64,000 nt of DNA, taken from assembly GCA_014621425.1 (NCBI GenBank), contig JAANBB010000203.1, positions 1 to 64,000 on the forward strand, in the 5' to 3' direction. A model generated the notes under the pieces. That model was not told where the DNA came from. It did not search any database and was given only the letters and a program-made list of their open reading frames with translations. This stretch comes from Cylindrodendrum hubeiense. Taxonomy: Eukaryota > Ascomycota > Sordariomycetes > Hypocreales > Nectriaceae. Numbering within the stretch: the first letter of the stretch is position 1; the number at the start of each line of letters is the position of its first letter. The position numbers were made by a program, and so were the translations under genes. Of this stretch, positions 1 through 64,000 are shown piece after piece.

Positions 1-1758
1 CACGAGGGAGTGGCTGCGAGAACATTGGAGGACATGACCCACCAGCGGGGATTTGCTAGATGCACTGCGATAAGGAGCAACGGCCTATCTTCTGGCTTGG
101 ATACGCCCTCAGGTAGGCAAGGGATGCAGAGGCAAGCGGACCCTTGGACCGAGACGCCGAGGGAACCGAATGCTGCGCTGGATGACAGCACACAGTGAGG
201 GCGAGGCGAAGTGGCTCATCCGACGGGCTCAAACAGAGAGACGAACGCGCGCACACAACTCGGGCCGCAGATAATGAAATGAATGGGGCCGGCTTATCTC
301 CAGCCTTGCGTGCGTGCTGGCCCATTTCTACGAAGATTGTGGGAGCGGGCATACGATAAGAGAGACACAGACCCTCGACAGGCCAGACATCGCCCCGCGG
401 GGTCGGGAATCCGGGGAAACGGAAATACCGGCGCCATATCGGGAATGGCAGCGACGAGATGGGGTGATGCGGACGAGCAGGAAGGAGCGTCCAGGAGTCA
501 ATGGGAAGGCATTGTTTTGGGGCCGGGACTCGAGGCGACTGGAGATGACTGCAGATACGCCCTCAACCTTTTTTCCCCGTCTCCAACATCGTCTTTTGTC
601 TTTGGCATGTTGTCGACGTCAATCACTCCACCCTGATACATTGATGCATGAGCGCTGGTATTACGTACTGGATCGACTTCCGCACTGTCAGCGCCCGTTA
701 AGCCTCCTTTCGTCTCTCCCCCAGACTCACGACACGCCCTGCCGACGGTAGACGTCAACCCAAGCTCGTGATAAGCACAGAGCCGCCTCGAGTCCCATAG
801 TTCGTGTCCCCCCAGCTATCCAACGAGGCGCTTCCGCCGCCGGCTAGAAGCATTGGAGACTGCATCATGTCGTTCGCTGCGTCTCGCCGCCGGCGGATCG
901 CTATGATTGGTCGGCGTAGCTTCGCGGGTGGGTAAGGAGGTTTGCGACTGCAGCACTACCAGCGACTACATTCTTGTCAAAGTCTCTCAACGATGCGTCA
1001 ACGCCAGATCAATTCATTCATCGCCATGAAGGGTGGGCAGGATTTAAACATTTACGGGTTGGCTGAACTCTTTGCTTCCTTGGTGATATGCTCATAATGC
1101 GACCCTGGCGTGGTAAGATATTCCCAACACCGCCGTTTCGTTTGTTAGCAAACAAGGTGCAGTTCCAGCTCAGAAGCCCTGGCGCCGCCATCCACGTTTT
1201 TGGTGGACGCCTCGGATTCTCCACCCTGGTTCTCACGCGTGGGGTGTTGTGGCACAAGTCACGCCCGTCCATTTCTCTCCGCCCTGGACACTTGATCTGC
1301 TCCCTGCTCTTCAGACCTTGATTGCAGTTGTCCGGCATCCTCGGCCGATCCACCATTCCTTTGCTCTGTCACCGGCCGCCGGCGCCTGAAGTCGTGAATA
1401 CAGCATCACCTCCCTCATGTGCATTATTGACATTATATGGTGAGATGCCTTGAGTAGTAACGGCTTCCAAATGCATATATAGCCTTCAGCAGTTGATGAA
1501 AGAACCAGGAGATTTTGCTAATTAACTCTCAAGCACTCAAAGCTGGTGACATCTCCGATCCGATAGTTCGCTCAATCACACAGAAACTGTTGAACGGTGA
1601 ACACATCGACTTGTTCAAGTTTCACAAGCCTTCCATTGGTTTCGTACCCTCTTCGCCCTTAGTAAAGCTCATCTCACTTGAGCTCATAAGGTGATTGCTC
1701 ACTTGATCGTTCATCGTGCCACATCAAGAAACACAACAACTACCCCTTGTGTGAAACT
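1..1758 (+). promoter_or_regulatory. Upstream region of the urea amidolyase gene with GATA-type sites
   Basis: No protein-coding gene is supported here. The stretch holds several HGATAR motifs of the kind bound by AreA/NIT2 nitrogen regulators: positions 68-73, 269-274, 354-359, 769-774 and, closest to the gene, CGATAG at 1561-1566. A TATATA element lies at 1476-1481, and the last 250 bases are a CA/CT-rich leader typical of fungal 5' UTRs. GATA control of urea use is established in related fungi; its operation here is inferred from the motifs alone. Confidence 0.4.
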
Positions 1759-4700
1759 ATGGCCAACGTCGCCAACGGGACCAAGCCCACAGGCCCTCTC
1801 ACCATAGAAGACTGGAAAACTGCACAACTTTCCGGGAATGGCCTTGAACGACTCTGCTCCCTTGTGGAGAAAGAGCAAGAAGAAAACGCAACTACTCGTG
1901 CCTGGATCTCTCTAGCCACTAGACAACAAATCGAGCATCAGTGGAATCGACTCCAGTCCCTAGGCCCTGCTGCTGAGTCTCTCCCCCTATACGGTGTCCC
2001 TTTTGCAGCAAAAGACAATATCAACTGTGAGGGATTCATCACGACTGCAGGATGTCCCTCTTTTAGCTCCGAACCTGCTCCTTCGGATGCACCTGTCATC
2101 GCAAACATGAAGGCTGCCGGCGCCATCATCGTTGGAAAGACGAACCTGGATCAATTTGCCACGGGCCTCGTCGGTACGCGGTCTCCCTATGGTGCGGTGC
2201 CCAACTCATTCGATCCTGCTCGAGTCAGCGGCGGCTCCAGCTCCGGAAGTGGCGTGGTTGTTGCTCGAGGTGCTGTCCCGTTCTCCTTCGGTACCGACAC
2301 GGCTGGTTCTGGTCGAGTGCCTGCAGGATTCAACAACGTCATCGGGCTTAAGCCTACACGCGGAGCTCTTAGCGCACGAGGCGTAGTCCCAGCATGCAGA
2401 ACCCTAGATTGCGTTTCCATATTTGCACTTACTGTCGCGGACGCGGATACAGTATTGTCAGTGGCTGAGAGTTTCGATGTTGAGGATTCATATTCCCGAT
2501 CTCGTCCGGATGCGATTTCAATGCTTTTATCGAGTGGTTTTGGGACCAGACGTCCCGGGACAGTCCCATCCATGGCCATCTGCTCCGAGCCAGATTGGTT
2601 CGGTCGTGACGATCACTGCCAACCATATGAAAAGGCTCTAGAAAAAGCAAAAGCTCTTGGCTGGAACCTGGTCCCTGTCGATTTCAAGATGCTGTTCCAG
2701 CTGGCAGAACTTCTTTATTCCGGCCCTTGGGTCGCCGAACGTTACGAGGCCATCAGGGACTTTATCGAGAGTGTCCCTGAAGATGCAATGGATCCGGTCG
2801 TGCGACGCATCGTCATTAGAGCGCAAACTCTTTCGGCAGCTGATGTATTTGCTGGCGAATACATCCGGCAGGATCTTACTCGCCAGATCCAGCTTGCGTT
2901 CAAGGACTTTGATGGCATTTTCGTTCCCACCACACCGACTTTTCCAACAATGGAACAGTTGTCGCAGAAGCCAATCGAAGAGAACTCATATCTCGGCACG
3001 TACACGAATTTTGTCAACTTTCTTGATTGGTCAGCACTCTCAATACCCGCTGGATTTAGGCCCGATGGACTTCCCTTTGGCATCACGTTGATCTCCAACA
3101 ATTGGCAAGAACACCAGCTTCTTCGCTGGGCCCATCAATGGTGCTCGGATGAAGTGAGGACTCTGGGAGCCACTGGTGTTGAACGTTGCGAGACCCCCAT
3201 GGCCAAGTCGCTCACTCCCTCGGGATATATCCCGGTCGCTGTCGTCGGGGCGCATCTCACCGGATTTCCCCTCAATAAGGACCTGGTGTCCCGTGGCGCT
3301 GAGCTGCTGACTACTACAACAACATCAAAGAACTACCGTTTGTTTGCTCTGAACTCGACGTCAGGTCCTAAGAAACCTGGCTTGCAGAGAGTTTCGGGCG
3401 AGATCGGTGCGGAAATCGAGGTCGAGGTATGGAACCTACCAAAGTATGCCATGGCAAGCTTCATGACTACAATCCCTTCCCCGCTCGGGATCGGCTCTCT
3501 TGAGTTGAAGGATTCGTCTTGGGTGCATGGGTTTGTGTGCGAGCCACTGGGCCTGGTAAATGCAACCGACATTACCAGCTATGGTGGCTGGAGGGGCTAC
3601 ACCGAGCACTTGAAACTGGCAAAGCCTCTGACAAACGGTTCATGCCAGGGACCCATTTCCACGGTCCTCGTTGCCAACCGAGGCGAGATTGCGGTTCGAA
3701 TTATCAAGACCATTCACAAGATGGGCCTTCGGGCTGTTGCGATCTATTCGGATACCGATGCTGAAGCGTCACACGTCAGCGATGCCGATGTTGCCTTGAG
3801 ACTAAAGGGAAGCTCAGTCTTGGAGACCTACCTCAACGTCCCGCAGATTATCGAATTGGCTAAATCTGCCTCCGTAGATGCAGTCATCCCTGGCTATGGC
3901 TTCCTCGCGGAGAATGCCGATTTCGCGACCGCTGTCGAAGAAGCGGGCATGAAGTGGGTTGGCCCAACGTCGAAGCAAATGTCCGACCTGGGATTGAAAC
4001 ACCTTGCACGCGCAATTTCTGCTGAAGCCGGAGTTCCCACTGTCCCAGGGAGCAAACATCTACTCACCTCATTAGCAGATGCCTTGAAAGAAAGCGAGAC
4101 AATTGGGTTTCCACTGATGCTGAAGAGTACCGCTGGTGGTGGTGGCATTGGCTTGAGCCACTGCGAAGATGCAGAGAGCCTGAAGTCGACCTTTGAAAGT
4201 GTTCAGAGACAAGCTTCAGCCAATTTTGGAAATGGTGGTGTGTTCTTGGAGCGCTTTGTCCAGCGCGCCCGGCACATTGAGATCCAGATTTTGGGAGATG
4301 GCACAGGCCGTGTCATTGCTGCTGGAGAGCGCGATTGCTCTCTGCAACGCCGACATCAGAAGGTGGTCGAAGAGAGTCCTGCGATTATGGTTCCGGAAAG
4401 CGTGCGGGAAGACATGAAAGCTGCTGCTGTGCGCCTCGCTGCTGCGGTCAAGTATCGCAATGTGGGCACCGTCGAGTTCATTTACGACGTCGACACACAG
4501 AAGTTTTACTTTCTTGAAGTCAACACACGTCTGCAAGTTGAACACCCCGTTACCGAATCAGTGACCGGCCTGGACTTGGTTGAGTGTATGCTTAACATCG
4601 CTGACGGCAAGGTAGACCATCTCTTTGGTCCATCCGCACGCCCCTTGACTGTCAGCGGAGCGTCGATCGAAGTTCGACTGTACGCTGAGAGTCCGCTTCA

Positions 4701-7354
4701 ATCTTTTCGCCCCTGCGCTGGTCGCATCACAGAACTCGAGTTCCCTTCGAGCCTAAGAGTCGACACTTGGGTCAAGGTCGGGACTGAAATCACAACCGCC
4801 TATGATCCATTAGTGGCTAAACTTATTGCTTCTGGGGCCGACCGCCGCGAGGCTTTGAAGAACTTGGTGAATGGCCTTGCTGCAACTCGCATCGAGGGTG
4901 TGGAGACAAATCTTGAGTATCTGCGCCAGATCGTCTCCTCTTCTTTGTTCGAGTCAGCCGAATATACCACAAAGTCGTTAGACACGTTCCAAATTGTGTC
5001 ACCATCCTTTGAGGTCCTCCAGCCCGGAGCTCTGACCACTGTTCAAGACTATCCCGGGAGGATTGGATACTGGAGTGTGGGTGTCCCCCCTGCAGGCCCA
5101 ATGGATTCTTTCTCCTTTCGACTTGCGAATCGACTTGTGAACAACCCTTCAGACGCTGCTGGGCTCGAGTGCACGTTCCAAGGCCCGTCGCTGCGATTTC
5201 ACTGCGATACCATCGTCGCGGTGACTGGAGGCGATGCTCCCATAACCGTTGACAACGAACCAGTAGCGGCAAATCAAGCAATCCGCATCCGATCAGGGCA
5301 AGTCCTAGCCATCGGGACAGTCGATAATGGATACCGCATGTATCTAGCCGTTGAAGGCGGTATTCAGGTTCCCGTCGTCATGGGCAGTCGAGCGACTTTC
5401 GAGTTAGGCAAATTCGGGGGGTTCAAAGGTCGCAAGCTCCACGCCCGAGATATCCTACCCATCAAATATCGTGATGCTTCGGATGATCCGGGTGAAGTTC
5501 TTCAAACTGCTCCTCCGATACCTATTCATCGTCAGCGGAAAGCTCTATGGACGATTCGAGTCATCCCCGGCCCTCACGGCGAGCCGGATTTCTTTACCTC
5601 CGATAGCTTCCCAAGGCTCTTCTCGAGCGTGTGGAAGGTCCATCACAACAGCAACCGCCTAGGTGTACGCTTGACAGGGCCACAACCGGAGTGGGCACGG
5701 CAGACCGGTGGAGAGGCTGGACTACACCCATCTAACATCCACGACAGTCCATACTCGGTCGGTAGTGTGAGCTTCACAGGTGACGAGGCCGTCGTATTGG
5801 CCTGTGATGGGCCCAGTCTTGGAGGGTTCGTGGTTTTCTGCGTGATAGTGTCAGCTGATATGTGGAAGATGGGCCAAGTCCGACCAGGAGATACCATCCA
5901 GTTCTCCATCATCAGCGTCGAGGAGGCTCTCAAGCTGGATGAGCAGCTGGAACAGGCCATCGAAGAGCTCACGCCACTTCCACGCCCAGAGGCTGTCTCA
6001 GAAGATGAAGCATCCTTGGTGAATGCGCTTGCCGAAAACCCCATCGTTATTGGTCGTATCGATCAAGATGGCCAGCAGATTCTGGTCCGACAAGCAGGAG
6101 ATCGTGCAATGTTGCTAGAGTTTGGAGAAGCGACAGCCTTTGACCTGCGGCAAAGCTTTGGCATCTTTGCGTTCTGCGAACAGCACAACAAGAACCCCAT
6201 ACCCGAAGTGGAGGAACTGACTCCGGGAGTCTTCAGCCTCCACGTCGTTTATCAGTGCGGTGTGACTCCCAAAATCATGGTAGCTCGCTTAGTTGAGCAC
6301 GTTGGATCGTACAGCTTGCCAACAGAGGTCCCCTCGCGACTGTTTCACCTCCCGCTCGCCTTCAACGACGCCGTGAACCAAGCGGCTGTTGAACGGTACT
6401 CAGCGACGATCCGAAGCGAGGCTCCTTGGCTGCCTAGCAACGTCGAGTTCTTGGAGAAGCTGAACGGTCTCGAGGACATCTCCGCCTTGTTACACGACGC
6501 ATCGTTTCTCGTTCTCGGTCTCGGTGACGTGTTCATGGGTTCGCCGTGTGCTATTCCTCTGGATCCTCGGCATCGCTTGTTCGGAACAAAGTACAATCCA
6601 TCTCGGTCGTTTACACCTCGGGGCGCTGTGGGTATCGGCGGGCAGTACATGTGCATCTATGCCACTGATTCTCCTGGAGGCTATCAGCTAGTAGGACGCA
6701 CAGTGGATGTCTGGGACTCAAGTCAGGTCGGGACCAAGCAGGACAGAAGCAGCGGGCAGGTAGTAAGCGCGAGCAAATCTGATGCGAATCCTTGGATGTT
6801 TCGCCAGTTCGACCGCATCACCTTTTATCACGTTAGCGAGGACGAACTCGACTCCAAGTCCAAGGACGAGCTCGTTCGTGTGAGTAACGGGGTGTTGGAC
6901 CTGGTGCAATACGAGGCGTGGCTGGAAGAGAACAAAGACGATATAGCGGCCACGGCAGGCCGCCAGGCTAAAGCCATCGCGAGTGCGCCCTTTGTCGAGG
7001 ACCTTTGCCGCCCATACCACCCCATCGTCAAGGTCAACGAAGCCGCGCAGGGTTTGGCGTTTGGAGGTCCGGATGTCAAAGGAGAACGCGTCACAGCCGC
7101 GATGCCCGGCCGCTGCTACAAGGTCATTGTAAAGAAGGGTGATGTCGTCAAGAAGGGCGACATACTGGTTAGTCAAAATTCTCGAGCCAAAACGAAGTGA
7201 GTAAACATGAACTGACCTGTGGTAGCTGTGTTTGGAGTCAAGCAAGATGGAGGTGGAGATTCCGAGTCCCACGAGTGGCAGGTGTACAGCCGTGCTTGTG
7301 GAAGCGGGCGACTTGGTCGAGATTGACGACGACATGGTGGTTATTGAAGAGTGA
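1759..7354 (+). CDS. DUR1,2: Urea amidolyase (urea carboxylase + allophanate hydrolase)
   Basis: Cytosolic biotin enzyme that converts urea to ammonia and CO2 in two steps: ATP-dependent carboxylation to allophanate, then hydrolysis. Two exons (1759-7167, 7226-7354) give 1845 aa, the usual size for the family (yeast about 1835). Domains in order: amidase-signature allophanate hydrolase (about 1-470) with the triad K85, S160, S184; biotin carboxylase with ATP-grasp loop (about 634-1080, GGGGIG near 792); KipA/AHS2-like (about 1084-1390) and KipI/AHS1-like (about 1440-1640) carboxyltransferase halves; C-terminal biotinyl domain with biotin lysine K1810 in SSKMEV. The 58-nt intron (GT at 7168, AG at 7225) lies six codons before that lysine, so the lysine is encoded only by exon 2. 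The frame opens upstream with a TTG; the first ATG is 1759. Upstream GATA motifs suggest nitrogen catabolite control. Confidence 0.97.
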
Positions 7355-7822
7355 GGGAGCAAGGGTTCTAGATGATGGGGTTTTTGGGAGGGGATAGGTG
7401 TTTCGGTCATCGGAGCGAGTGTTGTCTTTTTTTTTGCGCGCATCTGGATGAGGCATGTTTTGGACGCGAGAAATTTGGCTGCGAGAAGTATTCACGAGAG
7501 ACACTATGGTGTAGAATGTTTGAGTGACCAAGAGAGTGAGAATTTGCATTGTGTGATACTGAAGAACAAGTCCGCCCACCGAAGCCCTCTAATCCCGCCC
7601 TCGCCCATCCATTTCCCCTCCACCTTTCCCTCCCACAGAATTTCCAACTTTCCAAAAGGCGCAAGAGCCAAGACAGTTGTCGTGTGTGTCTGGAGACCGT
7701 ATTTGCAATCTGCTGATCCGAGAATTGTGCGCGACGCAGTGTTGAGTGCTGTGTGACGACAATGCTGAGGCTGCGGACTGGGGAGTGTCTGAATGATCAA
7801 GAATGTCTGAATGTCTGAATGA
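7355..7822. other. Intergenic, start of a short tandem repeat
   Basis: This is the 3' flank of the urea amidolyase gene. No coding signal is visible. From 7786 it runs into the GTCTGAAT/GATCAAGAAT repeat described separately. Confidence 0.6.
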
Positions 7823-7902
7823 TCAAGAATGTCGGAATGTCTGAATGAACAAGAACGTCTGAGTGTCTGAATGATCAAGAATGTCTGAATGATCAAGAAT
7901 GT
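7786..7902. repeat. Short tandem repeat of GTCTGAAT and GATCAAGAAT blocks
   Basis: About 117 bases are built from two alternating blocks, GTCTGAAT (8 nt) and GATCAAGAAT (10 nt), in irregular order with point changes. The array overlaps the 3' end of the RRM reading frame on the minus strand, where it encodes DILDHS-type repeats, and it appears to replace the end of the RRM. Confidence 0.85.
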
Positions 7903-8475
7903 CTGCTTCGTGAGTCTCGTTATTGTCAAATTCGACGAAAGCAAAGTTCACCACATTCCCTAGAAGAAATGGTTAGTAGAGAAAAGCTGGAACTCCGGCG
8001 TGTAACTTACCATTGGGAAGCGTGTTCTGCTTAAGTTGAATATCAATCACCTCGCCGTATGGTGCCACCAGAAGATGGATCAAGTCCTCGTTTGCACAAG
8101 CTGGGAGGTTGCCAACATATATCGACCGAGCATCCTTGCAATATCGCTCTACGGCATTTGAATTGTTCATTGCGGCATCCAACAGTTGCTGATTGTGAGC
8201 AGCATCATGTGGGATGACCACAAACACCGGATGACGGCTTGTAGACTAAATTATAGCTAAATTATCAGATCAGATCAAGCATAGGGAAAGAGGAAACTCA
8301 CGAACCTTTCCGGCGCTCCTTTTCTTGATCACTACTTTGGAGTAGTGATCTCCCCCGTTGACGGAGATAAAATTCTGCTGGGAAATGGTCCTACGGCATC
8401 AAAGTTAGCAGTGTTTTCTTTGCGATGACTCGAGAAATGGGATCACTTACATTCCCAGGGATGACCAAGTCCCGA
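7823..8475 (-). pseudogene. RRM RNA-binding protein remnant, C-terminus lost to a tandem repeat
   Basis: Four minus-strand exon pieces can be joined in frame: about 8451-8475, 8306-8390, 8011-8245 and 7823-7959. The joins use GTAAGT donors at 8450 and 8010 and a weaker GTTCGT donor at 8305. The product holds most of one RNA recognition motif, with RNP2 (IYVGNL) and RNP1 (NFAFVEF). Straight after NETHEA the frame enters the GATCAAGAAT tandem repeat, reads DILDHS repeats and stops at 7823, so helix 2 and strand 4 of the RRM are missing. No good initiator is visible: the only upstream ATG is split by the first intron, and an in-frame TGA precedes it. The layout recalls G3BP-like NTF2/RRM proteins, but the N-terminal part is not recognisable. 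I read it as a decayed or truncated gene; a diverged functional gene is possible. Confidence 0.5.
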
Positions 8476-8505
8476 CTACCCCTCAGGTAGTTTGCATGAA
8501 TTGAG

Positions 8506-8541
8506 GTGGGTTGTACCGAGTCAGACCTCGGTACAACCCAC
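8506..8541. repeat. Perfect 15-bp inverted repeat with 6-nt loop
   Basis: GTGGGTTGTACCGAG at 8506-8520 is followed by a 6-nt spacer and its exact reverse complement at 8527-8541. It lies just upstream (minus-strand sense) of the RRM remnant. It could be a hairpin or the trace of an inserted or excised element. Confidence 0.85.
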
Positions 8542-9848
8542 TTGCCTCGGACATGCCAGTTACGAAGGCAATAATATATATAAAAAATATTATAAATATA
8601 TAATATTGATAATGTGATGGTGGAAGGAGGGAAGGAAAGGGGAGAGAGAGAGGGAGGGAGGCGAGGATTAAATAGGTTTTGGAAGCAGGGTGGGGCCCTC
8701 GGAGTGATCTGACAAGCAACTCACGTTTGTGTGCGCGCCGTGCAGCTCGTCTGGCAGCTGGCAGCCCGAATAACGTGTGTGGTCGTCTGGGGTGCAGCGC
8801 AGCGGCGGGGGCGCGCCCACAACACCACGGGACACTCTCCAGAATGAGGTACCTCCACTCCTTTTTCCTCATATAAAATGCATCTCGGAGGGTGAGACTG
8901 AGTACCTGTACATCCGAGAGCAAACACAAATGCTGTGCGGTGCGTGCTCGTCGAGATGTGCCCTGCTGTGGGATGAGCACGCCCGAGCCCAAGCCCTAAG
9001 GCACTCGGCTGATGACGCGCCCCGAGAGCAAACAATGAATCACGGTGCAGCTTCTATTGTTTGAGTGATCTGGTTGGCGCCCTGAGCCTCGTCCTAAACG
9101 GGCCGGGTGATCCAACGGCTCTGGATGTGCCGGGGGCTCTGCAGAGCGTGCTCGCCTCACTAAGCGTTTAGAATTAACTTGAATAGAGTGGAGGCATCTC
9201 GTGAACGGCAGCTCATTTTTAGTCAATATTTACTTCTCATTGTGTTGATTTAATTGTGCATGCAGTGGTGCTTCCATAGTGAGAGCACCTGGCGCCCATT
9301 GTAAATCGGGGGCGGCGCAGGGGACTACGGGTCTACCTGCAACACTCGCCAGGGACGCCGCCACAACAAAGGTTATCAAAATAAAAATTACACTCGGATG
9401 TAGATAATTGTTTTGAGATTCTGTGATGCTATTCAGGGTTCCCCATACTGCTGTGCCGACCCGTCACCACCCTCGCTGGGAACCGAGTCCTCTCCAGGCC
9501 CCCAAGCAGCGCGGCACAACACCAATCACACCGGCCTCGACGCCCGGTCACGCACACGGCGCCTCATGCCCAGTCCTGCAGATCACTCCGTCCCCACTTC
9601 TGTCAGGCTGCAAGCGCGATCGACGGCGCAGCAGATCGATCTGCAGGCCCCAACGGCCGGGCAGGGGCCAGCTCGGGGGAGTGATCCCGGTGGCATTCAC
9701 CGCCCAGGGTGCAGCTATATAAACCCCGACCCTATTTCACCCACCTCTTCTTTTTCTTTCCTCCTCATACACCGGCCCAACCGGTAGAATCTGGCGCTCA
9801 CGAATGCCAGATTCTGCGAACCCAGCCTTTGCTCTCCAGGCTGGGGGA
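8542..9848. other. Intergenic, no gene recognised
   Basis: An AT-only stretch (about 8570-8612) is followed by a purine tract and then GC-rich sequence. TATATAAA at about 9715-9722 is followed by a pyrimidine-rich stretch, which looks like a fungal core promoter, but no convincing coding sequence follows. A perfect 10-bp inverted repeat (AGAATCTGGC, 9786-9795, and its complement at 9806-9815) lies just downstream. Confidence 0.5.
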
Positions 9849-10252
9849 CCTGCAGAGGATGCCTTGCTCTCTTGTTTCTTGCTTTGCTTTGCTCTTCCCT
9901 TTCTTTCCCCTCCTTGTGTTGCTCTTCTCTTGTTTTCCCCTCCTTGTTTTGCTCTTCTCCTGTTTTCCCCTCCTTGCTTCCCCCTCCTTGCTTTCCCCTC
10001 CTCCCTAATCCCTAATCCCTAATCCCTACCTAGGTAGTGCCTAGTCCCTAATCCCTAATCCCTAATCACTCCTTGCTTTCTCCTTGCTTTCCCCTCCCTT
10101 GCCCTCTTGCGTTGCTCACCCCTTGCGTTGCTCCCATTGCTTCACCCACCTTGCTCCTTGTTCTGCTTCGTTTTGTTTTGCTTTTCTCGTTTCTTGTTCT
10201 GCGTTGCCTGTCTCTTGTTTCTGCTCTGCGTTTCTCTGCCATCCTCTGCAGG
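9849..10252. repeat. Polypyrimidine tract bounded by a 13-bp inverted repeat
   Basis: CCTGCAGAGGATG at 9849-9861 has its exact inverse at 10240-10252. The roughly 380 bases between are almost all C and T on the plus strand, with repeated TTTTCCCCTCCTTG and TTGCTCTTCTC blocks and two CCCTAAT arrays. The ORFs across it are low-complexity Leu/Phe/Ser/Pro runs and are not credible proteins. Confidence 0.75.
10003..10068. repeat. Two interstitial CCCTAAT arrays (telomere-like)
   Basis: CCCTAAT is repeated three to four times at 10003-10028 and again at about 10045-10068, separated by a segment containing the palindrome ACCTAGGT. The unit is the telomere hexamer CCCTAA plus one T, so it is telomere-like rather than a true telomeric repeat. 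Confidence 0.8.
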
Positions 10253-12745
10253 CGGTAACCAATTTTTGATTTTCCAAGACCTTCGCGGCCTTATCTTTTT
10301 CATTGGGTTTGGAGCCTTGCGCTTCGACTTGAAGAAGAAGTTGTTCTGGTGCTGGTTGTTCTCGCGAGATGCTGTGTGATGTTGATACGGTTCGGGACCG
10401 ACGCGCGTGAGAAATGACAGAGACGAATGACACTCTCCTCCTTCTAGTGATTCTTATCATCTGGCGATGATCAATAAAATCATCCCTGTGCTCCGGTACC
10501 TTCGTCCGCCAGTCCTTCATCTCGTGCTGTAGAAGTTGTGTCCTTGATGTTCGGTGGCTTTCTGGTGATGCTTTGCCCTCGGGTTTCTGCAGGGGAGCCG
10601 TGTGTTGCAAACGCCCTCGACAGCTGGGGAAAGAGTATCTGCTTCAAGATGGTCCCCCTAATATCATATCCTAAAAATAAAGTTCCTCTAAAGAGTATTT
10701 TCTTTTGAAGATTCCGTCGTCTATCTGTCCTTATGGTGCTGTAGCCCATCATGCTTGGTGTCGTGCTTCGAATCGAGTGCTCGCGCCTGTGTGTTTTGCC
10801 TCCCCTCACCTTTTCCTCTTACTCCAGAATCCTCCACCTCCACCTACGTTTCGATGGAACACCACTCTCTTCATCCTCGCCTCCCTTTCAGAATACACCA
10901 GAGCATCGACAGTGTTCTCTGGAGTAAGCAGAAGCAGAGAACAATTTCTGGCTCGAAACCCATCTCGTCGAGACCCTACTGTGGTCTTTGTTCTCTCTGG
11001 GTCAGTGCTCCTCCTCCCTCAATAACCTCACCCATAGAGCATAGAACAAGAAGCTTCCTCCTAAGACATTTCTTTGTTTCACAAGAACTCACCACCATGG
11101 CGTTCATCTTTCTAATCGCTTGCAGGATCTGTCAAACATCCACGAAGACCCTCTCCCTCCCCTGTTGACGACTGCGACGCGTCGCTACCGAAGCCGAAAT
11201 TCCACAGGTTATCATGTCGAATTCAGGCCCGATGCCACGCTAAGGACACTGAGGCGAAGTAATGTAGACAGGACGGCTCGAAGGGGATGACTCCATCGTG
11301 ATGGAGCTCGCTGGCCGGTTCTCGAACCTCGCTCAGCACCTCACGATGCTTCAACGGCAACACCAGAATAATTCATCGGCCTTCGAAGCTCCAGAGCCCC
11401 CCTATGTATGATGGGTCCTCCCAAATTTCACAGGCTACATTATTCACCACAAGCCTTAGGCGCGGTTGATTTAAGAATCTCGACCCATTCTTCCGACACT
11501 CTCTTCCGACACTCCCAACTCGACTACATCATCAATGTACAGATCAGGGAAGACATGAAAAGGAATAGGAATTTCACTGCTTAGATGATGATAGGTGAGG
11601 TGAGCCGAGGGCGATTTGAAGGAGAAGATCTGTTGTGGTTGAGCTAGCTAGCTAGCTAACTGTGTCTGCTCCAGCCGCCGCTCTGCATTGCCTCAGTCGC
11701 GAAACTGGAGTAACCTACCGTCCTACCAAGCCTCGAAAGTCTCCTATTCAAAATCTTGCGCAGGTGTCTAAGCGCGACTGACTGATAATTTACGACTACC
11801 TATTCTGACCTCATCTGTCGTACATGGTTCAAGGCTCAACCCGGCTGCTAGAGAATGCATACCTCTCGACAAGACTTTCAAGCAGAAGCTCTCTAAACGG
11901 GGGTGCTACTTCGAGGGTTACATCACCAAGAGCATCACAGCCGGCAACTTGAACGGAAATCACACTACGGTTTGCTGCTCTGGATGAGAATAGCGATAGT
12001 CATATTCTCAGACGCTCCCCGCACGTTTATGAGCACTTGAGCCAGAGAACTAACTCGAGGCGTCATCTTCCTCAAGACTGCTGCACGAGCGTTTGTTTCC
12101 AGACAGTGCTGTGGTAACCTCATTTATTCCCAAGACACCTCTTTAATCTCCTGGTCCCCGAATGTCTACTGATCGGTATCCTTGACAGGCTCGCCGGAGC
12201 AGAACCAGTCGGGGTTCCTCCTACGATCGATCGATAAAACATACAAGGCGCTAAACCGAAGATTTCGATGGAAGCGACCCTCAGAGGGAAGAAACCAAGA
12301 ACTATATGTGACACCACTTTCGAGCTACAAGCAGTCCACCCAAAACTTGAGTCTTATTTAGCACTACAACTACGGCCGAAAGAATACTCGGGGTTTCGCA
12401 TTTGAAGAAGCTGTTGAATATCGGCCCATTACGCAATAGGAAGCCAAAGTATCGACTTTCCAGCTCGTAGTTCTGGGCACGATACCATTTCTACCCAAGG
12501 CTAGCACCATGCCAAGCTCAAAGACAAGCATCGATCTACCCTATTATCAACGCCATTCCAACTCCAATTTCCTTCATGTCTCTACGCCAAGGGGACCGGC
12601 GGTCGGTTACCCCTCACCTTAAGTCCATGTTCTCCTCTCCGTCGAAACCGTCAGTGGGCCCCCGGCGGCCGAACCCTGATCTACATCGTGGGGTATTTTG
12701 CAAACTCGTCCCGGGTATCACCTTGAGTTGGGCGAATATCGGTTA
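10253..12745. other. Intergenic, possibly holding a heavily decayed transposable element
   Basis: No intact gene is present. Short plus-strand stretches between about 11290 and 12420 read like fragments of protein (for example MELAGRFSNLAQHLTMLQRQ, and KRGCYFEGYITKSI near 11900), broken by many stops and frame changes, somewhat like gag/integrase pieces of Ty1/copia elements. No LTRs, target duplication or full motif were found. A GCTA tandem lies at about 11643-11658. The element assignment is weak. Confidence 0.25.
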
Positions 12746-14041
12746 CTAAAAGGTGCTCCTAGCGTGGCCAGCTCGGACAAGCTGTTCCAAAAGCTCACTG
12801 GCCCTGCCTTGCCCCCCAAGCTTATTTAGCTCATCTCCGAGGCGAGCGGCACTCTCCTTGTAGCCATCATCAGCCAAGATCTTCTCTGCGGCATTCCGGA
12901 TTTGGTTGGTTGATGGATTGTCGGTCTTCAGGTCTATTCCCGCTCCTGCCCAGTTGACTCTCGCGGCGGTGTCTTTCTTATCCTCGGTCTGGCCAGCGCA
13001 GATCAGCGGGACTTTGTGGGACAAAGCTTGTGTGATGCTTCCATATCCGCCGTTGGTGATTAAGAGAGAGAGCTGTGGCAAGAACAGGTGATAGGGTATC
13101 CATTTGACAAAACGGACATTAGGTAAGTCTCCGACCCGAGCTCTGATCTCGTCTGAGTGTGGTGAGGCGACCACTAATAGCAGTTCCGGATTATCCGCGA
13201 GAGCTTGGATGGCTGGCACAATCAACGAAGTCGGATCCATCGCCAGGGTGCCCTGGGTGATGCCCACGACTTTTGGATGGTTCACAGCGTCACCCCACCA
13301 TGCTGGAAGTTGGTTCGGTGTGGTTATAACGGATGTGACGAGAGGTCCGACGTGGTAGGTGTGTCTTCTCTGCTGGGTGGGCTTCGGTCGCTGTCGGAAC
13401 TCCAGGGAAGGCGACGAGGCCTGTATGTGCAAGAAGGGGCTATAGGTGAAGGACTCCATGGGCTCGCCATAGGGAAGATTGGCCAGGCCTAGCGCTCTCC
13501 TTTGGTTGTTGATGACCGGTTGCAGGAACAGTGGGAATAGTACCCATTGTCTGAAGAGATGGCGGAGATGGTTCCAGATCAGACTAAGCGTGGAGGAGGA
13601 AGGGGCCTTTCCGGACACCGCCTGAGGAGCACCCCAGCTCGACATGTACATTGGAATGACTCCCAGCGTCGCATATACGGGGATCTCTCCAAGTTCGTAC
13701 AGCGCCCTCGCACCATGTGGCAGCACGTCGACAAGCAGCGCATCTGCGGCAAAATCTCGCAGCACTCGGCGATAGTCGCTCACTTGGGCAATCACGCGGG
13801 ATACCAAGCGACTGTGCACCCCGTCAAGCAAGCCGGTTTCATTCTCGGCCATGAGGGGAGCGTCCACAACAGCGATGGCCTCGGTCGCGACAAACGCCGC
13901 TCCCGTCATACGGACGCGCGCTTCATTGTCGGCGCTCGTCAGCCACACGACGTCGTGGCCTCGGCGGACGAGCTCCTGCGCCACAGCTTGCATAGGATAC
14001 GCATGGCCGGCTGGGAAGTGAGAATGGAGGAGGATTTTCAT
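12746..14041 (-). CDS. UDP-glycosyltransferase of the macrolide-glycosyltransferase (MGT) type, GT1
   Basis: Intronless 431-aa protein from an ATG at 14041. The N-terminus (MKILLHSHFPAGHAYPM) is the acceptor-side Rossmann start typical of GT1/MGT enzymes, which move a sugar from a UDP-sugar to a small acceptor. The C-terminal half has a PSPG-like donor region around LLITNGGYGSITQAL, GxTEDK and GAGIDL (about 330-390). MGT-type members often modify or detoxify small molecules; the acceptor cannot be predicted. It is the last of three tandem minus-strand genes (ATM1, siderophore carrier, this), 370 bp from the carrier's stop codon, so co-regulation is possible but unproven. No signal peptide or membrane segment is visible, so it is probably cytosolic. 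Confidence 0.85.
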   Translation of the reverse strand: MKILLHSHFPAGHAYPMQAVAQELVRRGHDVVWLTSADNEARVRMTGAAFVATEAIAVVDAPLMAENETGLLDGVHSRLVSRVIAQVSDYRRVLRDFAADALLVDVLPHGARALYELGEIPVYATLGVIPMYMSSWGAPQAVSGKAPSSSTLSLIWNHLRHLFRQWVLFPLFLQPVINNQRRALGLANLPYGEPMESFTYSPFLHIQASSPSLEFRQRPKPTQQRRHTYHVGPLVTSVITTPNQLPAWWGDAVNHPKVVGITQGTLAMDPTSLIVPAIQALADNPELLLVVASPHSDEIRARVGDLPNVRFVKWIPYHLFLPQLSLLITNGGYGSITQALSHKVPLICAGQTEDKKDTAARVNWAGAGIDLKTDNPSTNQIRNAAEKILADDGYKESAARLGDELNKLGGQGRASELLEQLVRAGHARSTF

Positions 14042-14411
14042 TATTAATTAGAGGTTGATGGATTCGAGTTGAAGTCGGAGCAATGTGGCGAAGGTTGCTG
14101 GCGGTCAGACACGGCGAGTGGGGCAGCCTCTAATTGTCATTTCACCGGCGTCTCTAATACCTGTAGGTGCAACAACCTGCGTCCGCAGAAGCTTTCAACT
14201 TCGCAAAAAATGATTTTTCCATTTATGTGACAGAATTAGGAGTACTTAAAACTAAGAGTGGGGAATGAGAATACTGGTATATGTTTTGTTCCCCTTTAAT
14301 CACAGGGCCTAATGCTTGTGATAGACGCCCGCATCCATAGTCCAACGGGCATCAAGATCAGGGCCTGCCCGTCGATGAATCAAACCTAACACAAGAAGCT
14401 TAGGATAGGAT
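14042..14411 (-). promoter_or_regulatory. Intergenic between siderophore carrier and glycosyltransferase
   Basis: The interval serves as the 3' flank of the carrier and the promoter of the glycosyltransferase, both on the minus strand. No clear motif stands out. Confidence 0.35.
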
Positions 14412-16442
14412 TTAGTGCTCTCCGGCCCAGAACCTTAGGAACGCCTCCTTCTTGTCCTTAGGCGGCGGCAGCGGTTCTGGGTTGCGGTCTTTCTCCTCCA
14501 ACGCTAGTCCATCAGGGCCTGTATCAGTCACTGCATTCTGCTGTTTGCCCAGGAAGAAGTTGGTCTGGAAGAAGGCGGCGATGAGCGGGATGAAGGCGAG
14601 TCCCAGCGCCGGGGCAAAGCAGTAGTACAGGGTGTTGCGGTACGCAACGATGGCGCCCTGGCGCATCGGGTCGTCAAACTCGTACAGCGTTCGGATCGAC
14701 GACACGCTGCTGAAGAGCGCCTTGACTGTGGTCTCGTTGGCAGATGCCGGGAGGTGCTCGCGGAGCTGGTTGGTCATGTGGCTCGACCAGATGACGGCGA
14801 CAATGGCGCTGCCAACGGCGCTGCCGATCTTGGACCACAACGAGAGGAGCGAGATGACGAGGGCGACGTCTTGGTGAGGGACAGAGGCCTGGGAGGCGAC
14901 ACGCGAACCAACGACGGACATGGAACCACCGAAGCCGATGAGGATCATGGACATGACGAGGGCGCCGGTGCTGTTGGTGGCTTGCTTTCCATCGAGCAAG
15001 ATGCCCATACCGATGATCTTGACGCAAAGACCCGCGATCTGGATGGCCCTGTACCGGTGAGTCCATCGCTGAGCCAGGCCGACCAGGGGACCTGCGACAC
15101 AAAGAGCTAGGGTCATCGTGTTGCCGTAGTATACCTATTCACGTTAGTTTGTTGTGTTGCTCATGGTGATGCTATTCATACCCAGTTCTGGTAGGTCCAG
15201 TCCTTGGCAATCAGAGTGTATGAGGAAAAGTACAGGCCTCGAATATTTCCGGCAACTATGACATATTAGAGTTAACCACATTAAGGGGTTGATCAGAAAC
15301 ATACGCATGTAGAATCCATCGATTACAATGGCCATGATAAAAGTCTTGTTAAAGACAAGCCGGCGCGGAGCACTCGGAACACGAGCCCACTTCATCTCAT
15401 AGACAACGTAGGCAATGAGGAGCAAGCCCCCAACAATCATCATGGCGATCAGAGACCGGTTGCGCCATCCATTGTCGGCGTACGTCTTGAGAGAGAACGG
15501 CAGCAGGAGCAATGACCAACCGAAACCAAGCAGCAACAAGCCGAATGCATCGATCTCCTCCAAATTCTGCTTGAACTTTTCGGTCCAAGTCCTGGAATCA
15601 TCGGCGGCGGCGGCAACAATCGCACCATGGGGACCCTCTTCGCCATGTTCCTCGGCCATCTCCCTGGCGGCCCGGCGGGTAGCGTTGCTCGAAGCAATGT
15701 TTACGATGCCGTGCTTCTTTGCTTTACGATCAAGAGAGATGAGGGTGGCAACCGCAGGGCCCAAAGCGACCGGCATGATGATGGCAAACATGCCGTAACC
15801 CCAGCGCCAGCCGTCTTCCTTCTTCTCGATGGCGTCGACAATCTTGCCGGCGAACCAGGTGTTGATGATGAAGGGAGTGGACAGCATCGAGCTAGTAAAT
15901 CCACGCCACTCCAACGGCGTCAGATCAGCCACGATGATGTCGTTGGTGAGATCAAGACCGGAGCTTCCAATGGACACAAAGACCTCTCCAACAATGTACG
16001 CCGAAATGGTGCGCGAGGAAGCGACGATAATGTATCCGCAGGTGTAAAAGAAGATACACACAATGTACGTGTAAGGGCGACTGGTAATGTCGGAGAACTT
16101 GGCGATGAACGGCTTCGAAACAGCACTGATGATGTTGGTCGCAATCGAAAGAGTCGAGAGAACCGAACTGTGCTGCTTGTAGAAGGACGAGGCGCTGACA
16201 CTGTAGTAGGACGTCGTCGACGAGTCGAGCGAGTACGCCCACGCACAGATGAGCACCGAGATTCCCACCAGCCAGAGCGTCTTGCGGTCCGACTTGGCCT
16301 CTCGGTACACGGCCTCCATGCGCGTGACGCCCCTGGACTGGAGGACATCGCCAACGTTCGACAGCGGCTTTAGGTGCTCGCTGCCAGAGTTGACCCTTTC
16401 GGGCTCAGCCGGCGCAGGCACGATCTTGTCTTCACCGGACAT
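14412..16442 (-). CDS. MFS siderophore-iron transporter, MirA-like
   Basis: Plasma-membrane proton symporter of the 14-TM siderophore family, importing ferric siderophores. Three exons (15305-16442, 15182-15255, 14412-15134) join in phase to give 644 aa. The introns are 49 and 47 nt, with GTATGT and GTATGA donors and TAG acceptors. Family features: long hydrophilic N-tail, first TM WLVGISVLICAWAYSLDSST, then the conserved SRPYTYIVCIFFYTCGYII and ADLTPLEWRGF segments, and a C-tail ending FLRFWAGEH. The frame also opens with GTG at 16457; the ATG at 16442 is taken. It lies next to the iron-sulfur exporter ATM1. ATCTGATTA at 16690-16698 (minus-strand sense), about 250 bp upstream, differs at one base from the SreA site ATCWGATAA, weak evidence for iron repression. 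The particular siderophore cannot be told. Confidence 0.92.
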
Positions 16443-17208
16443 GGCTGAAACCTGCACTACGGTGACAGATAGAAAGAGAATTAAAGAGTATATTCGAATG
16501 GCTGTTCACGAAACCCATCGTGGCTGTCGGTTGGGCCATTATGTAGGCTCTGACAAGATCAACAGCCAAGACAAACCCCTTGGTAAAGTCGGCCGCCGGC
16601 CTCTGAAAGTCGCGCTGTGAGCAAAGATCGACATGGCCTACATGAACCGGCAAGGTGTAGTTGACGAATAAAGTAAGCATCATCTAATCTAATCAGATCA
16701 CCAGTGGAGAAGGTGCCCCCATCTCTTAATTTTTTGTTGTCATCCCTGGCATCTTGCACTCTCATAGTAGCTCGTGTAAGGCTGGAAGGATCCAACGAAA
16801 GTGGAGGATACGACGCAGTGACCAATCGGTCACACTGTCAAACCCACAGTCGTCCTAACAATCTGCATGCTTCGTGTAGGTCGTTCACGAGGTCCTCATG
16901 ATGTTGCCTTCTTGATGGACTCTTGGGTTGGAAACCATGTAGAGAGCCTTGTCAAATGCAACCCACTCCCCTCGTCGCGAGACCATTGCGGACTCCTTCT
17001 CCCATTCGGCTCCGTCCGCCGGCCGAAATCGCAAGTATTTCCATAGCACCCCGGTCAAACTGCTCCTCCACATGAACCCGGCACATTGAATTCGCGTCCA
17101 ATTTTGACAAAGTTGGTCCTTGCTGAATAGACTTGCGTAAATTTATTGATTGTCTAATAAGTTTGTTTGGTGGTGCTGCCTTGCATCCCATGCCATGACA
17201 GTCAGTCA
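16443..17208 (-). promoter_or_regulatory. Intergenic: siderophore carrier promoter and ATM1 3' flank
   Basis: No gene is supported. It holds the near-match to a SreA/GATA site at 16690-16698. A short open frame at 16885-17073 lacks a good initiation context and any recognisable motif. Confidence 0.35.
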
Positions 17209-19413
17209 TTACTTTCGAGGAAGGGTGGTTTCCCGCTTTGTCTTTGAAACCTCTTCCTCCTCTTCACCTTCGTTCTGGGAAGTTCCATCATCATGGAACC
17301 TGGTTTCCTGGGCTGTCATAAAATTAGCGCGACTGGACCACGGATTCCCTGTTGGTCATTGTAACTTACCACTCCATAATTCGGCGTAGACCCCGGCGCG
17401 GTCAATTAGCTCACGATGGGTGCCCATCTCGGCCACCTTGCCCTCATTGAGGACAATAATAATGTCCGAATCAAAAATTGTCCGCAGGCGATGCGCTACG
17501 AATACGCTAGTTCGACCCTTCTCCCGGAGAATGCCGTTGATGTTCACCATTAGAGCCTGCTCAGTATGTGTGTCCAAGGCGCTAGTAGCCTCGTCAAAGA
17601 AGAGCAGCGGCGGGTCCTTGAGTAATATTCGGCTCACGGCGAGTCGTTGCTTCTCGCCACCGGAAATCATCAACCCACGTTCACCGACCTTGGTCTGGTA
17701 GCCATCGGGAAACTGTTGGATAATATCGTGGACACGAGCCCGCTGGGCGGCCGCCACTACCTCTTCGTGAGTTGCGTCGATGGAGCCATATCGGATGTTG
17801 TGCTCAACAGTGTCATTGAAAAGGGGAGTGTCCTGGGGAACAACGCCGATGGATCTCCGAAGAGAGTCGACGTTGACATCCCGGATATCCTGGTCATCGA
17901 TCAAAATTCGGCCGCCCTGAACGTCGTAAGATCGGAAGAGCAAACGCAGTAAGGTCGACTTGCCGCATCCACTCGGGCCAACCACGGCGACCTTTTTGCC
18001 AGCAGGGATGGTCAACGAGAGGTTCTTCAGGATTGGACGGTCCGGGTGGTATCCAAAGTTGACATTCTCAAACTTGATCTCTCCTCCTTTGGAGAGAACA
18101 AGAGGTGGCGCGTTGGGCTTCTCCTGGATATTAGCATTGACCTTTTGCAGGCTGAAGAGCGTCTCCATGTCAAGAAGAGACTGTCGCAGTTCACGGTAAA
18201 CGGATCCCAAGAAGTTGAGTGGCACGGAAAGCTGGAATACGAGCTGATTCACCATGACCAGGTCGCCCACCGTCAAGGAGCCGGCCGCCACACCATTTGC
18301 GGCGAGGTACATCATACCCGTAAGCGCCGACGAGAAAATCAGGTTCTGGCCGCTGTTGAGGAAGGCCAGGGATGTGGCCACCTTGATCGAGCTCTTCTCA
18401 TATTGTTGCAGAGCCTTGTCATATCGCGCGACTTCGAACTTTTCGTTGTTAAAGTACTTGACGGCCTCGTAGTTGATGAGTGAGTCGACAGCCACTGTCG
18501 AAGCCTTGTTATCGGCGGCATTGGCTTGCCTTCGGAACTTGGTTCGCCAGGCAGTCGTCCAGATGGTAAATGCAGTGTAACTCACCATGGTGAGCACGGT
18601 GATGGCTGCAAACTGTGCGCCATATTGCCAGGTGAGGATTCCACAGACCATTCCAATCTCCAGCGCGGTCGGCAAGACGTGAAAGACCATGCTCGTCAGG
18701 AGAAAGCTAATTCCCTTTGTACCTCGCTCAATCGCCCTCGTCAAACCTCCGGTCTGCTTGGACAGGTGGAAGGACAGGTCGAGGCGCAGCAGATGGTCAA
18801 AGACGTTGCATGCCACCCTTCGGATAGCCTTCTGGGCGACAGAGGCAAAGACGGCGTTGCGCATCTCCTGGAACAGAGTCGCGCCAACTCGAGTGGCGCC
18901 ATAGGCGAGGATCATGGCACCCGCGACCGTGGTGGCGGTACCTCCGACAGCGGCGATATCAATATTCATGGAATCGACGATACTCTTGAAGTAGAAGGGG
19001 ACTTGGACATTCAGAACTTTGGCGCCAATCAACAGAAAGACAGCCAGACCCACGCGCAGCTTGGTGTCTGGGCTGTCCTTCGGCCACAAGTACCGACTCA
19101 TCTCCTTTATGATGGCCCAGTCGGCCTCGCGCTGCTCAGTGGTAGACTTTTCCACCGTCGCAAGAGGATCATTTTGGGCCTTGGACGCTGTTTTCGGGGC
19201 GGCGACAACTTTGGCCTTTACGGCAGCAGCCTTATTCAGTTCGTTTTTGCCAACGCCGGACACCGGAGGTTGTTCACGGCGTGGGGCAGCCGAGGTCCAG
19301 AAAGGGTGAACAGTGCCCGGGCGCTGGGGCAGCCACGGAGGGCGCGAGTATATGGTCGCAAGGCTGCATCGCGAGCAGCCCAGCGGCGAGCGGTATAATA
19401 ATCGAGGCAGCAT
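17209..19413 (-). CDS. ATM1: Mitochondrial ABC half-transporter ATM1 (Fe-S / glutathione-sulfur exporter)
   Basis: Inner-membrane exporter that supplies the matrix-made sulfur compound needed for cytosolic and nuclear Fe-S assembly and iron sensing. Two exons (17370-19413, 17209-17312) separated by a 57-nt GTAAGT...CAG intron give 715 aa. The N-terminus is rich in Arg, Ser and Pro with almost no acids, like a mitochondrial presequence. A six-helix transmembrane domain (about 120-420) is followed by the nucleotide-binding domain: Walker [10 protein letters not shown] near 480, signature ISGGEKQR near 586, Walker B LLFFDEAT near 606. Exon 2 encodes only the last 34 residues, an acidic run (GEEEEEV) followed by a basic end; without splicing the protein would stop four codons after the junction. 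It neighbours a siderophore carrier on the same strand. Confidence 0.96.
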
Positions 19414-20618
19414 GGTGGCGGTTCAGCTCGGCGGTCGCATCGTGGTATGGACGGCGTCGGTATTCGGAATGGCGGGGGAGCTGACGACAGCTTCGCGGGT
19501 CATACGGCGAGGGGCAATTGCGAGCAGAGCAGAACAAAACGGCGCCGTGCCGTAGTTGCCAAAGATGCCGCGCTGCTTTGCGATCCGGAGTCCGGAGGAG
19601 GGGAGGAGGGATAGTCCAGTCGGTCGCCAACAGGGGATGAATTATTTATAGGAGATGTGACGCAGCTAGAGAGGCTCACAAGGTTCCAGTGGCGGTTCGC
19701 CGACTCTAGCGGGATGATGCAACCGATTTTGGCGCCTCAGGCAGCCGACGATCGGAGCAATAATCACTCACGGTGTCAGTCCGGGAAATGAAGGCCTATC
19801 GCTGACTGGCTTGCATGTATGCTATTCTTGGCGCATTTGGAAATGGGGTTTAACTCAGGTTAGAGAGCAGTTGGTTGGGTTATCATGAGTGTCTGAGGGG
19901 TGTTGCTGCGGACTGAATCCCATCGTAATGCCGAGCAAGCTGCGCGAATGTCACGGCGCAATGGTGCAATTGAACAATGATCGCGTCATAACAAGGGGAA
20001 ACTTCGCGAGCTGAAGTCAACCGTCTCTTTCCTTTATCCCAGTCTCTCTCTTCAATCTCATTAAGTTATAAATTGCCCGCGACATCTTGCATGCTTAGCC
20101 CTGTGATCAATAAATCCGACTTGTGTGCTCGCACGGGTATCCGCGGATTCCCCGCGGAGATAAGCCTCTACCAGAGACCAGGGTGGGACTTGTCATGATG
20201 GACAAACCACGAAGTCAACTCGCCGATGGAGTTGGCTTTTTTTCTTCAAAGTGAGCCCTGGTTCTTAAAATACATCATATGGCCATTCCAGGGTAAGGCG
20301 TTAAGACGGTCAGTACCAGCGTCATCTCCCGCGGCGCATTGGTCGCGTGACCTTTCTCAATCTATCAAGGTAGAGAGAGGACTTGGCCAATACGGTCGAC
20401 GCAACAGGACGAAGCTTGTTTTGCCGGAACAGTGCAAAGCGCTTCTTTCCATGACGGAGATATCAAACCCCACCAAATCCAACTTCGGAAAATCGAGAAT
20501 GTCTTACAAAGCATGAGGGTAATTACAAAATTCGATTAAATAAAATGGCAGCAAACTGGCTTGTAGACCAAAAAAAAGATGACTTACCCTAGACAGGGAC
20601 AGGAAGAATCCAAAAAGA
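19414..20618. other. Intergenic: ATM1 promoter region
   Basis: No gene is supported in these 1.2 kb. The first few hundred bases are GC-rich and are the ATM1 upstream region. No repeat or strong motif was seen. Confidence 0.5.
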
Positions 20619-20690
20619 AGGTCGCGGAGGGAGTCGAACCCTCGCTGGCGGAATCAGAATCCGCAGTCATAGCCGTTAGACCACGCAACC
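20619..20690 (-). tRNA. tRNA-Gln (anticodon CUG)
   Basis: The reverse complement folds into a full cloverleaf: acceptor GGTTGCG/CGCGACC (one T-G pair), D-stem GTC/GAC, anticodon stem GCGGA/TCCGC with loop TTCTGAT (anticodon CTG, codon CAG), T-arm GAGGG-TTCGACT-CCCTC, and T as discriminator base. There is no intron. A run of five T (plus-strand A 20612-20616) just past the 3' end is a Pol III terminator. Confidence 0.96.
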
Positions 20691-21309
20691 GTAGAAGTGG
20701 ATGATTGTGAACCGATTACCCAACTTCGATGTGGGCTGCTGGAATTTTAGCCACTATATACCATAGCTCGCTCAAATCAAAGCCTATCGCGGCGACCCAC
20801 ATCCTCCTCTTCGCTGCAATATTTCGGCGTGCGAACTCGACGCGGAATGCTCAGGATAGACTGACAGTACTTAGATGGGAGAAGGCGAGCCTAAAATATG
20901 CTGTAAATCTGGCTAGCCTTCCATCATCTTGGGCAATCACTAATACTGCACCGCTGAAGTACCATGTTCCTCAGCCACCACCAGCCAATGCCCACCTCAC
21001 TAACGGGGCAGTGCATGCCCGTCAGCACCACCGAAAGCTGAATTTTACAGTGGGCTACCGCCTGTCAGACGCCTAGCCCACCGTGTTGCAGCGCACTGAC
21101 AACCACTGAACAGACGTCAACGCATTGTCAGCATTGATCGACGTTACAAAAAACATCTGTGAGATTGACAAGTCGCCTCAACGCGACAGCGAGCCAAGCC
21201 ACACTTCTCAATGTATAGGCTCAAGCAGCCTCGAATTAATCCTGCCCTTTCATAAACATACATCGACGAGAACCATCGAATTCAAGACACGCCTCTGCAC
21301 CGCCTCGAG
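20691..21309. other. Intergenic: P450 promoter region
   Basis: This is the upstream region of the P450 gene. No gene or clear motif was recognised. Confidence 0.5.
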
Positions 21310-23050
21310 ATGGATGGCAACACGGCGGAATCAAGAGGCCTTGACGAGGGCCTCATCCACACCCTGCAACAACCAAACTCAATCGCCATCGTCTGCACCA
21401 TTGTCGTCGTGCTTCTCACCACCAGATTCATCGCTAGTGGCGGTTCTTCTTCCTTCAAGGATGGATCGAAGACTCCCGCTCTCGCGTCCTACTGGATCCC
21501 GTTCCTCGGTCACCTGCCCCGGATCTTCTTCAATCCCATCTACCCGCTGATGAGGTTGCGGAACCGGTACCCAGAAGGTGTCTTCTCTATTCGTGTCTTT
21601 AGCAACATCCACAGCTTTGTCTTCAAGCCAGCCCTCGTGGATGCACTTCTCCAACAGCCAAGCTCCATCGTCGATGAACAGCGCATCGTCCGTCGCTTGA
21701 TGGTGTCGAATTTTGGCCTCTCCACCAAGGACCTCAGTGACTTCGACAAGGCGTCTAGCGAGGTTCGGGAGAAGACCAAAGAGTTACTCGCCGATTCTCA
21801 CTTAAATGACCTCACCAAAGGAGTTCTTCAAGGCTTGAATGCACAAGCCGCCGATCTGGTCTCTTTCAACTCCTACCCCATTGACCAGATGGAGTGGGAG
21901 AGGCTGGCTGGAGCAGTGAGGGTAGAAGATCCCACCGAGATCATCATGGAAGCCGATTATATGAATCTGATTAAGAACTTTGTGGCAAGATCGTCTAATA
22001 CATCTGTTTTCGGAACCGACTTTATTGAGAACTTCCCCGAAGTTTGGCACCAGCTCTGGTTTTTCGACGACTGGTTCATCACTCTGGCACGGAACATCCC
22101 TGTCTGGGTCCCATGGGTGGGCGGTCAGCGAGCGAGGGCCCCTTCCCGACAGCTTCTCGCCTTCATGCGGGAGTATCATGAGGCTTGGGAAAAGACTTTG
22201 AACGGCGAGAATCCGGGGCCCAAGTGGCAAGACCTGGACAACGCCAGCCAACTGGTCAAGTCACGAATTGAGATCTTCCGCAAGCACGAACTATCGCTTA
22301 ATGTCCGCGCCGCCTACGACTTTGCCCTTCTCTGGTCCGTCAACGCGAGCTCTGCCCCTCTCATCGCTTGGTCTCTCCTCGAGCTCTACCAAGACCCCGT
22401 TCTGCTCGCGCAGGTCCGCGAGGAGATTGCGCCGTTTGTCAACATCGTCCAACCCGCTCACGAATTTGGAGGCTCGATTTGGGTCCCACCCAAGGTTGAG
22501 GGTATTGATATGGAAGCGCTGGTGACGAAGTGCCCGCTACTCAAGGCTACGTACCTCGAGACTGTGAGGGTCTACGGTGGAGGTTGGTCTGCAAAGTGGC
22601 TGAAGGAGGATGTGGTTCTCAAGGAGGATGGAAAGCCTCTCTGTGTTCTGAAGAAGGGAACCTATGCGCACGTATTGCATGAACTTCACCACTCCGACCC
22701 GAAGTATTTCCCCAAACCCCGTGAATGGGAAGCCACGCGACATCTTCAGGACAGCGTAGATGGAAAGGCTGCACAGGCAAACAGGGGCTCCGTGAGGCCA
22801 TATGGTACGTCATCTCTTCCTCCTCTGATTGAAGCATACTGACTCGTGTTAAGATGGGAGCTTGACGCTCTGTGATGACTCGGGTTTCACTCTGAGGAAG
22901 ATGCTACTCCACACCGCTGTCATCATCTCATTGTACAACTTCAAACCCGTCGACCGTGGGAAGTGGAACATTCCACCTCTTTTCAAGGGACCAGTGTCAT
23001 CACACCCTGCTTTGCCGTTCAGAATTTGGATCAAGCGGAGGGATGTGTAA
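21310..23050 (+). CDS. Cytochrome P450, CYP7/CYP8-like, with atypical haem loop
   Basis: Two exons (21310-22804, 22854-23050) give 563 aa; the 49-nt intron runs GTACGT...TTAAG. A hydrophobic anchor at about 26-42 suggests ER attachment. The I-helix reads LLWSVNASSAPLIAW, lacking the usual acid-Thr pair but resembling the W-(A/S)-x-x-x-N-x-x-P pattern of CYP7/CYP8 proteins. The K-helix ExxR is ETVR (near 416), followed by a FPKPREW region. The cysteine thiolate ligand is C505, but the loop around it reads PYDGSLTLCDD: the positions usually filled by Gly at -6, -4 and +2 hold Asp, Ser and Asp. The frame and the downstream helix are otherwise well kept. The substrate is unknown, and the enzyme may have unusual or reduced activity. 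It converges on a flavin monooxygenase 1.6 kb away. Confidence 0.88.
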
Positions 23051-24664
23051 AAGTAGTGTCATAGTTTGCGTCACGGAGTGTCGACTAGTTGGCGATTTGG
23101 CTTAGACGAGTCAATCGAGATGTTCATCATACACAGTACGCCGATTAATGACTGTCTCGCATCCAGAAGTTGACCCCAACTTGTTCTTATTCCCGTCAAC
23201 GTTGCTGGGTTCGTATTTGTATTTTTGACTTTCTGATTCTGATAAAACACAGGACCAACGAATTATCCATGTTCGAGAGTCGAATGGGTATTCGAAAATA
23301 TCGGCAATATTGACTTTGACTGATCGTTGTTTTGCCTCCTCCCACTCGTTGTCGATAATGGACTTGAACTGCTCTTTGAGAAGTCCTTCGCAGTGAATAT
23401 GGTCTGTTCCTCCCTTGAAAGAAGTCCTTCGCGGTGAATATGGTCTGTTCCTCCCTTGAAAGAAGTCCTTCGCGGGAAGGATGGTCTGCTCCTCCCTTGA
23501 AAGAAGTCCTTCTCGGTGAAGATGGTCTGCTCCTCCCTTGAAAGAAGTCCTTCGCGGGAAGGATGACTTGCAGTGATACAGTCACCTGCAAAGCCCAACC
23601 AGCTAGAAAGCGCATGGGCAGCGCATACTTAAGGCGGAAGGTTGCTCCCCAAGTGTTCTCTCCCTGTCCAGGAAGACTCTGACCTTAGACTGGCGGAATC
23701 TCCCAGAAAGCGCCGTCATGGTGTCCGCTGTGGGGATGTCAAGATGGGATCGAAAGGCTCCACGAGATGAAAGAGACTAACACCTATATCGCCATGTTAG
23801 TATCAGGTGTCCCATGAGCCATCCGTAGTAATGGCGGTGTTGGTTATCATACCAGCAGTGCCCTGTGGCGCACAAGCGATGCTGGTGCTGGGAGGGAGAC
23901 TGGCAAATTCTCCAAACAGCACACCCTTTGTGCTGACTGTCAAGATGTCAGGTCTAGATCAAATAACCTAGCAGAGGGATGATACTTACTCGGTAAGGCG
24001 TAATCGAGGACGAGGAGCATGGGAACTCGGTGCTTGTCGAAGAAAAGTCTCGAAACAAGCGTGAAATTATACACCTAGCGTGGGCAATCGGTGCTCGTCT
24101 GGAAAGAAAAGAGTACTCGCACTCAGTCGGTATAGCTCTGGCTTGGCTCCGAGCCAGTGTTGATGGGATATTGCAGAAAGGCCATGATAACAATGATTAG
24201 CGAAGCTGGTAAGGATGATGAGGTTGGCGGAGGAAGAAAAGAGGGTTCCCGGATTTGAATGGGAGGAAGAAAGGTCACCTGGGACAAGGGCTGCGAGCAG
24301 CTGCGGGCACCTGTCAAGGCAGCAACTTTGGCAGTTGGCTTCACCTGACAACTGAAACTCAGCCCAAACATTGTTCCTGCGAACCAAACACGAGATATGG
24401 GACAGTTTGACAATTGGGTTCGTGGTCGTTGGACTTTGTCTCGGTTAATGCGACATATGCATGATGGCGAACGTTGTGAGATACAACCAAGGCAACTCAA
24501 ACCACGAACTTGTTGGATGGCGCTACAAATGATATCCATTAACTCCAACGCCATCTGCGCTCTACAGTGCATCATGAAAATCTTAATACGCTAAACACGC
24601 TGTGCTGCCACGATAAATAACTGTTCCTCTCCAAAAGACAGATCGTACCTCGCTCGTGATATCA
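23051..24664. other. Intergenic between convergent P450 and flavin monooxygenase
   Basis: It holds the 3' flanks of both genes and a 41-bp minisatellite (entered separately). The open frames in it follow the repeat or are short and featureless. No other gene is supported. Confidence 0.55.
23380..23565. repeat. 41-bp minisatellite, 4 full units plus a partial one
   Basis: The unit begins GAAGTCCTTCGCGG and ends CTCCCTTGAAA, 41 bp long. Full units start at 23380, 23421, 23462 and 23503, with a partial unit from 23544. Units differ at a few positions, for example GTGAATATGG versus GGGAAGGATGG and TGTTCC versus TGCTCC. Because 41 is not a multiple of 3 the reading frame shifts each unit, so the ORFs across it are not evidence of a protein. 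Confidence 0.92.
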
Positions 24665-26581
24665 TCAATCCTGCTTGTTGTCGTCAATGTTGCTGGCATT
24701 AGCCTGCTCAATCTCAGCACGCGCCCCATCCCACTTCTTACGTCTCCCATCAAAAAGCCTCCAGGCTGCAGAAGTTTGAGGTCCATCCATGAGCATACTC
24801 CAAAGGCTCCCCTGCTTCAGCCAGAAAAGCCATCCCTTCAGACCCCAGCCCAGATGCTCCTCGACACCCATCCCTGCTGTCTTGTCGGCCCAGATTAACC
24901 AGTCTCGTGCTGGTACGGAAGCCGGGATGACTGTCCCCCTTTGCGCAAGGCTACTGATTCGTTTCTCTTGTTGATCCATCCATTGCTCCATTTCCAACTG
25001 AGTCGGTAGCTTCGCGCGTCCCGCCCATACCTGGGCGATGCACATGCTCGCGATATCAGCAAGCGAGAACGCGCTGGTAACGAACCACGCGCAGCCGAGA
25101 AATGCAAGCGAATCGGGTTCCTTCAGGGAGAATACATTTTGGTACAGCCTTGGGAGAGGGCGTCCCTTGGATCCAGTTGCGTCAAGCCAAGCAGATGACC
25201 TCTCAGCAGCAGGACTTATTTGCGGGGCTAGCAGGTCGAAGCTGTACTTGTAGCCGGTGCAACAGATGATGGTGTCGGCTTCAATTATTTTTCCATCTTG
25301 CAGCTCAATTTCCTTGGGCCCGACGATCCGTTTGATCCCGGGAATGGACTGGATGGCCCCCGCGTGAAGCCTGTTGATCAGTGTGTCTGACACAACTGGA
25401 TTGACAACTTTGATGGATGGGGCCGGGTCCAAATTCCATGATGGGTTGACTTTCCCAAAGGCCTCATTCATGATGAGCTTTGCTTTCTGGTTGAATAGAT
25501 ACTCGGATAATGATGGGCACCATGTCTCAAGGAAACCAATTAGGCGCGAGAATCGGTATGTAAGTCCCTTTGTTCCCATAAATTTGTCCATGTCGCGAGG
25601 CAACTAATGACTTTAGAATTGTGCTTTGATCGAAGTTTTTTAACTTACCACAACAGCGCCATGGTTGTGAGCAATGGCTACACTGGAAGCCTTGCCGACC
25701 AACTCTTCCGCGACATCATTCCCGGTGTTGCCGAGTCCGAGAATAACGACCTTTTCTCCTACAAAAGAATCCGGTCTTTGGGCGTCAGTGGTTCATCTAC
25801 CACACTGCGAAATGTCTGAACGACCCACCTTTTAAATGCTTTGGAGTGGATTATTCGACCTGAAAACAACCTCGAACCTTGGATCGTTGGCATCATGGGG
25901 TCATGATGTGGTCCGGTGGCAATCACGACTTTTTCATAATACTCCGATGGTGCGAACTCGAAGTCGAGCCTCCATTTATTGGACTCTGCTTCCCTTGCGA
26001 CATGCTTGATCGCGGTATTAAGCCGCATCCGTGGTCGTAACCCGAAATGGTCGACATAGCTCTCGAGGTATTGGTTGACTTGTTTAGCAGAGCAGAAGGG
26101 CGGGGTTCCTTGAAGGATATCAGATAAGCTGGGGTACGTGGCAGTCATCGGGGGACTTACCCTTTTGAAAGGGGAAATCCGTGTAACAGCCCTAACATCG
26201 TAAGATTTGCGATCCAATTCCTGGAGGATGGGCTTGGGGGATTTGACATACCCGATCGATGGAGACATTCACAACGGTTGCTGGGGCTGGGTTAGGATGC
26301 AAATAGTAACAAGGTATGATGGCGGCTCACACTCAAGGACACTCAGCGTCTCCTCATCTTCAGTAAAGCGCCACAGACCCCCGATGCAGCCGCTCCGCTC
26401 AAACCCGGTCACATCGAAGCCTTCTTCTCGAAGATTCTTGACAGCCACTATTCCCATGGCCCCTAGAACGATCCAGTCGGTCAGTCGGTGGTTCCACTTA
26501 TCCAAGACAAGATGTCGCCGTCTTAAACGTACCGAGGCCAATTACGGCGACTCTCTGGTCTCGCGGATCGGGGGACTCCAT
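24665..26581 (-). CDS. Flavin-containing (class B) monooxygenase
   Basis: FAD- and NADPH-dependent monooxygenase. Seven exons join in phase into 528 aa: 26533-26581, 26331-26462, 26252-26280, 26161-26191, 25829-26108, 25649-25775 and 24665-25603. Motifs: FAD-binding GLGAMG (residues 15-20), then STVVN and the CYTDFPF segment, the FMO fingerprint FSGRIIHSKAF (162-172), NADPH-binding GLGNTG (187-192), and CCTGYKYSFDLL further on. Exons 3 and 4 are only 29 and 31 nt, yet the spliced frame reproduces the conserved STVVN...CYTDFPF stretch, which supports the model. A hydrophobic segment near the C-terminus (GWLFWLKQGSLW) could associate with membrane. The substrate is unknown. No other biosynthetic gene except the convergent P450 lies near. 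Confidence 0.9.
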
Positions 26582-27557
26582 GAATAAATATCACCCGCTC
26601 ATGCTGATGCTGGAGTGAGGAGAAAAGGTAAGCCGAGGAGGGAAAGAAGCGGAAGTACAGGTGACATGATTCATGTCTGCCCAGCATAAGACGAGGATCC
26701 CTGTCCGACGGCCGAGATGAAGCTGTCGCCCGGGCGGGTTGCATTTGTTCAGGGTCCGTGGATCGGCACCCCACCGCGGAGCAAATCCGCGCTTCTCTAT
26801 TTTATCTTCATTCGGCTCTTCGTGTATGCTACTCCGTACATCTACTGGAACAGTGATTCGGTAGCGCACAATATTATGGGAGGTCTAACAGAGAGCGGCT
26901 AGTATGCATTGACCAAATTGACTAGCAGTAATAAATGCATTGGTTATCCCAACTGTGGCGCTACTCGGTGCGACTCCCTTGCTCCGAACACCAGGCTCAA
27001 TGATGGAATCGTGGCTATCAGTGAGCTTATGATTGTGGCCTTTATGGGTGCGAATGGAGATTATATTTCGATGAGTCTCCCTGGTCCCTCGTGGGGCCGC
27101 CTCGCGCTGTAGGGTTAGCTGTCTCGGCCGGTCACGGCGGAGTTCCGGTCCTCTCGGGATCACAACCAAACCATCCAAAGTTTCGTTTCGAGGACGCCAA
27201 TAAAAACTTGTATCATTCAGGTACAGCATTTCAGGTACAGCATCTTGGGCTTTGCGTTTTCCCTCGTGCCAGCCGGCCGTGGCAGCTGAAGATATAAACG
27301 GACGTAAAAACAAGACACTTCAAAAAGCCATGATAGTAATAGCAACTAATATGTACACTCTGAAGCTATTCATTCAACTGGAACCGTCTTCGCCAATACA
27401 CTCTAGCGGATGATTACCTGCCAGGTCAGTCTAGAACTAAAAAGGTAGCTTCCTGGAAGGGATCGGCGTTCCGGCGGGCCCCCGCATCCGACCCGCAACA
27501 TATTTAGTTCTGACAGTGAAACACCAGCATGTAAATCCCGCAAAAAGAAGGGTTATG
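26582..27557. other. Intergenic: flavin monooxygenase promoter side
   Basis: No gene is supported. Short open frames lack motifs. It ends at the tRNA-Asn terminator. Confidence 0.5.
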
Positions 27558-27683
27558 CTCCCCGAGATGGGCTCGAACCATCAACCTCTCGATTAACAGT
27601 CGAACGCGCTCTTTAGAATTGTTAGTACGATATTTATCAATCGTAGAAATTGTGTAACTTACAGCCAATTGCGCCATCGGGGA
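27558..27683 (-). tRNA. tRNA-Asn (anticodon GUU) interrupted in the D-loop by a spliceosomal-type intron
   Basis: On the minus strand, exon 1 is 27663-27683 and exon 2 is 27558-27610. Removing 27611-27662 leaves 74 nt that fold perfectly: acceptor TCCCCGA/TCGGGGA, D-stem GCGC/GCGC with GG in its loop, anticodon stem TTCGA/TCGAG with loop CTGTTAA (GTT), T-arm GATGG-TTCGAGC-CCATC, discriminator G. The 52-nt insert starts GTAAGT, holds TACTAAC ending 10 nt before its 3' end, and ends AAAG. This is the layout of a nuclear pre-mRNA intron, not of the usual tRNA intron next to the anticodon. The A box (TGGCGCAATTGG) and B box (GGTTCGAGCCC) are intact. The insert has no run of four T. TTTTT (plus-strand A 27542-27546) follows the gene as terminator. 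Confidence 0.9.
27611..27662 (-). other. 52-nt intron-like insert in the tRNA-Asn D-loop
   Basis: Donor GTAAGT (plus-strand ACTTAC, 27657-27662), branch-site consensus TACTAAC, acceptor AAAG. The insert sits between the T and A of the D-loop (GGCT|A). Only this donor/acceptor pair restores the GCGC/GCGC D-stem; using the AG two bases later would destroy it. The same donor and branch motifs occur in protein-gene introns of this window: GTAAGT in ATM1 and the flavin monooxygenase, TACTAAC in SPB4. Confidence 0.85.
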
Positions 27684-29971
27684 TGGCATATCAGAAAATC
27701 GTGCTTCTGATTGGTTGAGTGAGGTACTGAGTGTTATTGTATATATCCTAGTCGGTGCCCGAATGGCATCTGGATGTATTGATCATACCCCCGTGCCCCT
27801 GGAAGAATCAACTGTAGTAAGAAGTGGTTTGACTGTAGTAACTGTTGGAAGACTTCCAGAAGGACTTAAATGCTTTTGAATAGACGCAAAAGCGGTGTTT
27901 CTTAGAGTTCACACTTGCAGGTTGGATGCACGAACAGCGAAGTGTCGTTGCTGCATTTGACATCAGAGGCCTGGTAAAGGTACCAGTTCCCGAAGCGACT
28001 TTGCTAAAACTGGAGATTACGGCCGATGTCTCTACAGCCACTCTGGAGAATATCAAGGTTTGAAACACAGTTTCAAAACGTGGGGGACGAGGCCCGATTC
28101 TTGTTCGCGGCCCTAGCAATAACCCTAAAGCCAACCGAGCGGGGGAATGGAGCAATATGAATACTCTACAGCTTACGACTCACGCCATTACAATAGTCAT
28201 TGTTTTACTTAAGTCTACTCGAAACGGGTATGTGTTGGTTTGGGCTAATTTAACCTTAGTTCCACCATGGTGGTTGTCATTTAGCTTGGCGATATTCTGT
28301 TCCACGAGGATGGCTAGACTCTCCTTGGAAAACCTTCCAAACACTGGCCACGATGTCTAAGAATGCCCCGATTTCGATATCCTGTTGTTCCCATGATATA
28401 TTTAGGCGATATCTAGATTAATGGTGAGGGAACACTGCCTCCACGATGATTGAGGCCACATAGCTCCCTAATGGACAACCTCTCGTATACTGATGCGAAT
28501 AGGGCATCCGTCACGTAATTGAGGGTCTTGGACAGATGTGTAAAGAAGGTTGATTGAGCTGTCTTACGGTCAAGGACTCGGGACCGTAAGGGTCCCGGCC
28601 CACGTGACCGTACAGGGCGTGATGCCTCGGGCCCGACCTTTAGCTTGAATCTCAGGATCGGGCTTCCCGCATCATATACTTTCCCATTGTTTTTACCACC
28701 GGAGATCAGAATTTGGTCTAGCCTACATGATAAAATCGTGAAGGATTACAGCATATCCACCAAGTACCCCGCTGAGATATGTGTAAAGGGTTACGTGTGT
28801 GTAGAGCTTGCCAACGATTCCAAGTCTAGAAGACTTCAATGGACAGCCCGCAGCGGAAGACGGAGTAAATGGCCCATGGGTGATCTACAGACACTATTGC
28901 TTGTAGGTTGAATCCACTGATTTCACACTTTTGAGCGGACAAAGTGTTTTTTTCGGCGTTAGGGTGCCAAGCCTGTGCGGGGGTACATCTACGATGGAAT
29001 GAGACACTTGATGCCTGCTTGGGTAGAGGGTAGTCGCCTTCTCCAAGGGTGAGAACACTCTGACTCGCGGCCCACAAAGAAGCTGCATTGCCGATTTCGC
29101 TTGGCGATGGCAGCCTGAATCAATATCTCTACGCCATTTAACAGGTCCTCAGCTTGAGCTCTGAATTGGGTACTTTTTGCGTCGATTGAGCAGCACAGTA
29201 AGGAGCTGAAGGTTTCAGCCGCGAACAGACATTGCTGTGGCATCTTAATGCGGTATGGGATGGCATTCTTGACCAGTCAGTTGCTATCATGGCATTCCTG
29301 AGTCAAGCACGAGGGGATAGCGTGTGCCGAAAACATGCTAGTTGGATATTTGAGGCGCCGTCTCTCTTAATCATCATCGCACAAGGGAGTAGGACCGATG
29401 GACAGATCGGATCCGCACTTGGCATGGAGCGATCTTAATTAGCTGATCTCCGCCCGGAAGCCACCCGGATTGCGGATGCGGTAGGCCGATTGAGCCAGTC
29501 GGCGTTCTCATGATGATCTGCAGGTACCCATGACCTGTCGTCTCCCCACATGGTGATCCGCAATGCACAGGAAGGACCAGACTGCTGGGTTTTGTCCAGT
29601 TCATCGCGATATTGTTTCGAATGTTGGGCAATCGACCTTTTTGCCATCTTCTGCAATCAATAGTCGATGACCAGAGATTCTCTTACTGATGTTATTTATC
29701 GGGTATCCGGATGCAATAGATGACTCGAGCTGCCTGAGACGGACGAATGGCACGATAGCGTTCAGTCCATCCAAACCCGGCACCCGGGGCATGTCTCCGG
29801 TAGCGCATGGCGCATTGAGGCTACGCGTAGTACATATTGCGACCCTTTAGCTCTCTTAATTCCCTGTCGGTGCCAGGCGCATTTTCAAACCTCAGTTCCC
29901 TGGTCGCCTCCCATGTCCTTCTTTTTCTTGTGAGCCCGGTTTCAAGTCCGACATCTAAAAACAACGTCGCC
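27684..29971. other. Intergenic, no gene recognised
   Basis: About 2.3 kb upstream of the seven-TM gene. Open frames are short and carry no recognisable motif. No repeat array was seen. Confidence 0.5.
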
Positions 29972-31243
29972 ATGTCGTCTTCGTCCGTACATGATTACAA
30001 GGTGGCCGCCATGGCCGTCGGGTTCACCATTGGCTTTGGCTTCTTAACCACTTGGGAGGCCGTCAAACAGACGAGGCGGAATCGAAATCCGTTGCGCAGT
30101 GCCTACATCTACATGTTATGGGGCGAAATCATCTCCAATCTGGGTATCACTGTGGTCGGCTGGATATGGATCGATAAGGTCGTCAAGTCCTCGTAAGTCT
30201 GCTCGGAATCTTTGTCAGTACTGGTTCTAATAATCACGATGTAGGGTGCCGGTGCTCTTCTTCATTCTCTTCTTCTGGGTCTTTGAGGTTCAACTCTTGA
30301 TGCAAATCATCATAAACCGTATCGCAATCATCGCTGAGCATAGAGGTACTATCACCAAGATAAAATGGGGTACCGCCATTATCATGACGTGCATCAACAT
30401 TGCCGTCTTCTGCATTTTCATTCCCGCTCATCGCGACCCGCCCGTGAGCCAACTGTAAGTATACTCGCAAGGATGAATGTCCCTGGTACTGACTTCCCTC
30501 AGCTTTGTTGATATCAATCACTACTGGGATCGGACTTCCAAGTTCCTTATCATGGCTCTCGATGCTGCCCTGAATTGGTACTTTCTTCACATAGTTGATA
30601 AGCGCCTTGTTCAGCAGCATAATTTAATAAAGTACAAGCCGCTTGTGGCTTTTAATGCGAAACTGATGGTTCTGTCCATCGCAATGGATGTAAGGATAAG
30701 AAACTTCGCGAGTTACGGTGGATTCATATGCTAACTAATACTCAGGCTGTCCTTATTGGACTGATGTGGCTCCCGAACCAAGCTGTTTTTATCCAGTTTC
30801 ACCCTGTTACATACATGGTCAAGCTGAATATTGAGATGTCGATGGCCAAACTTATTACCCGTCTGGCCAGCAAAAGCACCTCCGACGAGTATCACACGGA
30901 AATGTCACACACTGATCCCTCGCATGACCGAAGCAACATCCAGAGCAGCCAGAACAACAACCCCTGGGCCCACAGCAACTCTGTGCAATTAGCTCAGATG
31001 TCAAAGGTGGTGGTAGGCGAATCTGAAGAGGATCTCCACTCCATGAACGGTCTTGGAGGTGGAGCAGGCATCCGCAGGCGCACGGAAATCGAAGTCACGA
31101 TAGAGTCAGATATGAAGAACTATAGAGGGAGGAGTGGGACGTCGACTACTGTGGACGATGAATTGCCGTTGACTTCAAATACGGGGCACCCGAAGCAGGA
31201 TGAAATAAGAGTAACAGAGTCTGAAACTAGCAGAGACTCTTGA
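29972..31243 (+). CDS. Seven-transmembrane fungal integral membrane protein, function unknown
   Basis: Four exons (29972-30192, 30245-30454, 30503-30689, 30746-31243) join in phase to 371 aa. Donors are GTAAGT or GTAAGG, and the last intron has a clear GCTAACTAAT branch region. The first about 235 residues carry seven hydrophobic segments, for example VAAMAVGFTIGFGFLTTW, WGEIISNLGITVVGWIWI, FFILFFWVFEVQLLMQIII, AIIMTCINIAVFCIFI and LIMALDAALNWYFLHIV. The last about 130 residues are hydrophilic and rich in Ser, Thr, Asn and acids, a cytoplasmic-tail-like end. The layout is receptor-like, but I see no motif assigning it to a known receptor or transporter family. The frame is open upstream from a TTG; the first ATG is 29972. 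Confidence 0.8.
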
Positions 31244-32219
31244 GACGAAGTATGATCAGTGCATTTTACCTAGACTATGAAAGTAATACCTGAGTCTGCA
31301 CCTATCTTTATGCAGAATCCATAAATGAAGAAGTCTATTTACATTGAATATAATCACATTTATTCTAGTTCTCCATTCGATCGGGAAAATGCGCATTGTG
31401 GCGGGCTTGAAATATTATTGGTTTCATGGAAAAGTTCAGAGTCTTGCTTAGATATTCCTAATGGATATCACTGCTAAGACTGGACCTTTGACTTGGGCCG
31501 CATCTCGCCTACTCTCTCCCCTGGCTTACAATATGATTAAAACAGTAAAAGCCAAATGCTTTTGCCTATTGATGATCCGACCTAAAATTCCATTCAGTAA
31601 TAAGCTACAGTCTAGACTAGATACTCCTATTGTATTACCTTTCTCTCCCTCTTTCATTTTTAATTGGTACCTATATCTTCACTGTATTGAAAATCCTCCA
31701 ATGATAGAAGTTGCGACCCATCGTCAATTCTTCCGGATATTGAGCAAGCTCTTTGGTGCCCTATCGAATCTCTCGTTATTCGTCTCGAAATCTTGCTCTG
31801 GTCTCCTGATTTGTTCAATCTCGACCATCGTCCCAGCCGGAACCATTGCTGGGTCGTAGTGCAGGATAGCTGACCAAACACGACCATTGTTTTGCGAACC
31901 AGACACTTCACAAACAAAACAGTGGAGGATCATGTCCCAGCACATCATATACCCCAGCAAATCAGATTAAAATTACCACATGGTCAGTATCACAGAAGCA
32001 GAGTTAAGGGTACTGGGTTATGAGAGTTCAAGGTCAATCAATTTAAGAAACTTAGGAAATCAGAGCAATCTGCCTTTCTACTTAGGTTCTACCTTTCCCT
32101 TTGTATTTAGTCGCTAGCCTAAAGTCCAGTCTTGTATTTTTTGGTCTCACTGAGTCCATTTAAGGCTATCAAGATATACTAATATTCCCACATGCTGTTG
32201 CTTCTCAAGACACTTTGTG
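31244..32219. other. Intergenic, AT-rich
   Basis: No supported gene. A minus-strand open frame at 31724-31960 (reading ...HCFVCEVSGSQNNGRVW...) looks mildly protein-like but has no family match I recognise; it could be part of an unannotated exon. Confidence 0.4.
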
Positions 32220-32393
32220 TTAATTCGGTGGTGGTACATACGTGGAGCAGCCCCGAGAGCACAACCAACACAGCATGCGATGAGTTTGGGCCATGGCTTT
32301 GCAGCCACCCTCGCATTCAATACAGATGCATCTTGGGTAACAAGTGTTGACAGGTTGGGCCCCGGAAGTCGTGTTTGAATTAGGAGTAGGCAT
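32220..32393 (-). CDS. Possible 57-aa cysteine-rich small protein
   Basis: A short open frame from ATG at 32393 to TAA at 32220 encodes 57 aa with eight cysteines at 18, 22, 24, 27, 31, 42, 45 and 49 (CxxxCxCxxCxxxC-x10-CxxCxxxC), all in the last two thirds; the first 16 residues are Thr/Asn/Pro/Ser-rich. There is no signal peptide, so the spacing fits metal binding better than secretion. A TATAAA (minus sense, 32531-32536) stands about 140 nt upstream of the ATG, and the leader is CA-rich as in fungal 5' UTRs. A GTATGT inside the last codons could be an intron donor, so the C-terminus may differ. No family is recognised, and chance cannot be excluded. Confidence 0.35.
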   Translation of the reverse strand: MPTPNSNTTSGAQPVNTCYPRCICIECEGGCKAMAQTHRMLCWLCSRGCSTYVPPPN

Positions 32394-33349
32394 AGTTGCC
32401 GCGATGATTTTGTTGCTATTAAGTCTCAGCGTTTGATGATGTTGAGTAGAGAGTTGTACCGTTAGAGGTTTGTACCGAGAGTAGAATTCTTATGGAAGAA
32501 GAAAGGTGAAACCTGGTAATTAGGGTAGAATTTATAGATGTTTTCTATCCGTGAATGTGTTTTATACTAGGTGAATCACAGATAATTATACAGGGAGAAA
32601 TATGTTCTTGAGTTGTGGCTGCCATCAGTATTTTTGTTTCTCAGTGTGTCACAATTGCAACGCGCATGTAAGTGTGATTCAAGAACCTTTCGTACGTTAA
32701 ACATGAGAAATTCTATGGCAGCGATAAACTCGCGGATCAACACTTGTTTATTTAAGAAATTGTTATGTGCTGCGATGGGGTCTCCCTACAGGGCAGCCAG
32801 TGCAATTGACTGAGGGCCTTAGTGCGACCAAGGCTAGAAATTTTGTGCTGCGGCGAATTAAATCAGGCGATGCACAAATCAGATTTGTGAAGATGGGACG
32901 TAGAGATTCGAAGAAATTGAGAGCTTAGAGTGTATGTGGGAATCTTGGGCTTTTGGGTCAGGAATGGCAGCTTTTCCTGGAGCTACAGCCTTAAACTGCT
33001 AACCTGAATAGGCAAAGATCACTGAAGCAAACGCGGCCGTGCCCCCAGGGCCGGGCTCGTCGGAACCCAAACGACTGGTGTGGATCAGCCCTTGAGCACC
33101 CCTGGGGTTCAGAAATCGAAGTGACTCGGCCTTGCGTTGAGACTGATGATTTTGCAAACTGATTAAGCGGAAGTTCTCAAGCCCATAGCCCGAGACTTTA
33201 CGGGCCCCGGCGTGTTGGGAAATCCGGGTCCTTGAACATGCCCGCGACAGGACTTATAAAAGCGAGCCTCTCGACGGCCCTTTCCCCGATCTCATCATCC
33301 ACTCAATTCATCCTGACATTATAACGATTTACATTTGCCTAAAATCAAA
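32394..33349. promoter_or_regulatory. Intergenic with a core promoter for the secreted protein gene
   Basis: TATAAA at 33255-33260 lies about 90 bp before the ATG at 33350, followed by a pyrimidine- and CA-rich leader. This suggests strong, regulated transcription of the downstream gene. The rest of the interval shows no gene. Confidence 0.5.
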
Positions 33350-34420
33350 ATGAGGGTGTTGAATCTTCTTACCTTTGTGTGCGCTTCGAGTGCTTATATT
33401 TTCAAACCGGAGAATTCCTCCTACAAAAACGTACGTTCTGAAAGCCCTTCAGGTGTTATCGCTAACGTATCTTAGTCACATGTTCCTGCACTGTTTAACT
33501 TTACCGAGAGTCAGTACGATGTTACAGTTGGCTCGTCCTCTTACTGGGTCACATCTTTCATCACCGGAAAAGACCAGAAGCAGTATCTTGCCGTGTCACA
33601 CATACTCACCACGGAAATGCCAAGCATGGTGTGTCGGGCATCAGTCTTAGATTTGGAGAGCCTTGAATACTGGGTGGATCTTCAGTATTGCTCCCGGGGC
33701 AACGGTACTCTCGACCGTTCGGGTCCGTTGAATATTGATTACGGCTCATATGGTTTCGGGTCTACCTCTGACGACAAGGTTTCCAGCATGTACGCCTACG
33801 CCAATACCAACAAGTCCTTCTCACTTGACCTCGAATGGGAGAGTAGTTCAAAAGTTCTTCTCAATGCTGGAAGTGGTGTCATCGGATTCGGTCACTGGCC
33901 TTCCAATGCGACGGAATGGGGCATTCCTGCTGGCAAGACCAAGGGAAGCCTGGTCCTCAACGGCAAGAACATCGAAGTGGACCCCAAAAACTCTCTCACC
34001 TGGTACGATCGTCAAATATCGTATGGAGTTCCCAAGAACTGGACTTGGTTTGAGGTCCATTTTAATGGATCTCCAATCAAGGCTAGTATCTGGGCAATCG
34101 AGGAGGCAGACCACCGTTACGAATTTGCAACCGTACGGAATGGCGAGTCACTTGAAGTCTTGGCCTATACTCTGGAGGCAGATACATCAAACAGCTGGAC
34201 CTCCACAAAGTCAAACATAACCTATCCACTCAGTTGGAAGTTGAAGTTTGAGAATGGCGACTATCTCAAGATAGACTCTGTCCGCCCCGACCAGGAAATG
34301 TATGGGTCTCAGAATCTTGTAGACTCTGCGTATGAGGGTTTTGTAAAGATCAGTGGAAAGTTTCAGGGACTGAAGAAGGGTTTCGGCGTGGTGGAGATGG
34401 TCACGGTCTACAACTCTTAG
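33350..34420 (+). CDS. Secreted CrtC/AttH-fold protein, kievitone-hydratase-like
   Basis: Two exons (33350-33430, 33476-34420; 45-nt intron GTACGT...GCTAAC...TTAG) give 341 aa. Residues 1-15 (MRVLNLLTFVCASSA) form a signal peptide. The body has several NxS/T glycosylation sites (NSS, NFT, NGT, NKS, NAT, NWT, NIT), as expected of an extracellular glycoprotein. The segment SLTWYDRQISYGVPKNWTWFEVHF is the hallmark of the lipocalin-like CrtC/AttH/kievitone-hydratase group (W-x-D-R-Q followed by G and WxWF). Known members hydrate double bonds of isoprenoid side chains, for example the legume phytoalexin kievitone in Nectria; related folds act in natural-product pathways. The substrate here is not determinable. 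It is followed 330 bp on by an MFS carrier in the opposite orientation. Confidence 0.75.
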
Positions 34421-34750
34421 ACGCAGAGTGTTACGGCTCATGACTAGACTCGGCGGTCTAACCTAGCAGTAGCCTGTCCACTCCATTTACACGGGCTGCG
34501 GTAACACACTTTGGAATACCGCCCATGAAATTTTCACTTCTCAGAACTCAGCGAGGGGACGACACTTATAGGAGCGACGCGCTCATAAGAACGGCTCCTC
34601 CATCTTCGATGTATAGTATAACCGCATGTTATGTTAACCCTTAAGTGAGCTATACAACTTGATTACTTGAATTTACTATCTATCACAACCAAACGTAACA
34701 GTCTAATGCATAATTGAAGCTGCTAGAATGTGTGTATAGACACTGTCGGG
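34421..34750. other. Short intergenic between convergent genes
   Basis: Shared 3' region of the secreted protein and the MFS carrier. Nothing notable. Confidence 0.5.
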
Positions 34751-36442
34751 TTACTCCTCTACCACCTTTGAATCCCGTGAAGCCTTAATTCTGACATCCT
34801 CTCCTGTAAACACCTCCCCTTCCTTCTCTGACCTGATTCTGGACCTGCGAACCTGCATAACATCTTCCTCTATGTCCTTAGTTAAGAACCACAACCAAGC
34901 ATTGAACCCAGCTGCAATCGCTACACACACTGTACATACAATGAAAGGTGTCTTGTAGCCATTGTATGCGTACTTTGACTGAAATACCTGCGGAGCAATA
35001 ATACCGCCCACCTGAGCCAGAGATGTTTGTAAGGCCAGAGTGAAGGCTGTTCCAGTAGTGCCTATTAGAGTAGCTGATCGCCAAGCCCAAAATGGAACGA
35101 AAAACACAAAATAGAATGCATTTCCCAGTACGCAAGCAGTATAGGTTCCCCCCTTGATCACGGGTACGCTTAAGACGATAAAGAATGTGAGGATGCCTGC
35201 GTTTAGAATCTGAATGAACAAGGGCCGGACGATGTAGGCCCGCCTTAGGAACCAGGCTGCTGCGATAATTCCGAGAACAGTGATTGCAGCAGGTGGAATA
35301 TTCAGCAACTGGTTTCTGGGCAGGCCCGCAAATCCTAGAGACGTGGTAATTGTTGGGAGCTGCCAGCTCAGTCCGTAGCCCGCAATGTTCAAGAAGAATT
35401 GTGAGGCTGTAAACCCAATGATCTTTGGATCTTTTAGGGACGAGATGATCTCTTTTAAGTCGAATGCGGCATCGTCTGTGCGTGGGGCGTTGTCGGAGAG
35501 TCGGAGCTCGAGGTATTCTTGCTCCTCAGGCGTAAGCCAGCTTGAAGATCGTGGAGACTTGGGGTAGTCGGGAAGGATGAAGTAGATAACGGCGGAGAAC
35601 AAGATCGTAACTAGGCCTTCCAATAGGAAAACCCTATGAAATCTGTTAGGCAAGAATCTGAGAACATTTGGAAAAGACTTACCATCGCCAAGCGCTCAAT
35701 CCTCCAACCCCGTTCATATAAGAAATGCCGTAGGTAAGTAAGCTTCCGATAATTCCAGAAAAGTTCTGGAATGCAAACATCCACATGATAGGCTTGCTGT
35801 ACTCGTCGCTACGGTACCAACTACACATCTGGGCGGCAAGACCAGGGAAGAACCCGGCCTCCATGGCACCAAGCAGAAAGCGAAGGGCGTAAAACCCGCC
35901 CTTGTTCTGAATAGCTGCATGACATGCCACCACAATTCCCCATGTGAAGAAGATTCGGGTTTGGAATTTTCGAGGTGTGAACTTCTTCAGTAGAAGGTTG
36001 CTTGGGATCTCAAAGATAACATAGCTGATCTATACATGATGTTAGTAAACTTTTGTAGTACTTCTTGCTTGGAAAAAGAAAATAGGACTTTGCCCCAGAT
36101 GCAATAACGTACGTAATAGACAGTTTGCACCCAGTTGTACTGATCAGCTGTCATGCCCAATTCAGTCAATACATTTCGGGGTTCACCGACTTGCAACACC
36201 TTGATGGATGCTGCGTTAGAGAAGTCGATCTGTTTGATCAAGTACATGAAGCCCATCAGAGGTAGGAACCTCCAATCCACTTTGCGCATGATCCGGCGAT
36301 CATCTTCAGCACTGAACCGAGACAAAAACTCCCGACGATATGTTTCCGCATCTTCAGCTTGAACAGATAGAGTAGTCTCGTCCTTTCTAACTGTAGTATT
36401 GTGCGGAGTAATCGCCAAGTCAGAGGGCGCTTCCGAAGTCAT
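34751..36442 (-). CDS. MFS transporter of the anion:cation symporter (Dal5/TNA1-like) family
   Basis: Plasma-membrane carrier for a small organic anion. Three exons (36113-36442, 35683-36029, 34751-35633) join in phase to 519 aa; the introns are 83 nt (GTACGT) and 49 nt (GTAAGT). About 12 TM segments are expected. Family features: cytosolic N-tail leading to RRIMRKVDWRFLPLMGFMYL, the SYVIFEIPSNLLLKKFTPR segment after TM2, EAGFFPGLAAQMCSWY, and the central loop FILPDYPKSPRSSSWLTPEEQ. Relatives carry allantoate, nicotinate, pantothenate, tartrate or aromatic acids. It is divergent from an NtaA-type monooxygenase, sharing a 486-bp promoter region, which suggests it imports that enzyme's substrate (inference). 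The frame opens upstream with TTG; the ATG at 36442 is used. Confidence 0.9.
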
Positions 36443-36928
36443 GATTGATAAGTTAAGCTCCAATCCTTGAATGTCGAAACGAAATCGGCCGAGGGTATAA
36501 TGGTATTGGGCAAGAAAGAGGAGGCAACAAAGAATTATAAACCAGCTATGAAGGCCGATTACCGGATACTCGACGTTGATTATTATTAATCAAAAAGATC
36601 AATGTTCAAGGGTGTTTATAACGCCACAACTTAGGCTATTGCGTTATTGCACCGGAGACGGCACACCTAGTCGCTTGGCAGCGTTTAAGTCAAGCTCGGT
36701 TACATTGATATGAGCGTTATTTTCTACTAGGACATTTTTGTCTCCATATAAACCCGTCATATATCCGCTTGACATATCGCACCTCATCATCCCAAGAGAT
36801 GGTGTGCTAGCCGGGATCGATTCCTACAGACTAGATCTCGCTAAGATTCGCTCTTAAAACAGGATGGGGCCCGACTTTGCTAGGTACTGAGCTGGATACA
36901 GGGTACCAGACTGAATGGTATATGCGAA
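36443..36928. promoter_or_regulatory. Divergent promoter region: MFS carrier / NtaA-like monooxygenase
   Basis: A 486-bp interval separates the two start codons. It is AT-rich next to the MFS start, with a stretch of TTATTATTAATC (about 36578-36590). No known regulator site was recognised. Confidence 0.45.
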
Positions 36929-38561
36929 ATGGCGGAATCATCAGCACCCCCTCCTAAGAAGCGCATTCTTTTGAATGCGTTTGATATGTTTACCGTTGGA
37001 CACATGTCTTTTGGGCAGTGGCGAAACCCTAAGGACAAGTCAGCAACTAAACGCCGGGATCTCTCTTACTGGACGAATCTGGCCAAGTTGTTAGAGAAGG
37101 GAGACTTCAACGCACTTTTTCTGGCAGATACGCTCGGTTGGTGTGATGTATACAATGGCGACGCCGAGGCATGCGTTCGAACAGGCACACAATTCCCCAT
37201 GGGTGACCCAGCTATTCCAGTCACGGCTATGGCTGCAGTGACCAAGAACTTGGGGTTTGCTATCACATCATCAACATCTTTCGACAGTCCGTACGTCCTG
37301 GCTAGAAGACTTTCGACCCTGGATCATCTTACCGGCGGCAGGTTTGGGTGGAATATTGTGACATCCTGGAAAGCCTCCGGATTCAAGGCGGTTCGTGCAA
37401 CTCAATGCAGTTGACGCTGGATATGTTCAATCTTCTAACTTTGCGCTTAGATCGGCATCGACCCTGTTGAGCATGACAAGAGATATGAGATTGCCGATGA
37501 GTTCATGTCGGTGGTGTACAAGTGAGTTCAGCCCGTTACTGGAGCGGTTCTGCCTTTTCAGCGTCAAAACCCCCACTCCAATGTCCGCAAAATGTACCAT
37601 GCTAATTGACAGACTGTGGGAAGGTTCATGGGCAGATGATGCTCTAGTTGAGGATGCAGAGCACGAAATATACGCCGATTACAAAAAGATCCGAACCGTT
37701 CATCACCAGGGCAAATATTTTACAGTGGACGCTCCTCATATTCTTGATCCGAGTCCCCAACGCACGCCGTTTCTGTTCCAAGCAGGTACCTCACCGTAAG
37801 TTATACAGTCGAATTCAAGTCTATCATAAGTGATATGGTCTCAAGTTGACGATTCAAGTGCTGGAATCGAATTCGGAGCGAAACACGCTGAAGGAATATT
37901 CGTCGTTGGCTTCACGCCACAGCTAATTGCACCTCGCGTCAAGGCCATACGGGACAAAGCAATAGAAATCGGACGAGACCCAAATTCTCTCAAGGTTTTC
38001 GCCTCAATTACTCCCATCATCGGGCGTACTCGCGAAGAAGCAGCGGAAAAATATCACGAAGCCCGCCGGTATGCAAGCGAAGAAGGCGGCCTGGTTTATT
38101 GGTGCGGGAATACCCACATCGACCTAAGTCGTTTTGGCCCCGACGAGGAGATTACAGCAGAACACGCCGGTGTATCTCACAGCCGTATTGAATCCCATCT
38201 GGCAATTCTTTCCTACAGGGGCGACGACGTGCCCAAGTGGACGCCACGAAACATTGGCAAAGCCGTTGCCTTGGGTGCTTCAGGGCCCGTTCCGGTGGGA
38301 ACCCCAGAAGACATTGCTGACGAAATGGAAAGATGGATTGAGGTCGCAGACATTGATGGCTTCAATGTTGGGCATATTACAACACCAGGGACGTGGGAAG
38401 ATGTCGTAGAATTATTAGTGCCTGAACTTCGCAGACGGGGGATCTACGCACCTGCCGGTGACTCGGGCACGATGAGAGAGCGGTTCTATGGTAAAGGTCA
38501 AACCAGGTTGAATGACGATCATGCCGGCGCTAAGTACAAGTGGAAGGCCACTGAGGAGTAG
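36929..38561 (+). CDS. FMN-dependent monooxygenase, NtaA/SnaA/DszA (bacterial luciferase-like) family
   Basis: Two-component-type monooxygenase that uses reduced FMN from a separate flavin reductase. Four exons (36929-37390, 37451-37521, 37613-37795, 37859-38561) give 472 aa. The TIM-barrel family landmarks are in order: KRILLNAFDMFTVGHMSFGQWRNP at the start, FNALFLADTLGW, DHLTGGRFGWNIVTSW, DKRYEIADEF...VYKLWEGSWADDA, GKYFTVDAPHILDPSPQRTP, and FQAGTSPAGIEFGAKHAEGIFV. Exon 1 ends at a non-consensus GTTCGT donor; the joint reproduces the family spacing between WNIVTSW and the RYE segment. Relatives attack nitrilotriacetate, dibenzothiophene sulfone or similar compounds. No flavin reductase is in the window. 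The divergent MFS carrier and nearby secreted hydratase-like protein suggest a catabolic or detoxification role. Confidence 0.92.
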
Positions 38562-39002
38562 TAGTAGTAGGTGAATAGCACAATGAAATAAAATTGACTC
38601 GTTGCACCGTTGAATAAGGTATTCAAGCAAGGTTATCACATTATGTTATTCGATGTTCATGGGGTGTGCTAGGTATCTGATGCTCAAGATCAATCGAACC
38701 TCAGACATGCTGGCATTATCGAAATAAAATGGTATGAGTGTCAGACGTGTCCCTCTAAAGCAGTTTTGTGCCGCGCTGGACGATGAACTTGGAAGGTGGT
38801 TTAGGTGGTTTAGTGGGCCTCTGCAGAAGCCTCATCCAATGTCACGTCACACAGGGTGCTTTGTCTTATCGCATTGAGTACATATTTCTGTTGCAGCCTG
38901 CAGTGTTGGTCCGGAATCTGCTGAACCAACATCAGCCCCCATCCCCTCATTCTTGTCGAGATAGCAAACATCACGAATCGATTGATTTGAGACCCCTCCA
39001 AT
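38562..39002. other. Intergenic: M3 peptidase promoter
   Basis: A tandem gene junction, with an AATAAAA-like signal just after the monooxygenase stop codon. No further element was recognised. Confidence 0.45.
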
Positions 39003-41391
39003 ATGGCGACTGCCATCCCGCCCCAGCCGCTTCCTCGGCTGATATCTGCAGAGGAGGTGATTCCTAATACAAAAAGGATCTTGGCAGAATTTTGCCGCGT
39101 TCGTAATTCGGTGGCCAAAAATGTCGTTCCTTCAACAGCTAGTTTTAACAATGTAGTCAAACCACTCATTGACGTGGAAAATCGCACCCAAGGCGAACTT
39201 CAAGCCATGACGATGATGCGCTATGCCTCGCCAGACAGGGCGGCGAGAGAGGCATCTGATGAGGCAGTAAGACTCATGGGCGAGTGCGACGCTGAATTTA
39301 CCGCCAGAAAGGACCTCTTCTCGCTCATCAGAGCAGTCAAAGACAGGGGCGAGTCCTTGGACTTTGAAGCATCCAAGTATCTGGATAAGCTGATCAAAGA
39401 CTTCTCGCGCTGTGGTCACAACGTCCTTGATCAGGATAGAATCAAGAGTTACCTAGTGAGACGAAATGAGATAGATGGCCTGAGGCGCCAGTATAATCGC
39501 AACGTTCGAGAAGAGAACGGAGGGATATGGTTCTCAATCGAGGAACTTGATGGATTGTCGTCTCAGGACGTTTCCCGTTTCGAAGAGGGCACAAACTCTG
39601 ACCAAAAGGGAATGAGGCTCGTCCACCACCGAAGAGCCAACTTTGAAAGCATCATGAAATACGCTAGGAACCCTCAGACGCGTAATAGGATGTACGCATC
39701 TGATGCGCACAAGCTGTCAGAGAATCTCAGCTTATTCAAGGAGATCATAATAAAGCGAGACGAAAATGCCCGTTTGCTTGGCTATGGTAGCCATGCATCA
39801 TTTAGACTGGAGAATCGCGTTGCGAAAACCCCAGATTGGGTCAACAACTTCTTCAGCCAGCTCGCAGATGTTCTTTTGCCCCAAGGCGAAATGGAGATGC
39901 AATCATTATTGGAAGTGAAACAGAAGTATCTTGCAGAAAATACTGATTATCCTCAAGAGCACCCTGACACGATGCCCCCTTGGGACTTCGAATTTTACAG
40001 TCGGATTGCCCTGGAGGCCTTTCAGGTGAATCATGTTCAGATATCTGAGTACTTTCCCCTAAGTCATACGGTCGCGGCGATGTTGGATATATTCACCTCT
40101 TGTCTCCAACTCCAGTTCATTCCGGTCCCACCGGAGGCTCTGCATGGATCTCGGTGGCACGAAGATGTCGAGGCCTGGAGTGTTTGGGATGGGAGGTCCG
40201 CAACAGAGGGTGAGTTTATTGGGTATCTCTACATGGACCTCCTATGGCGGCCGAATAAATACCCAGGCGCGCAAAATGTCAATCTTCAATGTGTGAGTTC
40301 TTCTGATGGATGATGGCTCGGAACAACTTCGTGTTTGCCATAGTGGATCTGGAGATGGGACTAATATAATACAACTAGGGTTATCTCAAAGATGATGGTA
40401 CTCGAGTTTATCCTGCAACAATCCTCATGTGCGCCTTTCCTCGCTCAACGGCTTCAAGTTGTGCTTTACTTAAGCACCACGAGGTGGCCACTCTTTTCCA
40501 TGGTAGGCGCTATTCTTCATAGGTGAAAAGGAACCAGAGTTTGATTCGCTGACTTATCTCGCCCAGAACTTGGTCACTGTATACATGATCTTGTCTCTCG
40601 GACATCATATGTTGCATTCCACGGTCACAGATCGCCTCCAGATTTCGCAGAAGCTCCTAGCGTGATGCCAGAGAATTGGTGCTGGATGAAGGACGAGCTC
40701 AAACGGATGAGTTGTCATTATACAAAACTTGACCCTGAGAACTTGGAAAACTGGCACCAAAAGCATCCTGGTAAACAAGCACCACCGGAACAGATTCCCG
40801 AAGAGCTGTTAGATAGCCTTGTTCGTAGCCGGAAACACAACAGAGCGCTGTGGTACCTGCGTCAGCTGTGAGTGTTCCATCGCAGCAAAAGCCAGAACAC
40901 GATTGACCAAAGGCGCTCAACTAACATTATGATATAGGGCGCTGTCACGATTTGACATGGCTGTTCATCATGTCCCGAACCACGCCGAATGCCATAGCCT
41001 GGATCCAGGAAGCATTTACAACGATTTGATGGAGAAATTTACCTTCTTGACGAACTCCGACTCTCGAGATCGCGGATATCCCCACACCGATTTTAGCCAT
41101 CTGTTCTCTGGCTACGATGCAGGATACTATTCCTATTTAGCGTGAGGCTGAGCGCTCCTCAATCCCAGAACAAGCTTAAACTGACGTGATTGCTTGGACA
41201 GAGCACATGTGTTTGCTGCAGACATTTTCCAGACGACATTTGCGGGTGATCCTAGCAGTCAGGTTGCCTGGGAGAATTACCGTTGTGGGATCCTTCAATA
41301 TGGTGGAAGTCGGGATGAGTTGGAGATGATGGAGGAGTTTCTTGGACACCCTGTAGGTCCACAGGCCTTATTTGAGAGCCTGAAACTGTAG
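39003..41391 (+). CDS. M3 family zinc metallopeptidase (thimet oligopeptidase / saccharolysin-like)
   Basis: Cytosolic oligopeptidase cleaving short peptides. Five exons (39003-40292, 40379-40502, 40567-40867, 40938-41141, 41202-41391) join in phase to 702 aa, the usual length. The zinc motif HELGH is at 471-475, with the third ligand E500 in FAEAPSVMPENW. The intron at 40503-40566 splits the codon of the catalytic glutamate (cat g | aa), so intact catalysis depends on correct splicing there. Exon 4 carries FSGYDAGYYSYL, the family's substrate-binding Gly/Tyr loop, and exon 5 the C-terminal AADIFQ...GGSRDELEMMEEFLG. No targeting signal is visible. Its closeness to the monooxygenase and carrier may be chance. 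Confidence 0.94.
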
Positions 41392-42043
41392 GAGACGAAT
41401 ACTTGCGACAGTTTCCGGAGTCCTCTCAGTTTCCATTTTTTTTTAACCACTAGAGACGAAAAGAAAACGGTGGAATAGACTGAAAGCCTTGTTGAGCTGT
41501 TGATGAGTGCGATCGAATGCCGAGTAACTGAACTTACTTGGGTTCGATGGGCCTGTGAATGGAGTCTAATCGACGGTTCCTCAATGCACATTCAACTACA
41601 CCCAGCTGTGCAACACCACAAATTGCATACTACGTATCTGTAGCCCAATTATCGCCAATCACATGTCAAGGAATACTTCCTTTCAAACAGCCTACCAAAT
41701 TAAGTACACGCACCCAAGTCGTGTTTAGCCTGATCTCGTTGACCTTCGACAGCCACAGTGAAAGCCACACTCCACTACCCGTAAGGCTGTGAGGCTCTAC
41801 CCAACTGCCGGGCAGCGCCACAGGCACCCGGCCCCGCCGCGCCTCATCAGTCCCCGGATTTTTACGAACGCGCATTCTCCTCTCATCCATCTCGCATTCT
41901 CGCATCCCTCTGGCTCGCCCGCATCCTCGGCTACTTGGCCCTCGCCCTTCTGCGACGTTATTTCCCGCACCCGATTTCAGCCTCTCAGCCTCCCGCATCC
42001 CCCCCTTCTCGCAAACGCACCCGAACCTGTGCCTTTCGCCGCC
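41392..42043. other. Intergenic
   Basis: 3' flank of the peptidase and GC/CT-rich upstream region of the next gene. The open frame that precedes 42044 begins at a non-ATG codon and is taken as untranslated leader. Confidence 0.5.
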
Positions 42044-42622
42044 ATGGATCCCGACTCGATTGCCGCAAACGACGCCAATGTCGACGTCGACGTCGAAGTC
42101 AACTCCGACGTCAACTCCGACGACGAAGAAGCCATGATGGCTCAGGCCATGGGATTCGCTTCCTTTGGCGCCCAGCACCCTAACAAGAAGCGCCGCTACA
42201 ACCCTCGCGCTGACGCTGCTGGGTTTGTCCCCCAGTCAAAGCCGTCCGCCACGGGCGCCAACTCTACGGCCCTCGGTCCCGCGCCAACCACGCGCTCCAA
42301 CGCCGACGAGATTGCCCTTGACGACGATGACGGTGATGATGTTGATATCTCTGCCCCGGCGCAAGTGCGTCCGGCGAGCTTGCCTCAGCGTCCCGCCGCA
42401 CCCTCTGGAGTCTTCGCCACCGGCCAACAAGCTCCGTTCCAACCCCGTCGTCCCCAAGACCCCCCTCCACAGGGTCCCTGGTACGAAGGCTACTACGACC
42501 CAACCACAAACGAGAATCCCTGGGAGCGCCTTGAGAAGGCCAGGGGCCTGTCGTCTGTCGGCCCTTGGCTTCCACGTGGTAGCGGACCTGGCCGTCCGTC
42601 GACAACTGGCGCCCCGGCGTGA
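42044..42622 (+). CDS. Small disordered protein of unknown function
   Basis: Intronless, 192 aa from ATG at 42044. The N-terminus is acidic and repetitive (DVDVEVNSDVNSDDEEA), followed by a short conserved-looking block MAQAMGFASFGAQHPNKKRRY, then low-complexity Pro/Ala-rich sequence with a second acidic patch (DDDDGDD) and a C-terminal WYEGYYDPTTNENPWERLE segment. The MGFxSFG...KKR block and Tyr/Trp-rich end look like short protein-binding motifs, and the basic KKRRY could be a nuclear localisation signal. I do not recognise the family. The frame is open upstream to 41789 but without an ATG. Confidence 0.65.
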   Translation: MDPDSIAANDANVDVDVEVNSDVNSDDEEAMMAQAMGFASFGAQHPNKKRRYNPRADAAGFVPQSKPSATGANSTALGPAPTTRSNADEIALDDDDGDDVDISAPAQVRPASLPQRPAAPSGVFATGQQAPFQPRRPQDPPPQGPWYEGYYDPTTNENPWERLEKARGLSSVGPWLPRGSGPGRPSTTGAPA

Positions 42623-43997
42623 AGCCATTGAGTCAAGCTGTTGGGAGGGGACACGCGACTTAGACAATCTCGCCATACCAAGCCCACGTGAGAATCCGAA
42701 TTAAGGAAAGAAGCACGTTTCCTAGGTCCAGCCCACTTCAATCACCCGACGTGGTTGATCATGGCATCACTTCCAGTGGCATGTCTCTCACGTGCATGGT
42801 CACGTGACTCATGATCAGGGGTCGACCAACGTCTTGGAGACTACGGCCGAACATGCCCTATGGCTACAACAACCTTACGGCGCATCACATGATGACACAC
42901 ATCGACGGCGGCCTGCACATGGCCTGGAGGGGGGTGGGAAACACTACGGCCACGGCATTGGGGGGTTATCACATCGCCCAGGCTGTTTATGGAGCGCCTG
43001 GGCCAAGCCATCAACGGAGGGGAAATCAAGACTCGATTGTTACGAAACCGCCAACTCCTGGGCCCGACGGAAACATCCGGGCCTCTCCAAGACACGCAAT
43101 CCTACCAAAGAGAACAATGAAACTCCCTATCTCGTCCTGTCCGTTAACCCAAAGGAGCAATATCAACCTGGATACCTCCCCAAATAGGAAAAGCGCCTCC
43201 AAATACATGCCTTCTCCAGCACACTTCGTGTTTTTCCATTCTCGTCCTCTCCTTGGTCCAGTGGTTCCCAAGGCCCTCTCTCGTCCATCTCCGCACACCC
43301 CTCCCCCCGGCTCCACGATCGAGACGAACTGGCAAGCCCCCCCCCTCGGCTGCTCCCGCCTCACGCCTCCTCCCACAGGAGCGTCCCCTGCAGTTCTCGG
43401 CGCAGACACACCCACGCAAGCCATGCTGCCCGCCATGCTGTCCCGACCCCCCGCAGACGCCAGGGAGGTGGTGTACTTTTAACATCTACCCCTAGATCAT
43501 CCCAAGTCATCCAATCATAAGCCATAAGTCGTGAAACAGGCGCCCCTTTCCCTCCCCCCCTCCTGCTCGTTCTCTCCACACACCCGTTCGTCAGCGGCCC
43601 GTCATGTCTGGCGTGTCAGAGCGGAAACCGCCCACACGCCCGCCGTCTGAATTCTGATAAAGCAGCAAGAGATCCCGCCCCAGCGGGCCCCAGCGGCCCG
43701 CTGTCTTGCCGCACCTAGTGCCCGGGCTTCAACGTCACGTCACTCTCGCCCGCATGAACTCGCTCGTTCATGCATGCCTGGCGAGGGAGGGGGCGTGAAA
43801 GCAGCGTAAATACAAAAGGAACCCCCAAAAAAAGAGCCTCATTACAAATCTTGGTATCCGATCAACTTTTGGTTCCTGCAGTAGAACCACGTGGGTATGT
43901 GCGATTTTGGTGGGTAGGGGAAAAAACGAAACGCGCGCTAGAAGTGAGTTTGTGTCGTCAAATGTTCCGATGCGGCTCAAAATGGAACCCCGGACCC
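42623..43997. other. Intergenic between convergent genes, GC-rich
   Basis: Overlapping open frames in several frames reflect base composition. No gene, RNA or repeat was identified. Confidence 0.5.
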
Positions 43998-44910
43998 CTA
44001 GTTCTCGGGCGACGGGTATCGCGCACGAGCCTTGCTGTACTCCTTGGCGTGCTTGCGCGAGGCTTTGCTCTTCATAGATCTGTAGATTCTCGTATTAGCG
44101 CCAGGTTCGTAGACATTGTAATTAAAACACAGTTCCCGAAATTGGCTCTTTGCGATTGCTGCGGTGCTCCCCGCCAATCTGCGAGAATTGGGGTTTGCAG
44201 CCGCATGCAGATCGCATGAACCGGGGGTTTCCAAGAACTCAGAAAACACTCACCCAACTTTCTTCTGGGTCCACTCAAGGTCGCTTCGGACCTCGTGAGC
44301 GTCGCGCATACCCTCCTGGAAGCGCTCTCGCGTCTTGGCCAGGCGAGCCTGCGCCTTCTTCTGCAGCTCCAGGAGCTCGCGGTGCTTGGCGTTGAGCTTT
44401 CCGGATCTGCCCGCTCAGTTAGCAAAGGGCCGCCAATCGGGCATGGGGAAGATGCGGCACCCTGCAAAAAACGGGGAACGGCAAACGGCAAATGCGAACA
44501 AGTGCGAACAAGTGCGCAGTGAGATTGCAGCCGATCCCTGCGACTGCAAGGGTGCGTTTTGGGGGGAGGAGGAGAGGGGGAACAAGGACTCACGTCTGGG
44601 CTTGCATCGCCATGCTCCGGTCGAGAGGAATGGGGTCGAAAGAGTTGGCGAAGCGGTCCTGCATGTATTCTTGGAAGTCGACACCGCTGGTGGAGGCGGT
44701 GCTGTCGTAGTCGGCGTAGCCAGCGGCATAGCCGTTGGAAGTGGCAGAGTATCCGCCATTGCTGTAGGAGGGAATGCCAGACGCGGAGCTGACCGAGTCT
44801 TCACACTCTGGGGGGGAGACGGAGTATTGGCTGTAGGCGGGGTATTGTGAGCCCTTTGCAGGAACGGCCATGGGCATGGAGTAGGCAACGGAAGAGTAGT
44901 GGGCAGGCAT
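43998..44910 (-). CDS. Conserved-looking coiled-coil protein with disordered Tyr/Ser-rich N-terminus
   Basis: Three exons (44594-44910, 44254-44406, 43998-44079) join in phase into 183 aa. The introns are 187 and 174 nt, much longer than most others in the window. The N-terminal about 95 residues are low-complexity (YPAYSQYSV, GYSATSNGYAAGYADY). Residues about 106-160 are strongly helical and charged (KLNAKHRELLELQKKAQARL, then KTRERFQEGMRDAHEVRSDL), likely a coiled coil. The C-terminus is basic and ends ARARYPSPEN. No known domain is recognised. The start is the ATG at 44910; upstream codons in frame begin with TTG. Upstream lies an 8.4-kb region without genes, as often seen before developmentally regulated fungal genes (inference). 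Confidence 0.75.
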
Positions 44911-47900
44911 GATGACCAATTGATGAGAGACAATGGGTATCTGGGTGGTGAGGAGAGTAGTAAGGATTGGGAATAGTTTGGCAAAGGCCGTGAAGGTGTT
45001 TGAAGGTCTTGTGGGTTGACTCGAGTCAAGTCAAGTCAAGTCAAGGAGGCAAAGTTGGGAATAGTTACACCGGGTCAAAGAGACTTTGTATGAAGGCCGG
45101 AGAAGTCAGGAGTTCAAGTGAGAAGCTTGCTGAAGAGTGATGAGAAAGGAAGAAGAAGAAAATGAATTCAAACTGATCAAGATCCACCCTTTTATAGTTT
45201 TCAGAGACCCTCCCCCGGCCTACCTGGATGAGACGGAGGATAACACATCTCGAAACCATTCGCCAGACCGAAGGACAGTGACCCCGCTCGAGGGAGTGTG
45301 GGATGGGATAGGATAGGACAAGATGATGACATGGCGGAGGAGAAGCAGCGGCTAGACGAAGACGATCATGGCGGGATGCAAAGGTGTGGGCCATCGTGGA
45401 CGACATGGAGGGCAACGAGGGCTCGGAGGCTAGGAGCGGCCCCAGCCAGGGCGGCAAACAGAGTCTTTGGATAAAAAAAGTACAAGTCGAAGAGTACATA
45501 GTTGAGACGGCCGGCCGCTGGGACCCGGACCAACGAGAGAGAGGAATTGGGGACATGGGATACATGGGCACGGGGACGGGGCTAAGAGAGCGAAAGGGGG
45601 AGGGTGGAGGTAAAGAAAACCGTTTGAACCAAGTGGACATGGAGCCGGAGAAGGTGGCTGTAAAGACGGCTCGGGTCTCTGGTTGTCAAGACTTTGTCCA
45701 GCTTGTGGGTGTCAGAGAGTTAGTTTGGGGGTGCAAGGCGGACGCCCAAGCCTCGCAGCTTAGCAAGGGCATCTGCATATGCCGAGAGGAGCGAGAGGCG
45801 CGAGAGCAGTGAAAGTAGCCAGCGCCCACGGGGCCACGGGCCACGGACCACGGGCCACGGCGACGGCACACGGCGGACGGTCCACTGTAGGGTTTGGGTC
45901 GGCTTGGTTGGTACAAATCTCAAGGGTAAGGGCATAGGTTGCATGGGCGATTGGGTGAAGTCAAAAGTGAGATGGGGGGGTAAAGCAGTGGCTTGTGTGT
46001 GTGGTCAGGACCAGGGCCGGTTGCCAGGGCCCGGGGAATGAGAGTAAATCTGGAACACTGCAACACTGCAACATTGGAATGCTGGAACACCACCGCACCA
46101 GACAGACAGAGCCCCGGGAGCGGAGCAACAGACCCAGACGACGCGCAGACAAACCCCGGCCTTGGGAGCGCGAGCGCAGAGATGCTGGTGAGATGCCATG
46201 CATATCCGGGCCCATCGACGGACACAGGTGGCTGCACTAGGCGTAGGGTCCAGGTTTCTACAAGACCAGGGCTACCGAAAAAAGCACACTGGCATGTACT
46301 GTAGAACGGACGGGCTCAGGGCATGGCAGCAACGTGCAGAAGGGGGCGAAAGACGGCGTTTGCCCACGGCACCGCCGCTCGCCTTGGCTAGCCCTGGAGA
46401 CTGCGGGCGGAGCGGCAGCAATGTATTCTCTCGTACATGCCAGAGCGGCGGAGAAGAGGCGGGAGGCGAGAGGCGAGAAGCAAGGCGCGAGAGGCCAGAC
46501 TAGTCTCGGGTTTGGCTCTGATGGTGACGTGAGGGATAATGCCATAATGCCGGAGCGGACTGGGCTGGATGGACCAGGCCGGACTGGGTTGCTGCCTTTT
46601 CGACGATAGAAGGATGGAATCGACCAAGGGAATCGATCAAACGAACCAACGGGTGAGCCCTGACTGGCTGGATGGTCGGGGTTAGATGGATCCAGAGACC
46701 ACCACGCGCACACCCATTCGCACACAAGCACACACGCACACACACACTGCTCGACGTCGGCCGTGTTCCGACGCCGTTGGAGGAGACGTCGTGTATACCT
46801 TGTTAAAAACGGGACCTGCGGAGGGGCATCAAAGTGTCATTAGGAGATGCATCTTTCCCAAGAGCTCGCGGCGCTAAAGACACAAAAAGTCAAAGACAGG
46901 GCGACAGGGACAAGGGCGGAAGAGGTTGTGGGAGCGGAAATTGTGGCAATGGATCTTTGTTGCCCATGATCCGCCGCCATCTGCATCTCGTCCTGCAACT
47001 CGCCTGCACCTTGGGGATCCATACGGCCAGACTTGCAACAAGCGCGCTGACGCTAACCGAAGCCAAAAAGGCGAAGGAGCCAGACACCGGAAACCAGGGA
47101 AGAGGAGCAGCACAAAGTGAAGCAAAAAGCAGCACTGGATTTCTCTCCCTGGCCACACCCCCCCTCCCTGGGTTTACCGCCCAATCCTGGTTGCTTTTTA
47201 TTTTCGACGACTTTTCTCGCAATGGGAGACCAAGATAGACAATTGAACATGGGCAAGAGGGATTGGTGCTTGTCCGCCCGGGCTGGGGGTGGAACAGAAG
47301 CAGGGCGGCGGATCAGGCAGAGCTGCAGCAGCAAGTCGGGCATTTTTTTTTGCTCTTGCTTGCTCGGTCTGTGATGTGGTGATGCGTTGTCAAGATATCT
47401 ACCAGAGAATGGAGGATGGGGGGGAAGGGAAATGGATGTTCCGGGGAACATCCAGCCCAAAGAAGGCAAAGGGCAGCGCCCGGCCCCCTGGAGCACATAT
47501 GGGTGCAGGGCGTGAGCGTGCGCAGGTTGCCGGTTGCGCGGGAGGGCGTGGAAGGCGTGGAAGGTGGAAGGCGGAAGGTGGAAGGCGTTACGTAGGTAGG
47601 CACAGTACTAGGCAGGTCCGGAGCTGCCAACACACGGAGGTGGCAGCAGCCTCACAGCAGAAGCGGAAATGCCAGCGGCAATGGTTGGATGGCGAACAGC
47701 CAGAGGGACGGCAGGAGGGCAAGAGGGTGGTCGAGGCACGAGGGAAGGAAGGAGGGTCGCAGGTTTGGCAGGCTGGTCAACAGCCAAGTACGGAGTACGG
47801 ACTGCACAACCGCCTGGGGAGGGAGTGGACGGCCGGGCATGGCAGGGGCGTGCGTGAGGTTGCTGCTTTCGAATGGTGGGGGGCACGCAAGATGGAAAGA

Positions 47901-50633
47901 GGGGTCCCGTAGGTAACGTATCGTTGATGCCAATCTGACCGATCTTGCGTTGGTGAATTTTTCTTTTCCTTTGTTCGGTTGGTCCCAAGTACTTCGGACA
48001 GTGCAGTGCTCCGTGCCGGCCTAGGTACCCATCTGCAAGACGCTTCTCCTTTCTTTTTTGCTGTTCGGGATTTCTGTCGAGGTGATTTCCGCTTTTGGAC
48101 ATCTATATCCTCGGGGGCCATCTACCTGGAAGGGCATCGAGGACGTGCGCCGTTGGATCTGTAGATTCGGGGTCAGGGTGGGCAAGGCCTCCCGGGCGAT
48201 CTCACGCTCAACTACTCAACTACACTGGAGCTGCGCCAACTATCTTCAGCACTGGCAGCTGGCTCGCACCTAGCAGGTCATTCATCCACGGTAGTGTACT
48301 TAGCATTCACCTTAGCACTTACTCAATCCACCCATCCATCCACCATTATCTCATCCCAGAGTGAGAGAATGAGCTACCGCGCCCAGACACGGAGGACGAG
48401 CTAAGGTAGCTAAACTATCCACCCACACCCACACCCACACGACAGCACCGAAAAATCTCCTTGCTGCTTGGCCGTCCTTTCGCTTGGGTTGCCTCGCCTG
48501 CCCGCCCATCCCTCCGCCATTCAACGTTCGCCCCAAACTCCCCTCCCCGTGGAGCCGTCCCCTATTGGGCCTGATAGCCAAGAGGATCTTGCGTACGCAG
48601 TTGTTTCCGATGTGATTGGGCAAAACTCGGTCATTCATGGGTCATCCATTTGCTGCAGTTGGCGCTCTATGCCTCTCTGCCTCTCTGCCACTCTGCCAAT
48701 ATTGCCCCTCCCCCGCCCTGCCACTGGCAGCCACCACGTCCCAGATCCACCACCCACCACTGTCACCACCTTCACTACGGCGGCAACCCTGGCGAGACCC
48801 TCACGGGCAGGGTCCAGGGCTGGGTGTTTGCTGGCTTTTGGCTGAGGTAGGACAGGAGGTAGGCAGTGAGGGGCACGGTGCAAGGAGCAAGGAACAGGGT
48901 GCAAGGTGCAAGGAACATGGAAGATGTGAGACGAGAGAGCTGCGATAGCTCCTCCACTTCCGTCTCCACACTCCAACGAGATAATGCCTTTCAACACATG
49001 GCCACTTATCAATGAATGACGAAATTTGCCGAGCTGAAGGCCGGAGGCACATGGAATGAGACCAGAGTCTCCCGATTTTGACTTTTTCAACATCATCTTG
49101 GATACTACTCATCATCACCATCGTCATCACTGTCCTCTTTTCTCGGAGCTCCAATCCGAGACTCAAACCCCGGTCCACCCAGTTGTTTTCCCCCGAGGAG
49201 AGTCGACGTCAGACCGACTTCTCCACCTCCAACAGGAAAAAAATAAAAGTAAAAAAGCCAGGAGGTACAATATAATTTCCCGCCGCTGATTCGCGCCGGT
49301 GGTCCAGAGGTAACCAACCCTTTTATTAGCCAGCAGGGGGACTACGGGGGAAGCATCTCATCGATCGATGAGGAGCAGAAGAAGAAATGTAAGAGTCCAT
49401 GGAGGAATCCTGTATCCTGGATGCTGGCTGTATGCTGTATCCTGAATCCTTGCCCTTTCATCATCCGTCCCCTTGTTGCTGACAACGATGATGACCGGCC
49501 CGGCCTTTGGCATTGCAGACAAAACGACGACGTTGCCCGCTGGCAGGTCCCCGTCGTCGTGCAGCTTGCGGCGGAACGGCGGGCGGCGGACTGCATGGAC
49601 AATCTGCATTTGCCCCCTGGTTGTTGTGCAGTCCATGTGCTCCATGTGTCCGTGTCGTCCTCAGCTTCAAGTCTCGATCAGTCCTCATCAAAGTCCTTCC
49701 TGTCGACACCCTGCCATGCAAATCTGCATCTGCTTCGCCCGGCCACCTGCTCCGCGAACCCACCGTGACACCCATACAGATTACTGTAGACAGACTTTTC
49801 TTTTCCTAACGCTCGCCTCCTGCGGGCTGCCGTCCGCCACGAGGGGTTTGACCTGAGCCCGTTTCCGGCTTGGTGACGCCCGATAGGATCGATAGCCGGG
49901 AGCTATCGCCCGTCACCATGGGAATGCACATTACGATACGGGTGCTCGCAGGAAGCCAGAGGCTCTGTTCACCGTGATTCCCCAGAAAAGGCCGGTGATC
50001 TGTGCTTTCTGTGCTCCGTGCTCTGCACTGCACACTAAGATACGCTGTACGCTGTACGTTGGTACATACCTGGGGCATGGAGATGCTGGGACCAGGCATG
50101 GGACTCCCGGTCGAAGACGGGATCATCCCAGTCAGCCATGACCCGTTTCTCGCGATCATCTCGACAGCCTGTCCTCGGCGGCGATCGATGGGAGCGGAGT
50201 CAATTCATGGGCCGGGGACTGACGCATGCCGCAGATACTTTCCTGCTACTCCGTAAAGCAATCGACGATTCAATGGATGCGGCTACACGCGAGGTCGCTG
50301 AGGCGGAGGGACGTTGAGGTTCTGCTCCGGGTGGCATGACTTGCAACGGCTGCGATTGATGCTGTGCGTCTGGGAGCTAGTGGACGGAGCTGGAGCTACC
50401 TTACCAGTGAGCCGGCTGACTGGCTGTGAGCAGAGGCAGAATGTTGAGGCAAGCAAAAGCAACGAACGGTTAGATTTTGCCCTGCCGTCTGCCTGCTGAG
50501 GACGCGAGATTGTCAGATTCGCCTCGACCGTGCTGCTGGAGCCGAGCCTATCGCCAGCCTCATGGAAGCATTGCGGCGGGGGGCGGCCTGGGCTTACTCG
50601 GCGTGCTGTCTTGCCCTTGCGTTGCGACAGAGC

Positions 50634-50693
50634 TCTGCGTCTCTATGCGTCTCTGCGTCCCTCTGCGTCCCTCTGCGTCTCTCTGCGTCGTCC
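50634..50693. repeat. Tandem CTCTGCGTC-type repeat
   Basis: About 60 bp of units of 9-10 bp reading CTCTGCGTC or CCTCTGCGTC with single-base changes. Confidence 0.8.
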
Positions 50694-51420
50694 TGTTTAC
50701 TGAGTTTTCAGCCCCGTTGTCGCAGTGCATGGCAGCGCCGTGCCGCGCAGGACTTGGCTGTACGCTGTACACTGTACATTGTACATGAAGCATGGCATCG
50801 CATCACATCGCCGTCTCTCTCATCTTCCCTCCTACGGCCGCCCGCCCGCCAACACTCACAACGCACCATACATTCACAACGCAACAACGCACAACACGCA
50901 CGCCCCCTGGCAAGGTAGCTAGCTCCAAAATAAGCCTCCTGGTTCCCAATCGCTCGTACATAGCAGACAAGCGAGAAAGAAGCGCAGCGATCCTCTCTCG
51001 GGGCCCCTCCATTCCCACTGCGACGCTACCCCCCCGGGTCATATGTAAAGGCCTAGACGTACACGCCTCCTCCACAACGCACGGACAACTCAGCGCCAGT
51101 GCGTTTGCCCGTTTGCCCCCGCCAGCCGCAGGCACACACTCGAGGTGTAGGTTGCTGATGGGGCAGTGTCTTATAGGGCAGATTTGGTGCTTCGATGCGG
51201 GAGGTGGAAGGGGAAGGGAAAATGCAAACGCAGATGCAAACGCTCTCGCTGCAGGAGACGCGTTTTGTTGGCTGGCGGGCTTGGATAGTGGAGGGTGTGC
51301 GTTGTGACGTGCGTTGCGGTGTTTGGTGTGGCGGGGATTGCATCTGGTGTGGGCGGAAGGCCCTGTGTTTGCCAACCACGTATATGAACTGGACAGGAGC
51401 AGACGTGATAGGACGCTCGC

Positions 51421-51479
51421 TGGACGGGACTGGCTGGGACTGGATGGGACTGGATGGGACTGGATGGGGCTGGACGGGG
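51421..51479. repeat. 10-bp tandem repeat GGGACTGGAT
   Basis: About six units of TGGATGGGAC with small changes (TGGACGGGAC, TGGCTGGGAC, TGGATGGGGC). The period of 10 bp matches one DNA helical turn, and each unit carries a GGG on the same face. Confidence 0.85.
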
Positions 51480-53322
51480 AAATACGTACTTGATGCGAAC
51501 CAACTCATGGCATCGAGGTTCGTGGCAGTGATAGTCGACCTACCATAGTAGGCAGTGACCGCGTCGACAAGGCAGACAAGCAGACAACTCGATGGGATGG
51601 GTGAGCGGGGACTATCACACGCAACTTGAAACTGGACACACTCGGTGGCAGCGTAGGAATTCTTGCACGGTATCGGCGGTAGATCGTGACGTAGCCTTTG
51701 CCATATCTCTGCACAGCAACACCGGCCTTTGAGTCTGTTGGCCTGTCTCTTCGTCTCTCTGTTCCCCGCTCCGATACACGTTGATTGTTCCTTCACATGT
51801 CGACGAATGCCTCTGCCTTGATTCACCGAGAGCATGTTTCCCCTTGCTGATGACCTTGCCGATGTCCTTTCTGATACCATCTGCCGCCTCTCCTGCGTTG
51901 CCTCTGCTGTCCCCGCTGACAACGCCGTACAACCACAACCGCCCTCCACTCTCCGCTCTCCGCGCTCCCGTCTCATGCCATCGCCCGTCACTAAACACTC
52001 AGTCACTCAGTCACCCCCTCACACTTCGCCTGGCCTCAACAACACAAACCTCCGACTCCGTTGCCACGGCCGCATGCATGGCATCAACTGGTTGGTACAA
52101 CACCTCCAACTCGTGCCTCTCCCCCCAAAACCCCGGGACTTGGTCGGCAGTGTCATTGCTGCCGCCGCCCCTGCTGTTGGCACTGCCGTGTAAGTCGAGG
52201 CGGCATGGGCGGCGGCACAAACGCGACAGGTGACGGGCGGGCGATGGTTTGACTGACACGACTGCCCGAGACTTCAGACCCGACATGTCAAAGCAAGCGG
52301 GTTGGGGTTGTGCTACACTGTCCTCGCAACATCCTCCAGACCAGTTTGTGACGCTTGGTGCTTCCTACAACGTCTCTTCTATTTTGTAATCGGAGAATTC
52401 CCACTCCCGTAACGTGCCACTTTGTGTCTCCCAATGCAGACCCTAGAAACAGCGATACGTCCAGACTCGCTTATCCGCCGACCCTCAACTCCTCCATCCC
52501 TGCGCCGTGTGATGTGATGAAATGTGATGGCACCAGGGCATCTGGGATCCCACCATCCAATACGAGCCTCAAAATAACCCCAAATCCATCGCTACGGATT
52601 CGCCAAACCCCCATCCTGGCTGCGTCCTTGTCTCCGACGCGCAGGACAAGGGGTCATGGCGCACAAGCACAAATGCACAGAACGACACAATAGTCTTCGA
52701 TCCAAAGGAACCGTCATGGAGTGGAAATCGAGGAGCGTTTCGCCATTTTCTACCGACCGTCCAACCGACCCTGACCCGTCTACACGCCCATTTCTCATGC
52801 CGTAGCTGTCCCAGCCGTCTCTATCCAAACTCAAAACGAGGACTCGCCCATCCTTTCCGACATGATACTGCATACAATAAGTCCGAGGCAAGGTCCCCGA
52901 AAGATTCTCCCTGATCTCATGAAGCGCACATGCAGCGCCCGATCGTATGCGTTCCCTTGGACCCATCCCATCCGTTCATTTCGCAAAGGAAAGCTATGTC
53001 AAATTACAAGAAAACACAACAGTCTCGGAGATGCTGTGGGGTAGAACCTCTTTAACCGTGGCCCAATCTCGTCCTTAATCCCGTTCCGATGTGTATGCAT
53101 TAGATAGAGTAGAAGAGAGAGCAAGAAAAAAGTGAAATGAGGAGAAGAGAATAAATCCGAAGACGCAAGAGACCCATCGTGAAGAACGCCATGCCAGTCA
53201 TTCATGTAAGCTGCGAGTCAAGACAGACTCTAGCATCGATTCTATCATGGGTTTCTATTCTCGTCATCCCATGTGATGTGATACTCGTCGTTCAAGCCGA
53301 GTACGTTCGCATCCCTTCCCGT

Positions 53323-54504
53323 CTAAGCACAGACCTTGAGGAAACCCCAGATGCCAATGCCACTGAGAACAGGAATCGTCAGGTTATCATCCCAGCCGAA
53401 GATGTCCACAACCTCGCTAGCTGAAGCGATGAAACCAGACAACACGCTCATGACACCCAGGGCCAAGGACCCAGTGATGGTGGCCTGTCCCTCTGAGAGA
53501 CCGACCGCCTCGGTGATAGCTTTGGGAAGCGAGAGCGCGCCCTTGAACATGAAGTTCTCGTCGCCGGGGAAAGGGCCGATGGTCGGGACCAACCAGCCGT
53601 AGAAGAAGTATGACGTAGCCACACCAACAAGGAAGGCTGCCGTGGAGCCAGCGAGAGACTTGCCTCGGCGCAGACGCGGCGTGTATCGGCCCCAGAGGCG
53701 GCCAAATGTGCTGGCAGCGGTATCGCACCAGCTGAGAAGCAGGACGCTGATAATGCCAACATCCTTGGGGAAGAAGAAGAGGACAATCCAGGCACCCAGG
53801 AGGTACCAGATCACACCGTTCCAACCCGAGTACTCGCTCTCGCGCATCAGGGCGCCGAGCACCTTGACATAGAAGCGGTTGAAGGACGCATATCGGTGTC
53901 GCAGCCAGTCGACGGTCGTGATGGGGATAAGACCAGACATGAGCCACGGCGTCACGGAGCTGGTCTGCGTACCGGTGACGTAGAGCCAGACGACGAAGAA
54001 GCCGATAGAGACGTGGAGCGCCTTGCGTGGCACCTCGTGTTTGTGGACAAAGGTCCTCCATTGTCGGTGGATCGGAATAAGGCCCAGCGGGCTGGGACTC
54101 CTGCTGAAGTCTCGCCACGTCCAGCCCATCGGCGTGGATGGCTGTGGCGGCGCGAGATGGCCGTTGGTGGTTGGGGCCTTGCCGTTTGCCACGACGGGCT
54201 CCTCCACGATGACCGACTTGGCCACCTTGCTAGCTTTGGCTGCAGTGCTCGTGCGTCTCGTCATTCGCGGCACGGCTCCCGGGTTGATGGGGGATCGGCT
54301 ACGTGTTCGTGCCCGTCGCAGATCGGGGCTTTCGGGCTCATCTTCGTCGGATCGCTCTTCGAGGGGTTGCGGCGTCGGGGTCCTCCTGCGGGCGGCAGAG
54401 CGCGTTACAGGACCGGAATAGTCGCGGGCATCCTGCTCGGAGGGTGTGGGACTCGGAGAGATGACGCGGGGCGTCGACGGGACGTTGTTGGAGCGGAGAG
54501 ACAT
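53323..54504 (-). CDS. DGK1: CTP-dependent diacylglycerol kinase (DGK1-like)
   Basis: ER or nuclear-membrane enzyme making phosphatidate from diacylglycerol with CTP; it opposes the Pah1 phosphatase in lipid balance. Intronless, 393 aa from ATG at 54504. Residues 1-150 are disordered, rich in Ser, Pro and Arg, with many SP/TP sites. The catalytic part follows: EVPRKALHVSIGFFVVWLY, several TM helices, and the CTP-transferase signature SWCDTAASTFGRLWGRYTPR...KSLAGS, then SGFIASASEVVDIFGWDDNLTIPVLSG near the end. Fungal relatives have a similar core, with the long N-tail as the variable part. The frame stays open for 196 codons upstream but has no ATG there. It is divergent from SPB4. Confidence 0.9.
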   Translation of the reverse strand: MSLRSNNVPSTPRVISPSPTPSEQDARDYSGPVTRSAARRRTPTPQPLEERSDEDEPESPDLRRARTRSRSPINPGAVPRMTRRTSTAAKASKVAKSVIVEEPVVANGKAPTTNGHLAPPQPSTPMGWTWRDFSRSPSPLGLIPIHRQWRTFVHKHEVPRKALHVSIGFFVVWLYVTGTQTSSVTPWLMSGLIPITTVDWLRHRYASFNRFYVKVLGALMRESEYSGWNGVIWYLLGAWIVLFFFPKDVGIISVLLLSWCDTAASTFGRLWGRYTPRLRRGKSLAGSTAAFLVGVATSYFFYGWLVPTIGPFPGDENFMFKGALSLPKAITEAVGLSEGQATITGSLALGVMSVLSGFIASASEVVDIFGWDDNLTIPVLSGIGIWGFLKVCA

Positions 54505-56265
54505 GGTGAAGCTGAAAGGCGGAAGGGCCGGGCAGCGTACGGCGCCGGCAACAATGCGCCGGAGGGTTTCGAAGCCTGAGGGCCAGAAGGAGCTTGATAT
54601 AGAGTGGAGATGTTTGTCACGGCGCGAGGAGCGCACGTTTGCGGTTTGGGGGGTTAAGAGAGAGAAGTTGTCGTGACGTTGATGATGACGAAAGGGTGAT
54701 TTTTCTTGATCTTGGAAGTTGTCGTCGTGGTCGTAGTCGTCGTCCGATTCGTCGTTACCGTGGCTTTGGGGGTGGTGGCGCAGAGGCGGCGAGCCGTGGC
54801 TATGCTCTGGACTTGGGAGATCAGTGCCCAGGGGGTCGGTATTGGGTTGGCCCTGAGGGTGGTGGTGGTGGTGTTGAAGGAGATTGGAACCCTGGCTCGT
54901 GCTCGTGCTTGTACTCGTGCTCGCGGATGCCACCGGACTACGTGGTTCCGGAGGGCTCGGAGGATGGTGACGGCCGAAAGCGTCTATAGGATCCAGATTG
55001 AAGTCGGACAGGGATGCGGCAGAGGTTGGATCCCCCGCGGCATGATGGGAAAGATGGGGAGTCGGGAGATGAATGGTGGCAGGGGCTGGCACTCGCGGTC
55101 AAGCGGGCACACGACAACAACATACGGTATCAGTTATGGCGCGGCCTTGTGACAGCCGGGACGGGAGGTGAAGTGACTTGGTGGTGGTGGTAGGGGACGT
55201 GAAATTAGGTAGGGTGGACTCTGGCGGCGGCGGCTTTGGGTACGGGGAGTCTGTGATAGGGCGGGTGCGGCGGTAGCCGTTGCGGGACGGGGCAAGGCGC
55301 GAGGGTTGGAGGGAATGGAGCTGGTCTGATGCGAAATCCGGTTGAAGAGAGAGTCGTGTGACACCTCCAACAGATGGGTTTTTTTCTCGCTCGCCCGTGT
55401 CTTGCGTCCAGTCTCGCAGCGGATTCTGCTAGTTGGGTTTTCTGCTGTGAGGCTGGGGTCCGGGGAGAAGCCGGACACCTAAACAGCGGATATGCATCTG
55501 TGGCGCCGACTTTTTGTCACTGGAGAGGTCCACCAGGGATCCACTGAAGCCACTGGAAGACCGGCGGTGGTGGGTCGCCGCTGCTTGTTCCAGCATGTGA
55601 CTGCCCGTCATTCATCGCCCATGGCGTCTAGATGCGTGTCTTGCGGGTTCTACGCAGGTAGTACGTGCGGCGAGGCAGCCGAGGCATATCTTAACACTCG
55701 TTCCAGCGTGTCGTATACGCTGACGTTGGATGCTTGTCTGCAAGTATGTCACGACAACCCCACAAGTAAACAGACAAACAACCACGATAAAAACCCGAGA
55801 TGAAAACAAGTTGCCATCTTCGGCAGTCAGCTTCTCCCTCTCCCCTGGTTCTGTCCAGTCTCGTTACTGCTGTCCCCTGACCTTCTGCACTCCTGGCGTG
55901 GCACCTCCTCCAATGCCGAAGAGGCAGCCCATCACGTCACGTCCTAATCAAATCGCCATTTCAAGGGACCTTTCCCCAAGCATCAGCCAATCTCGTGCTG
56001 TGCCGTGCCATGCGACGTCACAAAGTGCCCGAGTGACAGTACTACTCGGGTACGTACCAGCTGCTAAAATCCGCCCCACATGCAGGTGGGTAGCCACAGC
56101 CTGCGCCACAGATAACCCATTTCTCACGTGCCGATAAGATCAAAATTTCTAGAAATGTTTCGCGCGACCAACACCAAGACAGCCGCCCCTCCAGGATTTT
56201 GAAAGAGAGTGTAGAGACAAGAGCTGGTTAGATTCTTTTCTTTCTACTCTGTAACTTCCCTCACA
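54505..56265. promoter_or_regulatory. Divergent promoter region: DGK1 / SPB4
   Basis: 1.76 kb between the two start codons. The first 590 bp next to DGK1 stay open in the DGK1 frame (His- and Ser-rich translation) and are probably a long 5' leader. CACGTCACGTCC-type ACGT motifs occur near 55930-55950. No other gene is supported. Confidence 0.5.
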
Positions 56266-58244
56266 ATGGCTTCGTCCAAGTTGGAGAAGAAGCGCAGTGC
56301 CCGCGCCTGGGACGGCCTCTCTCCTCCCCTCTCCGAATGGATCCTCGACGCAGTCTCGACAATGGGCTTCGCCCAGATGACGCCTGTCCAGGCCGCAACC
56401 ATTCCGCATTTTATGGTCAACAAGGACGTCGTTGTCGAGGTATGTCCAATTGCGCCCAATATCTATGCCTAATACTAACCATTCAATGCATCCAGGCCGT
56501 CACCGGTAGCGGAAAGACCCTCACCTTCCTCATCCCCCTCGTCCAGAAACTTTTGCGCCTCAACGAGCCCACGAAGAGACACCATGTCGCCGCCATCATT
56601 GTCTCTCCCACTCGAGAGCTCGCCGCCCAGATCCACACTGTCCTGCTCTCACTCCTTCAGTTCCACGCCCCGTCCGCCGAGATTCTACCACAACTCCAGG
56701 GAGACGAGAAGCGCCTAGCCTCAGCAGCTCCGGTCATTGTGCCCCAGTTACTGGTCGGCGGTACCACAACGACGGCCCAGGACCTCAGTTTCTTCCTGCG
56801 ACACAGCCCCAATGTGCTTATATCGTCTCCGGGTCGACTTGTCGAGCTTCTTTCGTCGCCGCATGTCCACTGTCCGCAGTCCTCCTTCGAGGTCCTCGTT
56901 CTCGACGAAGCCGATCGCCTGCTTGATCTTGGTTTCAAGCCCGATTTGCAGAAAATTCTATCACATCTTCCCAAACAACGCCGAACCGGACTCTTTAGCG
57001 CCAGTGTCAGCGAAGCCGTCGGCGAGATCATCCGAGTCGGTCTACGAAATCCCGTCAAGATCGAGGTCAAGGTCAAGATGAAGGAGGGTGGTATCCTCGA
57101 AGATAGGAAAACCCCCGCGAGTCTGCAGATGGCATATATGGTCAGACCCGCAAGCCAAAAACTTCCTGCCCTAGTGCAGCTCCTCGACCGACTTGCCGTG
57201 AAACCCCAGAGGGCCATCGTCTTTCTCTCAACCTGCGCTGCTGTGGACTACTTCCAGCATATCCTCCCAGAGCTCATGCCTGAAGGATTTTCGCTAGTAC
57301 CTCTACACGGCAAGCACCCTGCCAAGGTGCGAGAAAAGAACTTCGGTCGATTCCTCGCCTCAGTCTCCCCAACGATCCTCCTAACAACCGATCTGGCTGC
57401 CCGTGGACTGGATATCCCCCAAGTCGACCTCGTCGTACAGATTGACGTTCCCTCAGACCCCAAGGTCTTCATTCATCGCAGTGGCAGAGCTGGACGTGCT
57501 GGCCGAAAGGGATTGGCCATTGTCATGCTACATCCCGGAAGAGAGGAGGACTACATAAAATTCTTGGAGATCCGCAAAACGCCCATCATTCCTCTGCTGA
57601 AGCCAGATATCAATGTGACGGACGAAGATGCTACTGCGGTCACCGAAAAGATCCGAGGACTGGTCCGAGACGATCGAGGTCTTTACGACAAGGCCCAAAA
57701 AGCCTTTGTGAGCTGGGCTCGCAGCTACGGCGCCCACCAAGCAACATCCATCTTCCGAGCAGCCGACCTCGACTGGACTGATCTCGGAAATGCCTGGGGT
57801 CTCTTGCGTATGCCTCGGATGCCCGAGTTGAAGCTCTGGACCGGTGATAAGATGCTGGGCCAGGAGATCGACTGGGAGGCCTTTGCGTACAAGGAGAAGG
57901 TTCGGGAACAGGCTAGAAAGGTCGCCCTCGAGGTCGAGAAGTCAGGGGAGAAGGTCGAAAAGCCCGAGGATCCGAAGCGCAAGCGCAAGAACAACGATGC
58001 ATGGAGCGTCAAGCATGACCGGGAAGATGACAGAGTCGAGCGTCGGGAGAAGCGCCGCAAGAAGCGCGAGGCGGAGAAGATGTCGGTGATGACAGACGAC
58101 GAAAAGACCAAGCAGATGGAGCTCAACGATTTGATCCTGGAGGTGCGGAGACAAACCAAGGCCAGGGCTAAGGCTGAGGCGGCGGAGGCGGCCAAGGCAG
58201 CTAGGGAGACCAAGGATAGCGAGTTTAAAGGATTCGACGATTAG
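56266..58244 (+). CDS. SPB4: DEAD-box ATP-dependent rRNA helicase SPB4
   Basis: Nucleolar helicase for 60S ribosomal subunit assembly and 27S pre-rRNA processing. Two exons (56266-56439, 56496-58244) give 640 aa (yeast about 606). Motifs in order: Q-motif region [23 protein letters not shown], Walker A AVTGSGKT (59-66), [18 protein letters not shown] (about 195-198), [36 protein letters not shown]. The Lys/Arg/Glu-rich C-terminal tail (about 530-640) is typical of the SPB4 group. The 56-nt intron has a perfect TACTAAC branch site and sits just before Walker A. Orthology to SPB4 rather than another DEAD-box helicase rests on length, tail and overall resemblance. Confidence 0.92.
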
Positions 58245-60944
58245 ACAGAATATACCCCGTTGAGTTGGCTATCAAAAATGCGGACCGTTTCGAACATGTG
58301 TCGCGTGAGGTTCATATTTGGGAATTGCTTCGACGAATACCGCAGGCCTGTTTTCATGTAGATGACCCACCCAGTTACTTGTTGCAGGATCTTGTGCCAG
58401 CTTTCTGTCTGGTCCCGGAAACTGAAAAGTCGTCGCTATGGAGGTACCTCAGAATGTCGAACAGAGAAGTCACCGCCTTCAGCGCCGCAACCCCTCTTGA
58501 GCAAAGGTAGCATTGCATTGGACGAGCTTTACTGCAACAGGGTAACGACGCAATTAAGCATGCAAGCCCAATCTTCCAGGGTGTAGATTGCGGGTTGCGC
58601 ATCGCGCGTCTGGCGCAGACACCCATCTGTATAAGCCAGGGTTGTCTCGCTGGAGCTGGGGTGGCGGGCATGCCAAGCCCTGTATACGCGTATAGTTAGG
58701 GCGTTCCGAAAATGGAACGTTCCGACGCCATCCGATAAACGCGTATTCGGCCAGCTCCGAAGTTCTCCCTCTCCGCCGTCCACGGTTGCGGCGAGGATCA
58801 ATTGAGGGTGGCAGTTTGGGTTCGTCTTCGTGCTGTGTTTTTTTGGATTAGGTCCGAGGTGCCTTCGTCTGGAGGAGGCCGTTTAAAGGTATTTAAAGCC
58901 ACTGCGAAAGCCAAAGTTGGCAAACAGCATCTACACTTGGAACACAGATTCCAGTGATGAACATTCCGAAACATCGGATCGGCCCAGGCAGACCGCAGAC
59001 ATAGATCCGCAGCCCGGGGTCACATCTTGTGGAAACATGTGCTTTCGGCGGTGGCAGCGAATATTTTGTGGATGCAACACACCTTGATGATGCTTTGCCG
59101 CAAGCCAGCATTACATCCTGTCTGCCATGAGCGGTAAGTGTAAGTCTTTTATATCATCATGCCATGTCACGAATTCCCCGGCGATGGATGCCTCTCGACC
59201 AGTCTAGATACCCCGCAGTGGTGTTCAGGCAGCTGTCCGAATGCAGACTCAGATCCTGGCGCCGGCCATTACCCAGAGCGTCTGCGTCCTGGCGCAGCAG
59301 ATGCGTGGCCTCAATGGTTTAGGCACTACAAATTCAGCAATGGCCACGAGCTTACTCTCGGCTGTTTTGATCAATGGTGCCAGGATGACAGCACCGGGCC
59401 GAGGCCCTACAACCGCGGTTCAGCGGGGAGGTCGCAGTGGCGCAGGGTTTAGCCACTATTCACGCTCATTGCTCCAGTTGATGGCGATCATGGAGATGGG
59501 GTTTCACGTCGCCAGCCAGACCTCATCATCAACTTCCTTGGCGTTTCACATTGGAATACGACAGAGGCCGTCCGGGCCGTCGCCGGAGAGTCGGAGTGGA
59601 AGCGGACAATGACAAAGGGTGGTCCTGGTCTGCCACGAGGGGCATCTGGGTGTGTCTGGGGCCTCGAGACATGGGTGAGTGGCTTCTGTGAACGCGCGGC
59701 AGTCATCTGAAAGGTCACTGTTGCAGTAGAGGCGGGGCTACGGGAAGCTCTCGTGTCCGTACCAGCGCCGTGGGACTATCCCGAAGATCGAATAAGGTTG
59801 CTTGCTCAGATCTCGTCTTGGCTGATGAAACGGCGCAAAACGTGCGTAAAGGTAAATGGGCCAAGGCGATGGTGGCTCAGCCGCCAAGCTGACGTACGTC
59901 GCAGAAGAATGGCGCGCATTGGGGGGGATGGCGTGAAGTCAGTTTCGGGGAAGCAGATGCGGCTGGGGACGTTTACGAGGTTACGAGAAACAGGGACCTA
60001 GGCAAGGTATGTACGAAGTACAAATTTGTGCTTCGGGTTATACGGCGGCGGGCTGCCGATGAGGCGCTCCTCCCCCGTCGATGGAGAATCTGTTTCAAGA
60101 CATTTAACGGGGAAAGGGAAGGCGCCGGGGCCTAGACCATTGGGTGTTGGACGATTGCTAATTCTGGATAGGGCAGAGCAGGGGCGCGGGCAGGTCTGCA
60201 CAGGCCTGAGCAGGGGTTGCTCCGTACAAGTAGTTGAGTAGACTGGCAGGAATCCGCTGGAGACAGGCCCGGAGACAGGCCTAGAGACGGGCCTGGAAAC
60301 CCACCCCTGGCGCGCCGGCCCTGGCGCCCACAGGTCAAGGGGGCACGGTTACGGCGTCTTGCCGAGCCACTGAACCCTGTTACGACGGGGCGAATCAAGT
60401 CTCGGCGCGCTGTGGGAAGGCGCAATAGCGCTGGTGGGCGCTGGTGGTGTTGGTGGGCTCTGGCGGGCTTTGGTGTGCATTCTCCTCGGAACGGCTCCTT
60501 CCCTGCTAAGGTAATTACCTATATCCCAACACGAACTGACGCCGACCGACTCCGTCCATAGTTCAGGTACATACCATGGCTGTGTCCCCCAAGTACCAGG
60601 CTAACCGCCATCTGCTTTTCCTTCTCAAACCCCCAACTTGGACGAGACAATATCTTCTTTCGCCTGGTGGCCGCTTGGATTCTTGGAATCTTGGTACTGC
60701 ACAACACCTGCACAACCGCCTGCGCAACCCACCTCCGCAACCACCTGCGCAACCACCCTGCGGTGCAAAGTACACATCGCCGACAGCATCACGAGCGCAA
60801 GACCACGCCACCCACCACCCAGTCCCCGTCAACGCCCCAGACGCCTCCAGGACCATGATCGATCGTCTCTGCTCCTGCTCTCGTTGACCTCTCGTCGCCT
60901 CGCCAAAGTGGCCAGCGTCGCCCTCCGCCGGAAACATCCCTGCC
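58245..60944. other. Intergenic with short repeats upstream of the Zn2Cys6 gene
   Basis: No gene is supported in these 2.7 kb. Repeats: GGAGACAGGCC-type units at about 60255-60297, GGCGCTGGTGG/GGCGGGCTTTGG units at about 60430-60476, and CTGCGCAACCAC-type units at about 60695-60760 in the probable leader of the regulator. Confidence 0.5.
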
Positions 60945-62333
60945 ATGTCCCCGCGTCCTTCGGCCCCCGAGGGCTCCGGGTCCGGCGCCGGCTCACGTCC
61001 GGGTTCCAGTGCCACGAACACCGCCAAACTACGCCGCGCGCATCGCAAGTCGCGTAACGGCTGCTGGGAGTGCAAGCGTCGTCACATCAAGTGCGACGAA
61101 GCTCGCCCGTCCTGCAGCAACTGCCTAGTCAGTGAGCGCACGTGCTCCTTTCCGCACTCAGCATCGCCATCTGCTTCAACTCCGGCCTCCACCCACGCTT
61201 CAACGCATGCTTCAGCTACCACTCCGGCTGCTACGAGTATCAACAGTCCGGCTCGGAGCCCTGCCGATAGTACTACAAGCTCAAGCGCCATCTACCCGCC
61301 TCAATACATACTGCCGTCGGTGTATGGCCCCCGTGGGATTCCCATCATTGAAGATGCTTCTCCGCCCACCTTGCCCTCGTTCAACGAGTTCTTCGCCGGT
61401 TCTCCCTCATCATCCTTACCTGATGCGCCACCACAACCAGCTTTCACTTCGAGACACCTCATCCTCTTCCACCATGCCCAGACGGCCATGATTCACTCCA
61501 CCAGGTTCATGCCCGTCGCCATCAACATCTCTATCGAGTGGGCCCAGGAGGCCCCCTACGCCATGGACCAGCTACTTGCTCTCGCCGCCGACCACCTAGC
61601 CATACGCTCACCTGAGAATGCCGTTGCCCACCGCCGCGATGCCACGGAGCTCCAAACGCGAGCCTTGGTGTGGTTCAACCATGACACCAAGGAGGCCACC
61701 AATCCGAACTCCGAGAGGTACACCATTCCGCGGTTCCTCTTCGCCGGGCTCCTCAGCATCCATATGCTCTACGAGACGTTGACCTACTTCCGATCCAGCT
61801 ACCATGTCTTCATCGACCGCTTCATCGAGGCCACCCATCTACACCGCGGCGTCCGTGCCATCATCGGCAACTCCTACGACCTCATCTTCGAGTCTGCACT
61901 CCGCCCTTTTATTCAAAACGTCCGGGTGGCCTCAATGTCCGACCACCTAGGCACTGAGTGTGCTGAGCTCGAACACCTCATTGATTCCTCAGATCTTGCC
62001 CCCGCAACTGTCGCCGCATGCAAGAGCGCCTGCGAAGCTCTGCAATGGGCTTTCAACATCCACGCCAGCCTACCCGAAGCCGACAACATCCACGCCGCCA
62101 CCGCGTTCCCTGTCGTGCTGACTGCCGAGTATGTGGACGCACTGCGCAAACATCGCCCGGAGGCCCTGCTTGTCCTCGCCTACTATGGCGTCTTGCTGCA
62201 TCGGTGCCGCAGATCGTGGCTCATTGGCGATGCAGGCGCGGTTGTGATTCACCTCATTTCCGACTACCTAGGTAGTTTCTGGCAGGAGCCCATGCGGTGG
62301 CCCATGGAGGTGCTACGTACTGAACAAGGTTGA
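60945..62333 (+). CDS. Zn2Cys6 fungal transcription factor (UPC2-like architecture)
   Basis: Intronless, 462 aa from ATG at 60945. After a Ser/Gly/Pro-rich start comes the binuclear zinc cluster: C40-x2-C43-x6-C50-x6-C57-x2-C60-x6-C67, in HRKSRNGCWECKRRHIKCDE, the exact canonical spacing. A linker rich in Ser, Thr and Pro (about 70-130) leads to a helical C-terminal region (about 170-460), including LILFHHAQTA and YAMDQLLALAADHLA, like the ligand- or activation-type domain of the UPC2/sterol-uptake-control group. That resemblance does not fix the target: many fungal relatives with this arrangement do not regulate sterols. The gene stands alone, with no cluster around it. It is presumably nuclear. 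Confidence 0.88.
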   Translation: MSPRPSAPEGSGSGAGSRPGSSATNTAKLRRAHRKSRNGCWECKRRHIKCDEARPSCSNCLVSERTCSFPHSASPSASTPASTHASTHASATTPAATSINSPARSPADSTTSSSAIYPPQYILPSVYGPRGIPIIEDASPPTLPSFNEFFAGSPSSSLPDAPPQPAFTSRHLILFHHAQTAMIHSTRFMPVAINISIEWAQEAPYAMDQLLALAADHLAIRSPENAVAHRRDATELQTRALVWFNHDTKEATNPNSERYTIPRFLFAGLLSIHMLYETLTYFRSSYHVFIDRFIEATHLHRGVRAIIGNSYDLIFESALRPFIQNVRVASMSDHLGTECAELEHLIDSSDLAPATVAACKSACEALQWAFNIHASLPEADNIHAATAFPVVLTAEYVDALRKHRPEALLVLAYYGVLLHRCRRSWLIGDAGAVVIHLISDYLGSFWQEPMRWPMEVLRTEQG

Positions 62334-63770
62334 ACACCAATTGACGACCTAGACTATCATCAACTACTCTTTCCCCATCGCAAACGCAAACCGCCCAGTC
62401 GGAACCATCTTATATGCCAGATGGACACCCCGGCAAGGTGTGATCCAAGCCAACGGTACGGCACGACGCGAATATGCAATGGAACCGTATCATCGAAGCC
62501 AGTCAGAGCCAGTCACTTGAACGACTATACTAGCGCCCATCCGCTTATAGGGCTGCCCGAATACTGGTGCCGACTATTTCAAAGGCATCACGGACTCCTA
62601 CATCGCAGCAGCCCCAACGCGCCAAGCGAGAAAAATCGGATCTTCAGAGAAGCCAGTCCCATCAACGCCGAGTTAGCCGAATAAACGACACTCGAGCTGC
62701 AATAGAGGCAGAGAGGAGTCCAGTCAGGCTAGCGGATTCAGGGGGCGTTGGAGAGCAATGGGGCCGCAAAGGGACATTGTAGGCTTCACTGTCGTCAATG
62801 GAACGACTCACACATGGCCTGGAATGTACAAAATTAAATTACCCATCAACTCGGCTAAGTCCGCAGTCAGCCAACAGGCTTTACGTAGCCGCATTGCATT
62901 ATCTTCAAGAAAATGAGAACAAAGCCACGAATAAGAATTGCCATAGCATAAGCCACGTTCTCGTATCGTGAGTCGTATCCACTCTCATCTACAGAATACG
63001 AGAACTTCACAATGGCACATCCAGCTCGCTCGATGACCAAAGCGACTGACCAACTCAATCAACGTACTTGATGGATACGACTATTCTTGACTCTGTCTCT
63101 TATTATCTGGAGACGACTAAATAAAAAACCTCTAACCTCCTCGTGTCACTCATCCATCCATCCATTCATCCATTCATCCAGCTAGCTTGCTATCCACCTT
63201 GCCGTCCCGCCATCCATCGCATTCCCAGCCCCTGCTCAGCCACCTCGCCATTCCCGTCACACCGGTTTTTTGTAAACTTGTATTTCGTTCTCTTGCTCGA
63301 TTTATTCATAAAAACCGATTCATCAATCAATCAATGGAACAAACCCCCCTTGTGTCTCTCGACTCCTCAGTGGGGCCAGCCCGGCCAGCTCAAAGAAGAG
63401 GTATCAGGATACGACGAGGCAGGAGAATCGATGAGCGGGAAGAAGATGCCGGGCAGGGATCGTGCTAGGAAGCCGGCCGTAAAAAAGGGAAAAAGGAGAC
63501 GCACCCCCGGGATGAGCGGTGAGGACTCTTCTATGGGGTTTGGTATCACTACAGGAAGGAAATCGGTCGAGGAGGAGGATCCGGAGACGGAGCTGTCCAG
63601 CGATTAGGGATGTGACCAGCCTAGACAGCTTCATGGGAGAGTGACGCTCAAAGATCGTAAAACTCCCAGCCATCACCGGCAGAGTCCGTTGCCCCAACCG
63701 TGGGGGTGACAGCTGACGAGCTCTCAACGTCCCGTAGAGGCGCGAATTCGGTCCGCAGCTCTTCGTTCAG
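62334..63770. other. Intergenic
   Basis: 3' flanks of the Zn2Cys6 gene and of exportin. A CATCCATCCATT microsatellite lies at 63151-63180. The plus-strand open frames at 63143-63607 are not credible genes. Confidence 0.5.
63151..63180. repeat. CATCCATCCATT microsatellite
   Basis: Tandem CATC/CATT tetranucleotides, about 30 bp. Confidence 0.85.
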
Positions 63771-64000
63771 TCAGAGCTCCTCATCGTCCAGCTCCGACGG
63801 CTTCAGCAGACCACCGACCTTCTGTCGTCGCTCCATATCGGCAGCCTTGGCATCCCGCTCTTGTTGTTCCTTCTCCACGATGAACAGCTCGGCGTTGTCG
63901 CCGGCAAACTCCTTGAGGGAGACGAGGAAGTCACGCAGGTTGAGGCGGAACTTGTCGTACTGAGTGTTGAGAGTGAACAAACCCTCCACAAAGGTGGTGA
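63771..64000 (-). CDS. CRM1: Exportin-1 (CRM1), C-terminal part, cut by the window edge
   Basis: Nuclear export receptor that carries leucine-rich NES cargoes with Ran-GTP. Only the last about 75 residues are in the window; the gene continues past 64000. The visible part, FVEGLFTLNTQYDKFRLNLR then DFLVSLKEFAGDNAELFIVE, is the final HEAT helices, and the acidic C-terminal tail ends KPSELDDEEL, with TGA at 63771. This matches the conserved exportin-1 C-terminus (LRDFL...KEFAG). No intron is seen in this part. Confidence 0.9.
   Translation of the reverse strand, partial: TTFVEGLFTLNTQYDKFRLNLRDFLVSLKEFAGDNAELFIVEKEQQERDAKAADMERRQKVGGLLKPSELDDEEL

Follow-up and report, generated by a model that had tools for sequence, protein, structure and literature searches.

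The splicing of tRNAs and that of mRNAs are presented in teaching as two distinct pathways. Canonical nuclear tRNA introns, located at position 37/38 and cut by the tRNA splicing endonuclease, interrupt their genes between boxes A and B. Nuclear rDNA of ascomycetes contains spliceosomal introns, i.e., mRNA-type introns in a gene which is not read by Pol II, and these reside in Pol I transcripts, not in tRNA. As to small structured RNAs, the available text of PMC5832005 named U3 and U6 in 2017 as the only ones known to be often interrupted and regards the fungal U3 introns as ordinary introns of the spliceosomal kind, for which S. cerevisiae and N. crassa provide direct evidence. Disruption of tRNA genes outside 37/38, the D-loop included, is described in the accessible part of PMC3978253 for algae and nucleomorphs, in the form of ectopic bulge-helix-bulge (BHB) introns and of permuted tRNA genes, which are processed via the BHB by the endonuclease; spliceosomal introns are mentioned there once, for protein genes. 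The string 'spliceosom' is absent from the available text of the tRNAscan-SE 2.0 paper (PMC8450103), where noncanonical introns are discussed for archaea, and from that of PMC4090602 and PMC4033280, while the accessible portion of PMC11782384, according to which introns are known from all major RNA types, names no spliceosomal intron in tRNA.

The inserts described here, found in tRNA genes of Cylindrodendrum hubeiense (Nectriaceae), are like the introns of fungal U6 snRNA and U3 snoRNA, as far as the available accounts of the latter go, in having GT-AG ends and branch sites, in interrupting a small structured RNA and in the presence of paralogs with and without an intron in one genome. Unlike U3 and U6, the interrupted RNA is a tRNA, exon 1, apart from the leader, measures just 16-30 nt, and the spliced RNA has to fold into a cloverleaf. 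With canonical tRNA introns the inserts share the location between boxes A and B, differing from them in position, in the GT-AG ends and CTAAY motif, and in the endonuclease-type pairing, which the Arg and Cys genes lack and the Asn and Phe genes show only in part. The observation is real and genome-wide: the initial annotation had noticed a single gene, and the phenomenon comprises at least 19 genes of six isoacceptors. It is also undescribed in the literature searched, as no precedent for spliceosomal introns in tRNA genes turned up in full-text searches of open-access papers (judged by titles and the starts of abstracts; preprints and subscription papers lay outside the scope).

The tRNA-Asn gene of the window

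In the window, by which we mean the whole stretch of 64,000 nucleotides analysed, the initial annotation had placed a minus-strand tRNA-Asn gene consisting of exon 1, an insert and exon 2, and this layout is correct (Table 1; tRNA positions were numbered by hand). Excision of the insert was said to give a 74-nt tRNA-Asn; ARAGORN recognises the gene once the insert is removed and does not recognise the unspliced form with the intron option off, and the exact predicted spliced sequence is found as a 74-nt intronless paralog at C795:22775-22848. None of the alternative 52-nt deletions in the gene yields the same product, and inspection bears out that the use of the next AG would destroy the D-stem. 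Boxes A and B, reported as intact, were located, the internal T4 is absent from the gene, and the TTTTT said to follow it is in place. The unspliced gene was missed by Rfam at the gathering threshold and by ARAGORN with default settings, the only tRNA detected in the window being tRNA-Gln(CTG), an ordinary intronless gene on the minus strand at 20619-20690.

Table 1. Features of the tRNA-Asn locus (positions in the window)
Feature	Position	Strand	Basis
tRNA-Asn(GTT) gene of 126 nt including a 52-nt insert; spliced form 74 nt	27558..27683	-	sequence, self-match, ARAGORN on the spliced form
Exon 1: acceptor 5' strand, D-stem 5' strand, D-loop up to nt 20a (hand-numbered)	27663..27683	-	sequence, spliced form
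Box A, TGGCGCAATTGG	27665..27676	-	sequence, comparison with consensus
Putative intron, 52 nt, GTAAGT...TACTAACAATTCTAAAG	27611..27662	-	sequence, splicing analysis
Putative 5' splice site, GTAAGT	27657..27662	-	sequence
TACTAAC motif of a putative branch site, whose A would be at 27622, 11 nt from intron end	27621..27627	-	motif scan
Putative 3' splice site, AAAG	27611..27614	-	sequence
Exon 2, A21 to discriminator; same in all 6 Asn genes found	27558..27610	-	copy comparison
Anticodon GTT	27595..27597	-	sequence, ARAGORN
Box B, GGTTCGAGCCC	27569..27579	-	sequence, pattern, comparison with consensus
Pol III terminator-like T5	27542..27546	-	sequence

Intron-bearing tRNA genes across the genome

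The search of the draft assembly (47.5 Mb, 798 contigs) for tRNA-Asn genes with and without the insert, as proposed by the initial annotation, gave six places by an anticodon and T-arm pattern with up to three mismatches. The window gene together with its insert, used as a DNA query, matched the identical six genes and nothing else, i.e., it revealed no introner-like copies; the Arg(TCT) and Arg(CCT) genes described below matched themselves only, this test having covered the Asn and these two Arg families. Five of the six Asn genes are interrupted at one and the same site, by inserts of 51-54 nt, and the sixth is the intronless gene already mentioned. Donor GTAAGT, branch motif CTAAY and acceptor AAAG each recur in all five inserts, so the signals pointed out by the initial annotation are not due to chance. 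The exons of the copies differ nowhere, the intron cores are 0.52 identical (range 0.41-0.69) vs 0.48 for shuffled cores, and the upstream DNA has diverged to an identity of 0.53. Thus, what was found is not the set of intact tRNA-Asn genes beside a decaying window copy that the initial annotation had regarded as damaging to its reading. Four tRNA-Asn genes, three with and one without the intron, lie in a cluster at C795:20378-24729 beside tRNA-Pro and tRNA-Glu genes. All five Asn introns end in AAAG rather than YAG, and their ends (27611-27616 in the window) can pair with TTGG of the D-loop in 3 or 4 of 4 pairs.

tRNA-Phe(GAA) occurs at nine places, eight of them intact, and in seven of these eight genes an insert separates nt 20 and 21; the remaining one, on C557, is intronless. 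Twelve exon differences over 21 pairs of copies (mean identity 0.992) all trace to the copy on C111. The Phe intron cores are less random than those of Asn, with an identity of 0.60 vs 0.48 shuffled (range 0.36-0.91), and four Phe introns have an additional CTGAC near the AG. The ninth place, C31:41620-41650, is a decayed copy, in which several exon bases, the GT donor and the AG acceptor are lost and the CTAAC motif is kept; it represents a natural control. By inspection, all eight intact tRNA-Phe genes, also the one without an intron, have a mismatch (G-A or G-G) at acceptor-stem pair 5-68.

Among nine tRNA-Arg(ACG) places, four genes, forming a tandem array on C129, have an insert after G19 and five lack it, one of the latter (C85:8284-8355) being equal to the spliced C129 form. 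The exons of these copies are 100% identical, with identities of 0.56 vs 0.47 shuffled for the intron cores and 0.58 for the upstream DNA. tRNA-Arg(CCT), with an insert before G18, was found by pattern at a single place. tRNA-Arg(TCT) on C508 is interrupted between nt 31 and 32; it might have been taken for the sole, and hence essential, copy, which is ruled out by a second Arg(TCT) gene in the C246:38755 region. Because the latter has an anticodon-loop intron, introns of the endonuclease type and of the spliceosomal type seem to coexist within this isoacceptor. Finally, the tRNA-Cys gene on C155 has an insert between nt 24 and 25, and three intronless Cys genes are located elsewhere; the C155 gene, a divergent copy standing alone, shows an acceptor-stem mismatch on inspection and counts against the spliceosomal reading given below.

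The 19 intron-bearing genes, which belong to six families (Asn, Phe, Arg(ACG), Arg(CCT), Arg(TCT) and Cys) and are thus not independent of one another, are spread over 12 contigs. An assembly artefact or contamination, which the draft state of the assembly in 798 contigs might suggest, has negligible probability in view of so many genes with differing introns on different contigs and of the C795 cluster, where one intronless Asn gene is mixed with three intron-bearing ones. Each copy recovered by exon sequence is either intronless or fully signalled (5+1 intron-bearing and intronless for Asn, 7+1 for Phe; four and five, respectively, for Arg(ACG)), with the exception of the C31 copy; the exon patterns are blind to Phe or Asn genes with an anticodon-loop intron.

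The detection routes were a pattern of branch site, AG and box B, its version with a relaxed box B, and exon-based patterns. The number of 19 is a lower bound, because most of the patterns demand CTAAY and the common T arm; the Rfam tRNA search scored 63 of 1339 candidates. The first pattern gave 33 matches (control 16), 11 of them intron-bearing tRNAs and the rest ordinary tRNAs or taken as chance; C612, C50:664, C90:109403, C300, C159 and C490 were dismissed by eye (with the C50:58962 and C585 sequences left out). The relaxed version gave 51 matches vs 75 in the control, 15 of which are intron-bearing tRNAs by their 3' halves, the others being judged by eye. No new case was seen by eye among 31 matches of an exon-based pattern (control 16) and 18 of a further pattern (control 21). 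A pattern of box A and donor matched 139 times vs 129 in the control; among the matches listed, 30 loci were examined and ARAGORN found a tRNA in one, the Asn gene on C90, and three further places (C100, C334 and C423) are not tRNA according to both ARAGORN and visual inspection. In viral and genome contig collections, the exon-donor junctions of Asn and Phe gave 0, 0, 0 and one bacterial contig (Lacicoccus). A cluster of AT-rich, organelle-like tRNA genes on C360 is probably mitochondrial DNA.

Probable splice signals and the endonuclease alternative

All 19 inserts are 51-57 nt long and have GT-AG ends. The donors are GTAAGT (7), GTAAGC (4), GTATGT (4), GTACGT (2), GTACTT (1) and GTATGG (1), and the acceptors ACAG (6), AAAG (5), TCAG (4), GCAG (2), CTAG (1) and CCAG (1). 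The CTAAY motif, counted where its A sits 8-16 nt from the intron end, is present in 19/19 vs about 0.05 per shuffled intron; the recovery of the Cys gene alone depends on a pattern demanding CTAAC, 18 of the 19 having been recovered independently of it by exon sequence or, for Arg(TCT), by a match on its own anticodon loop. The A lies 11 nt from the intron end in seven inserts, 12 nt in five and 13 nt in seven, and an AG intervenes between branch and acceptor in 2/19. According to ARAGORN without intron search, all 19 spliced forms are tRNAs with the expected anticodon and none of the unspliced forms is; with intron search, the program accepts the C90 Asn and C508 Arg genes unspliced. The removal frame is unique in the Asn and Arg(TCT) genes and ambiguous by 1-2 nt in the other 13, GT-AG being among the options. 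The insert sites (about 16/18, 19/20, 20/21, 20a/21, 24/25 and 31/32) are each confined to one isoacceptor, the Asn and Phe inserts both lying directly before A21, and none of the 19 is at position 37/38, the canonical site of tRNA introns.

For comparison, 11 putative mRNA introns of three window genes, obtained by spliced alignment to Ilyonectria proteins with GT-AG ends and a length of 40-220 nt imposed by the aligner, measure 45-86 nt, a range in which the insert lengths fall under these limits; CTRAY is present in 9/11 of them at 9-18 nt, and one has an AAAG acceptor. The Atm1 protein of the window matches Ilyonectria at 94%, and a flavin monooxygenase encoded there is 100% identical to a Cylindrodendrum hubeiense protein across 88% of the query.

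Considering these features, the inserts are very probably U2-type spliceosomal introns in Pol III tRNA genes, gained repeatedly and removed by the spliceosome, and the two suggestions of the initial annotation, namely an mRNA-type intron in a tRNA gene and its removal by the spliceosome, both appear to fit best. Pol III would transcribe from boxes A and B through to the T-run, the intron separating the boxes much as a canonical tRNA intron does. The spliceosome would recognise GTAAGT, the CTAAY branch site and the AG, excise 51-57 nt as a lariat and join the two pieces of the tRNA, and most of the tRNA-Phe genes found and some tRNA-Arg and tRNA-Cys genes would follow the same route. Since each insert site has its own isoacceptor, five or six separate gains would have taken place, followed by duplication inside the families. 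A self-splicing group I or II core was not found, the inserts being 51-57 nt long and no such Rfam family being present in the window or in seven loci scanned.

Several observations count against the spliceosomal reading: the acceptor AAAG of the Asn introns departs from the common YAG; CTAACCTTCACTG is common to six of the seven Phe introns, i.e., conservation there extends beyond the splice signals; and the Arg(CCT) insert splits the box A consensus before GG. The endonuclease-like pairing in Asn and Phe also counts against it, as it is not explained by spliceosomal splicing. At endonuclease spacing, exon 1 pairs with the intron end in 4, 3, 4, 4 and 3 of 4 positions in the Asn genes and in 4, 4, 4, 4, 3, 3 and 4 of 4 in the Phe genes. 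The central 4-bp helix, which in a BHB lies between two 3-nt bulges, is complete in 8/19 genes, each of them Asn or Phe, vs 5% in a slid control, the only control of this comparison (mean 3.00 vs 1.54). This pairing would be expected if the inserts were tRNA introns at ectopic positions that the tRNA splicing endonuclease cuts at BHB motifs, with GT-AG and CTAAY incidental. Nuclear tRNA genes of the red alga Cyanidioschyzon (C. merolae) have BHB introns in the D-loop or T-loop, and nucleomorph introns often occur without a defined BHB, as stated in the available text of PMC3978253. The BHB inner helix, though, amounts to 0-1 bp in 19/19, the central-helix pairs are low in the other families (2, 3, 3 and 1 of 4 in Arg(ACG), 1 in Arg(CCT), 1 in Arg(TCT) and 2 in Cys), and the presence of GT-AG and CTAAY in every insert, given the near-random cores of Asn and Arg(ACG), is left unexplained; we therefore consider cleavage by the endonuclease unlikely. 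Folding of the precursors gave no interpretable common intron structure beyond the pairing of exon 1 with the intron end.

Transcription, function and gene supply

A run of T5 or longer starts at most 22 nt downstream of 18 of the 19 genes (background 1.6-1.7%) and by about 40 nt in all of them (background 1.6-2.9% over both distances). The box A consensus, checked in one gene for each isoacceptor, lies inside exon 1 in five of the six and is split in Arg(CCT), and box B or its near form is present in the intron-bearing genes according to the search patterns. TTTT is found in none of the 19 inserts (expected 2.7, P 0.047); as a signature of Pol III this avoidance is weak and makes no special mark, because only one of the 11 mRNA introns has TTTT. 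The terminators and intact boxes A argue against the alternative that Pol II reads these genes, or longer transcripts containing them, and that the spliceosome acts there before the tRNA is cut out. Such a scheme would suit the usual coupling of splicing to Pol II, the short tandem arrays in which four Arg(ACG) and three Phe genes lie, and the cut that the insert makes in the box A of Arg(CCT); the longest stop-free stretch around the window copy, of 139 codons, speaks against it, and on balance we find it very unlikely. We infer Pol III transcription, actual splicing and, on strong grounds offered by the sequences, the spliceosome as its agent.

In the Asn and Arg(ACG) families the conserved parts of the inserts are the two ends and the branch motif. 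The inserts must presumably be removed, because the exons of these two families show no differences despite the divergence of introns and upstream DNA, because the decayed C31 Phe copy lost its splice sites together with exon bases, and because Asn and Phe were each found with a single intronless gene vs 11 for Asp(GTC), with Asn and Phe making up 3.2-4.4% and Asp 5.2-6.0% of residues in the proteins counted. The same facts, together with a downstream T-run in each of the 19 genes, oppose the view that the insert-bearing copies are pseudogenes or silent and that all the work falls to the intronless Asn and Phe genes. Intronless genes do exist, a single one for Asn, a single one for Phe, and more than one in the case of Arg(ACG) and of Cys; this view is nevertheless highly improbable.

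If the spliceosomal reading is correct, the cell probably uses the mRNA-splicing machine to finish a part of its tRNAs, contrary to textbooks. It is likely that this fungus, and perhaps its relatives too, requires the spliceosome as a tRNA-processing machine, that most of the Phe and Asn genes and the sole Arg(CCU) gene found depend on splicing, and that introns entered repeatedly, at five or six sites between the promoter boxes or at their edge. Were tRNA genes dependent on the spliceosome in this way, translation capacity would be directly coupled to splicing. One genome seems to use both kinds of introns, of the endonuclease type in some tRNAs and spliceosomal in others: ARAGORN reports anticodon-loop introns in, e.g., Pro, Glu, Ala, Gly, Arg(TCG) and Leu genes. 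In this system the dependence of the spliceosome on Pol II or on a cap could be tested directly, and intron gain could be studied cleanly, with paralogs of both kinds, intron-bearing and intronless, occurring together.

Functional genes may go uncounted when the tRNAs of such fungi are tallied, because the Rfam tRNA model scores most of the genes described here below threshold. In a permissive Rfam scan of seven loci the unspliced genes mostly fell below the gathering score of 29; the exceptions that passed were the Cys gene, at 44.2 bits, and a part of one Asn gene, at 29.3.
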